NCBI GenBank assembly: GCA_003550275.1 | Contig: QXCW01000002.1 | Span: 124,001 to 188,000 of the forward strand | Length of the DNA stretch: 64,000 nucleotides | Direction: 5' to 3' | From: Flavobacteriaceae bacterium MAR_2010_72 | GTDB taxonomy: Bacteria; Bacteroidota; Bacteroidia; Flavobacteriales; Flavobacteriaceae | In this document: piece after piece, positions 1 to 64,000 of the stretch | Layout of the letters: every line of letters starts with the position of its first letter | Numbering within the stretch: the first letter of the stretch is position 1 | Notes under the pieces: generated by a model | What the model was told of the DNA's origin: nothing | Seen by the model: only the letters and a program-made list of their open reading frames with translations | Databases searched by the model: none | Translations under genes and position numbers: made by a program

Positions 1-144
1 CAATTCATAATTCACATTGGCAGGCTGATAAATTGGAAGTTTTTTGTCAACTTTTAGGATGTTATAGAAAATGGAAATAATAAGGATTGAAAGAATTAAC
101 AAAGCAATTCCAAAGTATTTGTAGTCTTTAAAAAAGGATAACAT
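1..144 (-). CDS. SCO family protein (SCO1/SenC), N-terminal part, cut by window edge
   Basis: Only the first 48 codons are in the window; the gene continues off the left edge. The frame starts at an ATG at 144 and reads without a stop to base 1. It has a single membrane anchor (about residues 10-28, rich in Ile/Leu) followed by KVDKKLPIYQPANVNYEL. The LPIYQP..VN.EL segment is typical of Flavobacteriaceae SCO1/SenC proteins just before their thioredoxin-like domain. That family delivers copper to cytochrome oxidase or acts as a thiol reductase at the outer face of the inner membrane. The metal-binding CxxxC lies beyond the edge, so function cannot be checked. It is divergent from the M1 peptidase gene. 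Confidence 0.7.
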   Translation of the reverse strand, partial: MLSFFKDYKYFGIALLILSILIISIFYNILKVDKKLPIYQPANVNYEL

Positions 145-180
145 GCTTATTGTGATTTGACTTAACTAAAGATTTGAGTG

Positions 181-188
181 CAAAAATA
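181..188 (-). promoter_or_regulatory. Putative -7 box (TATTTTTG) for the SCO gene
   Basis: On the minus strand the bases read TATTTTTG, matching the Bacteroidota -7 consensus TAnnTTTG, 36 bp upstream of the SCO start codon. No TTTG is seen 19 bp further upstream, only an AT-rich stretch, so this rests on the -7 box alone. Confidence 0.4.
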
Positions 189-247
189 CAACACATTACT
201 ATTAAAAATGGTATTTTTAAACTGCTATTGAAGAAAATTTGCCCAAA

Positions 248-2182
248 ATGAAACATTATTTACTCCTTATTGTTTTAATACTTCCTTTGATCTTTCAGGG
301 TCAAGATTTTGAGAAAAGTTTAAAGAATATTCGAGAAGCCGAGGCTAAATCGGCACTCAAACGGATGTTGTTTAGAGCTAATATGAATACTGGTAATTAT
401 GATGTAAAATATCACCGACTAGCGCTTAATGTTAATCCTTCTCAAACTACCATTTCTGGCGATGTTACGACCTATTTTGAAGCTAAAGAGAGCATGAATG
501 ACATCACTTTTGATTTAGCAGATAACATGATCGTATCACAGGTGTTGCAACGTGGAGTCCCACTAACTTATGTTCAAAACACTAATGACGAGCTTATTAT
601 TACCTTACCTGCAAGCCAGAGTCAAGGAGTTTTAGATTCATTAACCATAAGTTATTCTGGAAATCCTATAAGTTCAGGTTTTGGTTCTTTTGAAGTTAAT
701 ACCCACAATGGTGATCCTGTGCTTTGGACCTTATCGGAGCCTTATGGTGCCAAAGGTTGGTGGCCATGTAAACAAGATTTGATTGATAAAATAGATTCTA
801 TAAATGTGTTTATAACCGCCCCTCAATTTAACCCTTCAAACGAAGAATATATCGCAGTGTCTAATGGCTTGGAACAGAGTCAGGTGATTAATGGGTTGGA
901 GAAAACCACCCATTTTAAGCATAGGTATCCAATTCCAGCATACCTCATTGCGATAGCAGTAACAAATTATGAAGTTTATACTCACAATGTTCCAAATAAT
1001 GGCAATCCTTTTGAAATTGTAAATTATGTGTATCCTGAAAATTTAGCTTCAGCACAAGCGAGTACGCCTGTTACTGTTGATATTATTAATTTGTTTACTG
1101 ATTTATTTGAAGAATATCCTTTTGCAAATGAAAAATATGGCCATGCCCAATTTGGATGGGGCGGCGGTATGGAGCATACAACCGTTTCTTTCATGGGCAG
1201 TTTTGGCGAAAATCTAATTGCGCATGAATTGGCCCATCAATGGTTTGGTAATAAAATTACTTGTGGTAGCTGGAAAGATATTTGGTTAAACGAAGGCTTT
1301 GCAACCTACCTATCTGGTCTTGCGCGTGAACATTTAGTTATTAGCGGGGATTTTAAAACTTGGAAACAACAGCGCATCTCCTCAATTACCTCTCAGCCCA
1401 ACGGTTCAGTATATTTAACCGATGCCGATACGACTAGTGTAGGCAGAATTTTTAATGGAAGGTTGAGTTATGATAAAGGTGCCATGGTGTTGCATATGTT
1501 ACGCAAGAAATTAGGCGATATCGATTTTTATCAAGGACTAAAAAACTATTTAAGTGATGCCAATCACGCTTTTGCCTATGCAAAAACGGCAGATTTTATT
1601 GGAATAATGGAAACAACCAGCGGGCAAAACTTAACAGAATTCTTCAATGACTGGTTGTATAATCAAGGGTACCCAAGTTATAACATTGTATGGAGCCAAT
1701 CGGGAAATCAACTAAACACATTGATTTCACAAACGCAAAGTGACCCTTCGGTATCGTTTTTTGAGGTTGAACTTCCTATAAAAGTACATGGTACATTAGG
1801 GGAAGCATTGGATATTACCCTTAACAATACATTTAATAATCAGGCATTTTCAAATACGGTGAATTTTACGATTTCTTCAATAGAGTTTGACCCTGTAGCT
1901 GATGTGATTTCAAAAAACAATTCGGTGACTTTAAGTTTAAACGGTTCAGAATTCAATACGAGCATAACAGTTTTCCCTAATCCGTCAAATCACTTATTCA
2001 TGATGACAAAACCCGATACCCTAAAAGTTGAAGAGGTTAGGTTGTTTAATACTTTAGGCCAGTTGCTCTATAAAAATTCTTGGACTTCCCAAATAGATGT
2101 GTCTTCGTTTTCAACTGGCTTGATTTTTGCTCAATTTGACACCAATCACGGCGTAATTAATAAAACGCTGTTAAAAATCTAA
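248..2182 (+). CDS. M1 family metallopeptidase (aminopeptidase N-like) with T9SS sorting domain
   Basis: Secreted zinc aminopeptidase of the gluzincin M1 family, 644 residues from the ATG at 248. That ATG is preferred over an upstream TTG at 239 because it begins directly with a signal peptide (MKHYLLLIVLILPLIFQGQ). The exopeptidase motif appears as GGMEH (306-310) and the zinc site as HELAH (326-330) with the third ligand Glu in LNEG (E349). After the catalytic and M1 C-terminal regions, the last 80 or so residues form a T9SS type A sorting domain (VFPNPSNH, then an LFNTLGQLLY strand). The enzyme is therefore probably exported through the outer membrane and anchored or released at the surface, where it would trim peptides from protein food. 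The gene stands alone; rseP follows with its own promoter. Confidence 0.92.
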   Translation: MKHYLLLIVLILPLIFQGQDFEKSLKNIREAEAKSALKRMLFRANMNTGNYDVKYHRLALNVNPSQTTISGDVTTYFEAKESMNDITFDLADNMIVSQVLQRGVPLTYVQNTNDELIITLPASQSQGVLDSLTISYSGNPISSGFGSFEVNTHNGDPVLWTLSEPYGAKGWWPCKQDLIDKIDSINVFITAPQFNPSNEEYIAVSNGLEQSQVINGLEKTTHFKHRYPIPAYLIAIAVTNYEVYTHNVPNNGNPFEIVNYVYPENLASAQASTPVTVDIINLFTDLFEEYPFANEKYGHAQFGWGGGMEHTTVSFMGSFGENLIAHELAHQWFGNKITCGSWKDIWLNEGFATYLSGLAREHLVISGDFKTWKQQRISSITSQPNGSVYLTDADTTSVGRIFNGRLSYDKGAMVLHMLRKKLGDIDFYQGLKNYLSDANHAFAYAKTADFIGIMETTSGQNLTEFFNDWLYNQGYPSYNIVWSQSGNQLNTLISQTQSDPSVSFFEVELPIKVHGTLGEALDITLNNTFNNQAFSNTVNFTISSIEFDPVADVISKNNSVTLSLNGSEFNTSITVFPNPSNHLFMMTKPDTLKVEEVRLFNTLGQLLYKNSWTSQIDVSSFSTGLIFAQFDTNHGVINKTLLKI

Positions 2183-2200
2183 TGATTACAACTAAGATAG

Positions 2201-2231
2201 TTTTCTAAATGACGGTAAAACATTACTTTTG
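2201..2231 (+). promoter_or_regulatory. Promoter of rseP (TTTT-N19-TACTTTTG)
   Basis: TACTTTTG at 2224-2231 fits the Bacteroidota -7 box TAnnTTTG. TTTT at 2201-2204 lies exactly 19 bp upstream at the -33 position. Transcription would begin near 2238, giving a leader of about 23 nt before the rseP ATG at 2261. Confidence 0.55.
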
Positions 2232-2260
2232 TGCCCTATAATTTTTTTGACTAGATATAC

Positions 2261-3601
2261 ATGGAATTTGTTATAAAAATATCTCAATTTTTATTGAGCC
2301 TTTCGGTTTTGATTATCCTACATGAGTTGGGTCATTTTATTCCAGCAAAACTTTTTAAAACGAGGGTAGAAAAATTCTATCTGTTTTTTGACATTAAATA
2401 TTCATTGTTTAAAAAGAAAATAGGAGAAACTGTTTATGGTATTGGCTGGTTGCCCTTGGGAGGCTATGTGAAAATCTCGGGGATGATAGACGAGAGCATG
2501 GACAAAGAGCAAATGGCTCAACCACCGCAACCATGGGAGTTTCGTTCAAAACCTTCTTGGCAGCGTTTGATTATTATGCTCGGGGGTGTAACCGTTAATT
2601 TTATCCTGGCGTGGGCCATCTATATCTTCGTTTCTGGATTTTATGGAGATACCACGGTGGCTACAGATAGCATACAAGATGGCTATTTAATTGAAAATAA
2701 TGCTATTAAAGATGTTGGTATTCAAACAGGCGATAATATTGTTTCTGTAAATGGAGAAAAACATGATAACTTAACTGATCTTAGTTATAGTTTTATAACC
2801 GCGAAAAATGCGGTTATAGAAAGAAACGGGCAGGAGATAAATATTGATTTTCCACAAGACTTTGCTGGTAAATTAACGAATTCAAATGGTGCTCCCCTTT
2901 TAAGCTTACGAACCCCATTTTATGTTGATCGCGTTATTGATACAATGCCTAATGCTAATTCGGGCATCAAGAAGGGCGATGTTATTGTTGGAATCAACGC
3001 CAAAGAGCTTAAGTATTTTGATGAATTTCCAGATGCATTGAGCGAATTTAAAAATCAAGAGGTTACTGCTAAAGTCTTACGAGATCATCAAACTGTTGAT
3101 GTCAATTTAAAGGTGGATAATGACGCCAAATTGGGCATTATTAGAGGCGGAAGTTTAGAGTTGTTCGACGAACTTGGCTATGTTGATATGGTAAGAAAAG
3201 AATACGGTTTTATAGAAAGCTTCGGTGTTGGCACAAATAAGTTTATAAAGCAATTTAAAAAGTATGGCGAGCAATTAAAGTTGATTTTTACGCCAAGCAC
3301 GGGTGCCTATCAAGGTGTTGGCGGATTTTATGCGATCTATAATGTGTTTCCAGATTCTTGGAGCTGGGAATTTTTCTGGGGTATAACCGCCTTTTTATCG
3401 ATCATGCTTGGTGTTCTTAACTTATTGCCAATCCCTGCTTTAGACGGCGGGCATGTCATGTTTTTGTTTTATGAGATGATTTCTGGCCGTAAGCCAAGTG
3501 AAAAATTCTTGGAACGCGCTCAAATGGTTGGATTCTTTATATTAATTGGACTGGTGCTTTTCGCAAATGGGAATGATATTTTTAAAGCTATTTTTAAGTA
3601 A
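2261..3601 (+). CDS. rseP: RIP metalloprotease RseP (site-2 protease, M50)
   Basis: Inner-membrane zinc protease that cuts transmembrane segments, such as anti-sigma factors or signal-peptide remnants, within the bilayer. The active site HELGH lies at residues 21-25 inside the first membrane helix. The second conserved site, NLLPIPALDGGH, is at 387-398 (Asp395 as metal ligand). Between them are a membrane helix near 105-125 and two PDZ-like stretches (about 130-290), including the GIQTGDNIVSVNG and GIKKGDVIVGIN turns. At 446 residues it has the usual length. It is the only intramembrane protease in the window and, by family knowledge, could act on FecR-type anti-sigma factors such as the one at 32294-33208, but no genetic link is visible. 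Confidence 0.95.
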   Translation: MEFVIKISQFLLSLSVLIILHELGHFIPAKLFKTRVEKFYLFFDIKYSLFKKKIGETVYGIGWLPLGGYVKISGMIDESMDKEQMAQPPQPWEFRSKPSWQRLIIMLGGVTVNFILAWAIYIFVSGFYGDTTVATDSIQDGYLIENNAIKDVGIQTGDNIVSVNGEKHDNLTDLSYSFITAKNAVIERNGQEINIDFPQDFAGKLTNSNGAPLLSLRTPFYVDRVIDTMPNANSGIKKGDVIVGINAKELKYFDEFPDALSEFKNQEVTAKVLRDHQTVDVNLKVDNDAKLGIIRGGSLELFDELGYVDMVRKEYGFIESFGVGTNKFIKQFKKYGEQLKLIFTPSTGAYQGVGGFYAIYNVFPDSWSWEFFWGITAFLSIMLGVLNLLPIPALDGGHVMFLFYEMISGRKPSEKFLERAQMVGFFILIGLVLFANGNDIFKAIFK

Positions 3602-3620
3602 ATATTTTTAAAAAAAAAGG

Positions 3621-3651
3621 TTTGGAGAAAATAAAAAATACCATATATTTG
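3621..3651 (+). promoter_or_regulatory. Promoter of the tRNA cluster (TTTG-N19-TATATTTG)
   Basis: TTTG at 3621-3624 and TATATTTG at 3644-3651 are separated by exactly 19 bp, a full match to the Bacteroidota sigma-A consensus. It sits 22 bp before the tRNA-Asn gene, right after the rseP stop codon. Confidence 0.8.
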
Positions 3652-3673
3652 CACTCGCAAAAAGCGATAACAT

Positions 3674-3747
3674 TCCTCTTTAGCTCAGTTGGTTAGAGCA
3701 TCTGACTGTTAATCAGAGGGTCCTTGGTTCGAGCCCAAGAAGAGGAG
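3674..3747 (+). tRNA. tRNA-Asn (GTT)
   Basis: Cloverleaf with acceptor TCCTCTT pairing with AAGAGGA, anticodon stem TCTGA/TCAGA around loop CTGTTAA (anticodon GTT), and a T arm with GGTTCGAGCC. CCA is not encoded. First gene of a three-tRNA group. Confidence 0.95.
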
Positions 3748-3755
3748 CAAATAAG

Positions 3756-3783
3756 AGTTCAGCAGGAATGTTGAACTTTTTTT
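3756..3783 (+). terminator. Intrinsic terminator between tRNA-Asn and tRNA-Arg
   Basis: AGTTCAGCA (3756-3764) pairs with TGTTGAACT (3769-3777), with one G-T wobble and a GGAA loop, and is followed by a run of seven T from 3777. It lies only 9 bp after tRNA-Asn and 8 bp before tRNA-Arg. Confidence 0.75.
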
Positions 3784-3790
3784 GTTTAAA

Positions 3791-3860
3791 GCTCTATAGT
3801 TCAACGGATAGAACAAAAGTTTCCTAAACTTTAGATTCAGGTTCGATTCCTGATGGAGCT
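3791..3860 (+). tRNA. tRNA-Arg (CCT)
   Basis: Acceptor GCTCTAT pairs with ATGGAGC (one G-T). Anticodon stem AAAGT/ACTTT encloses loop TTCCTAA (anticodon CCT). T stem TCAGG/CCTGA. CCA is not encoded. No clear promoter is seen between the preceding terminator and this gene. Confidence 0.92.
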
Positions 3861-3889
3861 ACAGAAACAAATTTGTTGAAACTACTATT

Positions 3890-3968
<79 letters not shown>

Positions 3969-3970
3969 AC

Positions 3971-3997
3971 AAGTGATGTGAAAGCATCACTTTTTTT
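3971..3997 (+). terminator. Intrinsic terminator after tRNA-Pro
   Basis: AAGTGATG (3971-3978) and CATCACTT (3985-3992) form an 8-bp stem around a six-base loop, ending in a run of T to 3997. Closes the tRNA transcript. Confidence 0.85.
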
Positions 3998-4097
3998 GTT
4001 CAACGAAAACAATTCCTAATTTATTTACTTAATTTGTATTCATTTAATGAAAGCGGCTTATCCTTTTTAAGTCTTAAGTCATCAATACCTTTATCTC

Positions 4098-5114
4098 ATG
4101 GGAGCAAAAACAACACTTAAAGATTTGGCTAAAATGTTGGACGTATCAATTTCAACAGTTTCTAAGGCCTTAAATGATAGTCCAGAAATCAGTCTCCCAA
4201 CTCGGATAAAGATTAAAGAACTTGCCGCTTCTTGTAATTATGTGCCTAATAATATTGCACAAAGCTTAAAATCAAAATCTACTAAAACCATAGGCGTTAT
4301 TATTCCTTCAATTTTAATTGAATTCTTTAATAAAGTACTTTATGGAATTGAGGCTGAAGCCACAAAGAGAGGCTATAAAATCATTATATGCTTATCTAAC
4401 GAAACCTTCAAAAAGGAACAAGAAAGTATAGATACTTTTATCAATGGTAGTGTTGACGGGATTATTTTGTCGGTCGCTGAAGAAACTCAAAAAACAAACC
4501 AAATATCACACTTTCAAAAGAGTTTAAATTACAGTTTGCCAATGGTGATGTTCGATAGGGTTTTAGATGACATCGATTGCGATAAGGTCACTGTTGATGA
4601 TTTTGAAGGGGCCTATAAGGCCACAAGGTTTTTATCAAAAACTGGTGGGCAAAACATCCTTTTCTTGAATACCTTGTCGGGCATAAGTGTTGGGCGATTG
4701 CGGGAACAAGGTTATAAAAAGGCAATGACCAATCTTAAAAGAACACCTTTAGTATTAAATTTAGAAAACTACAAAGCCATTGAAAAGGGGTTAGGTAATA
4801 TTTTAAAGGAACAAAAAATTGATGCTATTCTGGCCGCGGACGAATACTCGGCCTTGTTGGCTATGAATGTGGCGCGATTAAATGGCTTTAGCATCCCAGA
4901 CGATATTTCGGTTATTGGGTTTACCAACGGCCTTATTTCAGAATACGCAATGCCGTCCTTAACCGTAGTAAGTCAGCACGCTGAAAATATTGGAAGTCTA
5001 GCCGTTGATAGATTAATTAATAGGATAGAAAACAAGTCGACGCCAGAGCCTATTCATGATGTGGTAAAAACCAAAATTATTGAACGAAATTCGACAAATA
5101 AAATTAAAAAGTAA
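4098..5114 (+). CDS. LacI family transcriptional regulator
   Basis: 338-residue repressor or activator with an N-terminal LacI helix-turn-helix (about residues 6-26, TLKDLAKMLDVSISTVSKAL) and hinge (LAQSLKSK-like, about 53-60). A periplasmic-binding-protein-like effector domain follows from about residue 64 (KTIGVIIPSI) to near 330. Family members sense a sugar or small metabolite and bind a palindromic operator. Its neighbours are tRNAs and, convergently, the threonine dehydrogenase gene; no carbohydrate operon is next to it, so its target is probably elsewhere. No recognisable operator was seen in front of adjacent genes. Start ATG follows directly on an AT-rich leader. Confidence 0.9.
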   Translation: MGAKTTLKDLAKMLDVSISTVSKALNDSPEISLPTRIKIKELAASCNYVPNNIAQSLKSKSTKTIGVIIPSILIEFFNKVLYGIEAEATKRGYKIIICLSNETFKKEQESIDTFINGSVDGIILSVAEETQKTNQISHFQKSLNYSLPMVMFDRVLDDIDCDKVTVDDFEGAYKATRFLSKTGGQNILFLNTLSGISVGRLREQGYKKAMTNLKRTPLVLNLENYKAIEKGLGNILKEQKIDAILAADEYSALLAMNVARLNGFSIPDDISVIGFTNGLISEYAMPSLTVVSQHAENIGSLAVDRLINRIENKSTPEPIHDVVKTKIIERNSTNKIKK

Positions 5115-5129
5115 ATCTATTTTTAAACC

Positions 5130-6089
5130 TTACTTGTTCTCTAACTTATATTTTTGACCTAATTGAATAATCATTTCTTTGGTCATTTGGCTTAAATTAA
5201 AATCGTGACCCCATTTCCAGTCGTCTCTTGCGGCACTATCATCAATAGATTGTGGCCAACTATCTGCAATTTGTTGGCGATAATCAGGCTTATAGGTGAT
5301 TTCAAAATCAGGGATATGCTTTTTGATCTCTTCAACAAGTTGTTTTGGAGTAAAACTAAATGCCGATAAATTATAAGATGAACGGATTTTTATTTGTTCT
5401 TGTGGAGCCTGCATAATGTTAACCGTAGCTTTAATGGCATCATCCATAAACATCATAGGTAGGGCAGTCGCTTCTGTTAGGAAGCATTCATAGTTGCCTT
5501 CGGTTATAGCTTTGTGGAATATATCCACAGCATAATCAGTTGTACCACCACCAGGCATAGTTTTCCAACTAATAATGCCTGGATATCTCATACTTCGCAC
5601 GTCAACCTTATATTTTTGATGGTAATATTCGCACCAGCGCTCACCAACTTGTTTTGTAATTCCATAAACCGTTGAAGGTTCTGTAATCGTGTGTTGAGGT
5701 GTATTTACTTTTGGTGTTGTTGGTCCAAATACAGCAATACTTGAAGGCCAGAACACTTTTTTTATAAAACCTTCTTTAGCAAGATTGAGGACATGAAAAA
5801 GTGAATCCATATTAAGGTCCCAAGCTTTCATAGGATATTTTTCACCAGTGGCACTTAACATGGCAGCCATGAGATATACCGTATCAATTTCATATTTTTC
5901 AATACAAATTTTTACAGCGGCATAATCTTGGGCGTCTAAAATTTCAAATAATCCAGAATTAACCACATCTAAATTATTGTAATTAATATCACTAGCAATC
6001 ACGTTATCAGCACCATAAATTGCCCGTAATTTAAAGGCAAGTTCAGAACCTATTTGACCTCCAGCACCTATAATTAAAATTCTAGACAT
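5130..6089 (-). CDS. L-threonine 3-dehydrogenase, short-chain (SDR/epimerase-like) type
   Basis: Cytoplasmic NAD-dependent oxidation of L-threonine to 2-amino-3-ketobutyrate, feeding glycine and acetyl-CoA. The 319-residue protein has a Rossmann motif GAGGQIG (8-14), a Ser region WPSSIAVFG (about 114-122) and a catalytic YGITK (Tyr142, Lys146). YPGIISWKTMPGGGTTDYAV is the substrate-side segment characteristic of the SDR-type TDH known from Flavobacterium and Cytophaga rather than the zinc alcohol-dehydrogenase type. Length fits the family (about 310-320). A generic NAD-dependent epimerase is the alternative, but the PGGGTTDYAV segment argues for TDH. No kbl gene is adjacent. A promoter is visible upstream. 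Confidence 0.85.
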   Translation of the reverse strand: MSRILIIGAGGQIGSELAFKLRAIYGADNVIASDINYNNLDVVNSGLFEILDAQDYAAVKICIEKYEIDTVYLMAAMLSATGEKYPMKAWDLNMDSLFHVLNLAKEGFIKKVFWPSSIAVFGPTTPKVNTPQHTITEPSTVYGITKQVGERWCEYYHQKYKVDVRSMRYPGIISWKTMPGGGTTDYAVDIFHKAITEGNYECFLTEATALPMMFMDDAIKATVNIMQAPQEQIKIRSSYNLSAFSFTPKQLVEEIKKHIPDFEITYKPDYRQQIADSWPQSIDDSAARDDWKWGHDFNLSQMTKEMIIQLGQKYKLENK

Positions 6090-6117
6090 AACTTTTGTAA
6101 ATCATTTATTGAGGCTT

Positions 6118-6148
6118 CAAAAGTAATAAGAAAAGCTATGAGTAAAAA
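6118..6148 (-). promoter_or_regulatory. Promoter of the threonine dehydrogenase gene (TTTT-N19-TACTTTTG)
   Basis: Read on the minus strand, TACTTTTG (6125-6118) is preceded after exactly 19 bp by TTTT (6148-6145), the same form as the rseP promoter. It lies about 29 bp from the start codon at 6089. Confidence 0.5.
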
Positions 6149-6229
6149 CTTAATGCAAATAAATATGCACAACAAATAACGTTAAGTTTAGTTATATTTA
6201 CCCATTCAATTAGTACCATAGGTTTGTTT

Positions 6230-6760
6230 ATGCGCATCAGTAAATTTTATATTTTCATTTTGATTCTTTTTAGTTTTAACTGTAAAAATTCGTCAAAAGA
6301 AACTGTTCCAGAAGTGTTAGAGGTAAGCCCTAGCAATAGTATTTCTGAAAAGGATATTGAAAAGCTTGATTATGTTGATTATAATTTGAGCAGTGATGCA
6401 CAAAAATCGCTTCAAGATTGGCAAAAATATAAAGAATTACAGGATTATGTAACCTTTTTAAAAAAGCTGGATTTTTCTTTCTTTAATGAAGAAAAGACGA
6501 TTCTTAAAACCTTTATAAATGATTTTAATACAGAAATGCCTCAATCCATAAAAACGGCACCTATAGTATCTCGAGCTAAAGTATTAGAGACTAAATTGTT
6601 GAAATTGAATAGTGTAATGCGTTTAGATAATATGGATAAAGCAGTTAAACTGGAAGCAATTCAAGAGTTTTTAATTGCGCTTTCAAACTTTAATCTTCAA
6701 GTTAATAAAAAGTTTGAATTGGAAGCAAATCTTGTCGACAAGGAAAAAACTGAACAGTAG
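6230..6760 (+). CDS. Hypothetical lipoprotein
   Basis: Not recognised as a named family. The ATG at 6230 is preferred over TTG at 6224 because it opens a short signal sequence MRISKFYIFILILFSFNC with a plausible lipobox Cys. The mature part of about 158 residues is mostly helical-looking and rich in Lys, Glu and Leu (SDAQKSLQDWQKYKELQDYV...), without a catalytic motif or further membrane segment. It stands upstream of, and in the same direction as, the M13 peptidase with a gap of 107 bp. A periplasmic or outer-membrane inner-leaflet location is likely; no function is proposed. Confidence 0.6.
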   Translation: MRISKFYIFILILFSFNCKNSSKETVPEVLEVSPSNSISEKDIEKLDYVDYNLSSDAQKSLQDWQKYKELQDYVTFLKKLDFSFFNEEKTILKTFINDFNTEMPQSIKTAPIVSRAKVLETKLLKLNSVMRLDNMDKAVKLEAIQEFLIALSNFNLQVNKKFELEANLVDKEKTEQ

Positions 6761-6867
6761 ACTTTTAAATTATTGACAAATCTTAATTTTTTGTTAAGAT
6801 GTAACAAATTTGGAGTTTAAACTTCTTATTAATAACTAATTTTAATTCGAATAAAATTTTTAAAAGC

Positions 6868-8931
6868 ATGAAAACCAATATGAAGCAAGTATTGGCTGTT
6901 TCTTTTGTGGCTTTTGGCATCTTAATTGGATGCAAAGAGGACACCAAAAAAGACATGGCCACTAGCGAAAAAATTCCAGGTATTATTCTGGAAAACATGG
7001 ACACCACTGTAAGTCCAAAAGACGATTTTTATAATTATGTTAATGGTAATTGGATGAGAACTAACACCATTCCTGATGACGAAACCCGTTGGGGTGGTTT
7101 TGGGGTATTGCGTAAGTCTACTAGAAAAGATGTATTGGAAATTGTAAACACGTCTAAAGAATTAGGGACATACGCTGAAGGAACCGATCAAAAAAAGGCA
7201 CTCCTTATTTTTGAAACCGAATTGGATACGGTTGCTAGAGACGCAGCTGGGATTAAACCACTTCAACCCTTGTTAGATGCTATTGATGGTATCAAGAACC
7301 TAAAAGATATGCAAACTGTTTACGCTTCCACAATGGGTGTTTCTGCGCCGTTTGCGGGAATAGGTGCATCAGCTAATCTGAATGATAGTAGTATGAACAT
7401 TGCTTGGCTTTTTGCTCCAGGACTTGGATTGCAACGTGATTATTATCTTGACCAAGACGAAAAGTCTAAACAAATCAGGGGTCAATATGTTGACCACGTC
7501 ACCAGAATGCTTCAATTTATTAATTATAGTGAATCGGAAGCTAAAACAGCCGCGCAAAAAATATTAGATCTAGAAACAAAATTAGCGGAGCCTAGATTGG
7601 ATAAAGTGGCTATGCGTGATGCGCGAAACTTTAATAATCCAATGTCGGTAGCCGATTTACAAAAATTGACTCCAGTTATTGATTGGAATAAATTTATAGC
7701 AGATATGGGTATCACAAAAAAAATAGATACGCTCAATGTTATGCAACCAAAATATATGGTTGCCCTTAATGCCTTCTTAAAAACAACGCCAATTGAAGAC
7801 ATCAAAACCTTGATGGATTGGAGCACCTTAAATAGTGCAGCTGGATTTTTAACCACCGAGATTGAAAAAGCCAATTGGGAGTTTTATGCTAAAACTTTAA
7901 ATGGCGCGCAAAAACAACGTCCGCCGGAAGAACGCGCTTTAGGAACTGTTGATGGTGCAGTTGGAGAAGCCATTGGTAAATTATATGTAGAAGCCAAATT
8001 CCCGCCAGAAGCTAAAGCCAAAGCAGAATTAATGATTGCTAATGTAATTAAAGCGTTCCAAAACCGAATTAAAAACTTGGATTGGATGAGTGAAGAAACC
8101 AAGTTAAAGGCAATTGAAAAATTAGATAAGTTTACTGTTAAAATTGCTTACCCAGATGAGTGGGAAAACTACTCTAATTTGATGGTAAAAGAAGGGAATA
8201 GCTATGCAGAAAACATGTTGGCCGTAGGCAAATGGGCTATGGAAAAAAACCTTTCTGAAATAGGTGAGCCCGTTGATAAGACTGAATGGGGTATGCCACC
8301 TCAAACCGTAAATGCGTATTTTAATCCAAGAAATAATGAGATTGTATTTCCAGCTGCAATTTTGCAGCCACCGTTCTATAATTATACAGCTGATGAAGCA
8401 GTAAATTATGGTGGTATTGGCGCTGTGATAGGCCATGAAATTTCTCATGCTTTTGACGATTCAGGAGCGCGTTTTGACGGTGATGGAAACCTTAAAAATT
8501 GGTGGACTGAAAAAGATTTAGAAGAGTTCACTAAACGTGGAGATGCTTTAGCCGAGCAGTATAGTGCTATTGAAGTATTAGATAGTGTTTACATTAATGG
8601 CAAGTTTACTTTAGGTGAAAATATCGGAGATCTAGGTGGAGTTTTAGGAGCTTACGATGGATTGCAGTTGTTCTTCAAAGAAAATGGAAGACCAGATAAC
8701 ATTGATGGCTTTACGCCAGAGCAAAGGTTCTTTATGAGCTGGGCAACCGTTTGGAGAACCTTAACACGAGAAGATGCCTTAAGAACACAGATCAAAACAG
8801 ATCCTCACTCACCAGGTATTTATAGGGCAACACAACCGTTAAAAAATATCGATGCGTTTTACGAAGCTTTTGATATACAAGAAGGAGACCCTATGTATTT
8901 AGCTCCTGAAAAGCGAGTTAGAATTTGGTAA
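6868..8931 (+). CDS. M13 family metallopeptidase (neprilysin/PepO-like), lipoprotein
   Basis: Zinc endopeptidase of the neprilysin family, 687 residues, which cuts oligopeptides. A lipoprotein signal is seen at the N-terminus (lipobox ILIGC, Cys22). The substrate-binding motif reads NAYFNP (usually NAYY), the zinc site is HEISH (His523, Glu524, His527), and the third ligand Glu584 lies in GENIGDLGG. Like bacterial M13 enzymes it ends in a short basic/Trp tail (RVRIW) where the eukaryotic proteins have CxxW. It is probably tethered in the periplasm or on the outer membrane. A strong terminator follows. Confidence 0.94.
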   Translation: MKTNMKQVLAVSFVAFGILIGCKEDTKKDMATSEKIPGIILENMDTTVSPKDDFYNYVNGNWMRTNTIPDDETRWGGFGVLRKSTRKDVLEIVNTSKELGTYAEGTDQKKALLIFETELDTVARDAAGIKPLQPLLDAIDGIKNLKDMQTVYASTMGVSAPFAGIGASANLNDSSMNIAWLFAPGLGLQRDYYLDQDEKSKQIRGQYVDHVTRMLQFINYSESEAKTAAQKILDLETKLAEPRLDKVAMRDARNFNNPMSVADLQKLTPVIDWNKFIADMGITKKIDTLNVMQPKYMVALNAFLKTTPIEDIKTLMDWSTLNSAAGFLTTEIEKANWEFYAKTLNGAQKQRPPEERALGTVDGAVGEAIGKLYVEAKFPPEAKAKAELMIANVIKAFQNRIKNLDWMSEETKLKAIEKLDKFTVKIAYPDEWENYSNLMVKEGNSYAENMLAVGKWAMEKNLSEIGEPVDKTEWGMPPQTVNAYFNPRNNEIVFPAAILQPPFYNYTADEAVNYGGIGAVIGHEISHAFDDSGARFDGDGNLKNWWTEKDLEEFTKRGDALAEQYSAIEVLDSVYINGKFTLGENIGDLGGVLGAYDGLQLFFKENGRPDNIDGFTPEQRFFMSWATVWRTLTREDALRTQIKTDPHSPGIYRATQPLKNIDAFYEAFDIQEGDPMYLAPEKRVRIW

Positions 8932-8953
8932 AAGGTAGTTGAATGTTTAAAAC

Positions 8954-8980
8954 AAAAAAGCAGCCAATGGCTGCTTTTTT
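8954..8980. terminator. Bidirectional intrinsic terminator
   Basis: AAAAAAGCAGCC (8954-8965) and GGCTGCTTTTTT (8969-8980) form a perfect 12-bp stem with a 3-base loop. It lies between the convergent M13 peptidase and TPR genes and would stop both transcripts. Confidence 0.9.
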
Positions 8981-9005
8981 GCTTCTTATAGATTTGAATT
9001 TGAAT

Positions 9006-9689
9006 CTATTCTTTCTTCATTTTTAACAAGGCGTCTTTACTAATCTTGGCCAAATTAAAATTAGGGTCAATAGCTAAAGCTCTGTTCATTGTTGCTAAAG
9101 CAGTCTCTACATTTGCACTTTTATCTTCATTAAAAATTACCAAGGCTTTTAAGTATAAAAGAGCAGCTTTTAATGAGGTTTGATACGGTTGTTGGGTTTC
9201 ATAATAAGTGCGTACCATGTTGTCTTTTACATTAGCTAATCCATATTCAATTGAAGTTTTCGCTCCAAGTAAATCTTCCGTTTGAATTTTTAAATCAGCT
9301 ATTTCATAAGCCAGTTGTGGATTAGGCTGGCGCTGGAATAACACTTCATAATGTTCTAGCGCTCTTTTGGGTTGGTTTAACGATTTTAGTGCGATAGCTT
9401 TGACTTCGACATTAATGTCTGAATCTGTTGCTTTTTTCTCAATACCAATGGTATTAAGTGCTTCAAGATTTCTGCCTTCAGAAACATAAATATAAGCCAA
9501 GGTGTCTTTACGTGCTTGGGTAGGGTTCAGGACATCTAAATGAGTCATGGCATTGATAATGCCTTGAACATCACCTTGAGATTTCATTTGCTTATAATAA
9601 GCTTCAAAATGTTTTACAAGTTCTGTTTTTGTTTGCGCCGAAATACTCATAGACGCCATAACAGCAATAAGTAGTACAATCTTTTTCAT
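9006..9689 (-). CDS. Secreted tetratricopeptide-repeat protein
   Basis: 227 residues with a signal peptide (MKKIVLLIAVMASMSISAQ) and then helical hairpins spaced like TPR units (for example LNQPKRALEHYEVLFQRQPNPQLAYEIADL and the C-terminal NVETALATMNRALAIDPNFNLAKI). TPR proteins are scaffolds for protein-protein contact; here in the periplasm. No catalytic motif is seen. It faces the M13 peptidase gene across a shared terminator and is followed upstream (66 bp) by the SDR gene in the same direction. The specific partner is unknown. Confidence 0.7.
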   Translation of the reverse strand: MKKIVLLIAVMASMSISAQTKTELVKHFEAYYKQMKSQGDVQGIINAMTHLDVLNPTQARKDTLAYIYVSEGRNLEALNTIGIEKKATDSDINVEVKAIALKSLNQPKRALEHYEVLFQRQPNPQLAYEIADLKIQTEDLLGAKTSIEYGLANVKDNMVRTYYETQQPYQTSLKAALLYLKALVIFNEDKSANVETALATMNRALAIDPNFNLAKISKDALLKMKKE

Positions 9690-9755
9690 TAGTTCTAAAA
9701 ATTTAATGGGCTAAACTAAAAAAATTAATATGATAAATTCTTAAAAACCTGCTAA

Positions 9756-10568
9756 TTATTCCAGTTTTATTTGAAAATCATAGTTAAATCTGGATTTCAA
9801 CTTTTCAGAACTTATTATTTTTCCAGAACTTGGTTGGCCTATTTCGTAATGTGGTGGAGGCGTTTTAATGGATTTACAAACAGAGGTATAATAATGTTTT
9901 TTAGTCGGATGTGGAGTGGTTGATGCGTTATAGGTCTCACCGAATTCATTAGTGTTAACAATGCGTTCTATGATCGAAATACAATCGGTTAAATGAATTA
10001 GATTAACTGGGGCTTCTGGATTTTTTAGATTAATTTTTCCTGAAAGTTGTTTGGCTGGATGCCGGTCTGGGCCAAATAAGCCAGCAAATCTTAAAATGGT
10101 AGTTTTAAAATTCAAATTAGTTTGAAGCCGTTTTTCTACAGCAAGAATCTGTTTGCCAGAGTTGGTTGTTGGGTTGGGTAAGGTGCTTTCGGTAATTTCA
10201 GGAATAGAAAAATCATCGGCATAAACAGAAGTACTGCTCACAAAAAGCACCTTTCTAATTTTAGAACTTTCAATATGGGGAATCAACGCTTCAATTTTAG
10301 AAACGTAGTTTTGATTTGGGTTTTTTCGAAGCCCAGGAGGAATATTTATAATGAGTACCTCACTGTTTTCAAGACAATCTTCTATCGGGCCAATAATCTT
10401 ATCAGATTCTATTTCTATACAATAGGTCTCAATGCCTTCATTTTTAAGTGCTTCAATTTTTGCTTTTGATGTTGTGGATCCTTTTACTTTATAGCCAAGT
10501 TTTATGAAATGTTTGGCTAAAGGACGTCCCAACCAACCACAACCAATAATACTAATCTGGGTGTTCAA
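9756..10568 (-). CDS. NAD(P)-dependent SDR/epimerase-like protein (YeeZ type)
   Basis: 270-residue cytoplasmic Rossmann protein. The N-terminus ISIIGCGWLGRPLAKHFIKLGYKVKGSTTS carries the GxGxxG dinucleotide site, with a following pattern suiting NADP. The middle part has FVSSTSVYAD and the C-terminal part TYNASTTPHPTKKHYY, as in atypical extended SDRs of the YeeZ group. The usual YxxxK catalytic pair is not evident, so a redox or epimerase reaction cannot be assigned. Length is normal for that group (about 270). Confidence 0.75.
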   Translation of the reverse strand: MNTQISIIGCGWLGRPLAKHFIKLGYKVKGSTTSKAKIEALKNEGIETYCIEIESDKIIGPIEDCLENSEVLIINIPPGLRKNPNQNYVSKIEALIPHIESSKIRKVLFVSSTSVYADDFSIPEITESTLPNPTTNSGKQILAVEKRLQTNLNFKTTILRFAGLFGPDRHPAKQLSGKINLKNPEAPVNLIHLTDCISIIERIVNTNEFGETYNASTTPHPTKKHYYTSVCKSIKTPPPHYEIGQPSSGKIISSEKLKSRFNYDFQIKLE

Positions 10569-10699
10569 TACATATAAATTTATAGAACCAGCAAGGTTTT
10601 TTGCTAGAAGTCAAAATTACAAAATAATTCAGCCCAAACTTTAAGTTAGTTTAATTGAGGATTTTTAAGTAATTTTAGATTTACTAAATCAACAGTATT

Positions 10700-11167
10700 A
10701 TGGGTATTAAAAGTTTTCTAGCTGCAAGAAAAGAACAAAAAAAGAGTACAGGAGACGTTCCCTTAAAGGTGAGTGATTATATGAGTACCAAATTAATCAC
10801 GTTTAAGTCGGATCAACGGATTGAAAACGTTATTGACATGCTAATAAAGCATCGGATATCTGGAGGGCCGGTGGTCAATGAAAATAATGAACTTATTGGT
10901 GTAATCTCTGAAGGCGATTGCATTAAACAAATTAGCGAAAGCCGATATTATAATATGCCAATGGACAACCAAACCGTAGAAAAGCATATGGTGAAAAATG
11001 TTGAAACCATTGATGGAAACATGAACATTTTTGATGCGGCCAACAAATTTTTAGAATCTAAACGCAGACGTTTTCCAATTGTAGAAAATGGAAAATTGGT
11101 TGGGCAAATAAGTCAGAAGGATATTTTAAAAGCCGCCTTAAAACTTAAAGGACATACTTGGAAATAG
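10700..11167 (+). CDS. CBS domain pair protein
   Basis: 155 residues almost entirely made of two CBS domains: the first around residues 25-85 (VSDYMSTKLITFKSDQRIENVIDML...GVISEGDCIKQI) and the second around 95-150 (VEKHMVKNVETIDGNMNIFDAANKF...GQISQKDILKA). CBS pairs bind adenine nucleotides such as AMP or ATP and act as energy or second-messenger sensors. A stand-alone soluble pair like this probably regulates a partner protein. It has no membrane segment or enzyme domain. It is flanked by convergent small genes and no partner is suggested by context. Confidence 0.88.
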   Translation: MGIKSFLAARKEQKKSTGDVPLKVSDYMSTKLITFKSDQRIENVIDMLIKHRISGGPVVNENNELIGVISEGDCIKQISESRYYNMPMDNQTVEKHMVKNVETIDGNMNIFDAANKFLESKRRRFPIVENGKLVGQISQKDILKAALKLKGHTWK

Positions 11168-11172
11168 TCCCG

Positions 11173-11523
11173 TTAGGATTCTCGTTTTACTAATGCGAAA
11201 TAATCTCCTTCTATGGGTAGATAACCTTGATTATAAACAAAATAGTAAACTGTCCCTGCTTTTGTTGTGTAAATATTTGTGAAATAGTTGAAATCAAATC
11301 CTTTTTCAATAAGTTTTCCTCGAGATACCTTTGTCTTTTGTTCAGGATTTAATTCTTCCAAGATTCGGTAGTTTTTACGAAGTCTGTTATTCGTATTCCT
11401 AATGAGGTTTTTACTGTCTTTGTTGATACTATTATTGTATGAATTTCTACAGGCATCACTACAGAATTTTTTATCGATTCGGCCTACAATTTTTTCGCCA
11501 CATTCTTTACACTGTTTTTGCAT
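11173..11523 (-). CDS. Small Zn-ribbon protein (DUF2116-like)
   Basis: 116 residues. The N-terminus has CKECG...KKFCSDACRNSYNN, a four-Cys zinc ribbon of the DUF2116 kind, followed by a basic linker (SKNLIRNTNNRLRKNYRIL) and a C-terminal region of unknown fold. The family is common in Bacteroidota and has no established function; the basic, Cys-ligated head suggests nucleic-acid or protein contact, which is an inference. It is the last gene of a leftward run DinB, GNAT, Zn-ribbon with gaps of only 2-3 bp, so all three are probably co-transcribed. Confidence 0.75.
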   Translation of the reverse strand: MQKQCKECGEKIVGRIDKKFCSDACRNSYNNSINKDSKNLIRNTNNRLRKNYRILEELNPEQKTKVSRGKLIEKGFDFNYFTNIYTTKAGTVYYFVYNQGYLPIEGDYFALVKRES

Positions 11524-11525
11524 GG

Positions 11526-12053
11526 TTATGATTTTAAAATGTTATACCAACGAAGCTTCATTTTTAGGTCTTCATCATAAAAGTCTTCAATATAATTTAA
11601 GCCAATCTTTAATAGAACTTGATGTGAAGCAATGTTGCCTTGATGAGTTATGCCATAAATAGTTTTAAGATTCATTGTGTTGAAACCATAATTTAGTGCA
11701 GCTTTGGCAGACTCTGTTGCATAGCCATGGCCCCAAAACCGTTTAATAATGCGATAGCCAATGTCATAGAAGTTGACATGCCCATTCATGGGTTTTGTAT
11801 AATACTTAAGCCCTGACCAACCCATAAATTCATGCGTTTGTTTATGAATCATGGCCCATCGCCCAATATCAAATTTAGCATATTGATCAATGATATCATT
11901 AATATTTATTTCGGATTCTTTTTTTGTTGTAAATGATTTGTTACCAAGATAGCGATGTACATCAGGATCTGAATCGAGTTCGAACATACCATCAATATCT
12001 GTTGGAAGGATCTGCCTTAATATTATTCGCTCGGTTTCGATGTGAAATTCCAT
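11526..12053 (-). CDS. GNAT family N-acetyltransferase (RimJ/RimL-like)
   Basis: 175 residues with the acetyltransferase fold of the RimJ/RimL group: the opening IETERIILRQILPTDIDGMFELDSDP, the acetyl-CoA loop around RIIKRFWGHGYATESAKAALNYGF (R/Q-x-x-G-x-A form) and the closing NIASHQVLLKIGLNYIEDF. It transfers acetyl from acetyl-CoA to an amine, typically a protein N-terminus or a small molecule; the substrate cannot be read from sequence. It is in an operon-like run with the DinB gene upstream and the Zn-ribbon gene downstream. Confidence 0.85.
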   Translation of the reverse strand: MEFHIETERIILRQILPTDIDGMFELDSDPDVHRYLGNKSFTTKKESEININDIIDQYAKFDIGRWAMIHKQTHEFMGWSGLKYYTKPMNGHVNFYDIGYRIIKRFWGHGYATESAKAALNYGFNTMNLKTIYGITHQGNIASHQVLLKIGLNYIEDFYDEDLKMKLRWYNILKS

Positions 12054-12056
12054 TTT

Positions 12057-12581
12057 TTACGTGTTTAAAAGTGGGAGAAAGGCCTTCCAAGGACCGACTT
12101 CGTTTTTGTATTGTTTGGCCATAACGCGTGACAGTTGTGCAATGTGAGTTAGGTCGTGTACAACCCAAGTTGCCAATAACTGCTTAAGTGTTACGGTGCC
12201 TAATTCAGGATGTGTGCCCTCAAGATCCCACTGGTCTTCAGTAAGGTTTAATGATTTTAAATACGTTAAATTTTGTTGTCTTAATTCTGAAAATTCATTC
12301 AGCAATTCTAAAAGTGTTTTCCCTTTAGAGTTTTCAAACTGGGCAAATCGATCAAAGGTTTCAAAAGTTTTGTTTTGCGAATCACTTAATATAATTTGCA
12401 TTCGTGGAATCCAATCTGTTTTTTCACCATGTATGAGATGTCCAACTATATCAAATGCACTCCATGTGTTTTCCCCTTCATTGCAAATGATCCAATCGAC
12501 GGATAGATTTAACAATAAAGTGTGGAGTACATTAGGTGTCTTCTCCAAAACCTCTAAAGTATGCTGTATTGAAAATTTCAT
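12057..12581 (-). CDS. DinB family protein
   Basis: Four-helix-bundle metal-binding protein of the DinB/YfiT superfamily. The ATG at 12581 (MKFSIQHTLEVLEKTP) is preferred over the TTG at 12587. Metal-ligand candidates are the His in DIVGHLIHGEKTDW and those in VVHDLTHIAQLSRVMAKQY, the usual helix 2 and helix 4 positions. Members include thiol-dependent S-transferases, but no substrate is indicated. It heads the leftward run with GNAT and Zn-ribbon genes. Upstream, towards ssb, lie the phased 10-bp repeats described separately. Confidence 0.82.
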   Translation of the reverse strand: MKFSIQHTLEVLEKTPNVLHTLLLNLSVDWIICNEGENTWSAFDIVGHLIHGEKTDWIPRMQIILSDSQNKTFETFDRFAQFENSKGKTLLELLNEFSELRQQNLTYLKSLNLTEDQWDLEGTHPELGTVTLKQLLATWVVHDLTHIAQLSRVMAKQYKNEVGPWKAFLPLLNT

Positions 12582-12605
12582 GCTCAAATGTAGTAAATAT
12601 TCGTT

Positions 12606-12656
12606 TACAAACGACTACAAACACTTACAAACGATTTTAAATGCGTACTAACCGAC
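12606..12656. repeat. Helically phased 10-bp direct repeats between dinB-like gene and ssb
   Basis: TACAAACGAC (12606-12615), TACAAACACT (12616-12625) and TACAAACGAT (12626-12635) are head to tail with an exact 10-bp period. A degenerate copy TACTAACCGAC starts at 12646, two turns on. The block lies in the 160-bp gap between two divergent genes, 25 bp from the DinB start and about 85 bp from the ssb start. It looks like an operator array for an unknown regulator. Confidence 0.5.
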
Positions 12657-12741
12657 TAAAATTTTGACTAGGTTGCATCTTTGCCTTGTCGAAATATAAG
12701 AAGTCGATAGTATTAACTGTTTAACGAAAAAATTTAAAATT

Positions 12742-13074
12742 ATGAACACGCTAAAAAACAAAGTACAGTTGATTGGTAACTTAGGAAATGATCCAGAAAT
12801 CATCAATCTAGAATCAGGAAAAACATTGGCTAAATTTTCTATCGCCACAAATGAGAGTTATAAAAATGCTCAAGGCGAAAAAATTACCGATACACAATGG
12901 CACAATATAGTTGCTTGGGGACGTACCGCAGCTTTGGTTGAAAAATATTTACAAAAAGGAAAAGAAGTAGCTATTGAAGGTAAATTGACGTCAAGGAGTT
13001 ATGAAACCTCCACGGGTGAAAAACGTTATGTTACCGAAGTGGTTTGTAATGAACTTTTGATGTTGAGCAAATAA
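12742..13074 (+). CDS. ssb: Single-stranded DNA-binding protein, short form
   Basis: 110-residue OB-fold protein. LKNKVQLIGNLGNDPEI at the start, AKFSIATNESYKNAQGEKITDTQWHNIVAWGRTAALVEKYLQKGKEVAIEGKL in the middle and YVTEVVCNELLML at the end match the SSB core. It stops right after the OB fold, with no flexible linker and no acidic DDxIPF-type tip, through which full-length bacterial SSBs recruit repair and replication partners. It is therefore probably an accessory SSB; a main ssb would be elsewhere. It stands alone, with its own terminator. Confidence 0.92.
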   Translation: MNTLKNKVQLIGNLGNDPEIINLESGKTLAKFSIATNESYKNAQGEKITDTQWHNIVAWGRTAALVEKYLQKGKEVAIEGKLTSRSYETSTGEKRYVTEVVCNELLMLSK

Positions 13075-13099
13075 ATCGTTTTTTATTTAATAAGACAAA

Positions 13100-13135
13100 A
13101 GGACAACTTACGTAAGTAGGTTGTCCTATTTTTTT
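13100..13135. terminator. Bidirectional terminator between ssb and the amidohydrolase gene
   Basis: AGGACAAC (13100-13107) pairs with GTTGTCCT (13120-13127), with T runs on both sides (13129-13135 on plus; four T on minus). It overlaps the stop codon of the leftward amidohydrolase gene. Confidence 0.8.
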
Positions 13136-14697
13136 AAGACCCTTCCAGCTAGCTTTCCAGTATAAATCCCTTTTTCAATAATTATTTGACCATTGATAAT
13201 AGAGTAAACAAGTCCTTCGGAAAATTCGAAAGGGCCTGTATAAGTTGCCTTGTCCATAAATGCGCTTGGATCAAAAAGTATGACATCAGCATAATAGCCT
13301 TTTTTCAGTAGTCCGCGTTTTGGGATTTTAAAAATTTGTGCTGTTTTATAACTACTGTTATTGATAAAAAAGCTGATGTCAATTAAACGGTCTTTCACCA
13401 CGTAGGTTGAATATTTTTTTGCAAATGACCCATATTTTCTTGGATGTCCAGAGCCACCATCAGATCCTGTTACTACCCAAGGTTGTTTTATGAAATTGTT
13501 AATATCATCAGGATTCATATTAAATGATGCAACTTTGACATATCCTAATTTTAATAATTCAAAAACGGTTTCTTCTGGGCTAATGTTTAAGTGTTTAGAA
13601 ACTTCCAATAGATTTTTACCAACAATAGTTTCGTCCTCATATTCAACTATTAAAAGTTTTTCAGGCCCACCTCTTCTCAATATATTTTGCCTTGTTTCGT
13701 TTAAAATATTTTGTTTAAAAGGGATACTATTATAACGAAGGTAAAGCGAATCCTTTCCACCACTTTCTGCCCATCTAGGAACAACCGCTGCCTGTAAGCT
13801 CGTTGCTGATGCCTCATACGGGTATTGATTTGCAGTGATTTCAATATTATCTTTTTGTGCGTTTTTAATTAGGTTGATTATTGAATCACTTTGATGCCAA
13901 ACATCAACCCCTAAACATTTTATATGCGAAATGTGAACAGGTAAACTTGCTTTTCTTCCTATATCAATTACCTCTTTTATGGCCGATACCAATCCAACTG
14001 AAAATGATCCTTCATCTCTTAAATGGGTGTCGTAGATACCGTTATTTTTGGAAACAACTTTAGCCAAAGCAATAATTTCATCGGTATTGGAATAACTTCC
14101 GGGAGCGTAGAACAATCCTGTTGACATCCCAAATGCTCCGGCATCCATTTCATCTTGAAGTAAGGACTTCATTTTGTCAATGTCCTTATCAGTTGCTTTT
14201 TTATCATTTAGACCTAGCACTTCTTTTCTTATAGTGCCATGGCCAACCAGCATAACAACATTAGTGCCGATGCCCTGTGATTCTAATAATGAAGCGTTTG
14301 ATGAGGTGGGATATAAACTTGAGCCGTCATTTCCAATGACAACCGTGGTCACTCCTTGAAAAAGGAAAGGCTTATTGTGCGATTCATTTTGAGAGACTAA
14401 ATCATTATCTGCATGAGTATGAGGGTCTATAAATCCAGGTGCCAGTATAAGCCCAGAAGCATCAATAGTGATAGCTGCTTTGATATTTAAGCTATCGTTT
14501 TCCCCTAAATATATTATTTTGTCTCCTTTGATAGCAATCACAGTACTCTTTGGAATAGTATCAATTCCATTAAATACAGTTCCGTTTGTTATGAGTATAT
14601 CCGCATGAATTTCTTTTTTACAGGAGGACAATATGAATATCATAAAAACAACTGTACTGATACAGAATTTAGTGCTCGAATGCTTTAATATTTTCAT
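13126..14697 (-). CDS. D-aminoacylase/N-acyl-D-amino-acid deacylase-like amidohydrolase, lipoprotein
   Basis: 523-residue amidohydrolase with a lipoprotein signal (VFMIFILSSC, Cys26), so it is exported and membrane-anchored. The family hydrolyses N-acyl-D-amino acids (or related N-acyl/peptide substrates) to the free amino acid. Metal-site candidates are His93 and His95 (PHTHAD), His225 (THLRDEG), His255/His258 (VHISHIK) and Asp413 (TGSDGGSGHP). The Cys that bridges the metals in studied D-aminoacylases (GNCG) is replaced by Asp124 (GNDGSS). It is the last gene of the leftward operon M14-SusC-SusD-DAPDH-like-amidohydrolase, 3 bp after the DAPDH-like gene. Substrate preference for D-amino acids is inferred from the family only; dihydroorotase/prolidase-like activity is an alternative. 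Confidence 0.82.
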   Translation of the reverse strand: MKILKHSSTKFCISTVVFMIFILSSCKKEIHADILITNGTVFNGIDTIPKSTVIAIKGDKIIYLGENDSLNIKAAITIDASGLILAPGFIDPHTHADNDLVSQNESHNKPFLFQGVTTVVIGNDGSSLYPTSSNASLLESQGIGTNVVMLVGHGTIRKEVLGLNDKKATDKDIDKMKSLLQDEMDAGAFGMSTGLFYAPGSYSNTDEIIALAKVVSKNNGIYDTHLRDEGSFSVGLVSAIKEVIDIGRKASLPVHISHIKCLGVDVWHQSDSIINLIKNAQKDNIEITANQYPYEASATSLQAAVVPRWAESGGKDSLYLRYNSIPFKQNILNETRQNILRRGGPEKLLIVEYEDETIVGKNLLEVSKHLNISPEETVFELLKLGYVKVASFNMNPDDINNFIKQPWVVTGSDGGSGHPRKYGSFAKKYSTYVVKDRLIDISFFINNSSYKTAQIFKIPKRGLLKKGYYADVILFDPSAFMDKATYTGPFEFSEGLVYSIINGQIIIEKGIYTGKLAGRVLKK

Positions 14698-14700
14698 TTT

Positions 14701-15696
14701 TTAATTAATATAACCTGGAACACCAATTGTAGCCATAGTATGCAATCCTGCCGAAGCTTGTAATACAGACTTAATACTATTAATAGCAATTGAACACGTA
14801 GCGATATCTCCATTTATGCCTCCATCAATTTCTGATACAAATGATGGAGAACCTTTTATTGTAATCCTGTCAAAAGAGCGCTCTTCACCAATTGCTGCTC
14901 TAAAATACATCTTTATTTTTAGCTTATCTTGCTCATAGGCATTTGCAATTTGCTCTACACCACAAGGCTCTCCCTTTTTTATATTTAATGAGTCTGTGAT
15001 TAAGTCTCGTTTCGCAATTATGGGATTTAAATCTTCAGTAACTTCATTAACTGTCATTCCAATACTGTTGGCTAAAAAGTATACAGACTCCTTTAAACCA
15101 ACGTGGCGTAATGTACCTTGATTCACTTTCTCTCGAAATGCCTCTAGTTGTATTCCAGCACCTATTTTTTGTTGAAAAGGAACCCGCCTAAAGGTTGCAT
15201 CCTGAACCCGTTCAATGCTAATTTGTTCAACTGTTTTACAAACTGAAGTCATTACAGCTGGTAGATAATCCATTAAAAAGCCAGGATTAACCCCAGTGCC
15301 TAGACATGCAATATTGTGTTTTTTACAAAGAGTGTCTAATTGAAGGCTTAATTCTGGTTGAATTTCCCAAGGATAGGACAATTCTTCGCAGGTTGAAATA
15401 ATAGGAATACCAAATTTTGCAACTTCTTCAATTTGTGGAAGCAACAAGGCTAAACTTGAAACTGTTGTAATAATTGCAATGTCAGGCTTCACTTGTAATG
15501 AAGCTATAGCTTCCTTTACCGAGTTGTGTATGACAATTTGATCAGAAAGTTCTGAAGACACATCGCTCATCGACTTCCCTTTAAGTTCTAGACAAATATC
15601 TACTACAGCAACAGTTGTTATTTCTAACTTTTGAGCAATAAACTTTGCAGTCTGGACGCCAAGCGGTCCAAACCCAATTTGAATAATATGTATCAT
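14701..15696 (-). CDS. 2,4-diaminopentanoate dehydrogenase-like NAD(P) amine/amino-acid dehydrogenase
   Basis: 331-residue cytoplasmic protein of the DapB-related family that includes 2,4-diaminopentanoate dehydrogenase and the native amine dehydrogenases. The N-terminal Rossmann motif is IQIGFGPLGVQTAKFI. The family signature lies near residues 105-155: ISTCEELSYPW and then ACLGTGVNPGFLMDYLP. The reaction class is reversible NAD(P)-linked oxidative deamination of a C-N bond. Its place between SusD and a D-aminoacylase-like gene suggests it oxidises an amino acid or amine released by the operon's hydrolases; this is inference. Gene spacing is 69 bp from susD and 3 bp to the amidohydrolase gene. 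True DapB is unlikely because of the longer C-terminal domain. Confidence 0.78.
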   Translation of the reverse strand: MIHIIQIGFGPLGVQTAKFIAQKLEITTVAVVDICLELKGKSMSDVSSELSDQIVIHNSVKEAIASLQVKPDIAIITTVSSLALLLPQIEEVAKFGIPIISTCEELSYPWEIQPELSLQLDTLCKKHNIACLGTGVNPGFLMDYLPAVMTSVCKTVEQISIERVQDATFRRVPFQQKIGAGIQLEAFREKVNQGTLRHVGLKESVYFLANSIGMTVNEVTEDLNPIIAKRDLITDSLNIKKGEPCGVEQIANAYEQDKLKIKMYFRAAIGEERSFDRITIKGSPSFVSEIDGGINGDIATCSIAINSIKSVLQASAGLHTMATIGVPGYIN

Positions 15697-15765
15697 TAGG
15701 AATGTTTGAAAAAGAAAAAGGCTACTTATTTTAAAATTTAAGAAGCCTTTTTCATGGATAAAAAT

Positions 15766-17169
15766 TTATTGGTTTATAGGCGTTTTTGTAAAAATTCCAG
15801 GGATTGGACTTGGAGCACTTGGGTTACCATCAATCTCATCTTGAGAAATTGGCATGCGCTCTGGATATTGACTTCCAGCATTAAGCGGGATTGGCAATGA
15901 GATATCATTATCAGTTGCTCTAATCCGTCTTACATCGTCAAAAGTCACCAGTGTCCCGAAAGTAGAGATGTATTTCTCTTCTATGATTTCTCTTAATAAA
16001 GCTCTATTAGAATCAATACCATCGCTATTTTCGATTCCTCCAGAAGCGAAATCTATAGCTAAATAATCATCATAAAGTTTAGGAAGTCCTGCGTCACCAG
16101 CGAATGCACCAGAGGTTCTTAAATAGGCCCGCAAAGCATTTAATCGCGTAAGCCCTTCATTAAAACCACTAGTTCTAAATCCAGTTTCAGCTAAAATTAG
16201 GAGGTTTTCTTCATAAGTTACCAAAGGCATTGTTGCATTGGCAGCACTTAATCTGTTAGCATTAATACCACTTTGATCTAAAGTTAAATAATCACGTCTT
16301 CTACTTTCATTAGTTTTTAAGTTATTTCTAGACGACATATTAGCTGGGTTTAATAGGTTTTGAGTAAATGATCCGGTTGAAGTTAAATCCCCTGCGCGGC
16401 TTCCAGTTAAAATCAAAAAATACAAACTGCTATTCTCGTTGGTTGTGCCATAGGCACTGTAAGCTTTTGCGTATCGCATTGAATTAGCGGCAGAGCTTAT
16501 TCCAGCTTGAGCACTTGAATACGCTTCAGGGTATTGTCTAGTCATCAAATAATACCTAGCTTTAAGTGTATGTGCTACTTGTATCCAAGATGTAGGATTA
16601 CCATTGAGAAAAATATCGCCACTAAATCGTCTTGTAGCTGGAACGGTACCTAATTGTAAGATGGCCTCATCTAATAAAGATTGAGCAGCTTGAATAACCT
16701 GTACTTGCCCATCAAATGGAACGTCATTCGATCCAACTTGTGAGTAAGGCACATCACCAAACATAGAAGCCATACTTCCAATAGCATGAGCTTCTAATAC
16801 ATTTGCAATACCCTTGACTAATTGATCTTCAGAATTTTCTTGAATGATATCATTTTGAGTCATAATACCGTGGTACATAAACGCCCAAATATCATTACTT
16901 TCTTCAGGTGAAATGATGTAGTCATTAATTCGAGAATATAAGTTGGCAATCCCTCTCATTTGTCCAGTCCAAAATTGAGAAATTCGCATTAAATGTCCAG
17001 ATTGTATTTGTACATCTGCCAGTTCCATTCCCTTGAGTAGTAACTCTGCAGGAACGTCGGTGGCGACATTTGGGTCTTCGTTGATATCCAGATACTGATC
17101 GCAACCTATAAATGTTAACAGCAGTACTGAATAAATAAATGTTCTGATATGTTTTTTCATTGTGATCAT
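15766..17169 (-). CDS. SusD/RagB family nutrient-binding outer-membrane lipoprotein
   Basis: 467 residues. Lipoprotein signal with Cys23 (LLLTFIGC) and the typical SusD opening DQYLDINEDPNVATDVP. It forms the surface lid that binds substrate and hands it to the partner SusC channel. The sequence with MRISQFWTGQMRGIANLYSRIND and SASMFGDVPYSQ is of the SusD_2 kind (PF12771-like) that often goes with non-starch or peptide loci. Its start could also be the ATG three codons in. It lies 3 bp downstream of susC in the same operon. No glycoside hydrolase is nearby, so the ligand is probably not a polysaccharide. Confidence 0.93.
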   Translation of the reverse strand: MITMKKHIRTFIYSVLLLTFIGCDQYLDINEDPNVATDVPAELLLKGMELADVQIQSGHLMRISQFWTGQMRGIANLYSRINDYIISPEESNDIWAFMYHGIMTQNDIIQENSEDQLVKGIANVLEAHAIGSMASMFGDVPYSQVGSNDVPFDGQVQVIQAAQSLLDEAILQLGTVPATRRFSGDIFLNGNPTSWIQVAHTLKARYYLMTRQYPEAYSSAQAGISSAANSMRYAKAYSAYGTTNENSSLYFLILTGSRAGDLTSTGSFTQNLLNPANMSSRNNLKTNESRRRDYLTLDQSGINANRLSAANATMPLVTYEENLLILAETGFRTSGFNEGLTRLNALRAYLRTSGAFAGDAGLPKLYDDYLAIDFASGGIENSDGIDSNRALLREIIEEKYISTFGTLVTFDDVRRIRATDNDISLPIPLNAGSQYPERMPISQDEIDGNPSAPSPIPGIFTKTPINQ

Positions 17170-17172
17170 TTT

Positions 17173-20100
17173 TTAATAGTTTAAGTTAATTCCAAACACT
17201 ACAGATTTAGAACTTGGGTTGGTAAAATAGTCTAAACCTCTACCTACGCCATCTCCAAATTGGTTAACATCTGGATCAATTCCAGGGATATCAGTCCAGA
17301 TTACTAGATTTCTACCAGTAACAGAAAGTTGAATTGACTCAAAGCCAATTTTAGTTAGCCAATCGCCGTTTAGGCTATATGCTAGACTTAGTTCTCTTAA
17401 ACGCGTCCAGCTGGCATCAGAAACTGCAAATTCATTAATTACCGAACCGCCAAATCCACCTCCTAGACTTGTATACCAACTTTCATCTAAAAGTACTGGG
17501 CCTCCACCAAAATCTTGAATATTACCTCTTACTAACACTCCAGCTGGAATTGTATTGCCAGCATAATTGACAAGGTTTTGAGTAGGTGTTACTTCATTGC
17601 CGGTAACCGCATGTGTTCCGAAACCTTGCAGTACAAATCGCGTACGTTCTGCCATCTCATTACCTTGGCTAGTTTCAAATAAAGCATTTAATGAAAAGCC
17701 TTTATAATTGACTCTTAAGCCAGCTGCCCCACGCCAATCTGGATTAGGATCACCAAGAACTTTATCCCCAGAAGTATCTAATTGTGGGAATCCGTTAGCA
17801 TCTAAATCCAATGATCCGTCAGGATTGTGCAATGCAGCACTTCCTAGTAAAACCCCTAAAGGTTGTCCAACCACGGCGCTTGATTTTACTGAAGAACCTG
17901 GAGTAAAATCAACCGACGTAACTCCACCCAAAAATGTGACCTCACTTTTGTTAGTTGAGATATTACCATAAACACTCATGGATAAATCTTCCTTTTTAAG
18001 AAAAGCGTAGTCAAATTCAAACTCAAGTCCTTTATTTTCTAAAGTAGCAATATTCCCCAATAGGGTGTCAAATCCAGAGGAAGGGTTAAGGTCAACAGGT
18101 AAAAGCATGTCTCTAGTTTCATTAAAATAATAAGTTCCAGAAACCTTTACTCTATTTCTAAATAGCCTGAAATCTAATCCTACCTCATACTCTTTTTTCT
18201 TTTCAAATTCTAGATAAGGATTTCCTTGGTCATCATTTAATCGATAACCTCCTCCGAAGGCGGTTAGAGAAACTCCATCAGAATAGCTTGAATAGGTTGC
18301 AGTTTCATATCCTGTTTCCCAACCATGTGGGTCAGGTGCTAGTCCTACTTCACCATAGGCAAGACGTAATTTTGCAAATGATAATGCACTTTCACTATCT
18401 AGTTCTAGTAAATTACTCCAGTTAAAACCAAGTTCTGCACTAGGGTACGTAATTGATTTTGCACTTGAAGAAGCGTCTTCATAAGTTAAGCCAAGATTTA
18501 AATTGAGCAAATCTTTATATTCAAAATTAGACTGACCGTAGAACCTTACATTTCTAATACGTCGATTCCGCTCTAATTCATTAACATTTCCTGCAATAGA
18601 AGGGTTTTTAAGTCTACTATTGTATAGGAAGTCTAAAGCTTCAACATAAATTTGTTTGCGTTTCCTATCATTTATAGCACTTCCTAAAGTGAATTTAGCC
18701 GAAATATCTTCTGTTAACTGAAAATTTAGAAGAGAGATGAAATCTGCAGAAATTTCAGAGTTATTATAGATCTCATTTTCGTAACGCCCTGCATTTGCAC
18801 CATCAGCTGAGAACATCGGGAAAAAGTAGGTCCTGTCATCATTAAAATTATCTAATCCAGCCCTAACTACAAAGTTTAGCCATGGTGTTGCTTTGATATT
18901 AAAATCTAAAGACCCAATGAAACGATCAACTTTAGTATCGCTTGTTTGTTCATACAAGGTCCATAAAGGGTTATTGTAGGTTGGATTTGCTGTATTTCCT
19001 AAATAACGTCTATAGCTACGATGTCTTAAAGGCGTTGGGTTTCCATTATTGTCATAATAAGTTCCAATATAATCGCTAATATCAAAATCGGGTGGATTTC
19101 TTAAGAGACCAAGATATATACCTGCTGTATTGGACCCTTGTTGAATTCGGTTTGATTTACTATTAGTATATGTTATTTTAGCTGAAGAATTTAACCAATC
19201 ATTAAATTTATAGGTATTTCCAAAAGTAAGTGTGTTTTTTATGTAATCACTATTTCTCATAATACCTTTTTGATTTAAATGAGAGGTACTAAAATAGAAT
19301 GTGGCTTTTTCCGTGCCTCCAGATAAATTTAACTTAAGGTCTTCGGCAATACCATCTGTAAATATTTGATCAAAATTACTTTGTGTAAAAACCTCTGTAG
19401 AATTTTTCCCTCCACTTGAAATAGGATAGTAAATTGTACCATCAGCTGCTTCAAAATATTGGCCAGTGGTAACTACTACATCATCAGCACCTGACCTGTT
19501 AGCTATTCGATCTCCCCATGAGTTTGCACTGGTAGGGCTATAATTACCACCCGAGCCTTGGCCATATCCAGTTTGTAAAGGGTGCTTTCTATTAATTTGA
19601 TCAATGGAAATGGAAGAATTTAAAGAAATTCTTAATTTGCCTTCTTTTCCCCTTTTGGTAGTTATTACAATTACACCTCCCAAAGCTCTTGAACCATACA
19701 ATGCTCCTGCAGAAGCTCCTTTGTAAATTTGAATGGTTTCAATGTCATCTGGGTTAATGTCATTTAATCTAGACTGTTGAGATATACCACCATCTTGATC
19801 ACTCCCAAACCCTTCCAGATTGCTATTGTTTAAAGGTATACCATCAACAACAATTAAAGGTGAACTTCCATTAATGGAGCTTACTCCTCTAATTTGAATG
19901 GTAGAACCTGCACCTGGATCGGCGCTTGTTCCAGTAATAGTTAAACCGGAAGCTTTCCCAGCCAAACTATTAATAAGTGTTGGTTCTTTAGATTTAGAGA
20001 CATCTTTAGCACTTATTACAGAATAGGTAGAAGCTACAGCATCCCTATTTTCTTTAAACCCTAATACCGAGATAACCACCTCGTTTAAACTTTCTGCATC

Positions 20101-20388
20101 ATCAGCTAGGGTAGCATTAATGACCGATTGTGTTCCAACTGTAATTTCAACAGTTTTAAAGCCAACATAGCTTATCACAAGAACATCACTATTTGCCTGA
20201 ATGTTAAGGCTATAGTTTCCATCGAAATCAGTAGAGGTTCCGTTGGATGTTCCTTTTACAACTACAGATGCGCCAGCAAGTGGAACTCCGTTATTGTCCG
20301 TAACTGTACCTGTAATAGTGCGCTGCGCATAAGTAAATGCACAGAACAAGGTCATTACAAATACTGAAAAAAGTAATTTTTTGTTCAT
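17173..20388 (-). CDS. SusC/RagA family TonB-linked outer-membrane protein
   Basis: 1071-residue TonB-dependent channel. Signal peptide (MNKKLLFSVFVMTLFCAFTYAQ), an N-terminal carboxypeptidase-like barrel (ITGTVTDNNGVPLAGASVVVKGTSNGTSTDFDG, about 24-100), the plug with the SusC hallmark IQIRGVSSINGSSPLIVVDGIPL (about 165-190) and a 22-strand barrel ending in an aromatic C-terminus (VVFGINLNY). It imports the ligand captured by the SusD encoded 3 bp downstream. The gene is second in the operon, 18 bp after the M14 carboxypeptidase gene. It has no secretin-like signalling domain, so control is not through an ECF sigma but probably through the upstream MocR-type operators. Confidence 0.96.
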   Translation of the reverse strand: MNKKLLFSVFVMTLFCAFTYAQRTITGTVTDNNGVPLAGASVVVKGTSNGTSTDFDGNYSLNIQANSDVLVISYVGFKTVEITVGTQSVINATLADDAESLNEVVISVLGFKENRDAVASTYSVISAKDVSKSKEPTLINSLAGKASGLTITGTSADPGAGSTIQIRGVSSINGSSPLIVVDGIPLNNSNLEGFGSDQDGGISQQSRLNDINPDDIETIQIYKGASAGALYGSRALGGVIVITTKRGKEGKLRISLNSSISIDQINRKHPLQTGYGQGSGGNYSPTSANSWGDRIANRSGADDVVVTTGQYFEAADGTIYYPISSGGKNSTEVFTQSNFDQIFTDGIAEDLKLNLSGGTEKATFYFSTSHLNQKGIMRNSDYIKNTLTFGNTYKFNDWLNSSAKITYTNSKSNRIQQGSNTAGIYLGLLRNPPDFDISDYIGTYYDNNGNPTPLRHRSYRRYLGNTANPTYNNPLWTLYEQTSDTKVDRFIGSLDFNIKATPWLNFVVRAGLDNFNDDRTYFFPMFSADGANAGRYENEIYNNSEISADFISLLNFQLTEDISAKFTLGSAINDRKRKQIYVEALDFLYNSRLKNPSIAGNVNELERNRRIRNVRFYGQSNFEYKDLLNLNLGLTYEDASSSAKSITYPSAELGFNWSNLLELDSESALSFAKLRLAYGEVGLAPDPHGWETGYETATYSSYSDGVSLTAFGGGYRLNDDQGNPYLEFEKKKEYEVGLDFRLFRNRVKVSGTYYFNETRDMLLPVDLNPSSGFDTLLGNIATLENKGLEFEFDYAFLKKEDLSMSVYGNISTNKSEVTFLGGVTSVDFTPGSSVKSSAVVGQPLGVLLGSAALHNPDGSLDLDANGFPQLDTSGDKVLGDPNPDWRGAAGLRVNYKGFSLNALFETSQGNEMAERTRFVLQGFGTHAVTGNEVTPTQNLVNYAGNTIPAGVLVRGNIQDFGGGPVLLDESWYTSLGGGFGGSVINEFAVSDASWTRLRELSLAYSLNGDWLTKIGFESIQLSVTGRNLVIWTDIPGIDPDVNQFGDGVGRGLDYFTNPSSKSVVFGINLNY

Positions 20389-20406
20389 ACGTTTTAAGAT
20401 TAATTA

Positions 20407-21636
20407 TTATTTGGTTAGTATTATTTTCATCATTTCTTCGGCAGATACTTTACCGAAAATTTGTATATCTTCTTTTGGAGTATGGTCTCCGATTTCATAG
20501 GTTATCCCTACGGCATTGTGACCATTTAGCATCCACCCTTTTGAGGTTGGTTTATCACTATTAGCTGAAGCTTCGTTGACCTTATAATTGGGGATGTTAG
20601 ACTCTAATGCTGTAAACCAGTTTTCTATGAAATTTGGCATAGTAGTATTCGCCCGATCCTCATTTGTGTAAAATATATCATACCATGTTGAATGGAAATC
20701 TAGCCCAAGTATAAGTTTGGATTTATTTCTTTTTAATGTACGCTCTATATAACTTACTGCTTGTTGGATTTCAGGTTGATTATAAACAGACCAATCTCTA
20801 TTGGTGTCAACACCTCCAGAATTATGTCGCCAATGACCTAAGTCTACCCCATCAGGGTTCATAATTGGAAAGGCGATAATATGATATTTAGCCAAAAATT
20901 GATCTGACACTTCTGAACCATTTAGTATGGTTTCCAAAAAACTTTGAAAGGCATAATATCCTGTTACTTCAGGGGGATGTTGCCGAGTTAATAGAACAAT
21001 AAGGTCTTTTTCTTTAGAGAGGCCTTTGTAAATACTAAGCACAGGTAAATCTCTGTTTAAAGGCGTTTTGCCAGCGCTACCAATCGTTACAACATCTTTA
21101 TTTGCTATAGCAAGTGTTGAATACCATTTTTTCACATCTGAAGCCGATTGAATTTCTTGAGCAGCAATAGTTTGTGGTGAATTGGTTAAAAGTAGTTTAA
21201 TAGTTACAATACTATCATTTTTAAATATGTTACTCGAATCCAAAACAGTCCAATTGTTATTAGCCTCTATTTTTGGAATATATCTATGTTTAAAACCTTT
21301 AGGGTATTTAAATGTAAAATAGAAGGGTTTAGGTTGCTTTGCCCAAGATTTAAATGCATAATATGGGCTATTGTTAATTGGTGTATTTTCTGGAGTAATC
21401 AATACGAGAGCAGTACTGTCATTGATTTTTTCAAACCCATTAAGGCGAGCACCATGAAATTCATTCGATGCAAAAACGCCCACATCAACAAGCTCATAGG
21501 TCTTTTTTTCTTGGTAGTTTATTGGCTTTGAGGTAGTGTCTACAGGTGTTTTAAAAACAACTGATTTTGGAGCAGAACAGTTTACTACCGCTATAAAGCT
21601 AAATAAACAACATAGTTTCGGCCCCAATCCTTGCAT
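20407..21636 (-). CDS. M14 family zinc carboxypeptidase, lipoprotein
   Basis: 409 residues with a lipoprotein signal (FIAVVNC, Cys20). Zinc site HPPE (His220, Glu223) and the distal ligand His315 in GLDFHSTW. The segment MNPDGVDLGHWRHNSGGVDTNRDW (259-282) is typical of M14 carboxypeptidases of this group, and Glu381 in TYEIGDHTP is the catalytic base. It would remove C-terminal residues from peptides, or cut amide-linked side chains, outside the cytoplasm. It is the first gene of the operon feeding SusC, SusD, the DAPDH-like enzyme and the amidohydrolase, and has a pair of CATACCAAT repeats in its promoter. The order protease-SusC-SusD points to a peptide or N-acyl amino-acid substrate. Confidence 0.9.
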   Translation of the reverse strand: MQGLGPKLCCLFSFIAVVNCSAPKSVVFKTPVDTTSKPINYQEKKTYELVDVGVFASNEFHGARLNGFEKINDSTALVLITPENTPINNSPYYAFKSWAKQPKPFYFTFKYPKGFKHRYIPKIEANNNWTVLDSSNIFKNDSIVTIKLLLTNSPQTIAAQEIQSASDVKKWYSTLAIANKDVVTIGSAGKTPLNRDLPVLSIYKGLSKEKDLIVLLTRQHPPEVTGYYAFQSFLETILNGSEVSDQFLAKYHIIAFPIMNPDGVDLGHWRHNSGGVDTNRDWSVYNQPEIQQAVSYIERTLKRNKSKLILGLDFHSTWYDIFYTNEDRANTTMPNFIENWFTALESNIPNYKVNEASANSDKPTSKGWMLNGHNAVGITYEIGDHTPKEDIQIFGKVSAEEMMKIILTK

Positions 21637-21657
21637 TATCTACGACTTTTAGTAGCT

Positions 21658-21721
21658 TAAATGTAATTGAATATCACCTTAAATTGAGCATACCAATCTT
21701 GTAAAAAGATAGCATACCAAT
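21658..21721 (-). promoter_or_regulatory. Activator-type promoter with two CATACCAAT repeats (M14-susCD operon)
   Basis: Read leftward: ATTGGTATG at 21721-21713 and again at 21697-21689 (start-to-start 24 bp), then exactly 23 bp, then TACATTTA (21665-21658), a near match to the -7 box TAnnTTTG. No TTTG is present at the -33 position (bases read CTCA). Same layout as at 24323-24385. Probable binding site of the MocR regulator encoded at 24388-25866. Confidence 0.65.
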
Positions 21722-21739
21722 TTAAAGAAGTAATCATTT

Positions 21740-22798
21740 TTATTTAAGAATACCTAAATGTAATATACGACCTCCAGACATATTAGCTGGATTTGTACTC
21801 TTACCAATAACAATACCATCTTCTGGGGCTAAATACGTATCAATAATTTCACCAAAGGCATTTTTTAAAATCCCAATCACACCTCCTTTTTTAATATGCT
21901 GGTTTAGGTTTACTGGAACCTCAAGAAAACCACCTTTATTGGTATATATCCAATAGGATTTTTTGCAATAAACAGGTTGCATTTGTTCTGAAGATATTAC
22001 TTCATTATACATTTTTAACCAGTTGAGTGTATTGAAAATCCCCTTGACACCACGTGAGATTAAATCTGATTGATAGACTTGAGGATTTCCATATTCAATA
22101 GTAATACTTGGTATGCCAAGAGCTGAAGCTTCCGCTCGCAAGGTTTCAGTAGCAGATGAGCTTGTTCCAAATGATGGCTTTCCTTTACTGTGCAATATAA
22201 TATCTGGTTTCTGTAATTCAGCTAATTTTAAAAGGGTGTCATTGGAGGCGTCTGCTCTTGCATAAAATGAGTTTATTCTACCAAAGCTGGCTGTATGTAG
22301 ATCTAAATGGACATCAAACACAGGCAAAATACGCTCCTTTATTTTGTGAGCATACTGTTCACTCTCACTACCATTCGATTTGCCAGGAAAACTTCTGTTT
22401 ATATCTTCATCGTCTATAAATTTACGCTGGTTGAGTTCTACAGATAGGGTATTGATTCCGGGAATTGCAATAACCCGTCCTTTTAAACGACTAGGGTCAA
22501 GAGATGCTGCCAATTCATGAATAATTGGTATGCCATTCAATTCATTGCCATGAATAGCTGCTGTAATACCAAGAGTAGGACCAACTTCTTTACCTTGAAC
22601 AACAATCACGGGCACTAAAATAGGTTGCCCAAATGTATTGGTTCCCATATTGAGCCAATAATGACTAACACCAAAAGGTGTTGATGATAATTCGTTTAAG
22701 TTGTTTAATTCTGAAACTATTTTTTGCTGGCCCAAAACATTAGATTGAAACACAACCATAACAATTAAACTGAATAAAGATGCGGAAAAAGGTTTCAT
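21740..22798 (-). CDS. Succinylglutamate desuccinylase/aspartoacylase family protein (M14-like), exported
   Basis: 352 residues with a signal peptide (MKPFSASLFSLIVMVVFQSNVLGQ). The zinc motif is HGNE (His83, Glu86) with the third ligand His168 in FDVHLDLHTA, followed by ITIEYG near residue 245 for the catalytic Glu. The family hydrolyses N-acyl amino acids such as N-acetylaspartate or N-succinylglutamate. This member is secreted, unlike cytoplasmic AspA/AstE. The C-terminal part (VNLNQHIKKGGVIGILKNAFGEIIDTYLAPEDGIVIG) is the biotin-lipoyl-like extension common in this group. It lies 9 bp downstream of the SLC13 carrier gene and forms a two-gene operon with it, suggesting that the released acid is taken up by that carrier. 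Confidence 0.87.
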   Translation of the reverse strand: MKPFSASLFSLIVMVVFQSNVLGQQKIVSELNNLNELSSTPFGVSHYWLNMGTNTFGQPILVPVIVVQGKEVGPTLGITAAIHGNELNGIPIIHELAASLDPSRLKGRVIAIPGINTLSVELNQRKFIDDEDINRSFPGKSNGSESEQYAHKIKERILPVFDVHLDLHTASFGRINSFYARADASNDTLLKLAELQKPDIILHSKGKPSFGTSSSATETLRAEASALGIPSITIEYGNPQVYQSDLISRGVKGIFNTLNWLKMYNEVISSEQMQPVYCKKSYWIYTNKGGFLEVPVNLNQHIKKGGVIGILKNAFGEIIDTYLAPEDGIVIGKSTNPANMSGGRILHLGILK

Positions 22799-22807
22799 TT
22801 TTTTGAT

Positions 22808-24286
22808 TTAAATTGATAAAACGGGTAATACATAAACATACATAAGTATAGTCAATAAAATGACACAAAGCAGATTCAGACCAAAACCACATTTGGCCAT
22901 TTCTGAAATGGTCACACGGTTACTTCCAAAAATCACTGCATTGGTTCCTGTTCCAGATGGTAGCATAAATGAAAAGGAGCAGGCAAATGTTGCAGGAATC
23001 ATTATGAGTATGGGGTTTATACTTCCCGCAATTGCCATTGCTGCCAAAACAGGCAAAAATATATTGGCTGTTGCCGTGTTGCTGTTAATTTCTGTTATAA
23101 AGATCATCAATGAGATAACAATTATCAATATTAAAATCATGGGGTAATCACTTATAAAACTCATTCTCGAACCTAAAAACTCTGCTAGTCCAGTATGATT
23201 AAATGAGTCTGCAATAGCATATCCGCCTCCAACAATCATGACTACGCCCCAAGGAACCTTTGCCGCCGAATCCCAATCTAAAAGTCGTTTTGGTGCTAGA
23301 GGTTTTGAACTACCTGATGGTATAGAGAATAAAAGCAAAGCTGTAATTATGGCAACTGTTGAATCATGAACATAATCTTTTATTCCTAAAAGAGAAGACC
23401 AACCTGGAATTACAAAACCATCCAAAACTATATCCCGTCTAAAAATCCATCCGAGGGCTGTAAAGAGGAAAATTATAAATACTCTTTTTTCCATAATTGA
23501 TAATTTTCCAATAGCTTTAATTTCTTGATTGATAATTTCTCTACTACCTGCAAAATTGCCACAAATTCTAAAATATTTTATGAGATAAAACCAAACAATT
23601 GGTAAAATGATAATGACAATAGGTGTGCCTAATTTCATCCATTGTAAAAAATCAATTTCAGGATATGAAGGGAATGCTTTTGCAAAAACACCAGCGAATA
23701 CCATATTAGGAGGTGTACCAATTAAACTTCCTGTACCACCTACACTTGCCGCATAGGCAATGGCCAACATAAGTGCCAAACCAAATTTAGGGTTTCGTTT
23801 GTTGCCTTCTTCCTCTTCTTCTTTATCTACAATTGCAAGTGCGATAGGAAGCATTAGGAGCACAACTGCAACATTGGCAATCCACATTGACAGGAATGCA
23901 GTAGCAATCATAAAGCTTAAAATAATTCGTCTTCTACTGGTTCCAAGTTTGCTTATAATGTATAGTGCGACGCGTTTATGCAATCCACTTAATTCAATAG
24001 ATTTAGCCAGAAAGAAACCACCTAATAACATCAGGACATAATTGTGGCCGTAGTTTTCTGTAGTTGTTTCGGCATCCAAAATACCTAAAAGTGGGAAAAG
24101 CGCAATTGGAACAAATGCAGTTGCATAAATCGGGATACATTCTGTAACCCACCAGATGGCCATTAAAAGTGCAACACCTAACGCGCTTAATGCTTCTGGT
24201 TGCATTCCAGAAGGCGGAGGCATACTAATTGAAATGGCAAGTATGAGGATGCCTACCCAGAATCCTATGGTTTTGGATCTATCCAT
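22808..24286 (-). CDS. SLC13 (DASS) family sodium:dicarboxylate-type carrier
   Basis: 492-residue inner-membrane carrier with about 11-12 hydrophobic segments. Family marks: WWVTECIPIYATAFVPIALFPLLGI, the first SNT-like region VGGTGSLIGTPPN (about 184-196) and the second EINSNTATANIFLPVLAAMA (about 400-420). DASS proteins import di- or tricarboxylates, sulfate or N-acetylaspartate with sodium. Divergent from the MocR gene and followed by the exported aspartoacylase-like gene, it probably takes up a dicarboxylic amino-acid product; the exact substrate is open. Its promoter carries the CATACCAAT pair. Confidence 0.92.
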   Translation of the reverse strand: MDRSKTIGFWVGILILAISISMPPPSGMQPEALSALGVALLMAIWWVTECIPIYATAFVPIALFPLLGILDAETTTENYGHNYVLMLLGGFFLAKSIELSGLHKRVALYIISKLGTSRRRIILSFMIATAFLSMWIANVAVVLLMLPIALAIVDKEEEEEGNKRNPKFGLALMLAIAYAASVGGTGSLIGTPPNMVFAGVFAKAFPSYPEIDFLQWMKLGTPIVIIILPIVWFYLIKYFRICGNFAGSREIINQEIKAIGKLSIMEKRVFIIFLFTALGWIFRRDIVLDGFVIPGWSSLLGIKDYVHDSTVAIITALLLFSIPSGSSKPLAPKRLLDWDSAAKVPWGVVMIVGGGYAIADSFNHTGLAEFLGSRMSFISDYPMILILIIVISLMIFITEINSNTATANIFLPVLAAMAIAGSINPILIMIPATFACSFSFMLPSGTGTNAVIFGSNRVTISEMAKCGFGLNLLCVILLTILMYVYVLPVLSI

Positions 24287-24322
24287 GATTAACTATTTTA
24301 GTTCTAAAAAACCTTTAAGTAA

Positions 24323-24385
24323 TAAAACTAACTTATAAATGCCCTATATTGCACATACCAATTTTAAATTTATAACCATACCAAT
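24323..24385 (-). promoter_or_regulatory. Activator-type promoter with two CATACCAAT repeats (SLC13/mocR divergent region)
   Basis: Read leftward: ATTGGTATG at 24385-24377 and 24362-24354 (start-to-start 23 bp), then exactly 23 bp, then TAGTTTTA (24330-24323) as a -7 box for the SLC13 gene; the -33 position reads TGCA. Read rightward, the same repeats sit directly in front of the MocR start codon (24388), so bound regulator could also control its own gene. Confidence 0.68.
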
Positions 24386-24387
24386 TT

Positions 24388-25866
24388 TTGCATTTCAATA
24401 TTAAAAACATATTAATAAGTCATGGGCTTAAGGATAAGGATCAGTATAAGAATATATACATTAACTTATATGAAGCATTAAAGAATGCAATTATTGAAAA
24501 GGCTTTATTAAAGGATAGTAAATTACCGCCATCTAGAATTTTAGCAAAAGATTTAGATATTTCCAGAAGTACGGTTCTAAAGGCTTATGATCTTTTAATG
24601 CTAGAAAAATACATTAAGTCGATACCAGGCTCTGGTCATTTTATTTCTTGGACTAATATTGAAAGGAAAGCAAGTCATTTAAAAATAGAAATGGCTGAAG
24701 GTAAATACCCCAAAATTTCAAAGCTGGGGAAATCATTTAAAAAAAACATTCATATTTTTCAAAATAGTAGTAGTGGTGTTGCGTTTAGACCTGGCCTTCC
24801 TCCTTTGGATATATTTCCCGTTCAACAATGGAAAAATCTTTCAAACGACTATTGGAAAACAGTACAACCTTCACAGTTGTCTTATGGTAACACTTTAGGC
24901 TTAAACGAACTGCGAAAAAACATTGCCAATTATTTAAAGATATATCGTAACATAAATTGTAGCTACGAACAAGTTGTTATTACTACGGGCTCCTTACATT
25001 CACTCTACCTAATTGGGAGTACATTAATTGACACCGATGATGGAGTTGTAATTGAGGACCCTACGTACCCACGTGCTTACAATTTGTTCAAAAGTTTAAA
25101 AGCAAAAGTGCATTCAATCCCAGTCGATAATGATGGAATTATTGTTGATGAAATTAAAGACCATAAGGTAAAATTGGCCTATACTACACCTTCAAATCAA
25201 TATCCTTCTGGAGTGAAAATGAGTGTAGATAGAAGGCTAGCATTGTTAAATTGGGCGTCTAAAAAAGGCGTATTGATTGTTGAGGACGACTATGATCACG
25301 AATTTAGTAACTGGGAAAACCCTTTGCCTTCAATATATAGTTTGGACATACAGCAACGCGTAGTGTATTTAGGAACGTTTAATAAATTATTACATCCTTC
25401 ACTTCGCATAGGTTATATGATTCTGCCAGATTATTTAATTGATACTGTTAAAGCGTTGTATGCGCAATCCAGTCGCTTTGTACCAACTTCTACCCAACAA
25501 ACTTTAAGTTCTTTTATAGAGAAGGATTATTTAAATAAACATTTAAGACGTGTTATTGAAGTTTCTATTGAAAGAAAAAAAGTATTTATGGATTCTTTTA
25601 ATTTAAACTTTGATGGAGAAATTTGTTTAGATTCAAGTCATACGGGCTTACATCTTATTGGGAGTTTTAAAGCTGAAATTGATGATTTCACATTGAGTAA
25701 ACACTTGGTTAAACATGGCATTATAACGCATCCATATAGTAACTATTTTACAAAAGGGAGAAAGAAAAGTGGACTGGTTTTAGGGTATTGTTCAATTAAC
25801 AGTAAACTCATTAAAGAACAGGTCAATAAAATGAGTGAAGCTTATATGAAATTTGAGAATAATTAA
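24388..25866 (+). CDS. MocR-type transcriptional regulator (GntR HTH fused to aminotransferase fold)
   Basis: 492 residues. N-terminal GntR winged helix (about 25-90; KLPPSRILAKDLDISRSTVLKAYDLLMLEKYIKSIPGSGHFI), then a fold-type I aminotransferase domain binding PLP through Lys333 (GTFNK), with DPTYPRAY, TPSNQYPSG and EDDYDHEF as further family marks. Such regulators sense an amino compound through PLP and usually bind direct repeats about two helical turns apart. Only a TTG (24388) is available as start; no in-frame ATG lies before the HTH. Divergent from the SLC13 operon and 37 bp before a second SLC13 gene. The CATACCAAT repeats at two promoters are its likely operators. Confidence 0.9.
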   Translation: MHFNIKNILISHGLKDKDQYKNIYINLYEALKNAIIEKALLKDSKLPPSRILAKDLDISRSTVLKAYDLLMLEKYIKSIPGSGHFISWTNIERKASHLKIEMAEGKYPKISKLGKSFKKNIHIFQNSSSGVAFRPGLPPLDIFPVQQWKNLSNDYWKTVQPSQLSYGNTLGLNELRKNIANYLKIYRNINCSYEQVVITTGSLHSLYLIGSTLIDTDDGVVIEDPTYPRAYNLFKSLKAKVHSIPVDNDGIIVDEIKDHKVKLAYTTPSNQYPSGVKMSVDRRLALLNWASKKGVLIVEDDYDHEFSNWENPLPSIYSLDIQQRVVYLGTFNKLLHPSLRIGYMILPDYLIDTVKALYAQSSRFVPTSTQQTLSSFIEKDYLNKHLRRVIEVSIERKKVFMDSFNLNFDGEICLDSSHTGLHLIGSFKAEIDDFTLSKHLVKHGIITHPYSNYFTKGRKKSGLVLGYCSINSKLIKEQVNKMSEAYMKFENN

Positions 25867-25903
25867 ATGTTTATTTTTACTCAATGGCTAGACTACATCT
25901 ATT

Positions 25904-27361
25904 ATGACAATTAAACCAACCAAAAGTATCATTGGGCTTATTTTAGGGCCATTACTATTTGTTTTAATTTTATTGTTCTTTCATCCTGAAGGTTTAACCA
26001 AACCTGCTAATGCTGTTTTGGCATCGGCCGTATGGATCGCTGTTTGGTGGATAACCGAGGCAATGCCTATTGCGGTTACCGCACTATTACCTATTATTCT
26101 TTTTCCGTTAAGTGGAGGCCTAGGCTTAGATGAAACAACCGCTTCTTACGGACATAAATATGTGTTTCTATATATTGGCGGTTTTATTATTGCCATAGCC
26201 ATTGAAAAATGGAATCTTCATAAGCGTATTGCATTAACCATCATAAAAATTGTAGGTACTAATGTGATCCATATCATTTTAGGTTTTATGATTGCTACGG
26301 CATTTCTATCGATGTGGATATCGAATACAGCTACTTCTGTGATGATACTGCCCATAGGTATGGCCATTGTTGCGCAATTAAGGGACAACCCAAATACCGT
26401 TGAAAATGAAAATTTAATATTTGGGAAAGCGCTGATGCTGGCCATTGCTTATAGTGCATCAATTGGCGGTATGGCGACTCTAATTGGAACGCCACCAAAT
26501 TTGGTTTTAGCAGGTGTGGTTCAAGAAACCTATGGCGTAGAAATTACATTTGCACAATGGTTTACATTTGGGTTTCCAATTAGCGTTATCCTATTGTATA
26601 TATGTTGGTTGTATCTAACACGTGTAGCTTTTAAATTCAAGCAAAAAGCATTTCCTGGAGGAAGACAGGAAATACAGACGCAATTAAAGTCACTCGGAAA
26701 AATTTCCTTTGAAGAAAAAACGGTACTTGTTGTATTTGTATTTACCGCTGTGGCATGGATTTGTAGATCGTTTTTGATCAAGCAATTTATTCCGGCAATT
26801 GACGACACCATCATTGGAATTTTTGGTGGAATTTTATTGTTTTTGTTGCCAAGGAAAGATAAGAAAAGCCGATTACTAGACTGGGATGATGCGATCAAAT
26901 TGCCATGGGGAATCATACTCTTATTTGGTGGTGGTATGGCATTGGCATTAGGTTTTGAGTCTAGTGGTTTGGCGCAATGGATTGGGCAACAAATGTCATC
27001 TTTAAGCACATTGCCACTTATTTTAATTCTTTTGGTTTTGGTCGCTTCAGTCAATTTCTTGACTGAAATTACTTCTAATTTAGCTACAACAGCAATGTTA
27101 CTTCCTGTATTGGTGTCACTTGCTTCTGCAATAGGGATTCATCCGTATTTGTTATTAGTTGGCGCAACGGTTGCCGCTTCATGTGCATTTATGCTACCTG
27201 TAGCAACGCCGCCAAACGCTGTTGTTTTTGGTTCTGGGTATTTAAAAATTGAAGACATGGTACGAAAGGGTTTTTGGATGAATATCATCTCAATTGTCCT
27301 TCTAACCTTAATCGTTTATTTTATACTTCCGCTAATTTGGGATTTAAGTAGAACATTATAA
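25904..27361 (+). CDS. Second SLC13 (DASS) family carrier
   Basis: 485-residue inner-membrane carrier, paralogous to the one at 22808-24286: same WWITEAMPIAVTALLPIILFPL opening, IGGMATLIGTPPNLVLAG as first substrate/sodium loop and LTEITSNLATTAMLLPVL as second. About 11-12 membrane segments. It follows the MocR gene by 37 bp in the same direction, so it is probably co-transcribed with it. It may import the same class of acid with different affinity or counter-ion, or a product of the second operon. Ends 9 bp before the convergent YceI gene with no strong terminator seen. Confidence 0.92.
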   Translation: MTIKPTKSIIGLILGPLLFVLILLFFHPEGLTKPANAVLASAVWIAVWWITEAMPIAVTALLPIILFPLSGGLGLDETTASYGHKYVFLYIGGFIIAIAIEKWNLHKRIALTIIKIVGTNVIHIILGFMIATAFLSMWISNTATSVMILPIGMAIVAQLRDNPNTVENENLIFGKALMLAIAYSASIGGMATLIGTPPNLVLAGVVQETYGVEITFAQWFTFGFPISVILLYICWLYLTRVAFKFKQKAFPGGRQEIQTQLKSLGKISFEEKTVLVVFVFTAVAWICRSFLIKQFIPAIDDTIIGIFGGILLFLLPRKDKKSRLLDWDDAIKLPWGIILLFGGGMALALGFESSGLAQWIGQQMSSLSTLPLILILLVLVASVNFLTEITSNLATTAMLLPVLVSLASAIGIHPYLLLVGATVAASCAFMLPVATPPNAVVFGSGYLKIEDMVRKGFWMNIISIVLLTLIVYFILPLIWDLSRTL

Positions 27362-27370
27362 AAGCTTCAT

Positions 27371-27907
27371 CTATTGCTTAACTAATTCAAAAGAAAAATT
27401 TACGACGATTTCTTCAGCAATTTTATTGCTAACTATTTTAGGGATCTTGATATTAAAATCACTGGCCAACACTTTAAAAGTTCCTTCGATAACAATGGTG
27501 TCATTTTTATGTACACTTGTTATATCAATGTTACTTATAGTTTTACTAACGCCGTGAAAGTTTAGTTCTCCTGTGATTTTGTAAGTTGTTTTTTCTGTTT
27601 TTAAGGAAAAGCCATCAATAGTTCCTTTAAAGGTTGCTTTTGGATACAAATAAGATTCGGCATAGTTTTCGTTAAAATGCTCTTCCATTAGGGCATTTTT
27701 AAATCGAAAAGCCTTTACCATAGCCAAGGCTGCAAATTCACCATTATCGGCATTGATTATACCGGTTACTGCATTGTTTTTCGCTGCCACCTCCTCGAAT
27801 GAAGGTACAGAAGCTTCAAACTGAACAACCCCAGTTTTTGTAATATACTTATCTTGAGCCGTAACACTTAAGCTCATAAAAACAAGGAAATATAGCAAAT
27901 ACTTCAT
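27371..27907 (-). CDS. YceI family protein
   Basis: 178 residues with signal peptide (MKYLLYFLVFMSLSVTAQ). The mature part has the YceI lipocalin-like barrel pattern: YITKTGVVQFEASVPSFEEV, FRFKNALMEEHFNENYAESYLYPKATFKG and YKITGELNFHGVSKTISNIDIT. YceI proteins bind polyprenyl-type lipids in a barrel in the periplasm, and some sit near cytochromes. Here it is the last gene of a leftward run OB-fold protein, T9SS cargo, DUF5777 barrel, cytochrome lipoprotein, YceI, which suggests an envelope redox or lipid-linked role. Gap from the cytochrome gene is 53 bp. Confidence 0.88.
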   Translation of the reverse strand: MKYLLYFLVFMSLSVTAQDKYITKTGVVQFEASVPSFEEVAAKNNAVTGIINADNGEFAALAMVKAFRFKNALMEEHFNENYAESYLYPKATFKGTIDGFSLKTEKTTYKITGELNFHGVSKTISNIDITSVHKNDTIVIEGTFKVLASDFNIKIPKIVSNKIAEEIVVNFSFELVKQ

Positions 27908-27960
27908 TTTTTTAAATTTATGTTATCTACCAAGAATCAAAAATGTTGCCAAAACAAAAT

Positions 27961-28329
27961 TTAGTTTTCTAACAAACCTCCATCTCTCCATTGCTGGATT
28001 AGGGTTTTTTGAGCCTGTGATAACGGACTGTTAGGAGACGGCGGCATTGGATTGGTAGTACTGTTTATACGACTTATAATAATATTTACATCTGCCTTTA
28101 CTTGATTGTAAGTGACATACGGCTTTGGTGCCCCTTGCGTTGGTGGGTCACCATGGCATTGAATACAATTGTTTGTGAAAATCGGTTTGATATCAGCCTC
28201 ATAAGTTACCGTGCCCATTGGGTCAGGATCTGGGTCAGGAGTTGGAGTTAAATCATCAGTACTGTCACTCGAACAAGTGTAAAGAGCCGAGATACATAGG
28301 ATTACAAAAATTGATTTTATAAAATTCAT
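27961..28329 (-). CDS. Small c-type cytochrome lipoprotein
   Basis: 122 residues. Lipobox Cys19 (CISALYTC), an Asp/Pro-rich linker (TPTPDPDPDPMG) and a heme-binding motif CIQCHG (Cys55, Cys58, His59). A possible axial Met is in NPMPPS (Met95), followed by SQAQKTLIQQWRDGGLLEN, the closing helix of class I cytochromes. It resembles the single-heme domain found at the end of many Bacteroidota surface proteins. It should carry electrons at the outer membrane or periplasm; no oxidase or dehydrogenase partner lies in the run. It is 38 bp downstream of the DUF5777 gene. Confidence 0.85.
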   Translation of the reverse strand: MNFIKSIFVILCISALYTCSSDSTDDLTPTPDPDPDPMGTVTYEADIKPIFTNNCIQCHGDPPTQGAPKPYVTYNQVKADVNIIISRINSTTNPMPPSPNSPLSQAQKTLIQQWRDGGLLEN

Positions 28330-28367
28330 AGTGTTAAATTTTTTAATTGTTAATATTGATTTTTGTG

Positions 28368-29216
28368 TTAAAACGTTCGACTTAAATTAAAACCAAAATA
28401 AATCGTGCCTTCTGTCCAGTCACCAAATCCTTGACCCAAAAAGCCATTGGTATTCATGGGCTGCGCATTGGTAAAATGCATTTGGAAAACATGGCCTCCA
28501 GTTTCTAAATCCACACCAATTGATAAAGGATTTGTAAATGGTGAATTGCTTGCTCGGTTGAGGTGCCAACCATAGTCGGCATTTAAGGACCAGCGCTTGC
28601 CTAGTTTGTAACGTCCACCAAAACCTAGGGCAAATTGAGAGTTGTCCTGCTCATCTACAAAGACAAAATTGTCATGAAAAAACGTAGGAGCTAGCTCCAA
28701 TGATAAGTTGGTATTGACTTTTCTTGAAATTAGAAGTTGGGCCGTATAACCCAATCGGTGTTTAAATTCTAATCCGGGCAAGTTATCCTTATCTAAAGAC
28801 GAATTAATTAAAATGGCATTAAAGCCAACAATGGTAAACGGAAACCCGTTTGATTTTTGCCTCACTAAACGGTATTTTAAAGACAGATCATACACTTTTA
28901 AAAAGGAACTACGCGAAGCACCAATATTAATGTTGTCAGATAATCCGTAAACAAAATTTAAACGCGTAACAGCATCATCAAGCCCAAAAAAGCTATCAAA
29001 ACCATTTTCAATACTTCCAAATCTATGGGACACAATAAAATTCAACTGCTTTTTTGCAACTAACTTGGTAGATTCAAAATTCACAATTTTCAAGCCTTTA
29101 AAAGCGGCATCTGCATAGGTTGCCCATGAAGTATCGGTGTCAATTTCATTGAGTAAATCATCTTGTGAGAATGACCATATTGGAAAGCACAAAATTAGGC
29201 ATAGTATATATCTCAT
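28368..29216 (-). CDS. DUF5777 family beta-barrel protein
   Basis: 282 residues: signal peptide (MRYILCLILCFPIWSFSQ) and alternating beta strands to a C-terminal aromatic residue (IYFGFNLSRTF), as in outer-membrane barrels. LVAKKQLNFIVSHRFGSIENGFDSFFGLDDAVTRLNFVYGLSDNINIGASRS is the hallmark of the DUF5777 group. These genes recur beside small c-type cytochromes and YceI in Bacteroidota (recalled, not searched). A role as porin or platform for the cytochrome is possible but unproven. Spacing to the T9SS gene upstream is 4 bp. Confidence 0.8.
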   Translation of the reverse strand: MRYILCLILCFPIWSFSQDDLLNEIDTDTSWATYADAAFKGLKIVNFESTKLVAKKQLNFIVSHRFGSIENGFDSFFGLDDAVTRLNFVYGLSDNINIGASRSSFLKVYDLSLKYRLVRQKSNGFPFTIVGFNAILINSSLDKDNLPGLEFKHRLGYTAQLLISRKVNTNLSLELAPTFFHDNFVFVDEQDNSQFALGFGGRYKLGKRWSLNADYGWHLNRASNSPFTNPLSIGVDLETGGHVFQMHFTNAQPMNTNGFLGQGFGDWTEGTIYFGFNLSRTF

Positions 29217-29220
29217 AGAA

Positions 29221-29943
29221 TTAGTTTTTTATAAATTTTTTAGTTTGAATTTGTTGAAGATTTGAGACCTGTACAAGGTAAATTCCCTTTTCCCAGTCAA
29301 ATACATCAATTGGGTTTTGGTAGCCATTGATGGAAAGGATTTCATTTCCTAAAACATTATAAACCTTAACAGAAATAGTTGTTGCAAATGCAGGTAGATT
29401 TAACTTTATATTTGAGTTATTTGGATTTGGACTAATAGTAAAGGTATTAATTGAAAAGTAATTAGTGCTTAAACCAGAATCTGTGGAACGTTGATAGCTA
29501 AATCCTCCTCCGGCAGCCAATGATGTCCAAGAAAGAAATTTGATATCGATATAAATATCGTCACTAATTAAATGAACTACCATATCCAAGCCAATTTTAC
29601 TGGAAGGTGAATTGTCCATAGCAACAGCCCAAGTTGTGAAGGTTAAAGACCCAAGATTAGAAGTGGTGCCAAAAGCCCACTCCGTATCAAGAGGTGAATT
29701 TCCAGATGTGCCAGAGCCAGTATAAACTGTTTCTTGAGCAATATTGAAGATTCCTTTGCTGTTTGCTCTTGTAATCCAGACATTAGAGTTAATCCTGTCT
29801 TGATTTGCTTCTAGAGTCCAGTCAACATTGTCGGCTTTTGTAAAAATGGTCGTAGGACCATTCCAGATGGTTTGTGCAGCAATATGAGTATTGAATAGAA
29901 ATATTGTAGCAAGTATAAGTAATCGTGATTTCATAATCTCCAT
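29221..29943 (-). CDS. Small T9SS-exported protein of unknown function
   Basis: 240 residues. A signal peptide (MKSRLLILATIFLFNTHIAAQ from the in-frame ATG at 29934, or MEIMKS... from 29943), then a conserved region with NVDWTLEANQDRI, NVWITRANSKGIFNIAQE, TEWAFGTTSNLGSLTF and DDIYIDIKFLSWTS...FSYQRST, and a T9SS type A sorting domain from about residue 165 (TISPNPNNSN, VYNVLGNEI). The middle domain occurs in many bacterial exported proteins without known activity. Its place 2 bp after the OB-fold gene and 4 bp before DUF5777 makes co-transcription with the cytochrome/YceI run very likely. Confidence 0.78.
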   Translation of the reverse strand: MEIMKSRLLILATIFLFNTHIAAQTIWNGPTTIFTKADNVDWTLEANQDRINSNVWITRANSKGIFNIAQETVYTGSGTSGNSPLDTEWAFGTTSNLGSLTFTTWAVAMDNSPSSKIGLDMVVHLISDDIYIDIKFLSWTSLAAGGGFSYQRSTDSGLSTNYFSINTFTISPNPNNSNIKLNLPAFATTISVKVYNVLGNEILSINGYQNPIDVFDWEKGIYLVQVSNLQQIQTKKFIKN

Positions 29944-29945
29944 GT

Positions 29946-30317
29946 CTAATTAGGTAATATGTTACATTGATCGAGTTTTATTTCTTCCAACAAGTCATCA
30001 TAACCAATAACACGGCCTTTAATTTGAACAACTGTATCATTAGTTGTAATTTTTTGCTCAAACTGACAAAAGATATTTGGGTTAAGTATTAGATCGTTCT
30101 CGTTTTGTTCTGTAATGATTCCATTAATTACAATAGTTTTGTTGAGGTATTTTCGTTCTGATGCTTTAGGGTCATTTGAAAATTCTTTTGAAAGTTCCAC
30201 GGCAGTAACTACAAATTCAGGAGTTTCATCCTGGATATTTCTATGCTCCTGATAAATATAGTTGTAGGCAAAAATGCCCAAAACCAGCAATGCTATAAGA
30301 ATAATCCATTTTCGCAT
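29946..30317 (-). CDS. Membrane-anchored OB-fold (tRNA_anti-like) protein
   Basis: 123 residues. One N-terminal membrane helix (IILIALLVLGIFAYNYIY) followed by a short OB-type domain: TAVELSKEFSNDPKASERKYLNKTIVINGIITEQNENDLILNP...TNDTVVQIKGRVIGYDDLLEEIKLDQCNIL. This pattern fits the tRNA_anti-like group of exported OB folds. The domain faces the periplasm, so tRNA binding is unlikely; ligand unknown. It is the first gene of the five-gene leftward run ending with YceI. Confidence 0.7.
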   Translation of the reverse strand: MRKWIILIALLVLGIFAYNYIYQEHRNIQDETPEFVVTAVELSKEFSNDPKASERKYLNKTIVINGIITEQNENDLILNPNIFCQFEQKITTNDTVVQIKGRVIGYDDLLEEIKLDQCNILPN

Positions 30318-30364
30318 AATACTATGTTTAATTAAGCCTGTTACTGTACCAGAACTTATGTTTT

Positions 30365-30393
30365 AAACTGCTCCAGACTAACTGGAGCAGTTT
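30365..30393. repeat. Perfect 12-bp inverted repeat (possible terminator or operator)
   Basis: AAACTGCTCCAG (30365-30376) and CTGGAGCAGTTT (30382-30393) with a 5-base loop. On the minus strand it follows the Asp-rich lipoprotein gene by 136 bp but has only a short T tail. On the plus strand it ends in four T with no gene upstream. It lies 48 bp before the OB-fold gene, so it could end the lipoprotein transcript or control the operon. Confidence 0.5.
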
Positions 30394-30529
30394 TGGCCAA
30401 TAATCAATCAAAGCGTAGTGCTAATGAGCACCTAAATCAATTTTTCTTTTTCATCTTTAATCTTTACAAAAATTAAAGAGTTTCTTCCTTCATCGTTATT
30501 GCTTTGTTAATTACTTGAGGCCATATGTT

Positions 30530-31606
30530 TTAATTGCAATTACCTTCATACCTTAAACGATCAATACCTCCAACCCTTAAATCAACTTTAGTCTCTCCAG
30601 AATAACTTTGTATTTCATGCAAGATCCAGTTGTTTTCGCAATAGGGTAAATCTTGAAAATCTATTTCCACCGTAATATTGTTCCCTGTACCTGTAGCGAT
30701 CCAAGTACCATAAGCACTATTTGCTCCCCAGTAAGCACCAACAGTTCCATCTTGGTAAAAATTGAATCGGTAGCCTTGGTAAACATTATCATAGTTTTGA
30801 TCGTTTCTTTCTAATTTGTCCACATACCAATTACCACACTGGGTTAAAAGTGTTTCTAGTTCTTCTTTGGTACATTGATCACAATCATCATCATTATAAT
30901 CGTAATCATCATCTTCATCACAATCATCACTATGATTTTGGATGGTGTTCTGCAATTCATTTAAATTATTGATAGACTTTGAAGTGCCATCTGAAAGCAC
31001 AACTTTAATAGGAAAACGAATGTTTACAACATCATTTTGATCAACGCCTTTAATAAATTCATAAAGTTGCTTATCGTTGTTTAGTGAAATACGCTCTATT
31101 AATTCAGTTGTAGTGTTAAAGACGGAAGCATCAATTGGATATTGAAAATCGAGACATTCAATATCAGTATCACTTTCATTTTCGCCATTGCAAGTGTTTG
31201 CATTTGCAATAAGTCCGTTAGAAGTATGTACTGTTGTTTCAGTAAAATCACTAAAAACAATTGCCAAGGGAAACTGAAAATTTAAAATATCTAAATCATC
31301 GTCATCATCGTCAAATAGGAACTCAACAATGCTTAAATCTTCAATCGAGTTGATCGAAATATCAGACCCATTTACATTTACATTGATAGGAAGTTTTATA
31401 GTAAAACAATTAGCAAAATCTAGAATATTATCTTTAGAGCCATCGTTCATTGCGGTACGCTGTATTAAGTTGGCAACTACAGAGTTTGCGGTTAAAGTTT
31501 CGTCTTCAGGCGCTTCTATAAATTCGGTTTCTTCAGTTCTACACGAATAAAACATGAAAACAAAACACAACATTAAAATAATTAAAATGCGTAATGGACT
31601 ATTCAT
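30530..31606 (-). CDS. Asp-rich, internally duplicated surface lipoprotein with lipocalin-like C-terminus
   Basis: 358 residues from the ATG at 31606 (the longer frame starts at a TTG). Lipobox Cys22 (FVFMFYSC) is followed by acidic residues (RTEETEF), as in surface-export signals of Flavobacteria. Two homologous units follow: 67-137 (CFTIKLPINV...LNFQFPLAIVFSD) and 151-225 (CLDFQYPIDA...VNIRFPIKVVLSD). Acidic stretches occur at 99-106 (six consecutive Asp) and 227-243 (with Cys). From about 250 to the end (CGNWYVDKL...YQDGTVGAYWG...YGTWIA) it resembles a small lipocalin-type barrel. No known family was recognised. It is divergent from an ECF sigma-FecR-TonB receptor set and could be the receptor's surface partner or a metal binder (inference). 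Confidence 0.68.
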   Translation of the reverse strand: MNSPLRILIILMLCFVFMFYSCRTEETEFIEAPEDETLTANSVVANLIQRTAMNDGSKDNILDFANCFTIKLPINVNVNGSDISINSIEDLSIVEFLFDDDDDDLDILNFQFPLAIVFSDFTETTVHTSNGLIANANTCNGENESDTDIECLDFQYPIDASVFNTTTELIERISLNNDKQLYEFIKGVDQNDVVNIRFPIKVVLSDGTSKSINNLNELQNTIQNHSDDCDEDDDYDYNDDDCDQCTKEELETLLTQCGNWYVDKLERNDQNYDNVYQGYRFNFYQDGTVGAYWGANSAYGTWIATGTGNNITVEIDFQDLPYCENNWILHEIQSYSGETKVDLRVGGIDRLRYEGNCN

Positions 31607-31718
31607 AAAACGATGTATTACCAAGTAACATATTCATTAATTAAACAACTCAAGCCTAATAACTCCTGAAAGAATTAACGAAATATTTCAATACCTTTAA
31701 GCAACTAAAGTTTTAATT

Positions 31719-32243
31719 GTGCCGAAAAACCTCAAGTCGAGTATTTGTGAAGATACTATTTTTGAGCGCGTTTATAATACGTATGCTCAAGATTTGCATG
31801 ACTATTTGTATTATAAATATGGAGCGCATTTAAATCCAAAAGACAAAGTGCAGGATGCCTTTGTCAAGCTTTGGGATAACTGTAAAAAGGTGCCTTTTGA
31901 TAAGGCAAAATCATTTTTATTTACGGTGGCAAATCATATGATGCTAAATGACATCAAGCACCAAAAAGTAGTATTTAAATATAACACTAGTTATCAAAGA
32001 TACGATACTCAAGAATCCCCTGAATTTATTTTAGAAAAGCAACAATACCTTGAACAGTATAAAAAGGCATTGGAAAGTTTAACCGAAGAGCAGCGCATAG
32101 CCTTTATGTTAAGTAAAGTGGAAGGAAAAAAACACAGCGAAATAGCGGCCCTTTTAGGAGTTACTCAAAAAGTAGTAGAATACAGAATTTACAGTGCATT
32201 TGATAAATTGAAAACCGAACTCGACTATTTTAAAATAAAATAA
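31719..32243 (+). CDS. ECF-type RNA polymerase sigma factor (FecI-like)
   Basis: 174 residues with a GTG start. Region 2 includes FERVYNTYAQDLHDYLYYKYG and DKVQDAFVKLWDNC (the D-x-x-Q-D-x-F/W motif), and region 4 is LTEEQRIAFMLSKVEGKKHSEIAALLGVTQKVVEYRIYSAFDKLKTEL. It redirects RNA polymerase to a small set of promoters when released by its anti-sigma. Encoded 50 bp upstream of the FecR gene and followed by a TonB receptor with an STN domain, it is part of a cell-surface signalling triplet. Its target is probably this receptor operon and/or the divergent lipoprotein gene. Another in-frame start further on would cut into region 2, so GTG is kept. Confidence 0.92.
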   Translation: MPKNLKSSICEDTIFERVYNTYAQDLHDYLYYKYGAHLNPKDKVQDAFVKLWDNCKKVPFDKAKSFLFTVANHMMLNDIKHQKVVFKYNTSYQRYDTQESPEFILEKQQYLEQYKKALESLTEEQRIAFMLSKVEGKKHSEIAALLGVTQKVVEYRIYSAFDKLKTELDYFKIK

Positions 32244-32293
32244 ATAAGGAGAAACCGAATTTTAGTTGTTCTATATATAATACAAATGAATTT

Positions 32294-33208
32294 ATGAATC
32301 AGGATGACTTATTAAAAAAGTGGCTTAATAATACCTTGTCTGAAGCTGAAGAAACGGCATTTAAGCAACAAAGTGATTATACCATTAACCTCGACATATT
32401 AGAAAGTGCTCGGTATTTTAAGGCTTCAGATGTATCCTCTGTTGATGATTTCAACACGTTTAAGCAACAGTATTTAGAAAGAAAATCAGTAGCTGGCAAT
32501 AAAAGGTTGTGGTGGTCACCAATCATTAAAATTGCTGCTGTATTTGTTGTTGCTTTGGGCATTTATTTTTCTTTTTTCTACAATAATCTTGTTCAGGTTC
32601 AAACATTGGCAAGTCAAAAAACTACCATTGAATTGCCTGATCACTCCTCGGTAGCGCTTAATGCGCTTTCAAAATTAGAATTTAGTAAACGCAAATGGAA
32701 AGACCAACGATTAGTGAATTTGGACGGTGAAGCATTTTTTAGCGTTTCTAAAGGTAAAACGTTTAGCGTACTTACTACAGATGGGCGTGTTACAGTGATT
32801 GGAACTAAATTTAACGTGAAGCAAAGAGAAAACTATTTTGAAGTCACCTGTTTTGAAGGTGTAGTAGAAGTAATATCAAATAAAATTAAGAGGCAATTGC
32901 TGTCTGGAGAGACGTTTAAAGTTTTAAATGGCAAACTTGTTCAAGAGAAGACAACTTTACAGGTTCCAACTTGGACTGAAGGTAAAAGTGTATTCGATGC
33001 AGCACCGTATGAAGAAGTCATAGCCGAGCTTGAAAGACAATATAATATAGACATAGAATATCAAAATTTAAATACAAATCGTTTATTTACAGGAGGGTTT
33101 ACGCATAATAATTTAGAAAATGCATTAATTTCGATTACAAAACCCATGAATTTAACTTATAGTATAAATTCGTCAAATCTTGTAATACTTTATGAGGATA
33201 ACAAGTAG
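32294..33208 (+). CDS. FecR family anti-sigma factor
   Basis: 304 residues. Cytoplasmic N-terminal sigma-binding part (about 1-75), one membrane helix (IIKIAAVFVVALGIYFSFFY, about 76-95) and a periplasmic FecR domain (TTIELPDHSSVALNALSKLEFSK...GEAFFSVSKGKTFSVLTTDGRVTVIGTKFNV, about 110-200). It ends with a DUF4974-like tail (FDAAPYEEVIAELERQYNIDIEYQN...GGFTHNNLENALISI). It holds the sigma factor encoded upstream and relays the signal from the STN domain of the TonB receptor. Its 3' end overlaps the receptor gene by 17 bp, indicating translational coupling. Confidence 0.95.
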   Translation: MNQDDLLKKWLNNTLSEAEETAFKQQSDYTINLDILESARYFKASDVSSVDDFNTFKQQYLERKSVAGNKRLWWSPIIKIAAVFVVALGIYFSFFYNNLVQVQTLASQKTTIELPDHSSVALNALSKLEFSKRKWKDQRLVNLDGEAFFSVSKGKTFSVLTTDGRVTVIGTKFNVKQRENYFEVTCFEGVVEVISNKIKRQLLSGETFKVLNGKLVQEKTTLQVPTWTEGKSVFDAAPYEEVIAELERQYNIDIEYQNLNTNRLFTGGFTHNNLENALISITKPMNLTYSINSSNLVILYEDNK

Positions 33209-35699
33209 GCTAGTAGTTTTGATATTAATTTTTATAGCTTCTGTTGAGGTTCAAGCCCAGGAAAATGCGATACCACTAACGCAATTAATCGAGCTTCTTC
33301 AAGAACGATATAAGGTGCAGTTTAATTATGCCGAAGACCTTGTTCAGGAGATTATAGTCCAACAACCAAATAATTCACTTTCACTTGAAAGAACGCTAGA
33401 CTATTTAGAGCAGCAAACAAATCTTTTATTTACTATTTTAGATGATGGCATCATTTTAGTATCCTTAAAAGCTCCACTTACACTCTGTGGGTATTTAAAT
33501 CGAAATGATAATATATCCCCCTTACCGTTAACTAGTGTTAAAGGGCAATTTCATTCTGCAATAAGCGATGAAAATGGATTTTTTAGCTTAAAAGTCTATA
33601 GCCAAGATGAAACCGTTACCATCCAACACCTTGGATTTAAGACCATCTCAAAACCGTATAAGAATTTTGATACAGAAGATTGCAACATGATCTTAATGGA
33701 GTTTGATTTTGAAACACTATCAGAAGTCATACTGCCTGACTATATTATCAATGGCATTAACAAACTGAATAACGGATCCTTTGAAATAGATTTTTCAAAC
33801 TTCGGTATTTTACCCGGTCTTATTGAAACTGATGTTTTGCATTCGGTTCAAGCTTTTCCCGGAATTTTGAGCAGTAATGAAACAGTTTCTAACATCAACA
33901 TAAGAGGCGGAACGCATGATCAGAATTTAATTCTTTGGGACGATATCAAAATGTATCAATCAGGTCATTTCTTTGGATTAATTTCAATGTACAATCCGCA
34001 TATCACACAAAAAGTTACTTTAAACAAAAACGGAACTGGCGCCAGCCAAACTGATGGGACTTCAGGAAGCATAGCCATGTACAGCGATCAAGATATCAAT
34101 ACAAAGCTTAAAGGTAGTATTGGAGTCAATTTCACTAATGTAAATGGTTTTGTTGATATTCCTTTAAGGGGAAAGTCATCACTACAAGTGGCTGCAAGAA
34201 CATCAATTAACGATATTATTGAAACGCCTACTTACAAAGCGTTCTTTGATAGGATTTCACAAAACACCGAAGTTGATATGAATAACTCAAGCATAGTTAA
34301 TTCTGATAAAACCTTTGATTTTTATGATACGTCATTGCGCTGGCTTTACGCCATTAATGAGAACAACAATTTGAGACTGAATTTTATAAATGTGAACAAT
34401 GCCTTGCAGTTTAACGAAAATGCTAAAGTTGATGATGTTGATGTGTCAAGGGAAAGCAGGATTACGCAAAACAGTATTGCTGGAGGGGTGGAATATCAAC
34501 GCCAATGGAATGAAAAATTTCAAACCACTTTTGAAATTTATGAAACGGACTACAAACTCAAAGCTATAAATGTAAACCTTGATGATTCTCAAAGGTTTCT
34601 TCAGGAAAATATAGTGTCCGAAACAAGTTTAAAACTTAAAGCGGACAACACAATAAATAAAACTTTTGACCTATTAAGTGGCTATCATTTTGTTGAGACT
34701 GAAGTCACTAATTTGGACGATGTTGATGATCCATTGTATAGACTTTTAGTCTCTGAAGTTGTTAGAACCCATGCCTTATTTTCACAAATAGGTTATAAAT
34801 CATTAACACGAAACACGTTTCTAAATTTTGGTGTTAGAGCTAATTATATCGATAAGTTTAAAAAATTAATTTTTGAACCGCGCTTGAGTTTCAGTCAGCG
34901 TTTTTTAAACAATTTCACCTTTGAGGTATTGGGAGAATTTAAACATCAAAATACTTCGCAAGTCATTAATTTTCAAAATGATTTTTTAGGAATTGAAAAA
35001 CGAAGATGGCAATTATCCAATAATGAGGACATACCTGTAATTACCAGCAAGCAAATATCTGTGGGTTTAGATTTTAGCAGAAAAGGCTGGTTGATAAGTG
35101 CAGAAGGTTTTTATAAGCGGGTAGACGGAATAACCTCACAAAGTCAAGGGTTTCAAAACCAGTATGAATTTGTGAGAACAGATGGACGCTATAGTGCTAA
35201 AGGGATAGATGTATTATTTAGAAAACGAATCAATAAATTTAATTCTTGGTTGAGCTATTCGTTTATGGATAATCAGTATACATTTGAAAGCTTAAAAGAG
35301 CGAAGGTTTCCGAGCAATTTTGATATTTCTCATGCAATTACCTTTGGAACGGCTTATACAGGAAATCGGATAAAACTTTCAGCTGGACTCAATTGGCATA
35401 CGGGTAAACCCACAACTCAACCTGAAGTAGGCAATGAAATCGTTGGTAACGAAATCAACTACGAAAGCACAAATAGTTCAAACCTTGATGATTATTTAAG
35501 GGTTGATATATCCGCTCTTTATAATTTAAAATTAGGGCAAAAAACGCGTTTAAATATTGGAGTTTCTATTTGGAATATTCTGGATAAGAAAAACATTATC
35601 AACAATTTTTACAGAATTGATAACAATTCTATAAATAACATCGAGCAAAGGTCACTAGGTTTAACACCAAACGCTACAATAAGTATTCATTTTAATTAA
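33192..35699 (+). CDS. TonB-dependent receptor with STN signalling domain (FecA-type)
   Basis: 835 residues: signal peptide (LVVLILIFIASVEVQAQ), secretin/TonB short N-terminal domain (about 25-95, PLTQLIELLQERYKVQFNYAEDLV...LLFTILDDGIILVSL), carboxypeptidase-like domain (about 100-175), plug (about 205-300, VSNINIRGGTHDQNLILWDDIKMYQSGHFFG) and barrel to the C-terminus (ATISIHFN). It is not a SusC-type receptor, and no SusD follows. The STN domain should contact the FecR encoded just upstream, so ligand binding would both import and signal. The ligand is unknown (siderophore, metal or other small molecule). The divergent Asp-rich lipoprotein may assist. Confidence 0.93.
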   Translation: MRITSRLVVLILIFIASVEVQAQENAIPLTQLIELLQERYKVQFNYAEDLVQEIIVQQPNNSLSLERTLDYLEQQTNLLFTILDDGIILVSLKAPLTLCGYLNRNDNISPLPLTSVKGQFHSAISDENGFFSLKVYSQDETVTIQHLGFKTISKPYKNFDTEDCNMILMEFDFETLSEVILPDYIINGINKLNNGSFEIDFSNFGILPGLIETDVLHSVQAFPGILSSNETVSNINIRGGTHDQNLILWDDIKMYQSGHFFGLISMYNPHITQKVTLNKNGTGASQTDGTSGSIAMYSDQDINTKLKGSIGVNFTNVNGFVDIPLRGKSSLQVAARTSINDIIETPTYKAFFDRISQNTEVDMNNSSIVNSDKTFDFYDTSLRWLYAINENNNLRLNFINVNNALQFNENAKVDDVDVSRESRITQNSIAGGVEYQRQWNEKFQTTFEIYETDYKLKAINVNLDDSQRFLQENIVSETSLKLKADNTINKTFDLLSGYHFVETEVTNLDDVDDPLYRLLVSEVVRTHALFSQIGYKSLTRNTFLNFGVRANYIDKFKKLIFEPRLSFSQRFLNNFTFEVLGEFKHQNTSQVINFQNDFLGIEKRRWQLSNNEDIPVITSKQISVGLDFSRKGWLISAEGFYKRVDGITSQSQGFQNQYEFVRTDGRYSAKGIDVLFRKRINKFNSWLSYSFMDNQYTFESLKERRFPSNFDISHAITFGTAYTGNRIKLSAGLNWHTGKPTTQPEVGNEIVGNEINYESTNSSNLDDYLRVDISALYNLKLGQKTRLNIGVSIWNILDKKNIINNFYRIDNNSINNIEQRSLGLTPNATISIHFN

Positions 35700-35930
35700 G
35701 ATCTAGTGTTTTAATCTAAAGAATTCATCGAAGGATTACCTCAAGGTCGTTCATTTAGTTTTATGAAACTGAAAATCGATTGCTATAAAATTCATAAACA
35801 TTAAAGGTTTTTAATTCATCTTTCGCATTTTTAAGTTATATTAATGGTTAATCCATAAAAGCAATTCCACCTGAATGCAGTTCACACAACCTTTAGTATT
35901 TTTATATGCTTTTAAAATTAATAAGAAAAA

Positions 35931-38516
35931 ATGTCAACACAACCTAAATTAGTTAGATTTAATCAAAACGTATTGTCAAAATACCAAATTTACAACAGTA
36001 TTTTCATGACCTTACCGTTTATGACCATTACTAAAACTGGAGTTCTTATTCCTTTGTTTCATGAAACCTGTGTAAAAGGTTTTGCCAATGGTGATAATCC
36101 CACAACTATAGTTGAAACATTTTTTAAAAAGTATCAGGCCAGACGTACCAAAGAAAGCCAAATTAATTTGCTGTTTAGATTTATTCAGTATATCGAAAGA
36201 CAAGTAGTTTTATTCGATGCTATTGAAGATGCCGCTTTCCCCATCGTGAACAATATGGAGGGTATCGGAACACTTCGAAGTTTAAAAGAATCTGCTAAAT
36301 CCGAAAACAAACTAAAACAGTTACAGCAATACCTTGAAGAATTTAAAGTGAGAATTGTGCTTACCGCTCATCCAACTCAGTTTTATCCAGGTAGCGTTTT
36401 AGGGATCATAACCGATTTGACCGAAGCTATCAAGAAAAATGACTTACTTAAAATCAATGATTTATTGGCTCAATTAGGTAAAACGCCATTTTTTAAGCAT
36501 AAAAAACCTACTCCTTATGATGAGGCCATAAGCTTAATATGGTATTTGGAAAATGTGTTTTATCATTCCTTCGGAACCATTTACGACTACATAAAGCAAA
36601 ATGTTTTTGATAATAAGGATATTGAAAATGACATCATCAACATTGGTTTTTGGCCAGGTGGAGATAGGGACGGAAATCCTTTTGTAATGCCAGAAACTAC
36701 CTTAAAAGTTGCAGATAGATTACGTCTTACCATATTAAAAAATTATTATCGTAGCGTACGTGCGCTTAGGCGTAAGCTAACATTCAGAGGTGTTGAAGAT
36801 TCCATCCAGAATTTGGAGTCCATGCTTTATGAAAGCTTCACAAATCCTAAATCCAGTAACACAATTACGCGTGACTATTTTGTAGAAGAGTTGAAGAACA
36901 TAAAATCTATTGTAGTTAAAGAGCATCAGTCCTTGTATGCTTCAGAAATTGATAGCTTGCTTAATAAAATTCAATTATTCGGATTTCATTTTGCTTCCTT
37001 GGACATCAGACAAGACAGTCGAGCGCATGATAATGTATTTACTAGTATGGTCGAAACCTTGATCGCTTCAGGTAGTACAATTTTTCCAAAGAATTACAAT
37101 TCGTTATCCGAAGAAAAACAAATAAAAATACTTTCTAAAGTAAAAGGAACTGTAGATTTGTCGTTGTTTGAAGACGAAGAGGTCTCAAAAACTCTGCATA
37201 CCATAAAGGCCATTAAAACCATTCAGGAGACTAACGGCGAACGTGCTGCTAATCGCTACATCATTAGTAATAACCAAACGGCATTAAATGTCATGCAGTT
37301 GTATGCCATGCTCAAATTAGTAGCTTTTGAAGGCGATTTAACTGTAGATATTGGGCCCTTGTTTGAGACCATCACCGATTTGGAGAATGCGCATTTGGTA
37401 ATGGAAGAGTTATATACAAACCCCACGTATAAGAAACATCTCGAAAAGCGAGGAAACAAACAAACAATCATGTTAGGATTTAGTGATGGGACTAAAGACG
37501 GTGGTTATCTTATGGCCAATTGGGGAATATTTAAGGCTAAAGAGCGATTAACACGAATTTCCAAAAAACATGGTGTAACAGTCATTTTCTTTGATGGTCG
37601 TGGAGGGCCACCAGCACGTGGCGGTGGAAAAACGCATCAGTTTTATGCCTCATTAGGGCCAACAATTGAAGATAAAGAAGTGCAATTAACGATTCAAGGC
37701 CAAACCATTAGCTCCAATTTTGGAACCTTGGATTCTTCACAATATAATTTAGAGCAACTTATCAGTTCTGGGATTTTGAACAGATTGAATGAAACCAATT
37801 TGCGTATGACGCGTGAGGATGTGAAAGTGATGGATAGCTTGGCGAAAATTAGTTACAAAGCTTACGTCGACTTCAAAAGTAATCCAAAATTTTTACCGTA
37901 TTTAGAACGTATGAGTACCTTAAAATACTATGCTAAAACAAATATAGGTAGCCGACCTTCAAAACGTGGAAAGTCAGATGAGTTGGTGTTTTCAGATTTA
38001 AGAGCAATTCCTTTTGTTGGCTCTTGGAGCCAGCTTAAACAAAATGTCCCTGGCTTTTTTGGAGTTGGAACAGCATTAAAAGTATTTGAGGATAAAGGAG
38101 AATTTAGAAAAGTGAAACAGCTTTACAAAAGCTCTAACTTCTTTAAAACCTTAATTGAAAATAGTATGATGTCCTTATGTAAATCGTTTTTTGATCTTAC
38201 CAAATATATGGCAGAGGACGAAGAGTTTGGCGAGTTTTGGAACATCATTCACGAAGAATACCTGTTAAGCAAACGACTGATTTTAAAACTAACAGGCTAT
38301 AAAGAATTAATGCAGGAAGAGCCCGCAGGAAAAGCTTCAATAGATGTTAGGGAATCAATTGTATTGCCATTATTGACCATACAGCAATTTGCCCTTAAGA
38401 AGATTCAGGAATTGAGAAAAGAAGAGAATCCAGATGAGGCGCAATTAGAGATTTATGAAAAAATCGTAACACGCTCATTATTTGGTAATATTAATGCCAG
38501 TAGAAATTCGGCCTAA
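35931..38516 (+). CDS. ppc: Phosphoenolpyruvate carboxylase
   Basis: Cytoplasmic anaplerotic enzyme making oxaloacetate from PEP and bicarbonate. 861 residues. The catalytic His is H147 in LTAHPTQ, the second motif is FWPGGDRDGNPFV, and the PEP/bicarbonate loop is FFDGRGGPPARGGGKTH (canonical enzymes have FHGRGGSxGRGG). The C-terminus reads NASRNSA where most members end in (Q/R)NTG. These deviations fit the diverged Bacteroidota branch and the active-site residues are in place. The gene stands alone between the TonB receptor and a terminator. Confidence 0.94.
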   Translation: MSTQPKLVRFNQNVLSKYQIYNSIFMTLPFMTITKTGVLIPLFHETCVKGFANGDNPTTIVETFFKKYQARRTKESQINLLFRFIQYIERQVVLFDAIEDAAFPIVNNMEGIGTLRSLKESAKSENKLKQLQQYLEEFKVRIVLTAHPTQFYPGSVLGIITDLTEAIKKNDLLKINDLLAQLGKTPFFKHKKPTPYDEAISLIWYLENVFYHSFGTIYDYIKQNVFDNKDIENDIINIGFWPGGDRDGNPFVMPETTLKVADRLRLTILKNYYRSVRALRRKLTFRGVEDSIQNLESMLYESFTNPKSSNTITRDYFVEELKNIKSIVVKEHQSLYASEIDSLLNKIQLFGFHFASLDIRQDSRAHDNVFTSMVETLIASGSTIFPKNYNSLSEEKQIKILSKVKGTVDLSLFEDEEVSKTLHTIKAIKTIQETNGERAANRYIISNNQTALNVMQLYAMLKLVAFEGDLTVDIGPLFETITDLENAHLVMEELYTNPTYKKHLEKRGNKQTIMLGFSDGTKDGGYLMANWGIFKAKERLTRISKKHGVTVIFFDGRGGPPARGGGKTHQFYASLGPTIEDKEVQLTIQGQTISSNFGTLDSSQYNLEQLISSGILNRLNETNLRMTREDVKVMDSLAKISYKAYVDFKSNPKFLPYLERMSTLKYYAKTNIGSRPSKRGKSDELVFSDLRAIPFVGSWSQLKQNVPGFFGVGTALKVFEDKGEFRKVKQLYKSSNFFKTLIENSMMSLCKSFFDLTKYMAEDEEFGEFWNIIHEEYLLSKRLILKLTGYKELMQEEPAGKASIDVRESIVLPLLTIQQFALKKIQELRKEENPDEAQLEIYEKIVTRSLFGNINASRNSA

Positions 38517-38520
38517 ATAT

Positions 38521-38554
38521 AAAAGCCCTTCAACTTAAAATTGAAGGGCTTTTT
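38521..38554. terminator. Bidirectional intrinsic terminator after ppc
   Basis: AAAAGCCCTTCAA (38521-38533) pairs perfectly with TTGAAGGGCTTTT (38541-38553) around a 7-base loop, with T or A runs on both sides. Shared by ppc and the convergent ompA-like gene. Confidence 0.92.
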
Positions 38555-38571
38555 GTTTTTTAAAGTGTCAA

Positions 38572-39276
38572 CTAATTATTAGCTTGGTTTTTAGCGTCAT
38601 CAATCATTTTTTGATTTGGCAAAATAGCAACGTTAACACGTCTGTTTTTTGCTCTACCTTCCGCAGTTGAATTATCGTACATAGGTTGTGTTTCACCAAA
38701 CCAATTGGTTGTAAAACGACCGCTGCTTAAGCCCTTGTTGATAAGATAATTAGTTACGGCATAAGCACGATTTTTAGATAGAGACATGTTGTATTCTTCA
38801 GACCCAACACTATCTGTATGACCAACAACTAATATATTGGTGTTAGGATATTCAATAAATACACCCGCTAACTTATTCAAAGTAGCTTGAGATGTCGAAT
38901 TGATATTGTACTTGTCAGTAGCAAAATAAACACCGCTGGTTTCATCAAATGTTACAACAATGGCATCATCAACACGTTCTACTTGTGCGCCAGGAACTTC
39001 CTCTTCAATTTTTTGGGCTTGCTTGTCCATTTGATGACCAATAATAACACCCGCAGTACCACCTACTACGCCTCCAATTACGGCGCCAAGCTCACCATTT
39101 CCGCCTTTACCAACATTGTTACCGATAATGGCACCAATAACGGCTCCACCTGCAGCACCAATTACAGCACCTTTCTGTTTGTTGTTGGCATTTTGTACAG
39201 CCTTACAATTAGTTAAACTTACTGTCAGTAGGACTGTGAATAGTAGTATTCCAATTTTATTTATAGTTGATTTCAT
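38572..39276 (-). CDS. OmpA family lipoprotein with glycine-zipper segment
   Basis: 234 residues. Lipobox Cys24 (LLTVSLTNC), a glycine-zipper region (about 36-85, GAVIGAAGGAVIGAIIGNN...GAVIGGVVGGTAGVIIG) and a C-terminal OmpA peptidoglycan-binding domain (about 110-220) with the diagnostic NILVVGHTDSVGSEEYNMSLSKNRAYAVTNYLINKG and NRRVNVAI. It links outer membrane and peptidoglycan, as in YiaD-like proteins. It is followed (70 bp upstream on the other side) by a lipocalin-like lipoprotein gene in the same direction, a pairing often seen in Flavobacteriaceae. Confidence 0.93.
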   Translation of the reverse strand: MKSTINKIGILLFTVLLTVSLTNCKAVQNANNKQKGAVIGAAGGAVIGAIIGNNVGKGGNGELGAVIGGVVGGTAGVIIGHQMDKQAQKIEEEVPGAQVERVDDAIVVTFDETSGVYFATDKYNINSTSQATLNKLAGVFIEYPNTNILVVGHTDSVGSEEYNMSLSKNRAYAVTNYLINKGLSSGRFTTNWFGETQPMYDNSTAEGRAKNRRVNVAILPNQKMIDDAKNQANN

Positions 39277-39346
39277 TGTTTTAAGTTTTATTTTGGTTAT
39301 TAATTTTCAATTTAAAAGATTTGGAATGTATATGAATTAACAGGAA

Positions 39347-39817
39347 TTATTGCTTTGAAAAATTCATGCTTATGGTAAAAGGTCGCCCATCTACTGTAAG
39401 TGTTTGTTGCCATTGCATATAATTATCTGAAAGACTAGACAAGCTGAACCTAACACCTATATTGGTATCTGACTTGTACTTTTCATTTGTTGGTTTTAAT
39501 ATAAAGTCATAAAGACCAGTTGCCTCATCAATTTCGTTAATTTTGAATATGAAATAACGTTTCCCTCTTGCGCAGTTGGTATTGTTTATGGTATATGTTC
39601 CAGTATTGTTATTTGGAACAAATTGCCAGGTACTGCCTTCAAAACATGCTTTAGACACATCATTTAAAAGTGTTACATTGTAATTACCCGATTCGCTATA
39701 GGAAACTGTATTGAGAACCCATTCGCCTTTAAGTATTTTTTCAGAAGTTCTAACTGTTTTCGATGAGCCACAACTTATTATGCCGATTGCTAAAAATAGT
39801 AATATTATTCGTTTCAT
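39347..39817 (-). CDS. Lipocalin-like lipoprotein
   Basis: 156 residues. Lipobox Cys16 (LAIGIISC) and a small barrel-type domain: LKGEWVLNTVSYSESGNYNVTLLND, ACFEGSTWQFVPNNNTGTYTINNTNCARGKRYFIFKI and YMQWQQTLTVDGRPFTISMNFSKQ. The GxW motif in KGEW and the alternating strands fit the lipocalin-like lipoproteins of Bacteroidota. It probably binds a lipid or hydrophobic ligand at the outer membrane; no ligand is known. Upstream of and co-directional with the OmpA gene (70-bp gap). Confidence 0.75.
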   Translation of the reverse strand: MKRIILLFLAIGIISCGSSKTVRTSEKILKGEWVLNTVSYSESGNYNVTLLNDVSKACFEGSTWQFVPNNNTGTYTINNTNCARGKRYFIFKINEIDEATGLYDFILKPTNEKYKSDTNIGVRFSLSSLSDNYMQWQQTLTVDGRPFTISMNFSKQ

Positions 39818-40042
39818 TTTTTTTGTATTATTATTGTTTACAAAGGTGCTTTATGTCTGGTGATTTTCTATTATAAGATTATTTCTTATGGTTATATAAT
39901 TTCCATTTAGACACAAACCTTGTTAGACTATTATTTTAGTCCACATCTGTTTTAATAGTAATCGTAAATATATACGAAGGAGAATAAGTGTTTAGATGTT
40001 ACTCGAAATTGTTAAAAGGAATAAGAATTTAAAAAAATGATG

Positions 40043-42106
40043 TTAACTTATATGCAGACCATTTGTCACAGTATTATCATCAGGATTTACAAACACTAAC
40101 TTACCTTCTGGAGTTTCTGTCATTAAAATCATACCTTGACTTTCAACTCCGCGAAGTGCTCTGGGAGCGAGATTCACCAAAACCGTCACTTTTTTTCCAA
40201 TAACTTCCTCGGGAGAGAAACTTTCTGCAATACCAGACACAATAGTTCGTACATCAATACCAGTATCGACTTTTAAAACCAGTAACTTTTTAGCTTTTGG
40301 CATTTTTTCGGCTTCCAAAATGGTGCCTACTCGCATATCAAGTTTAATGAAATCTTCAAAAGTTATGGTTTCTTTTTGTGGTTCAGCTACTTTATTTGCA
40401 GCTTCGTTTGCTGCCTTACTAGAGATTAATTTATCTAATTGGTTTTGAATGGTATCGTCTTCAATCTTTAAAAATAGTAATTCACCTTTTCCAATTTGAT
40501 GACCACTTGGAAGTAAGATGTTTTTTGTTGAAATGTCGTTCCATGTCGCTTCAGCTACCTCGCCATGACAAAGTATTCCTTTTAATTTGGTAGAGGTAAA
40601 TGGTAAAAAAGGTTCACTTAAAGTTGCCAAAGCTGATGCAATTTGAAGCGCCACAAACATTATAGTTTGGGTACGCGCCGCATCTTCCTTGATCACCTTC
40701 CAAGGTTCTTCATCTGCTAGATATTTGTTGCCCAATCTCGCTAAATTTAGCAATTCTTGGCTGCCTTCACGAAATCTGTAGCGCTCGATGGAACTTGAAA
40801 TTACAGCAGGATAGGCTTTTAAAGTGGTTAAAGTTTCGTTATCAATATCGGTAAACGTACTAGGTTCAGGAACTGTGCCATTATAATATTTATGGGTAAG
40901 CACCACCACTCGATTGATAAAATTCCCAAAAATAGCTACTAATTCATTATTGTTTCTAGCCTGGAAATCCTTCCAAGTAAAATCATTGTCTTTAGTTTCG
41001 GGAGCATTGGCAGTTAGTGCATAGCGTAAAAGATCCTGCTGATTTGGAAATTCTTCCAAATATTCTGGTAGCCAAACCGCCCAATTTTTCGAGGTGGATA
41101 GTTTATTTCCTTCTAAATTTAAAAATTCATTGGCAGGGACATTATCTGGAAGCACATAACTGCCTTCAGCTTTTAGCATAGCAGGAAAAATGATACAATG
41201 AAACACGATATTATCCTTTCCTATAAAATGTAACAGTTTGGTGTCTTTATCTTTCCAATACGGTTCCCAATCTTTTCCTTCGCGCTGTGCCCATTCTTTG
41301 GTAGACGATATATAGCCAATAGGTGCATCAAACCAGACATACAAAACTTTGCCTTCGGCACCAGGTAAGGGTACAGGGATTCCCCAATCTAGATCTCGGG
41401 TCACTGCACGAGGGCGTAGCCCATCATCAATCCATGATTTCACTTGTCCATAAACATTGGGTTTCCAATCTTTTTTATGACCTTTTAAGATCCAATCATT
41501 TAAAAACTTTTCGTGTTTATCTAAAGGCAAAAACCAGTGTTTGGTTTGCTTTAATGTTGGCGTATTACCTGTAATGGCCGATTTTGGATTTATCAAATCA
41601 GTGGCATTGTGACTTGTTCCACATTTTTCGCATTGATCGCCATAACTTTCTTCATTGCCACATTTTGGACAAGTGCCTATAATGAATCGATCAGCCAAAA
41701 ATTGATTGGCCTCTTCGTCGTATAATTGCTCGGTAACTTCTTCAATAAATTCGCCTTTGTTGTAGAGCGATATGAAAAATTCGGAAGCTGTTTCGTGATG
41801 GATGTTCGCCGAAGTACGAGAATAATTATCAAACGAAATTCCAAAATCTTCAAATGATGTTTTAATGATGGCGTGGTATTTATCGACAACGTCTTGAGGA
41901 GAAACGCCTTCTTTTTTAGCTTTTATGGTAATTGGTACGCCATGTTCATCACTTCCACAAATAAATGCAACATCGTTACCTATTAAACGTTGATAACGTG
42001 CATAAATATCAGCAGGAACATAAACACCCGCAAGGTGTCCAATATGAATGGGGCCATTGGTGTAAGGCAAAGCCGCAGTAATGGTATAACGTTTTGGTTG
42101 ATTCAT
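40043..42106 (-). CDS. metG: Methionyl-tRNA synthetase
   Basis: 687 residues. Class I signature HIGH (His21-His24 in PIHIGHLAG), a zinc knuckle [18 protein letters not shown] and the second signature as KLSTSKN (variant of KMSKS). The anticodon-binding domain carries [16 protein letters not shown], and a C-terminal EMAP-like tRNA-binding OB domain [34 protein letters not shown] closes the protein. It charges initiator and elongator tRNA-Met. Normal length for the long form with C-terminal dimer/tRNA domain. A -7 box lies 38 bp upstream. Confidence 0.97.
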
Positions 42107-42143
42107 CAGTTGTGTTTAGACATTAAGTGCTAATTTGAAGGCA

Positions 42144-42151
42144 CAAAAGTA
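42144..42151 (-). promoter_or_regulatory. Putative -7 box (TACTTTTG) of metG
   Basis: TACTTTTG on the minus strand, identical to the rseP and tdh -7 boxes and followed by TGCC as at rseP. No perfect -33 TTTG at 19 bp; an AAAAAAAA tract (T on the minus strand) lies about 21 bp upstream. Confidence 0.45.
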
Positions 42152-42194
42152 CACAATTCATAAGCGATTTAGAAAAAAAATGTACATTTACACT

Positions 42195-43211
42195 ATGTCC
42201 AGAAATGTATTTATAATAGTGTTTTGCTGTACTTTTTTTTTCTTTGGAAACGGTAATGGTTTAGCGCAAACAAATACTGTAAAAACTCAAAAAAAATTGA
42301 TACGACCAAATGATCTAAAACCAGGAGATACGGTTGCCATAGTTGCACCTTCCGGTATTTTGAAAGGCAAACAAGGCGAGATTCAACAGGCTGTGAACCT
42401 CCTAAAAAGTTGGGGCTTGCATACCGTGGTTGGAAAGCATGTCTTTAGCCAAGCCAATCACTTTGCAGGGACTGATGACGAACGTTGTGAGGATTTTCAA
42501 AAGGCCATGGATGACCCTACCATTAGTGCCATTTGGTGCGCAAGAGGAGGCTATGGTACGGTAAGGATTCTTGATAAACTGGATTTTACTAAATTCAAAA
42601 AACACCCTAAATGGCTTATAGGTTATAGTGATATTACGGCTTTGCATAACCAATTCCATAACGAAGGCTTTGAGAGCATACACGCCCTAATGTGTACAAG
42701 TTTAACCGATGATCTCGATGATATAAAAGAAACGGTTAATACATTTAAAGCTGCAATTTTTGGGGAGCCTATAAACTACACTTTAAAAGGCTCTGACTAT
42801 AACCGTGAAGGAACTATCACTGCCCCTCTTGTAGGAGGTAATCTAACCATGTTGCATACCATGTTAGGTTCAAAAACCAGTATTGATGTTGGTGGAAGTA
42901 TTTTGTTTATTGAAGAAATCGGGGAGTACAAATACCATATAGACCGTATGTTGCAGAGTTTAAAACGGGCAGGTTATTTTGAACATTGTAAAGGCGTAAT
43001 TGTTGGTGATATGTCTAAATTGAGAAAGAACACGACACTTTGGGGTACTTCTATAGAACAATTAATTTTGGATGCTCTAGCGGAATACAACTTTCCAATA
43101 GCCTTTAACATGCCGGCAGGCCACGAAAAAGATAATCGGGCGATGATTTTGGGTCGGACTATTCAGTTGACAGTTAGCAGCAGTCAATCTACCGTTGTAT
43201 TTGAGAAATGA
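42195..43211 (+). CDS. Exported LD-carboxypeptidase (S66 family)
   Basis: Serine peptidase that removes the terminal D-Ala from muropeptide tetrapeptides. Numbered from the ATG at 42195, chosen because it opens a signal peptide (MSRNVFIIVFCCTFFFFGNGNGLAQ); an ATG at 42180 is also possible. Nucleophile Ser145 in GYSDIT, Glu240/241 in FIEEIGE and His310 in AGHEKD form the Ser-Glu-His triad. RPNDLKPGDTVAIVAPSG at the mature start and CARGGYGTVRILD are family marks. Most LdcA proteins are cytoplasmic; this one carries a signal peptide, as is common in Bacteroidota, so it would act in the periplasm. About 40 bp before the YraN gene. Confidence 0.9.
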   Translation: MSRNVFIIVFCCTFFFFGNGNGLAQTNTVKTQKKLIRPNDLKPGDTVAIVAPSGILKGKQGEIQQAVNLLKSWGLHTVVGKHVFSQANHFAGTDDERCEDFQKAMDDPTISAIWCARGGYGTVRILDKLDFTKFKKHPKWLIGYSDITALHNQFHNEGFESIHALMCTSLTDDLDDIKETVNTFKAAIFGEPINYTLKGSDYNREGTITAPLVGGNLTMLHTMLGSKTSIDVGGSILFIEEIGEYKYHIDRMLQSLKRAGYFEHCKGVIVGDMSKLRKNTTLWGTSIEQLILDALAEYNFPIAFNMPAGHEKDNRAMILGRTIQLTVSSSQSTVVFEK

Positions 43212-43253
43212 TTTTTTTAACCGAAAACTGCAACTGAAAACAGTGAACTGATA

Positions 43254-43613
43254 ATGGCTCAACACAATCAACTCGGTAAAAAAGGAGAGCAATTAGCAGT
43301 CGACTTTCTTATTGAAAATGGATATACCATAAAGGAACACAATTATCGTTTTGGTAAGGCTGAAGTTGATATCATTGCTGAAAAAGATAACATTCTTACC
43401 ATTATTGAAGTAAAAACACGATCAAGTTCTGATTTTGGTCTTCCACAAGATTTTGTTAAACCAAAACAAATCCAGCAACTAGTAAAAGCGGTTGATAATT
43501 ATGTTACGAAAAACGATTTAGATGTTGAGGTCAGATTTGACATTATTGCTATTGTTAACACAGGATCCAATTTCACTATAGAACATTTAGAGAATGCCTT
43601 CTACCATTTTTAG
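43254..43613 (+). CDS. YraN family protein (UPF0102, endonuclease-like)
   Basis: 119 residues with the restriction-endonuclease-like core: GKKGEQLAVDFLIENGYTIKEHNYRFGKAEVDIIAEKDNILTIIEVKTRSSSDFG. The pattern E...VDII...EVKTR gives the PD-(D/E)xK metal site. YraN proteins are near-universal and small; a structure-specific nuclease role in recombination or repair has been suggested but not settled. Encoded 42 bp after the LD-carboxypeptidase gene, probably read through from it. Confidence 0.9.
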   Translation: MAQHNQLGKKGEQLAVDFLIENGYTIKEHNYRFGKAEVDIIAEKDNILTIIEVKTRSSSDFGLPQDFVKPKQIQQLVKAVDNYVTKNDLDVEVRFDIIAIVNTGSNFTIEHLENAFYHF

Positions 43614-43730
43614 ACCTACCGTTCATCGAAACGTGTAAGAAAAAACAACAAAAATTAATCAATTAGCGTATTTCATCGAAAAAATTATTCGTTATGGCTG
43701 GTTTCTTCTATATTTAAAGTCCCAAATCTT

Positions 43731-44366
43731 ATGACTATGAAAAAATTTACTTTTATTTTAAGTCTATTCGTTTTTACCGTTTTTGTTAGTTGCGAAAACG
43801 AACTAGTAGACTCAACACAGCAACAGGAATTTACAAAAGGTGTAGATTACAAAGTTAAAACTTCTACTACGGTACAAAGCATGTCGTCTTACGATATTGA
43901 AGCTGAAGTATGCTCAACTACAAACCTTATTGCAGGACAACATCACAACGCAGGAACAGTATCAGTGTATACTGATGGAACTAACCTCATTATTGAGTAT
44001 GCAACCAATGACGATTGGACCATTGGCGTGACCCATTTACAAGTTGGAGATTGCAATGAAGGATGGGTGCCTTTAACAGGTTCAGGAAACCCTAAAGTAG
44101 GTCGATTTGATTTTACAGAACCTTCCTATCAGGATACGCATCAAGTAGTATATATTATTAGTTTAGAGTCGCTAGGACTTGAATTAGGAGATACTTATTG
44201 CTTTGCAGCACATGCTGAGGTAGAAGGGCCAACAGGAGGAGAAACAGCTTGGGCTGAAGGTCCTGAATTTGAAGGAAGAAGTTGGGCAATGTTTGTTCAA
44301 ACTAGCTTAACCGATTGTGACGGCGGTGACGGAGATGGTGATGGTGGCGGAGACGGACCAAAATAG
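43731..44366 (+). CDS. Hypothetical lipoprotein with Gly/Asp-rich tail
   Basis: 211 residues; the start may also be the second ATG at 43737. Lipobox Cys in FVFTVFVSC. The mature domain includes IEAEVCSTTNLIAGQHHNAGTVSVYTDGTNLIIEYATNDDWTIGVTHLQVG and TYCFAAHAEVEG...TAWAEGPEF, with a possible Cys pair. Similar segments occur in exported Bacteroidota proteins, but I cannot name the family. The end is low-complexity GGDGDGDGGGDGPK, which could be disordered or bind calcium. It stands alone in front of a strong terminator. Confidence 0.65.
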   Translation: MTMKKFTFILSLFVFTVFVSCENELVDSTQQQEFTKGVDYKVKTSTTVQSMSSYDIEAEVCSTTNLIAGQHHNAGTVSVYTDGTNLIIEYATNDDWTIGVTHLQVGDCNEGWVPLTGSGNPKVGRFDFTEPSYQDTHQVVYIISLESLGLELGDTYCFAAHAEVEGPTGGETAWAEGPEFEGRSWAMFVQTSLTDCDGGDGDGDGGGDGPK

Positions 44367-44394
44367 AGACCTGCAACAAAAATTTAAGTCTTAT

Positions 44395-44430
44395 AAAAAC
44401 CTCTTGGAATTAGTTTCGAGAGGTTTTTTA
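44395..44430. terminator. Intrinsic terminator between the lipoprotein gene and nadD
   Basis: AAAACCTCTTGGAA (44396-44409) and TTTCGAGAGGTTTT (44414-44427) form a long stem with two G-T pairs and a TTAG loop, with T run to 44430 and A run on the other side. Serves both convergent genes. Confidence 0.85.
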
Positions 44431-44432
44431 AT

Positions 44433-45017
44433 TTACTTGTAAAAATTCATTTCGTCTAGATATTCCCAAACATGTTCTGGAAGCATTGGTCTCACGTTTT
44501 TGCCAGATTTTATTGATTTTCTGATGAAAGTGGAAGACAATTCCATTATAGGCGCATCTATTTTATGAATGTGTGAATGCTCATCAAATTGGGTTTCGAT
44601 CGTACCTTCACCTTCTGAAAGTCTTGGATATACATAAAGATGGTAATTCTTTAGAATAAGCTCATAATTTTTCCACTTATGAAAACTTTTAAGATTGTCT
44701 TCTCCCATGATTAGCGAAAACACGTAATCTGGATATTTTTCATGAAGATAGGTTAGTGTATTAATCGTATAGTTGGGCTGTGGAAGATTGAATTCAATAT
44801 CGCTAGGATGTAATTTCTGGTAGTCCTTTGTAGCACGATAAACCATTTCTAAACGTTGGCGGTTGTCAAGCAAACTTTGTTTGGTTTTAAAAGGACTTTG
44901 AGGGGTTACTACAAACCATATTTGGTCAAGGTCACTGTATTCGGCAAGATGATTGGCAATGGTTAAATGGCCCACATGTATGGGGTTGAATGTGCCAAAA
45001 AACAAGCCAATTTTCAT
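44433..45017 (-). CDS. nadD: Nicotinate-nucleotide adenylyltransferase
   Basis: 194 residues. Converts nicotinate mononucleotide and ATP to deamido-NAD in NAD synthesis. Nucleotidyltransferase motif GTFNPIHVGHL (His14, His17) near the N-terminus and the closing motif LSSTFIRKSI near residue 165. Usual length. Its start overlaps the gmk stop by 4 bp, and gmk in turn overlaps yicC by 1 bp, so yicC-gmk-nadD form a tightly coupled operon. Confidence 0.96.
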   Translation of the reverse strand: MKIGLFFGTFNPIHVGHLTIANHLAEYSDLDQIWFVVTPQSPFKTKQSLLDNRQRLEMVYRATKDYQKLHPSDIEFNLPQPNYTINTLTYLHEKYPDYVFSLIMGEDNLKSFHKWKNYELILKNYHLYVYPRLSEGEGTIETQFDEHSHIHKIDAPIMELSSTFIRKSIKSGKNVRPMLPEHVWEYLDEMNFYK

Positions 45018-45592
45018 GGGGTTTCTTCTAAAAATTTTGAAACTAATTCGTAAGATTCTGCTAATGCTTTTTCAAGATTGTCATTGACAACAACCGCATC
45101 AAAAAGTGGTGCAGTAGCCAATTCGGCAGAAGCTTTTGCTATACGCATATTAATTTTATCCGCACTTTCGGTTTGACGCTTTTTCAACCTGATTTTCAAC
45201 TCATCAATACTTGGAGGCTTCACAAAAATAGCCAAAGTTTCTTCAGGAAATTTACGCTTAATACGCAAGCCACCGGAAACGTCAATATCAAAAATCACGT
45301 GTTTCCCCAAGGCCCAAATACGTTCGACTTCAGATTTTAGGGTACCATAAAAGTTGTCGCGATAAACTTCTTCCCATTCTAAAAACGCATCATTCTTAAT
45401 TTTTGTTTTAAAGTCTTGAAATGATAAAAAATAATAATCCTTTCCATCTTGCTCATTGCCTCGTTTTTCGCGTGAAGTTGCAGAAATTGAAAATTCTAAA
45501 TTCAATTCCTTTTGTTTTAGTAAATGCCTAACGATGGTTGTTTTACCAGACCCTGATGGTGCCGAAAATACTATTAATTTTCCTTTAGCCAT
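45014..45592 (-). CDS. gmk: Guanylate kinase
   Basis: 192 residues. Phosphorylates GMP to GDP with ATP. P-loop APSGSGKTT (11-19), then the GMP-binding part TSREKRGNEQDGKDYYFLSFQDF and the lid-following segment VIFDIDVSGGLRIKRKFPEETLAIFVKPPSIDELKIRLKKRQTE. Full-length and normal. Middle gene of the yicC-gmk-nadD operon (overlaps of 1 and 4 bp). Confidence 0.97.
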   Translation of the reverse strand: MAKGKLIVFSAPSGSGKTTIVRHLLKQKELNLEFSISATSREKRGNEQDGKDYYFLSFQDFKTKIKNDAFLEWEEVYRDNFYGTLKSEVERIWALGKHVIFDIDVSGGLRIKRKFPEETLAIFVKPPSIDELKIRLKKRQTESADKINMRIAKASAELATAPLFDAVVVNDNLEKALAESYELVSKFLEETP

Positions 45593-46449
45593 TAAAGCAC
45601 ATTTAAGAGTTGTTCTTTTATTTTTTCAAGTTCATCTTTCATTTGAACCACTAATTTTTGCATAGGCGCATAATTGGATTTTGACCCAATGGTATTGATT
45701 TCACGTCCCATTTCCTGACCGATAAACCCTAGTTTTTTACCATTGGAATCAGCAGATTTTAGAGCTTTTAGAAAATAATCCAAATGATTTTTCAACCTTA
45801 CCTTTTCCTCGGTGATATCAAATTTTTCAATGTAATAAATAAGTTCCTGCTCAAATCGGTTTTGGTCAACCTTTTCCTTAAGCTCCGAAACACCTTTTTG
45901 TAAACGCTCCCTAACCCCTTCAATGCGTTCAGGATCCATGGCAATAACTTGATCTAATAATTCAGAAATATTCTGCACTCTAGCGTAGAAATCACTCTCT
46001 AAAGTCTTTCCTTCATCCAATCTGTATTGATGTATTTTTTCAAGACTGCTATCAATTTCTTTTGAAATTTGAGCCCACTCATCTTCATCAATCTCATCAC
46101 GCTCTGTGGTTACGGCATCTGGCAACCGAACAGCCATTTTAAGAAGCTCAGTTTCATCACCATCAACAACTTCTTTTAATTGTTTGATGTACTGCTTTAC
46201 AACTGTTTTATTGATTTGTGTTGAAGTTTCCTCGCCTGTAATTTCCATGTACAACGAAAAATCAATCTTGCCACGTTCAAGTTTAGATGCAATCAATTTT
46301 CGAATGTCTAATTCCTTTTCTCTATAGAGCGAAGGCATTCTAGTATTTAAATCTAGATTTTTACTATTAAGGGATTTAATTTCTATGGATATTTTTTTTG
46401 TGGGTAGCTGAATTACAGATTTCCCATAGCCAGTCATAGATTGTATCAT
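45592..46449 (-). CDS. YicC family protein (endoribonuclease-type)
   Basis: 285 residues. Starts MIQSMTGYGKS, the near-invariant YicC opening, with IEIKSLNSKNLDLNTRMPS after it. It ends with the DUF1732-type tail (KKLGFIGQEMGREINTIGSKSNYAPMQKLVVQMKDELEKIKEQLLNVL). YicC proteins have been linked to RNA decay as endoribonucleases. First gene of the coupled operon with gmk and nadD, an arrangement widely conserved for yicC and gmk. Confidence 0.94.
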   Translation of the reverse strand: MIQSMTGYGKSVIQLPTKKISIEIKSLNSKNLDLNTRMPSLYREKELDIRKLIASKLERGKIDFSLYMEITGEETSTQINKTVVKQYIKQLKEVVDGDETELLKMAVRLPDAVTTERDEIDEDEWAQISKEIDSSLEKIHQYRLDEGKTLESDFYARVQNISELLDQVIAMDPERIEGVRERLQKGVSELKEKVDQNRFEQELIYYIEKFDITEEKVRLKNHLDYFLKALKSADSNGKKLGFIGQEMGREINTIGSKSNYAPMQKLVVQMKDELEKIKEQLLNVL

Positions 46450-46589
46450 ACACGAATTTTAAAGTTGAACAAAGGTAAACAAAAACCTAAAGTTTTTTGA
46501 TCTTGAAAGCGTTTAGGGGTATTCAAATAGCTTTTGAAAAAAAAGAAAGCCCATAGAAAAATCATAAACTAGGATAAATACGCATTAAA

Positions 46590-47480
46590 TTAAGCCGACT
46601 TCACCCTTTTTGTAACTAAATAGACACCTAAAAACACTAACCCTGCCGCAAACACTTTTAAAACATTTAAAGTATCACTACCAGCTAAAATGGCATAAAG
46701 AATCCCCAATAATGGTTGTAAATACATAAAAACACCTATAGTAGAAGCGTTAAGCTGTTTTAATGCGAACACATTGAGTAGATAAGTCAAAAATGTGGTG
46801 CCAACAACAACAAAGGCCATTTGAAAAATAGCATTCATGGGTAATTGTTGCCAATCAACAGCCTGAAACTCTTGCAATGTTATAGGCAAATTGATAACAA
46901 CCCCAAACAGGAAAAGCCATTTCATTAAGGTAATTACATGATATTTGGCTGTTAACGGTTTGATCAAAATCAAATAAATGGCGTATGAAGTCGCATTTAT
47001 AAGGAATAAAGTATTTCCTAAAGGGATGTTTTCAGCATTCTGTGCAGTAGTTTCAGTAAATAAAATTAAACTTAGGGCACCACCAAACCCAATTAGAATG
47101 CCTACTATTTTTAAAATTGTTATCCGTTCTTTTAGGATAAGAACCGATAACAAAAAAATGATAATAGGTGAAATGGTAATCATTACTGAGCTGTTAATAG
47201 GCGTTGATAATGATAGTCCTTTAAAAAACATGAGCATATTAATGGCCATTCCAAAAATGGCGCACGCTAATAGACGAAGCCAGTCTTTTTTTTCAACACG
47301 TTCTTTAGGAGACCAAATGCTGATAATCCAAAATAAAATAGCTGCTCCCAAAACGCGAAGCAATATGAACCCGTAAGGTTGAATATATGTGGGCATTAAG
47401 CCTTTGGCTACCGTATGGTTAATGCCATAAATAGCACTGGCACCAAAGGCTGCTAGCAAAGCTAGGGTACGTTTATCCAT
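46590..47480 (-). CDS. EamA/DMT superfamily transporter
   Basis: 296 residues from the ATG at 47480 (MDKRTLALLAAFGASAIYGINHTVAKG). This start is preferred to the longer frame from 47525 because it begins the first membrane helix and overlaps the upstream gene's stop (ATGGATAA). About ten membrane helices in two EamA halves, with RVLGAAILFWIIS and SSVMITISPIIIFLLSVLILKERI in the first and TFLTYLLNVFALKQLNASTIGVFMYLQPLLGILYAI in the second. Exports or imports small metabolites; substrate unknown. Coupled to the ArsC-like gene by an 8-bp overlap. Confidence 0.88.
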   Translation of the reverse strand: MDKRTLALLAAFGASAIYGINHTVAKGLMPTYIQPYGFILLRVLGAAILFWIISIWSPKERVEKKDWLRLLACAIFGMAINMLMFFKGLSLSTPINSSVMITISPIIIFLLSVLILKERITILKIVGILIGFGGALSLILFTETTAQNAENIPLGNTLFLINATSYAIYLILIKPLTAKYHVITLMKWLFLFGVVINLPITLQEFQAVDWQQLPMNAIFQMAFVVVGTTFLTYLLNVFALKQLNASTIGVFMYLQPLLGILYAILAGSDTLNVLKVFAAGLVFLGVYLVTKRVKSA

Positions 47481-47826
47481 GTATAGCTTGTTTTGCGGCT
47501 TCAACCGTTTTAGCTCTATTGCCAATGATAATTTTATTCTTGTAAATAATAACGGGCCTACTTAAAAACGTATAATGATCTAAAATATAATGTTTGAAAT
47601 CTTTTTCAGTGAGATTAGCATCTTTTAAACCCATTTCTTTGTAAAGCTTAGCACGTTTACTGAAAAGTGCTTCATAACTGCCAGATAATTTATACATGCC
47701 CTCCAGTTGCTTTACAGTAATCTCTTCTTCTTTAATGTCTTGAAATATAAAATCAGAAGGAAGGTCCAATGCTTTTATAATTCTAACGCAAGTACTACAG
47801 GTTTTGAGATAGTAAATTTTGTTCAT
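47473..47826 (-). CDS. ArsC/Spx family thioredoxin-fold protein
   Basis: 117 residues. Starts MNKIYYLKTCSTCVRIIKAL with a CSTC motif (Cys10, Cys13) in the thioredoxin-fold position used by ArsC arsenate reductases and Spx. The later RPVIIYKNKIIIGNRAKTVEAAKQ is the cis-Pro region. The arsenate-binding Arg triad is not clearly complete, so arsenate reduction is uncertain; a general thiol oxidoreductase is equally likely. Overlaps the DMT gene downstream by 8 bp and diverges from the DinB gene. Confidence 0.8.
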   Translation of the reverse strand: MNKIYYLKTCSTCVRIIKALDLPSDFIFQDIKEEEITVKQLEGMYKLSGSYEALFSKRAKLYKEMGLKDANLTEKDFKHYILDHYTFLSRPVIIYKNKIIIGNRAKTVEAAKQAIHG

Positions 47827-47897
47827 GTTAACTGGTTTTGAATTGCAAAGAAAACGGTTTTAAAAGGAAAATTAATTACTTTTAAAAAAAAATACAG

Positions 47898-48353
47898 ATG
47901 GATTGGAATTTTGATATTACCTTAAAAAACAGGGCAATTTTAAAAACATTTATTGAAACATATTCACTTGAGCAATTGAATAAAGTGCCTAACGGCTATA
48001 AGAATAACATCATTTGGAATATTGCCCACACCATTGTAACGCAACAAATTTTAGTCTATAAGTTATCTGGATTGCCAGCGATTGTCTCTGAAGACCTGAT
48101 TGAAATGTTTAGAAAAGGAACTAAAACAGAGCGAGATCTCACACAAGCAGAGGTAGATGAAATAAAAGGCTTACTCTTTTCAACGATTGAAAAAACTAAA
48201 GAAGATTATGAGAATAGGGTTTTCCAAACCTATCATGAATATACTGTTACCACTAAAAGTACGTTGACCACGGTTGAAGAAGCCATTGCGTTCAATAATT
48301 TTCACGAAGGGATTCATTTGGGTTACATATTGGCCTTGAAAAAATCATTATAA
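47898..48353 (+). CDS. DinB family protein (second copy in window)
   Basis: 151 residues, four-helix DinB-like bundle. Metal-ligand candidates are His in NIIWNIAHTIVTQQILVYKLSG and His/Glu in NNFHEGIHLGYILALKKSL, at the usual helix 2 and helix 4 positions. It is not closely similar to the DinB protein at 12057-12581. Function unknown; the superfamily includes thiol-dependent transferases. It ends 3 bp before the antiporter gene and is probably co-transcribed with it. Confidence 0.8.
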   Translation: MDWNFDITLKNRAILKTFIETYSLEQLNKVPNGYKNNIIWNIAHTIVTQQILVYKLSGLPAIVSEDLIEMFRKGTKTERDLTQAEVDEIKGLLFSTIEKTKEDYENRVFQTYHEYTVTTKSTLTTVEEAIAFNNFHEGIHLGYILALKKSL

Positions 48354-48356
48354 CTT

Positions 48357-49607
48357 ATGGATTATTATGCAATAGCATCAGTTCTTATCGTACTTGCTGC
48401 AATTTTTGGTTACATCAATGTTAGGTTTTTAAAACTGCCCACAACCATAGGTTTAATGGTTATTACTATTGCCTTTACGTTAGTTTTGGTTCTAATTGGG
48501 CAATTTGACGATACGCTTTTAACCCAAGAAAGGGAACTCATCTCCAACATAGATTTTGAAACTGTCCTGCTCGATGTTATGTTAAGCTTTTTGCTTTTCG
48601 CAGGTGCCTTGCATACTAACTTTGAACAACTAAAAGTGCAAAGAGGTCCGGTTTTGGTGTTTGCCACTTTAGGGACATTAGTCTCTACATTTTTAGTAGG
48701 AATATTGGTTTATTTCTTATTAATGGCACTAGGATTGGAGGTTGATTTTATTTATTGTTTGCTTTTTGGAGCTCTAATATCACCTACAGATCCCATTGCA
48801 GTATTAGGTATTCTAAAAAAAGCAAATGCGCCTAAAATTTTGGAAACAAAAATCGTTGGAGAATCTTTGTTTAATGATGGTGTTGGAGTGGTTGTGTTTT
48901 TGACCATTTTTAGCATTGCGGCTTCACCAACAGCTACTGTTGAATTTTCTGTAGTTGCTAAATTGTTCGGGCAAGAGGTTATTGGCGGAATTGGGTTAGG
49001 CCTCGTTTTGGGTTGGATAACCTATCGCTTATTGAAATCGATCAACGACTACGAGGTTGAAGTAATTATTACCATTGCCACTGTAATGGGAGGAACCATG
49101 TTCGCACATTACTGGCATTTATCGGCACCTTTGGCTATGGTAACAGCAGGGTTATTTGTAGGGAACGATACTGTGAGAAACGCCGCAATGTCTGAAACTA
49201 CTGAAACGTATGTAGATAAATTTTGGGAACTTATAGATGTGCTTTTGAATACCATTTTATTTGTCCTTATTGGGATGGAGATGCTAATTCTTACCTTAAA
49301 AGGAGACTATATTATAGCAGGGCTTATAACGGTTCCGTTGGTATTATTATGTAGATATGCATCACTGTGGCTACCTATAAAATTCTTTGCTAAAAAATTG
49401 GGTTTTGTCCGTCATACCAATTTAATTATGACTTGGGGTGGATTACGTGGCGGCATATCAATTGCTTTAGCCTTGAGTTTAACTCCTGCAATGCATCGTG
49501 AACTTTTTTTGGTGATAACCTATATTATTGTTGTCTTTTCAATTATCGGACAAGGATTGACCGTAGAATCCATCATCAAACGACTAACACATAACCTTAA
49601 GGATTGA
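48357..49607 (+). CDS. Cation:proton antiporter (CPA1, NhaP-like)
   Basis: 416 residues, about 12 membrane helices. The ion-binding helices carry GALISPTDPIAVLGILKKANAP and KIVGESLFNDGVGVVVFLTIF, typical of sodium/proton exchangers of the CPA1 group; TWGGLRGGISIALALSLT near the C-terminus is a further mark. No cytoplasmic regulatory tail is present. Exchanges Na+ (or K+) for protons to control pH and salt, in keeping with a marine lifestyle. Its 3' end overlaps the convergent DUF3298 gene by 11 bp. Confidence 0.93.
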   Translation: MDYYAIASVLIVLAAIFGYINVRFLKLPTTIGLMVITIAFTLVLVLIGQFDDTLLTQERELISNIDFETVLLDVMLSFLLFAGALHTNFEQLKVQRGPVLVFATLGTLVSTFLVGILVYFLLMALGLEVDFIYCLLFGALISPTDPIAVLGILKKANAPKILETKIVGESLFNDGVGVVVFLTIFSIAASPTATVEFSVVAKLFGQEVIGGIGLGLVLGWITYRLLKSINDYEVEVIITIATVMGGTMFAHYWHLSAPLAMVTAGLFVGNDTVRNAAMSETTETYVDKFWELIDVLLNTILFVLIGMEMLILTLKGDYIIAGLITVPLVLLCRYASLWLPIKFFAKKLGFVRHTNLIMTWGGLRGGISIALALSLTPAMHRELFLVITYIIVVFSIIGQGLTVESIIKRLTHNLKD

Positions 49608-50343
49608 TTTTCAAATACGAAGAAATTCTACCGTATGGAATCGTAAATTCTGTTATTCCTTGAGCGTATGCGGCAATTTCATAGCTGTTATACAAAAAAA
49701 TAACACCTTCGTCATTGAAACCAATATTTTCTGGAAGTTTGAAATCTTCACCAAAAAAATAATTTTCGCTATCATCCGAAGTTTTTGCCTTTATTTCATC
49801 GGTTAAATAGCCTTTTACCAATGATTTAAAATCGGTATTTATTTTAAAAAGGCTTTCGTTATTATATAGGTCACCAGTTTCAGGATTGAAATTAAGTAAG
49901 GTAATAATACTATTGCCATGTGCGCCTCCAGTAAATGTATAGGAGTCAACAGCAACAGTAATAACTTCAGCCGAAGAATAAACCACTTCGCTATTTACGG
50001 TGGCAACCCAATCGGAAGTAGTATCTTGAAAGTCTTTCTTAAAAGTCATAAACCTATTGTCAAACTCCTTAACGGCATCTTTAAGTGAAAGATGTAAGGT
50101 GTCATCATCAAAAAAGGCAATGTTTTTGGCAATTGAAGACTCAATTGACGTGTTGATTTTTGAAGCCACTGACGAGTTGTTGTCAAACTGCGGATAAACA
50201 ACTTCTATTTTGGCAGCGTCATGCTGTTCAATAGCAATTTCTTTAAAATTCAAGGGTTGTTCTTTTTTACATGAAAAAATGAGGAAGGTAACACATAAAA
50301 TAAAGGCAGATTGTTTCAAGGATTCAATGCTTTGGTTAAACAT
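49597..50343 (-). CDS. DUF4163/DUF3298 domain lipoprotein
   Basis: 248 residues. Lipoprotein signal with Cys in FLIFSCKK (about residue 25). The N-terminal half matches DUF4163 (IEVVYPQFDNNSSVASKINTSIESSI...) and the C-terminal half DUF3298 (SSAEVITVAVDSYTFTGGAHGNSIITLLNFNPETGDLYNNESLF; FGEDFKLPENIGFNDEGVIFLYNSYEIAAYAQGITEFTIPYGRI). The pair is also found in RsiV-type anti-sigma factors that bind lysozyme; a lipoprotein without a sigma-binding domain cannot be an anti-sigma itself but might bind a similar ligand. Divergent from the cystathionine gamma-synthase gene. Confidence 0.87.
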   Translation of the reverse strand: MFNQSIESLKQSAFILCVTFLIFSCKKEQPLNFKEIAIEQHDAAKIEVVYPQFDNNSSVASKINTSIESSIAKNIAFFDDDTLHLSLKDAVKEFDNRFMTFKKDFQDTTSDWVATVNSEVVYSSAEVITVAVDSYTFTGGAHGNSIITLLNFNPETGDLYNNESLFKINTDFKSLVKGYLTDEIKAKTSDDSENYFFGEDFKLPENIGFNDEGVIFLYNSYEIAAYAQGITEFTIPYGRISSYLKINP

Positions 50344-50364
50344 ATATTAAAGGTATAATATCCA

Positions 50365-50395
50365 TTTGAATACACCGAATTAAAGTCTAAATTTG
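50365..50395 (+). promoter_or_regulatory. Promoter of the cystathionine gamma-synthase gene (TTTG-N19-TAAATTTG)
   Basis: TTTG at 50365-50368 and TAAATTTG at 50388-50395, exactly 19 bp apart: a full consensus match. Transcription would start near 50402, leaving only about 10 nt before the ATG at 50413. A second -7-like TACATTTG lies at 50403-50410 without a -33 box. Confidence 0.75.
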
Positions 50396-50412
50396 TTGCA
50401 AATACATTTGAA

Positions 50413-51552
50413 ATGAAATTTAATACAAAAACAATACACGGCGGACAAGAACATGACCCTGCATATGGTTCCGTTATGCCACCAATATATCAAACATCAA
50501 CGTATGCCCAAACTACACCTGGTGGTCATAAAGGCTATGAGTATTCCAGAACCCATAACCCAACCAGAAATGCTTTGGAAAAAGCTTTTGCTAGTATTGA
50601 AAACGGCAACTTTGGTTTGGCTTTTGCATCTGGTCTTGCTGCCATTGATGCCGTGATGAAGCTTTTAAAACCTGGGGATGAGGTTATTTCAACTAATGAT
50701 TTGTACGGAGGCTCCTATCGATTGTTTAAGAAGATATATGAAGACTTTGGAATAAAGTTTCATTTCATCGGGATGGAGAATGTTGCGGCTATTGAGAGCT
50801 ACATTACTACCAAAACAAAATTAGTTTGGGTAGAAACGCCAACCAACCCAATGATGAATATTATCGATATTAAAGCCGTTTCCAATATTGCAAAACGACA
50901 TGATTTATTATTGGCCGTTGACAATACGTTTGCGACACCTTATTTGCAATTACCTTTAGATTTGGGTGCCGATATCGTGATGCATTCAGCAACTAAATAC
51001 CTTGGAGGACACAGTGATGTGGTTATGGGAGCCTTGGTAGTTAAAGATAAGACATTGTCCGAAAGATTATATTTCATCCAAAATGCAAGCGGAGCAGTGT
51101 GTGGTCCACAAGATAGTTTTTTGGTGTTACGAGGAATTAAAACTTTACATATTCGTATTCAACGTCATTGTGAAAACGGCAAAGCCGTGGCCGAGTATTT
51201 GGTAAATCACCCAAAGATTGAAAAGGTGTATTGGCCAGGCTTTGAAAGCCATCCTAATCATCATATTGCCAAAGCCCAGATGAAGGATTTTGGAGGGATG
51301 GTATCCTTTACAACTAAAGGGAATAATTACGAAGAAGCTATAAAGGTTGTAGAGCGACTAAAAATATTCACGCTTGCAGAATCGTTGGGCGGTGTAGAGT
51401 CATTAGCCGGTCATCCAGCAAGTATGACCCATGCAAGTATACCTAAAGAAGAACGAGAAAAAACAGGGGTTGTTGATTCCTTAATTCGATTAAGTGTTGG
51501 TATTGAAGATGAAGAAGATTTAATAAACGACCTAAAGCAAGCTTTAGGATAA
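50413..51552 (+). CDS. metB: Cystathionine gamma-synthase family PLP enzyme
   Basis: 379 residues. Cys/Met metabolism PLP family: MKFNTKTIHGGQEHDPAYGSVMPPIYQTSTYAQ opening, YSRTHNPTRNALE, ASGLAAIDAV, TPTNPMMNIIDI and the PLP-binding Lys195 in HSATKYLGGHSDVVMG. It joins an activated homoserine with cysteine to cystathionine, or splits cystathionine (gamma-lyase); the two activities cannot be separated by eye, so the symbol is provisional. It stands alone with a consensus promoter and almost no leader, so there is no room for a riboswitch. Confidence 0.9.
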   Translation: MKFNTKTIHGGQEHDPAYGSVMPPIYQTSTYAQTTPGGHKGYEYSRTHNPTRNALEKAFASIENGNFGLAFASGLAAIDAVMKLLKPGDEVISTNDLYGGSYRLFKKIYEDFGIKFHFIGMENVAAIESYITTKTKLVWVETPTNPMMNIIDIKAVSNIAKRHDLLLAVDNTFATPYLQLPLDLGADIVMHSATKYLGGHSDVVMGALVVKDKTLSERLYFIQNASGAVCGPQDSFLVLRGIKTLHIRIQRHCENGKAVAEYLVNHPKIEKVYWPGFESHPNHHIAKAQMKDFGGMVSFTTKGNNYEEAIKVVERLKIFTLAESLGGVESLAGHPASMTHASIPKEEREKTGVVDSLIRLSVGIEDEEDLINDLKQALG

Positions 51553-51562
51553 TAGTTCAAGT

Positions 51563-52396
51563 TTAATCCAGATAATAGATATAACCAAAATTTAGCCAAA
51601 TAAGCCAATCGTTAAATTTGTTATAACTTAATTTATGGTTGAAACCATCTATCCAATCACTGAAATATAGCTGCCATCGCAAGTCTAACATCAGGTCAGA
51701 CAGTTTGGTGAATTTATAGCGAACACCAACACTGGTCACTACTGACCATGCATTTATGGCATCAAGATCAATTGGGTATTCACGTTGTTCACCAGGAGGT
51801 ACTGCAGGCAGAAAAGCAGGGTTGGCATACCAATAGTCGTAAATGTTATTAGCATTGAACACGTTTTGATCGCCATAATCTGTCCATGCCTGTGGTTTAG
51901 AATTGGTATAGTGAAATCCTAAACTTACAAAAGGAGCAAACCGGTAACTAAAGGCTTGAAATGAACGAATACTTTTAGGGAAATATTCCAATTGCATACC
52001 AATGTCGAAATTTTCAGCCACCCCGTGATGTGCTCTTAATTTATCGGCCAAAGCACTGGTTTTATCAGGAGCTACCCATTCACCATGATGGTCTAATCGG
52101 GTATAATTCCATGAGATTTCAGACCGAAGTTTAAAGTGGTCATTAAAATAAGTGTCAGTTGAATAACAATTACAATCTGCTCGATAAGCGAAATTAATAT
52201 AGTGTATTATTCCTATTCCTATACCGCTATTACCTAGATTAGTATCTTCATCTAATCGACTTCCAAAATCAGATCGGAACTCTACTGGGCCTATAATAGC
52301 TCCAATTTCGTGAGAGAAACCAAGTTGCGCGTAGATTTGATTTAAACTTGCAAAAACAACAATGAGAAGTGCTAATCGTTTCAAATTAAGCGTCAT
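51563..52396 (-). CDS. THC0290_0291-type outer-membrane protein of Flavobacteriaceae
   Basis: 277 residues: signal peptide (RLALLIVVFASLNQIYAQ) and the conserved opening LGFSHEIGAIIGPVEFRSDFGSR...GIGIGIIHYINFAYRADCNCYSTDTYFNDHFKLRSEISWNYT. Beta strands continue to an aromatic-rich C-terminus. I recognise this as a lineage-specific family annotated THC0290_0291 and restricted to Flavobacteriaceae; it has no known function but looks like a small outer-membrane barrel. It has a perfect consensus promoter and faces the metB gene convergently, 10 bp apart. Confidence 0.75.
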   Translation of the reverse strand: MTLNLKRLALLIVVFASLNQIYAQLGFSHEIGAIIGPVEFRSDFGSRLDEDTNLGNSGIGIGIIHYINFAYRADCNCYSTDTYFNDHFKLRSEISWNYTRLDHHGEWVAPDKTSALADKLRAHHGVAENFDIGMQLEYFPKSIRSFQAFSYRFAPFVSLGFHYTNSKPQAWTDYGDQNVFNANNIYDYWYANPAFLPAVPPGEQREYPIDLDAINAWSVVTSVGVRYKFTKLSDLMLDLRWQLYFSDWIDGFNHKLSYNKFNDWLIWLNFGYIYYLD

Positions 52397-52428
52397 ATGG
52401 TTTTATTTAATTAAGGGCATGCTGCTAA

Positions 52429-52459
52429 CAAATATATGAAAACTGCCCCAACTACCAAA
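52429..52459 (-). promoter_or_regulatory. Promoter of the THC0290_0291-type gene (TTTG-N19-TATATTTG)
   Basis: On the minus strand TTTG (52459-52456), exactly 19 bp, then TATATTTG (52436-52429): same sequence as the tRNA promoter's boxes and spacing. Start codon at 52396, so a leader of about 27 nt. Confidence 0.75.
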
Positions 52460-52573
52460 TAAAAGCAATTTTGGAGAACAGTTTCATAACGTTAACGAAA
52501 TTAAGAGATGATTATTTTAATCAAGTTGTATTGAGAATATGAAAAAAAATCATATTTAATTTTATAGATAATG

Positions 52574-52581
52574 TATCTTTG
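52574..52581 (+). promoter_or_regulatory. Putative -7 box (TATCTTTG) of gdhA
   Basis: TATCTTTG matches TAnnTTTG, 39 bp before the gdhA ATG. No TTTG lies 19 bp upstream (CATA there); the region is AT-rich. A weak -33 could mean regulated transcription. Confidence 0.5.
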
Positions 52582-52620
52582 CCCCATTAAAAAGAACCTT
52601 TATTTATAATATAACAATAC

Positions 52621-53964
52621 ATGGAACATAAAATTGAAGCTTTTTTAGATCTTGTCCGGGAAAGAAACGGGCATGAACCAGAATTTTTGCAAGCTGTGAA
52701 AGAAGTTGCCGAAACTGTAATTCCTTACATAGTGAATCACCAAATTTATCATGGAAAAAACATTTTGTTAAGAATGGTTGAGCCAGAACGATTAATTTCG
52801 TTCAGGGTTTGCTGGGTTGATGACAAAGGAGAAATTCAAGTCAATAGAGGATACCGAATTCAAATGAATTCAGCAATAGGACCATATAAAGGAGGTTTAC
52901 GCTTTCATCCAACAGTGAATGCAAGTATTTTAAAATTTTTAGCATTTGAACAAGTCTTCAAAAACTCATTGACCACATTACCAATGGGCGGAGGAAAAGG
53001 AGGTTCTGATTTTGATCCAAAAGGAAAATCAGACAATGAAATAATGCGTTTTTGCCATGCGTTTATGGGCGAATTATTCAGACACATTGGCCCAAATACA
53101 GATGTTCCAGCTGGAGATATTGGTGTTGGCGCTAGAGAAATTGGTTTCATGTTTGGGATGTATAAAAAACTAAAAAATGAATTTACCGGTGTATTAACTG
53201 GAAAAGGTCAGTCTTGGGGAGGCTCATTAATTAGGCCTGAAGCAACAGGGTACGGAAACGTATACTTTGCCCAAAACATGCTGAAACGTAAAAATGATTC
53301 AATCAAGGGGAAAAGAGTGGTGATTTCTGGTTCTGGAAATGTCGCACAATATGCAGCAGAAAAAACAACTGAATTAGGAGGAACCGTCCTTACCTTATCT
53401 GATTCTGGAGGCTACATTTTAGATGAAGATGGGATTACTACCGAAAAATTGAAACACGTGATGTACATTAAAAATGAAAAGCGTGGAAGAATTAGTGAGT
53501 ACGTAGATAAATATCCATCGGCTAAATATTTTGAAGGCGGAACACCATGGTCTGTTAAATGTGATGTTGCTTTGCCATGTGCCACTCAAAACGAGTTAAA
53601 TGGTGATGATGCAAAACTGTTAATCAAAAATGGATGCATGTGTGTTAGCGAAGGAGCTAATATGCCTTCAACACCTGAAGCCATTCACGAATTTCAAAAA
53701 GCAAAAATCTTATTTGCTCCTGGTAAAGCATCAAATGCAGGTGGAGTAGCTACTTCAGGATTAGAGATGAGCCAAAATTCACTTCGTTTAAGCTGGACTA
53801 GAAAAGAAGTTGATGAAAAACTAAAAGATATTATGGAAGATATTCATGATTCTTGTGTGCAATACGGAGAAAATGAAGATGGTTCTATTGATTACATTCG
53901 AGGTGCTAATATTGCTGGATTTGTAAAAGTTGCAGATGCCATGTTGGCTCAAGGTATCGTTTAA
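52621..53964 (+). CDS. gdhA: NADP-specific glutamate dehydrogenase
   Basis: 447 residues, hexameric type. Makes glutamate from 2-oxoglutarate and ammonia with NADPH. GPYKGGLRFHPTVN (substrate Lys90), PMGGGKGGSDFDPKGKSD (catalytic Lys126), NTDVPAGDIGVGAREIGFMFG, and the nucleotide-binding VVISGSGNVAQYAAEK are all as in the E. coli-type enzyme. It stands alone with a -7 box upstream and a strong terminator downstream. It is the window's main ammonia-assimilation step. Confidence 0.97.
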   Translation: MEHKIEAFLDLVRERNGHEPEFLQAVKEVAETVIPYIVNHQIYHGKNILLRMVEPERLISFRVCWVDDKGEIQVNRGYRIQMNSAIGPYKGGLRFHPTVNASILKFLAFEQVFKNSLTTLPMGGGKGGSDFDPKGKSDNEIMRFCHAFMGELFRHIGPNTDVPAGDIGVGAREIGFMFGMYKKLKNEFTGVLTGKGQSWGGSLIRPEATGYGNVYFAQNMLKRKNDSIKGKRVVISGSGNVAQYAAEKTTELGGTVLTLSDSGGYILDEDGITTEKLKHVMYIKNEKRGRISEYVDKYPSAKYFEGGTPWSVKCDVALPCATQNELNGDDAKLLIKNGCMCVSEGANMPSTPEAIHEFQKAKILFAPGKASNAGGVATSGLEMSQNSLRLSWTRKEVDEKLKDIMEDIHDSCVQYGENEDGSIDYIRGANIAGFVKVADAMLAQGIV

Positions 53965-53987
53965 CTAAATTATACACTAAAATATGG

Positions 53988-54016
53988 GCTCTTGTAGGAA
54001 TACAAGAGCTTTTTTT
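53988..54016 (+). terminator. Intrinsic terminator after gdhA
   Basis: GCTCTTGTA (53988-53996) and TACAAGAGC (54001-54009) form a perfect 9-bp stem with a GGAA loop and a run of seven T to 54016. Confidence 0.92.
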
Positions 54017-54062
54017 ATGTTCTATTTTATATGATATTCCTAAAAAAGTCGTTAGTAATAAA

Positions 54063-54070
54063 TATATTTG
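54063..54070 (+). promoter_or_regulatory. Putative -7 box (TATATTTG) of porZ
   Basis: TATATTTG matches the Bacteroidota -7 consensus, 17 bp before the porZ ATG, giving a leader of about 10 nt. No good -33 TTTG at 19 bp. Confidence 0.45.
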
Positions 54071-54086
54071 ATCACAATTTATAGAT

Positions 54087-56465
54087 ATGCTAAGACATAT
54101 TACCCTTATACTATTTTTAACGACTTCTTTAATATGCTTTTCTCAAGATTATTCCGCACTTTGGGAAGGGTATTTTTCTTATTACAATATTAAAGATATT
54201 ACGCAGGGGAACAATAAAATTTATGCAGCTGCAGAAAACGCTATTTTTAGCTATGATCTGGATACCCAAGAATTGCAAAACATTACCACAATCAATGGGC
54301 TGTCAGGTGAAACAATAACAAAAATAAAGTATAGTGAAGCCTATCAGTTGCTCATAATTGGTTATCAGAATGGATTAATTGAGATTGTTTCAGAAACTGA
54401 TGATGAAGTGCTTTCTGTCGTAGATATTTTAGACAAAGTAACCATTGCTCCTAATTTAAAACGGATTAATCATTTTAATGAACAAAATGGCTTGGTTTAT
54501 ATTTCAACAAATTATGGGATATCGGTTTATGATTTTAATAGGCTTGAATTTGGAGACACCTATTTCATCGGTTCTGGCGGGAGTCAGATACCTGTGAATC
54601 AAACTACGGTTTATAATGATATGCTTTATGCGGCGTGTGGTAATAATAATGCCATCAAGAAAGCAGCACTTTCTAACCCTAACTTAATAGATTATCAACA
54701 ATGGCAAACTATTGGCACAGGGGAATATAACGCGATACAAACAGTAGGCAATAATCTATATACTTTAAGACCTAATAGAACTTTTTATCAAATAGTAAAT
54801 GATAATTTAAATCAGATTTTCACCTATCAAGATTTACCTTTGGATGTGCGTGAAGATAATTCAAACCTTGTTGTTACAACGAGCAATAATGTGTTTGTTT
54901 ATGATGATAGTTATGGATTATTATCAACAGCATCAATTAATTCTGAATTTAATACTAGTTTTTCTTCAGCCACAATTACAGAAGAGCATATATATATAGG
55001 CACTTCTAGTTTTGGAGTCCTGCAAACAGAATTTATAAACCCTAATACCTATCAAGTTATTAGACCCGATGGTCCATTACGAAACAATGCGTTTAAGATT
55101 AATTCAAGATTTGATAAACTATGGGTGACATTTGGAGATTATGATGTGTTCCATAATCCTTTTCCATTGCGTCAATATGGTTTAAGTATTTATAGAGGAG
55201 AAGAATGGAAAAACATACCGTATGATAGCCTACTTATGGCTAGAAACTTAACTTATACTGCAATTAATCCCTTTAATCCAAATCAAGTTTTTATAAGTGC
55301 AACGCATGACGGTCTTTTAGAACTTGGAAATGAAGAAGCTAAAACCCTTTACAATCAATCAAATAGTGGTCTTGAATCATTATACGATCCTAGTAGCCCT
55401 AGCTTTTTAAGCATCCGTGTTAGTGGTTCTCAATTTGATTTAAATGGTGTACTTTGGACCGTAACTGCTAGAATAGAAAATCCATTAAAATCGTATGACC
55501 CAACAACCGGTCAGTGGCGGGCTTTTAGTTTTTCGGAGATTATTCCTGATGCACTTAACGATGAGTTTGGATTTGACGATTTGGTTATTGACAGAAATGG
55601 GACTAAATGGATCGCAGCTTATAGAAATGGCGTTATTGGTTATAACGAAAATAACGGGAGCGAGGTTATCAATAGAGTTTATACAATTGACCAGAATATG
55701 CCCAGTGAAGTAGTAAAGGCTGTGGCAATAGATAATAGAAGCCAATTATGGATAGGAACTTTTAAAGGCTTGCGGGTACTTTATAACACTAGTAATTTTT
55801 TGGACGACCCAAACCCAAGAGTAAGTGAGATAGTATTTCTTGATGACGGCATACCTAAAGAACTTTTGTCCAATCAATTTGTAACCGATATTAAAGTTGA
55901 TGGATCCAACAACAAATGGGTTGGCACTTTTGATTCGGGGCTTTTTTACTTTTCTCCAGACGGCCAACAAACCATTTACCATTTTACTAAAGATAACTCA
56001 CCGTTGCCTACAAATACAATAAGCGATATTTCAATTGATTCTGGAAGTGGTAAAGTTTATATAGCAACGCCAAAAGGGCTTGTTTCCTTCTTATCTGGTG
56101 GATCTGAAACAGAGGAGGAATTAAAAAGTGCCTATGTATATCCAAACCCAGTAAGGCCAGAATACAACATTTTAGGCTTTAATGATTTGAATAACATTAA
56201 TAACGGTGTTAAAATAAAAGGCCTCACGCAAAATGTAAACATTAAAATTACGGATATCGAAGGCAATTTGGTTGCTGAAGCTCAATCACGAATTAATCAG
56301 CGGGCTTCACGGGCAAATTATAATTTTGCTATAGATGGGGGCACCGCGATTTGGAATGGCAAGAATTTGGCAAATAACATTGTAGCTTCGGGAGTTTACT
56401 TAATTTTGATTTCTGATTTGGATTCCTTTGAGACCAAGGTTTTAAAACTGGCCATTATTAGGTAA
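54087..56465 (+). CDS. porZ: T9SS component PorZ (propeller protein with sorting domain)
   Basis: 792 residues: signal peptide (TLILFLTTSLICFSQ), then YSALWEGYFSYYNIKDITQGNNKIYAAAENAIFSYDL, the typical PorZ start. Two beta-propellers with two-component-regulator-type repeats follow (for example DLVIDRNGTKWIAAYRNGVIGYN, AIDNRSQLWIGTFKGLRVL, DIKVDGSNNKWVGTFDSGLFYFSPD), and a C-terminal T9SS sorting domain begins near 700 (AYVYPNPVRPE). In Porphyromonas, PorZ belongs to the surface attachment complex that handles A-LPS for cargo anchoring. It is followed 16 bp later by recO, a linkage common in Flavobacteriia. It supports active T9SS export of the cargo proteins in this window. Confidence 0.88.
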   Translation: MLRHITLILFLTTSLICFSQDYSALWEGYFSYYNIKDITQGNNKIYAAAENAIFSYDLDTQELQNITTINGLSGETITKIKYSEAYQLLIIGYQNGLIEIVSETDDEVLSVVDILDKVTIAPNLKRINHFNEQNGLVYISTNYGISVYDFNRLEFGDTYFIGSGGSQIPVNQTTVYNDMLYAACGNNNAIKKAALSNPNLIDYQQWQTIGTGEYNAIQTVGNNLYTLRPNRTFYQIVNDNLNQIFTYQDLPLDVREDNSNLVVTTSNNVFVYDDSYGLLSTASINSEFNTSFSSATITEEHIYIGTSSFGVLQTEFINPNTYQVIRPDGPLRNNAFKINSRFDKLWVTFGDYDVFHNPFPLRQYGLSIYRGEEWKNIPYDSLLMARNLTYTAINPFNPNQVFISATHDGLLELGNEEAKTLYNQSNSGLESLYDPSSPSFLSIRVSGSQFDLNGVLWTVTARIENPLKSYDPTTGQWRAFSFSEIIPDALNDEFGFDDLVIDRNGTKWIAAYRNGVIGYNENNGSEVINRVYTIDQNMPSEVVKAVAIDNRSQLWIGTFKGLRVLYNTSNFLDDPNPRVSEIVFLDDGIPKELLSNQFVTDIKVDGSNNKWVGTFDSGLFYFSPDGQQTIYHFTKDNSPLPTNTISDISIDSGSGKVYIATPKGLVSFLSGGSETEEELKSAYVYPNPVRPEYNILGFNDLNNINNGVKIKGLTQNVNIKITDIEGNLVAEAQSRINQRASRANYNFAIDGGTAIWNGKNLANNIVASGVYLILISDLDSFETKVLKLAIIR

Positions 56466-56481
56466 AAAAGTACTATAATAA

Positions 56482-57201
56482 ATGTTGATTAAAACAAATG
56501 CCATTGTACTTTCAAAATTAAAGTATAGAGACAACGATCTTATTGTTAAATGTTATACGAAACAGAAAGGTGTTGTAAGTTATATTGTAAGAGGGGCATT
56601 TAAGACTCAAAAAGGAAGTGCAAAAGCCGTATATTTCCAACCCTTATCACAACTTCAATTTGATGGCAATTATAAAGAAAATAGATCCCTACAGAGCATT
56701 AGTGAGGTTAAATTAGATTCTCTATACCAAACACTTCATACCAATATCCTTAAAAGTGCTATAGCCATGTTTTTATCAGAGGTGCTTTCTACCGTACTTC
56801 AAGAAGAAGAACAAAATGAAGCGCTGTTTTCATATTTAGAACATACGTTTAATTGGTTAGATCATGAAACGGAATTTTCAAATTTTCATTTGCTGTTTCT
56901 GCTGAATTTAACCAAATATCTTGGGTTTTATCCTGATACTCAAAATATGGACCAATCCTTTTTTAATTTGAGTAATGGGCTTTTCGAGCCTCAAAAGCAA
57001 GATATGTATTCAATTTCAGGCGAAAATTTAACAATTCTAAAACAGCTTTTAGGCACAAATTTTGATGCAATTCACACAGTTAAATTAAATTCAAAGCAAA
57101 GGCAATCGTTTTTAAATATGCTGTTACTTTATTTTGAATTACATTTGGGCGATTTTAGAAAACCAAAATCTCTCCAAATATTTAATCAAGTATTTAATTA
57201 A
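56482..57201 (+). CDS. recO: DNA repair protein RecO
   Basis: 239 residues. N-terminal OB fold (LIKTNAIVLSKLKYRDNDLIVKCYTKQKGVVSYIVRGAFK) and a helical C-terminal part (SFFNLSNGLFEPQKQ, where a zinc finger exists in other phyla but the Cys are absent here). With RecF and RecR it loads RecA on SSB-coated single strands. Normal for Bacteroidota. Downstream of porZ by 16 bp and directly ahead of the TonB receptor gene. Confidence 0.93.
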   Translation: MLIKTNAIVLSKLKYRDNDLIVKCYTKQKGVVSYIVRGAFKTQKGSAKAVYFQPLSQLQFDGNYKENRSLQSISEVKLDSLYQTLHTNILKSAIAMFLSEVLSTVLQEEEQNEALFSYLEHTFNWLDHETEFSNFHLLFLLNLTKYLGFYPDTQNMDQSFFNLSNGLFEPQKQDMYSISGENLTILKQLLGTNFDAIHTVKLNSKQRQSFLNMLLLYFELHLGDFRKPKSLQIFNQVFN

Positions 57202-57220
57202 AACAAGCCAACAACTTCAA

Positions 57221-59638
57221 ATGAAGATTAAATTTTTATTAGTCACATTCTGTTTTTTAGTCACTACACTGCTTAATGCTCAAAATGTCAAAGTTTTAGA
57301 AAAAGGCTCTCAAGAACCTATCTCTGGAGTTGCTATATATAACACTTATAAAACAAAAACAGTTACGACAGGTTTAGATGGCGAAGCCTCATTGGATGGT
57401 TTTTCTAGAAATGAGCTAATCTATTTTCAAAGCTTGTCTCACGATATGGTTTCGTTTAAGAAATCTACCTTGGCGTTGCGTGGTTTTGTGGTTTTTTTAG
57501 ATGTTAAGGTTGAAGATTTGAATGAAATAGTTATATCTGCTTCAAAGTTTGAGCAAAGTAAATCTGATATTCCTCAAAAAATAATCAATATTAGTGCAAA
57601 AGACATTCAATTTTCAAACCCACAAACCAGTGCAGATCTTTTACAAAACTCTGGAAATGTATATATACAAAAAAGTCAATTAGGAGGCGGAAGTCCAATG
57701 ATAAGGGGATTATCTACAAACCGATTGTTGATTACTGTAGATGGCGTACGAATGAACAATGCCATTTTTAGAGGAGGAAATTTGCAAAATGTGATATCCA
57801 TAGACCCATTCACTATTCAAAATAGCGAAATAACACTTGGAGCAGGATCAGTGGTCTATGGTAGTGATGCCATAGGAGGCGTGATGAGTTTTTATTCTCA
57901 AAAGCCTCAACTTTCTTATAGGGATTCATTGTACTTTAATGCCAATGCCGTTTTGCGTTATGCCACAGCAAATGAAGAAAAAACAGGTCATTTTGATCTT
58001 AATTTCGGATTAAAAAAGTGGGCTTTTTTAACAAGTGTTAGTTATACTGATTTTGATGATTTACGTATGGGAAGTCATGGCCCAGATGACTATTTAAGAC
58101 CTGAATATGTCCAAACCATTAACGGTGTGGATGCGGTTGTTGAAAATGAAAACCCTTTGGTGCAAACGCCAACAGGTTACGATCAGATCAATTTGATGCA
58201 AAAAGTTAGATATGAACCGCAAGACAACTTGAGTTTTGATCTCGGATTATACTACACTACGACTTCGGAGTATTCAAGATACGACAGGCTCATTAGATAC
58301 CGTGGAAGTACATTAAGATCAGCTGAATGGAATTATGGTCCACAACGTTGGTTCATGGGTAATTTTCAAGTGACGAAATTAAGTAGTAACTCCAATTTAT
58401 ATGATAAAATTCAGGTTACTGCCGCCTATCAAAATTTCCAAGAGAGTCGTTTTGATAGGGACTTTCAATCTGAAATTAGAAATTTAAGAGAGGAAGCTGT
58501 TGATGCCATCTCTTTGAATATAGACCTGGAAAAACAGTTGAGCCCTCGAACAGAGCTATTTTATGGTGTAGAGTATATCTATAACAAAGTGAAATCAACA
58601 GGAGATGAAGAAAACATTGTTACTGAGGTTATAACGCCTACGATATCGCGATACCCAAATGGTTCCGATTGGCAGTCATTGGCAGCTTACACCAGTATAA
58701 AATATAAGCCTAATCCAAAATTCATTTTTCAATCAGGTTTGAGGTATAATCATGTTTTGGTATATGCAGACTTCAGTGAAAACAACCAATATCTCAACTT
58801 GCCTTTTGATGAAGCATCGATAGATGCTGGAGCTTTGACAGGTACGGCAGGGATTAGTTGGTTACCAAATAAGATGATTGAATGGAAGTTAAACGCATCA
58901 ACAGCCTTTAGGGCACCAAACATTGACGATGTGGGTAAAGTGTTCGATTCTGAACCTGGTTCAGTAGTTGTTCCTAATAATAATTTAAAACCTGAATACG
59001 CTTATGGCGGAGAATTAGGTTTAAAACTTAATTTTGATGAGACGTTTATCATTGATATGGCGACTTATTATACCTTTTTGGACAATGCATTAGTACGCCG
59101 TGATTTTTCATTAAATGGTCAAAGTGAAATTATTTACGATGGCGAATTAAGTAGGGTACAAGCCATTCAAAATGCTTCAAAAGCTTGGATTTATGGCTTT
59201 GAAGTGGGAATTCATCTTAATTTTTCGGATAACTTAAAACTGAAATCCCAATATAATATTATAGGAGGAACCGAAGAAGAAAATGGTATTGAAGTGCCTA
59301 TTCGACATGCTGCGCCATATTTTGGAAATACCCATTTGGTTTGGAAAAAAAACAGATTACTCGTAGATGCTTTTGCAGAATATAATAATGAATTGTCATT
59401 TAGTCAATTAGCACCTTCTGAAATCGAAAAGGATTTTATTTATGCTTTGGATAGTAATGGCAATCCATTTTCGCCATCATGGTATACATTGAATTTAAGA
59501 ACTCAATATGAGCTTACACATGCTGCAACTATTACGGCAAGTATAGAGAATATTACTGATCAACGCTATAAAACTTATTCTTCTGGGATAGCTTCAGCTG
59601 GACGAAACCTTATCCTGTCATTAAAATATACCTTATAA
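57221..59638 (+). CDS. TonB-dependent receptor (hemoglobin/heme receptor-like group)
   Basis: 805 residues from the ATG at 57221, preferred to the longer frame that runs into recO because it opens a signal peptide (MKIKFLLVTFCFLVTTLLNAQ). Then a short carboxypeptidase-like domain (VLEKGSQEPISGVAIYNTYKTKTVTTGLDGEASL), a TonB box region (EDLNEIVISASKFEQSKSDIPQKI), plug (GGGSPMIRGLSTNRLLITVDGVRMNNAIFRGGNLQNVISIDPF) and barrel to AGRNLILSLKYTL. The plug wording is like TonB hemoglobin/transferrin/lactoferrin receptors; actual ligand unknown. It lies 19 bp after recO and ends in a terminator. Confidence 0.9.
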   Translation: MKIKFLLVTFCFLVTTLLNAQNVKVLEKGSQEPISGVAIYNTYKTKTVTTGLDGEASLDGFSRNELIYFQSLSHDMVSFKKSTLALRGFVVFLDVKVEDLNEIVISASKFEQSKSDIPQKIINISAKDIQFSNPQTSADLLQNSGNVYIQKSQLGGGSPMIRGLSTNRLLITVDGVRMNNAIFRGGNLQNVISIDPFTIQNSEITLGAGSVVYGSDAIGGVMSFYSQKPQLSYRDSLYFNANAVLRYATANEEKTGHFDLNFGLKKWAFLTSVSYTDFDDLRMGSHGPDDYLRPEYVQTINGVDAVVENENPLVQTPTGYDQINLMQKVRYEPQDNLSFDLGLYYTTTSEYSRYDRLIRYRGSTLRSAEWNYGPQRWFMGNFQVTKLSSNSNLYDKIQVTAAYQNFQESRFDRDFQSEIRNLREEAVDAISLNIDLEKQLSPRTELFYGVEYIYNKVKSTGDEENIVTEVITPTISRYPNGSDWQSLAAYTSIKYKPNPKFIFQSGLRYNHVLVYADFSENNQYLNLPFDEASIDAGALTGTAGISWLPNKMIEWKLNASTAFRAPNIDDVGKVFDSEPGSVVVPNNNLKPEYAYGGELGLKLNFDETFIIDMATYYTFLDNALVRRDFSLNGQSEIIYDGELSRVQAIQNASKAWIYGFEVGIHLNFSDNLKLKSQYNIIGGTEEENGIEVPIRHAAPYFGNTHLVWKKNRLLVDAFAEYNNELSFSQLAPSEIEKDFIYALDSNGNPFSPSWYTLNLRTQYELTHAATITASIENITDQRYKTYSSGIASAGRNLILSLKYTL

Positions 59639-59669
59639 AATAGCGTCAGCGATAAATTGACGCTATTTT
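59637..59669. terminator. Bidirectional intrinsic terminator
   Basis: AAAATAGCGTCA (59637-59648) and TGACGCTATTTT (59658-59669) form a perfect 12-bp stem around a 9-base loop. It overlaps the stop codon of the TonB receptor gene and serves the convergent large T9SS gene. Confidence 0.9.
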
Positions 59670-59684
59670 ATAATTTGAATTTTA

Positions 59685-62600
59685 TTATTTCCTTTTAATA
59701 GCCCTTTTAGTAATTATTTGACCGTTTGAGAGTTTAACTTCTGCCAAATAGGCTGACTGGCTTAATTGAGAAAGGTTATAGGTTTCAATTGTGCTAGAAC
59801 CTTTAAATAGATACAGTGTTCGACCCAATAAATCCATGATCTTAACCGATTGAATGTCCTTATCGCTATTGGTTTTAAATTGAACAAGGTCATTATCAAG
59901 TTCAATTATTGTTAATCTATTGGCATTTAAGTGCGATTCAGTTTCAGACAATGTTTCGGCTTTAAAGACAAGTTCAAAGCGATCTTTAAATTCCCCTACT
60001 TCCGAAGTGAACGTGTAATTGGAAACCGATAAATTATGGGTGATGTTCATTACATGATCTCTTACATATATTGGGTTATTGACTAAAAAAGCACCTTCAA
60101 CCTGATCTATAGACAACGTATAGAGTGTTGCAATAGCTATTGTGGTATCAAAACCTAATTGTATAACTTCATTTAAATTTAAACTTTCAGGATTCTTTCC
60201 TTGAATGGCAAACTTTTTATTCTCATTTGGAATTAAGGTGTAAATAGATGAAAACAACCCAGATGATAAGTTACGAGGTGTGTCATATGCCATCCCATCA
60301 TATGCATCTGTCGCTTTGTCTATATAACCAATGGCAACTTGATTAAAAACACCATTATCACTGGTTAAATTGACCCATAATTTGTTGTCGATTTTTTTCG
60401 ATTTGGTAAAGTTGGTTCCTGAAGTTCTAAAAAATTGCGAATTGCTGGTGCCATCAGCCATTCTCATATTATTTTTAAAAACAATATAACCCTGCTTAAT
60501 ATCTGGGCTACTCGAGATTTGTGTCCCTGCAGCAGCATTGTCATATACAATAAAGAACGATTGTCCTGAAGGTATAAATCGATTGGGTTTTATCCCATCA
60601 CCTCCAGCAGTTTCTGAACTCATATTAATAATAGCATAGTCTGACTGTGCAAAATTTTCAATTTCATTTCCACTATTTGAATTGGAAGGAGAAGTATCTT
60701 GTGACCATAAAAAGATAGCCCCTTCAGAAAAACCTCCAATGGGAGGGTTAATAGGAACATCTTCGCGAATTTCATTAACATTTTCAGCCAAAAACAGGTT
60801 TGCACTAATGGCAGATGGATAGGGGTTACCTATGAGGTTCCAATTATTGTCATTGGTTTCGTCATCATTTCTATAAATAGGAACAGTTATAGTGCCATTG
60901 TTAAAAGGACCTTCAAATGTGTAAACAAATTGATAGGGTGGCGCTGACATTGGAGGCCCGAAAAATAAAGATTTAGAATGTGTAGAGGCATAACCAACCC
61001 CTGGAATCATAACATCACTTCCAGAAGCAAGCGTCCAATCGTTTCCATCGTCATCAATATCGTCTTGTTGATTATCGACAAATGTATTATTGTTTCCAAT
61101 CTCTTTTTTGGAATCTCTAAAGTTTTTTGCGTTAAACCAGAATCGTCTATTCGCCTGTGCATCAGATAAGCCTAAATCGATAGTTTCACCATATACTGGT
61201 GAACTCCAATAGGTGTATTCATACCATGCATCCATTGGCGCAGTTTTCTTTTCAACTGTGATGCTGGTTTTGTTAGCAACGGTAACAGTCCCTAAATCAT
61301 TATTTTGGATAAATGCTCCTTTAGGATTAACGATAATTTTACCATTTACAATTAAATTATTTTCAACTTCAACATAAGTTCCATCGGCAATAGTTAGGGT
61401 ATGAAAACCACCCATACCATCATCATTTATATATAAGTTACAAGCACTAAAATTACCATTTGTTGCTGTATTATATGGATAATCAAGTATTGCAGCGGTA
61501 CTAGTTGTAGGTGAACCATTTGACCATCCTGTACTAGTCCAAGTAGTTGAATTAATACTTGTAGAAGTTAACGTGAAATTATCTAATCCTGCTTTATCAT
61601 TGGCCGCATCAATATCAGCATAAATAACTAATTGCAAGTTATTTACTGAATCTGGGATATTATGAAAAATTTTAACCCAAGCGCCCGTATCAGCTGTTAT
61701 ATCTATAATGCCTTGTGACACAGTATCATAAAATAATTCATATTCTAAACTATCACTAGCGTCCAAATTTATAGTATAATAATAAAAAGACAATTCCACA
61801 TTTGAATACGAACTAATGTTGTATTCAAAGGTTAGTTTATGCGTTTGCCCTGTGTGCCCTGATCGTTCTAAATCTGTAATTCCCCAAAAATTAGAGCCGC
61901 TTTGAGCGCCACTTATTTCTGGCAATAGACTTGTTGTTACATCCCAATAGCCCGAAATAGGTGCATGTTCGGGAAAATACGACCAGGTATCTGAACCAGA
62001 TAACTCAAAGCCTTGATAAGCTATAGTCTGGGTGGTTGTTACGCAATTAGTGATGCTTAACCCTGATACCTTAATAGTGCAATTACCTTCGCTTGAATCA
62101 TTACTTGATATATTGAGTGTGTCCAAAAAGAGCCCAATGGCGTTTGGATTGAACCTAATTGTGATGTTTTGTTGACTACTCGCTCCAATATCGAAAGGGA
62201 TTGATGGAGGAGATACAAGACTGTACTGTGACCCATCTAAAAAGCTCAAATTAGAAATGGTAAGTGGTAAATCTCCTAAATTTTTAATAGTTAAAACAAC
62301 ATCGGTATTTGAGTTTATGCTTGAAGAACCAAATTCATAGGTATATCCACAAGCGACATTAGACCCAACTGGAATTTGAAGTTGTATTTCTGCACTTGGG
62401 ATACAGCTACTAAAATGATTTCCAAGTTCTGAAGCATAGTCTTCGGGAAAAGCTGTCCATTCTAAATTGGGATCAAAAGTATCCGAACCATTGTAATCAC
62501 CATATTGTACACTACTTTTTCTAATCAGGGTTCTATTGACAGTACTGACGCTTCCACCTGTCCAGCCATTAACATCACCGGGGTCATTCCCAATTTGACC

Positions 62601-64000
62601 TAATACGTCAATAATAGTACCAGTACTAATTTTTACCAATGTGATAGCATCATTACCGTTAAAATTAATTGTGGAGAGTGTTGTTGCAGAACCTGTATAT
62701 ATTGTAGCTAGACTATTTTTGAAAACAATGGTGCTCCCGCTAGCTAGAGTACCAGAAAGTATAGTTGTTGAATTTGGAGTTGTATTTCCATTATTATAAA
62801 GCTCAATTCTATAATTTGACAAATTTATGGAAGCACCCGTACCATTATAGATCTCTAAATATTTATTGTTACCAGAACCTTCAACATATTCAGAAATAAT
62901 TAAATCTGAACAAGGTATAGGCTTTACCGTCAAAACTCCCGAAATATAGGTAGATCCATCCCATTCTCCACCTGCACTTCCGTCAGATAAAATGCCACCG
63001 TAAGTGTAAGATCCGCTATTTAATTTGAATCTTGTAGCATAATAATATGTGCCTACGGAAGATATTACAGAACCAATATTTACAAAATATTCATCATTTT
63101 GGTCAGAATTACAGTCCAAACAAGAAGGATTATAACCAGCAACTATCCAATTGGTCCAGGTACTAGGGTCTGTGTTTGTTGTGCTATAGCCAACCCAAGC
63201 AGAAATTCCTGAAGCCTGACCAAGCCCAGGAGTTAATCCAGCTTCATATACTTGCCCAAAAACGTCAAAAACACTACCTAAAGATATAGAGCCGACTTCT
63301 GGAAATTGTAGGTTGTAAAAATCGAGTGTTTCATCTTCAACTATCAATTGTACAGAATCGTAATTCCAAATACCTCCACTTCCACCGTAAGTAAAGGTGC
63401 ATCCGTTTAATTGAAACCTGCTAGCATAATAATATGTGCCTGGGCTTAATCCTGATCCAATTTCGGCCATATATTCATCATTGTTACCCCCTGTGTCGTT
63501 GTATGAAGCAGGTATCCAAGTCCAACCCAATCCACCGTTTGGGTTGTTATTAGTTGTATTATATCCAATCCAAGCCGATATTCCTAAACCTTGTGAATTT
63601 GGAGTGTCGGTTACTGATGGCTCATAAACTTGAGCGTAGATATTAAAATTATTCCCAACTGTTATGGTTTGTGGTGATGAATTTGGGAATTGAATATTTG
63701 CGTAGTTAACGACATCAGTGCAATAAACGAGACCATTGAAAGTAAAATCATTAATACTAAATGTACCACTACCTGCACTAGCTTCCCAGGCATAAAGCCT
63801 AAAGGTTATTGAGGTCATTATATTTTGAAAATTGACCGATGATAAGTCAATTGTAGTCCCCATTGCGGTTGGAGACCCAATATTTGAGGTAAAACCGTCC
63901 AAACTGCTTCTAAATACAAAGCTTATTGGCCCAGCGCTAGATATTTGTCCTGTATAAACAAAACTTGTAAAATCAATTCGATATCCAGAATTAGGAGTTA
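59685..64000 (-). CDS. Very large T9SS-exported surface protein, 5' end beyond window
   Basis: At least 1438 residues. The frame stays open from 63902 to the right edge (reading TPNSGYRIDFTSFVYTGQIS), so the start is outside. In order: a region with SVNFQNIMTSITFRLYAWEASAGSG; two tandem units of about 129 residues each containing ISAWxGYxTTN, NDEY and GTYYYAxRFxLN; a lamin-tail-like domain (IISEYVEGSGNNKYLEIYNGTG); a choice-of-anchor-D-like domain (LTISNLSFLDGSQYSL); a MAM-like domain (YQGFELSGSDTWSYFPEH); a long linker region; and a T9SS type A sorting domain (LNANRLTIIELDNDLVQ..., VKIMDLLGRTLYLFKG). Probably an adhesin or secreted nuclease/hydrolase carrier; no catalytic domain is recognised in the visible part. 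Confidence 0.88.
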   Translation of the reverse strand, partial: TPNSGYRIDFTSFVYTGQISSAGPISFVFRSSLDGFTSNIGSPTAMGTTIDLSSVNFQNIMTSITFRLYAWEASAGSGTFSINDFTFNGLVYCTDVVNYANIQFPNSSPQTITVGNNFNIYAQVYEPSVTDTPNSQGLGISAWIGYNTTNNNPNGGLGWTWIPASYNDTGGNNDEYMAEIGSGLSPGTYYYASRFQLNGCTFTYGGSGGIWNYDSVQLIVEDETLDFYNLQFPEVGSISLGSVFDVFGQVYEAGLTPGLGQASGISAWVGYSTTNTDPSTWTNWIVAGYNPSCLDCNSDQNDEYFVNIGSVISSVGTYYYATRFKLNSGSYTYGGILSDGSAGGEWDGSTYISGVLTVKPIPCSDLIISEYVEGSGNNKYLEIYNGTGASINLSNYRIELYNNGNTTPNSTTILSGTLASGSTIVFKNSLATIYTGSATTLSTINFNGNDAITLVKISTGTIIDVLGQIGNDPGDVNGWTGGSVSTVNRTLIRKSSVQYGDYNGSDTFDPNLEWTAFPEDYASELGNHFSSCIPSAEIQLQIPVGSNVACGYTYEFGSSSINSNTDVVLTIKNLGDLPLTISNLSFLDGSQYSLVSPPSIPFDIGASSQQNITIRFNPNAIGLFLDTLNISSNDSSEGNCTIKVSGLSITNCVTTTQTIAYQGFELSGSDTWSYFPEHAPISGYWDVTTSLLPEISGAQSGSNFWGITDLERSGHTGQTHKLTFEYNISSYSNVELSFYYYTINLDASDSLEYELFYDTVSQGIIDITADTGAWVKIFHNIPDSVNNLQLVIYADIDAANDKAGLDNFTLTSTSINSTTWTSTGWSNGSPTTSTAAILDYPYNTATNGNFSACNLYINDDGMGGFHTLTIADGTYVEVENNLIVNGKIIVNPKGAFIQNNDLGTVTVANKTSITVEKKTAPMDAWYEYTYWSSPVYGETIDLGLSDAQANRRFWFNAKNFRDSKKEIGNNNTFVDNQQDDIDDDGNDWTLASGSDVMIPGVGYASTHSKSLFFGPPMSAPPYQFVYTFEGPFNNGTITVPIYRNDDETNDNNWNLIGNPYPSAISANLFLAENVNEIREDVPINPPIGGFSEGAIFLWSQDTSPSNSNSGNEIENFAQSDYAIINMSSETAGGDGIKPNRFIPSGQSFFIVYDNAAAGTQISSSPDIKQGYIVFKNNMRMADGTSNSQFFRTSGTNFTKSKKIDNKLWVNLTSDNGVFNQVAIGYIDKATDAYDGMAYDTPRNLSSGLFSSIYTLIPNENKKFAIQGKNPESLNLNEVIQLGFDTTIAIATLYTLSIDQVEGAFLVNNPIYVRDHVMNITHNLSVSNYTFTSEVGEFKDRFELVFKAETLSETESHLNANRLTIIELDNDLVQFKTNSDKDIQSVKIMDLLGRTLYLFKGSSTIETYNLSQLSQSAYLAEVKLSNGQIITKRAIKRK
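63035..63441. repeat. Tandem domain repeat inside the T9SS surface protein
   Basis: An identical 20-base stretch, TAGCATAATAATATGTGCCT, occurs at 63035-63054 and again at 63422-63441, 387 bp (129 codons) apart. It encodes the GTYYYA segment of two adjacent homologous domains. Near-identity at the nucleotide level suggests recent duplication or gene conversion. Confidence 0.7.

Follow-up and report, generated by a model that had tools for sequence, protein, structure and literature searches.

Two pairs of the direct repeat CATACCAAT, located in the window (the whole stretch of 64,000 nucleotides that was analyzed), are very likely the operators of a MocR-type regulator encoded beside one of them, a regulator that we propose activates the two operons reading leftward from the pairs and limits expression of its own gene, mocR. 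A search of the window sequence identified exact copies of CATACCAAT on the + strand at positions 21689, 21713, 24354 and 24377, just where the first-pass annotation had placed them, with the members of the 21689/21713 pair 24 bp apart and those of the 24354/24377 pair 23 bp apart. Read leftward, the two pairs take the forms ATTGGTATG-N15-ATTGGTATG and ATTGGTATG-N14-ATTGGTATG, respectively; on the minus strand, the ATTGGTATG copies at 21689..21697 and 24354..24362 are designated the near boxes of their operons and those at 21713..21721 and 24377..24385 the far boxes. Such pairs are rare. The window holds 10 copies of CATACCAAT, versus 0.97 expected from 100 shuffles, and the six copies outside the pairs, at 22524 (minus strand), 30823, 49413, 51826, 51995 and 56737, all lie within ORFs of at least 90 aa, so that only the two pairs are intergenic in the window. 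In the complete genome (3,414,176 bases; 3.41 Mb), the exact pattern ATTGGTATG-N11..18-ATTGGTATG was matched twice, by these two pairs, and a control with the pattern read backwards gave no match genome-wide. When up to three mismatches were allowed, the expectation for the window was 0.17 for N14 and 0.10 for N15, and the window scan returned one further weak match (three mismatches) at 56737, within an ORF. Elsewhere in the genome a third, looser pair, at C2:2245574, is inside an ORF and was taken to be a chance match. Based on the rarity in the genome, the shuffles and the scan of related genomes described below, a chance origin of the pairs was rejected.

The regulator gene, mocR (24388..25866, + strand), starts with TTG, a start that is backed by its relatives, in which ATG or TTG is followed by HFNIK-like residues. 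Its product has the domain make-up of the MocR/GabR subfamily, with a GntR-type winged-helix domain (PF00392, 38.6 bits, cut-off 27) and an aminotransferase-like domain (PF00155, 65.5 bits, cut-off 19.7). The closest solved structure is GabR (4n0b, 202.8 bits), and Lys333 of MocR aligns with Lys312, the PLP lysine of GabR (PMC8739950). Located 37 bp 3' of mocR, and perhaps co-transcribed with it, is a gene for an SLC13-type symporter, designated DASS2 (25904..27361, + strand; TIGR00785, 330 bits). The operon preceded by the 24354/24377 pair, on the minus strand, encodes a first SLC13-type anion symporter, DASS1 (22808..24286; TIGR00785, 257.6 bits, cut-off 198.6), and an aspartoacylase/succinylglutamate desuccinylase-like protein, ASPA (21740..22798; PF24827, 114.5 bits). 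The operon preceded by the 21689/21713 pair, also on the minus strand, begins with an M14 zinc carboxypeptidase-family protein (20407..21636; PF00246, 61.8 bits) and continues with a SusC/RagA TonB-linked outer membrane protein (17173..20388; TIGR04056, 585 bits), a SusD-like lipoprotein (15766..17169; PF12771, 58.6 bits), a 2,4-diaminopentanoate-dehydrogenase-like protein, DAPDH (14701..15696; PF19328, 118 bits), and an amidohydrolase whose nearest solved relatives are D-aminoacylase (13126..14697; PF07969; 1m7j, 203 bits). Assignment of 14701..15696 as a true 2,4-diaminopentanoate dehydrogenase was rejected at 227.6 bits for NF040740 versus the NCBI cut-off of 400; the solved structures related to it bear the names dihydrodipicolinate reductase and amine dehydrogenase.

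On the minus strand, a -7-like box begins exactly 23 nt past the near repeat in front of each leftward operon: TACATTTA (21658..21665, read from 21665 to 21658) for the M14-susCD operon and TAGTTTTA (24323..24330, read from 24330 to 24323) for the DASS1-ASPA operon, the latter at an offset that is kept in relatives. The usual spacing of Bacteroidota promoters is TTTG-N19-21-TAnnTTTG. In both window sites there is no TTTG at the -33 position and the predicted -7 box reads TAnnTTTA, which bears out what the first-pass annotation had said of them; its description of the spacing as identical holds for the distance from repeat to -7 box (23 nt in both) and fails for that from repeat to repeat (24 versus 23 bp). 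If the boxes are numbered from the placement of the sigma-A -7 box at -12 to -5 in Flavobacterium psychrophilum (PMC9723704), transcription is predicted to start at 21653, 17 nt 5' of the ATG of the M14 gene, and at 24318 for DASS1-ASPA. This numbering would put both near boxes at -36 to -44; for the far boxes it gives -60 to -68 (M14 operon) and -59 to -67 (DASS1 operon). Near and far boxes at such positions, -36 to -44 and -59 to -68, stand where activators touch the polymerase in well-studied bacteria.

The distance to the -7 box is fixed among relatives. Of 23 sites from the first group of MocR relatives (group 1), 19 had TAnnTTT 22-23 nt past the near box (14 at 23 and 5 at 22), compared with a mean of 0.4 and a largest value of 4 in 2000 shuffles, while TTTG occurred in the first 42 nt past the near box in none of the 23 and the sigma-A form TAnnTTTG was likewise seen in none of them. 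With the pattern relaxed to TAnnTT, 44 of 47 sites from three MocR subgroups had it 22-23 bp from the near box (21/23, 7/7 and 16/17), offset 22 having been added after group 1 was viewed and the 17 sites of the third subgroup, in which MocR is 42-46% identical, having been counted afterwards with the rule fixed. Strict TAnnTTT was present in 1/7 group-2 sites and in 8/17 sites of the 42-46% subgroup. In that subgroup TTTG was found within the first 19 nt at 6/17 sites versus 0/30 in the other groups, and in the sites inspected it was not at the -33 distance. Two sites stand outside the 47: a third pair in locus L042, with TAGCTTGC at offset 22 as judged by eye, and the site in L167, with TAnnTT at 23. 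Column identities over 10 sites were 0.93 and 0.94 for the boxes, 0.53 for the spacer and 0.48 for the gap, values that are not evidence for the box, the spacing or the -7 box because the sites were chosen by those very features. Three group-2 sites (L046:6207, L069:7115 and L069:9956) carry an inverted CTACCAAT 3' of the -7 box, which fits the published operator type of two direct boxes and one inverted box.

To follow the pairs among relatives, 80 loci were taken from a scan of named genomes, and the 37 closest (L033-L069) were used; L062, L063, L066 and L068 are without a mocR start, leaving 33 loci, and L070-L112 were excluded for their distance or, for L076, as a fragment. At no more than one mismatch per box and a spacing of 22-25 bp, a pair was present at the mocR start codon in 20 of the 33. 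The 13 that failed the rule comprise seven loci with one perfect box and a decayed partner, one with a single box (L060), three with decayed boxes (L040, L047, L055) and two with no box (L056, L058); in four further relatives (L120, L121, L130, L131) the stretch examined showed no pair. In the window, 2 nt separate the far box from the start codon of mocR; in all 18 group-1 sites next to mocR the far box ends 0-2 nt 5' of that codon, as assigned by homology, so the repeats do touch the start of the regulator gene as first described. Within the set of 19 group-1 MocR proteins, which includes that of the window, identity to the nearest neighbor reaches no more than 57-79%. Pairs also precede M14 or susC genes at seven places away from mocR, 1-10 kb distant. 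Separate pairs were found before M14 genes in L034, L042, L116, L064 and L167, and before susC in L044 (~540 bp away), L046, L050 and L069; the L167 site, which came from a blind pattern scan, precedes a gene 53% identical to the M14 gene of the window and is 10 kb from mocR. The boxes are therefore repeated, set at helix-turn spacing and kept among relatives, the marks of an operator of the MocR/GabR subfamily. Absence of the repeats beside orthologous operons, which the first-pass annotation had named as grounds for abandoning its proposal, was not what the comparison found.

Some loci differ from the window in their arrangement. In the 42-46% subgroup, the majority of loci have pairs on either side of mocR, and a homologue of DASS2 is divergent from mocR in 8/9; this homologue (74-83% identical; L004, L123-L129, with MocR 42-44% identical) is thus placed unlike DASS2 of the window. 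In L034:7011-9910 and L042:7021-9908, the operon facing mocR has an aminotransferase and a gamma-glutamyltranspeptidase gene before DASS1 and ASPA (the families of the first two of these genes were scanned in L034); in L042, a gene of the penicillin-amidase type and one for an M14 protein (L042:11600-16442) follow the third pair.

The link between pair and regulator was also apparent across a sample of 397 genomes of the family, in which a close MocR relative was defined by an E value of 1e-80 or better. Such a relative was present in 19 of the 397 genomes and the 8-mer pair ATACCAAT-N15/16-ATACCAAT in 31; the pair occurred in 13 of the 19 genomes with a MocR relative, the window's own among them, versus 18 of the 378 without (Fisher, 5e-12). 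One site was read in 17 of the 18 genomes with the pair alone, and 15 of these sites are inside ORFs of at least 120 aa, the others being in L133 and, near a contig end, in L168. Among the sites of the 13 MocR-containing genomes, 11 are intergenic and those of L176 and L180 are within the stretch by which the mocR ORF itself is mechanically extended upstream. An open scan for ATACCAAT-N4..34-ATACCAAT matched at least 229 of the 397 genomes and, being too loose, was replaced by the N15/16 scan. It is important to note that the locus set and the family set share some genomes (e.g., L034 and L114), so these lines of evidence are not fully separate. The family-wide association, the 20/33 mocR starts and the M14/susC pairs away from mocR together support the earlier proposal that the pairs are the operators of the adjacent MocR.

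On the rightward side, the near box at 24354..24362 also lies between the mocR start and a putative -7 box of mocR, TATATTGC (24345..24352, + strand), which is 1-2 bp from the pair and would give a predicted start at ~24357. TATATTGC fits TAnnTTGY, the SM5 promoter motif of Flavobacterium psychrophilum (PMC9723704). TAnnTTG was present exactly 2 bp from the pair at 10 of the 18 sites next to mocR, compared with 1 of the 5 that lack mocR; for TAnnTT the counts were 13 of 18 and 3 of 5. The former counts are suggestive of a mocR -7 box; since TAnnTTG also occurs at a site without mocR, we demoted it from a mocR-specific -7 box to a candidate, and it may instead belong to the operator. If the candidate is the mocR promoter, both boxes are in the mocR leader and binding to them would block mocR.

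From these observations we infer binding of MocR at the pairs, activation, autorepression and switching by a ligand. One head-to-tail MocR dimer would occupy each pair, with one winged-helix domain on each box, and bound MocR would recruit RNA polymerase, standing in for the -33 contact that is missing from promoters with a near box at about -36 to -44, a far box at about -59 to -68, a TAnnTTTA -7 box and no TTTG at -33. In this way the M14-susCD-DAPDH-amidohydrolase and DASS1-ASPA operons may both be turned on by bound MocR, which would itself be switched by an amino compound reacting with its PLP. Rightward, the same binding at 24354-24385, with the candidate -7 box of mocR on one side and the start codon on the other, would limit mocR. 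Activation, replacement of the -33 contact and autoregulation are inferred from the geometry of the sites.

That geometry also bears on whether MocR might bind the pairs as a repressor of the leftward operons, in the manner of EnuR at the ectoine genes. EnuR, a relative of MocR/GabR, acts as a repressor, and -35 and -10 are overlapped by its putative sites (PMC8739950); the boxes described here, in contrast, are upstream of -33 (about -36 to -68) and leave the -7 box free in 44/47 sites, and with no -33 TTTG in the 23 group-1 sites the promoter seems too weak to need repression. As such, we consider repression unlikely. Still less probable is that the repeats are sites of some other regulator, or of an alternative sigma factor, with the adjacency of mocR incidental. 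The pair is found also near genes other than mocR, as such an assignment would have it, but it co-occurs with MocR relatives (13/19 versus 18/378) and touches the mocR start in 20/33 loci, and two copies of a box set 23 bp apart, 22-23 bp from a -7 box, are not the form that a sigma element would take. Finally, the presence of both boxes in the mocR leader, should the candidate -7 box of mocR prove correct, could mean that the repeats work in RNA; the pairs are, however, upstream of the predicted M14 and susC -7 boxes and so would not be transcribed with those operons, which leaves this explanation hardly credible.

Under the preferred reading, in which MocR activates from the pairs, the gene content gives a faint indication that the operons serve to take up and degrade amino compounds that are N-acylated or peptide-bound and perhaps of the D form. 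The D-aminoacylase-like amidohydrolase, the M14 and aspartoacylase-like proteins and the dehydrogenase suggest N-acyl or peptide-bound amino compounds. In two loci, genes resembling D-amino-acid transaminase are beside the amidohydrolase gene (L044:7867-8736, 259.4; L069:8929-9807, 258.9) and just miss the cut-off of 277.45; with the operon content, they are a weak pointer to D- or N-acyl compounds. Taking these points further, we tentatively raise the possibility of a rigid class of Bacteroidota activators for N-acyl/D-amino scavenging, in which a MocR dimer at about -40/-63 replaces the -33 contact and blocks its own start, with a geometry that three subgroups have kept and that has persisted where the target operons moved away from mocR.

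Among known regulators, the GabR of Bacillus subtilis resembles MocR in its domains, its PLP lysine, the divergent layout of its locus and a direct-repeat operator. Its direct repeat is ATACCA. The MocR residue aligned with Arg430 of GabR is Asn452, so the MocR ligand is probably not GABA, and GabR identity (equivalog) was rejected at 294.4 bits for the NCBIfam model versus a cut-off of 600. The GabR half-site S2, TGGTAC (PMC9452892), shares TGGTA with ATTGGTATG. In the GabR site, which spans 41 bp, two direct boxes flank an inverted one, whereas the operators described here consist of two direct boxes, 23-24 bp apart. The NCBIfam PdxR model scored 391.5 bits and so passed its cut-off (320). 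Despite this score, PdxR was not adopted as a name because the neighbors do not support it: no PLP-synthesis genes were detected among the nine neighbors scanned, and in the genome the exact pair precedes only M14 and DASS1/mocR, not genes that make or salvage PLP. As an automatic annotation, PdxR would mislead for this regulator. GabR and PdxR both activate a divergent operon and repress themselves (PMC5320631; PMC9452892), behavior that we propose for MocR as well. Among the MocR regulons reconstructed by Suvorova and Rodionov (2016), motifs of two direct boxes are frequent (70 regulogs, 186 regulons), with a TGG core and a spacing set by turns of the helix (PMC5320631); the preference for direct repeats about two turns apart, which the first-pass annotation ascribed to MocR proteins, is thus in the literature. 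In that survey the Bacteroidetes are thinly covered (8 regulogs, 19 regulons; PMC5320631), and the MocR group described here may be among the regulons already reconstructed there or in RegPrecise. Judged by title, no paper on this regulon was identified among the open-licence PMC literature, in which PMC12915131 names MocR. The window thus provides a MocR regulon with defined predicted operators and promoter geometry in a phylum with few described (PMC5320631), and a testable case of activator action on a promoter without a -33 element. Since direct TGG boxes at helix-turn spacing, and divergent activation together with self-repression, are known, we place the regulator in the MocR subfamily and file the arrangement as a further example of known MocR-type gene control.
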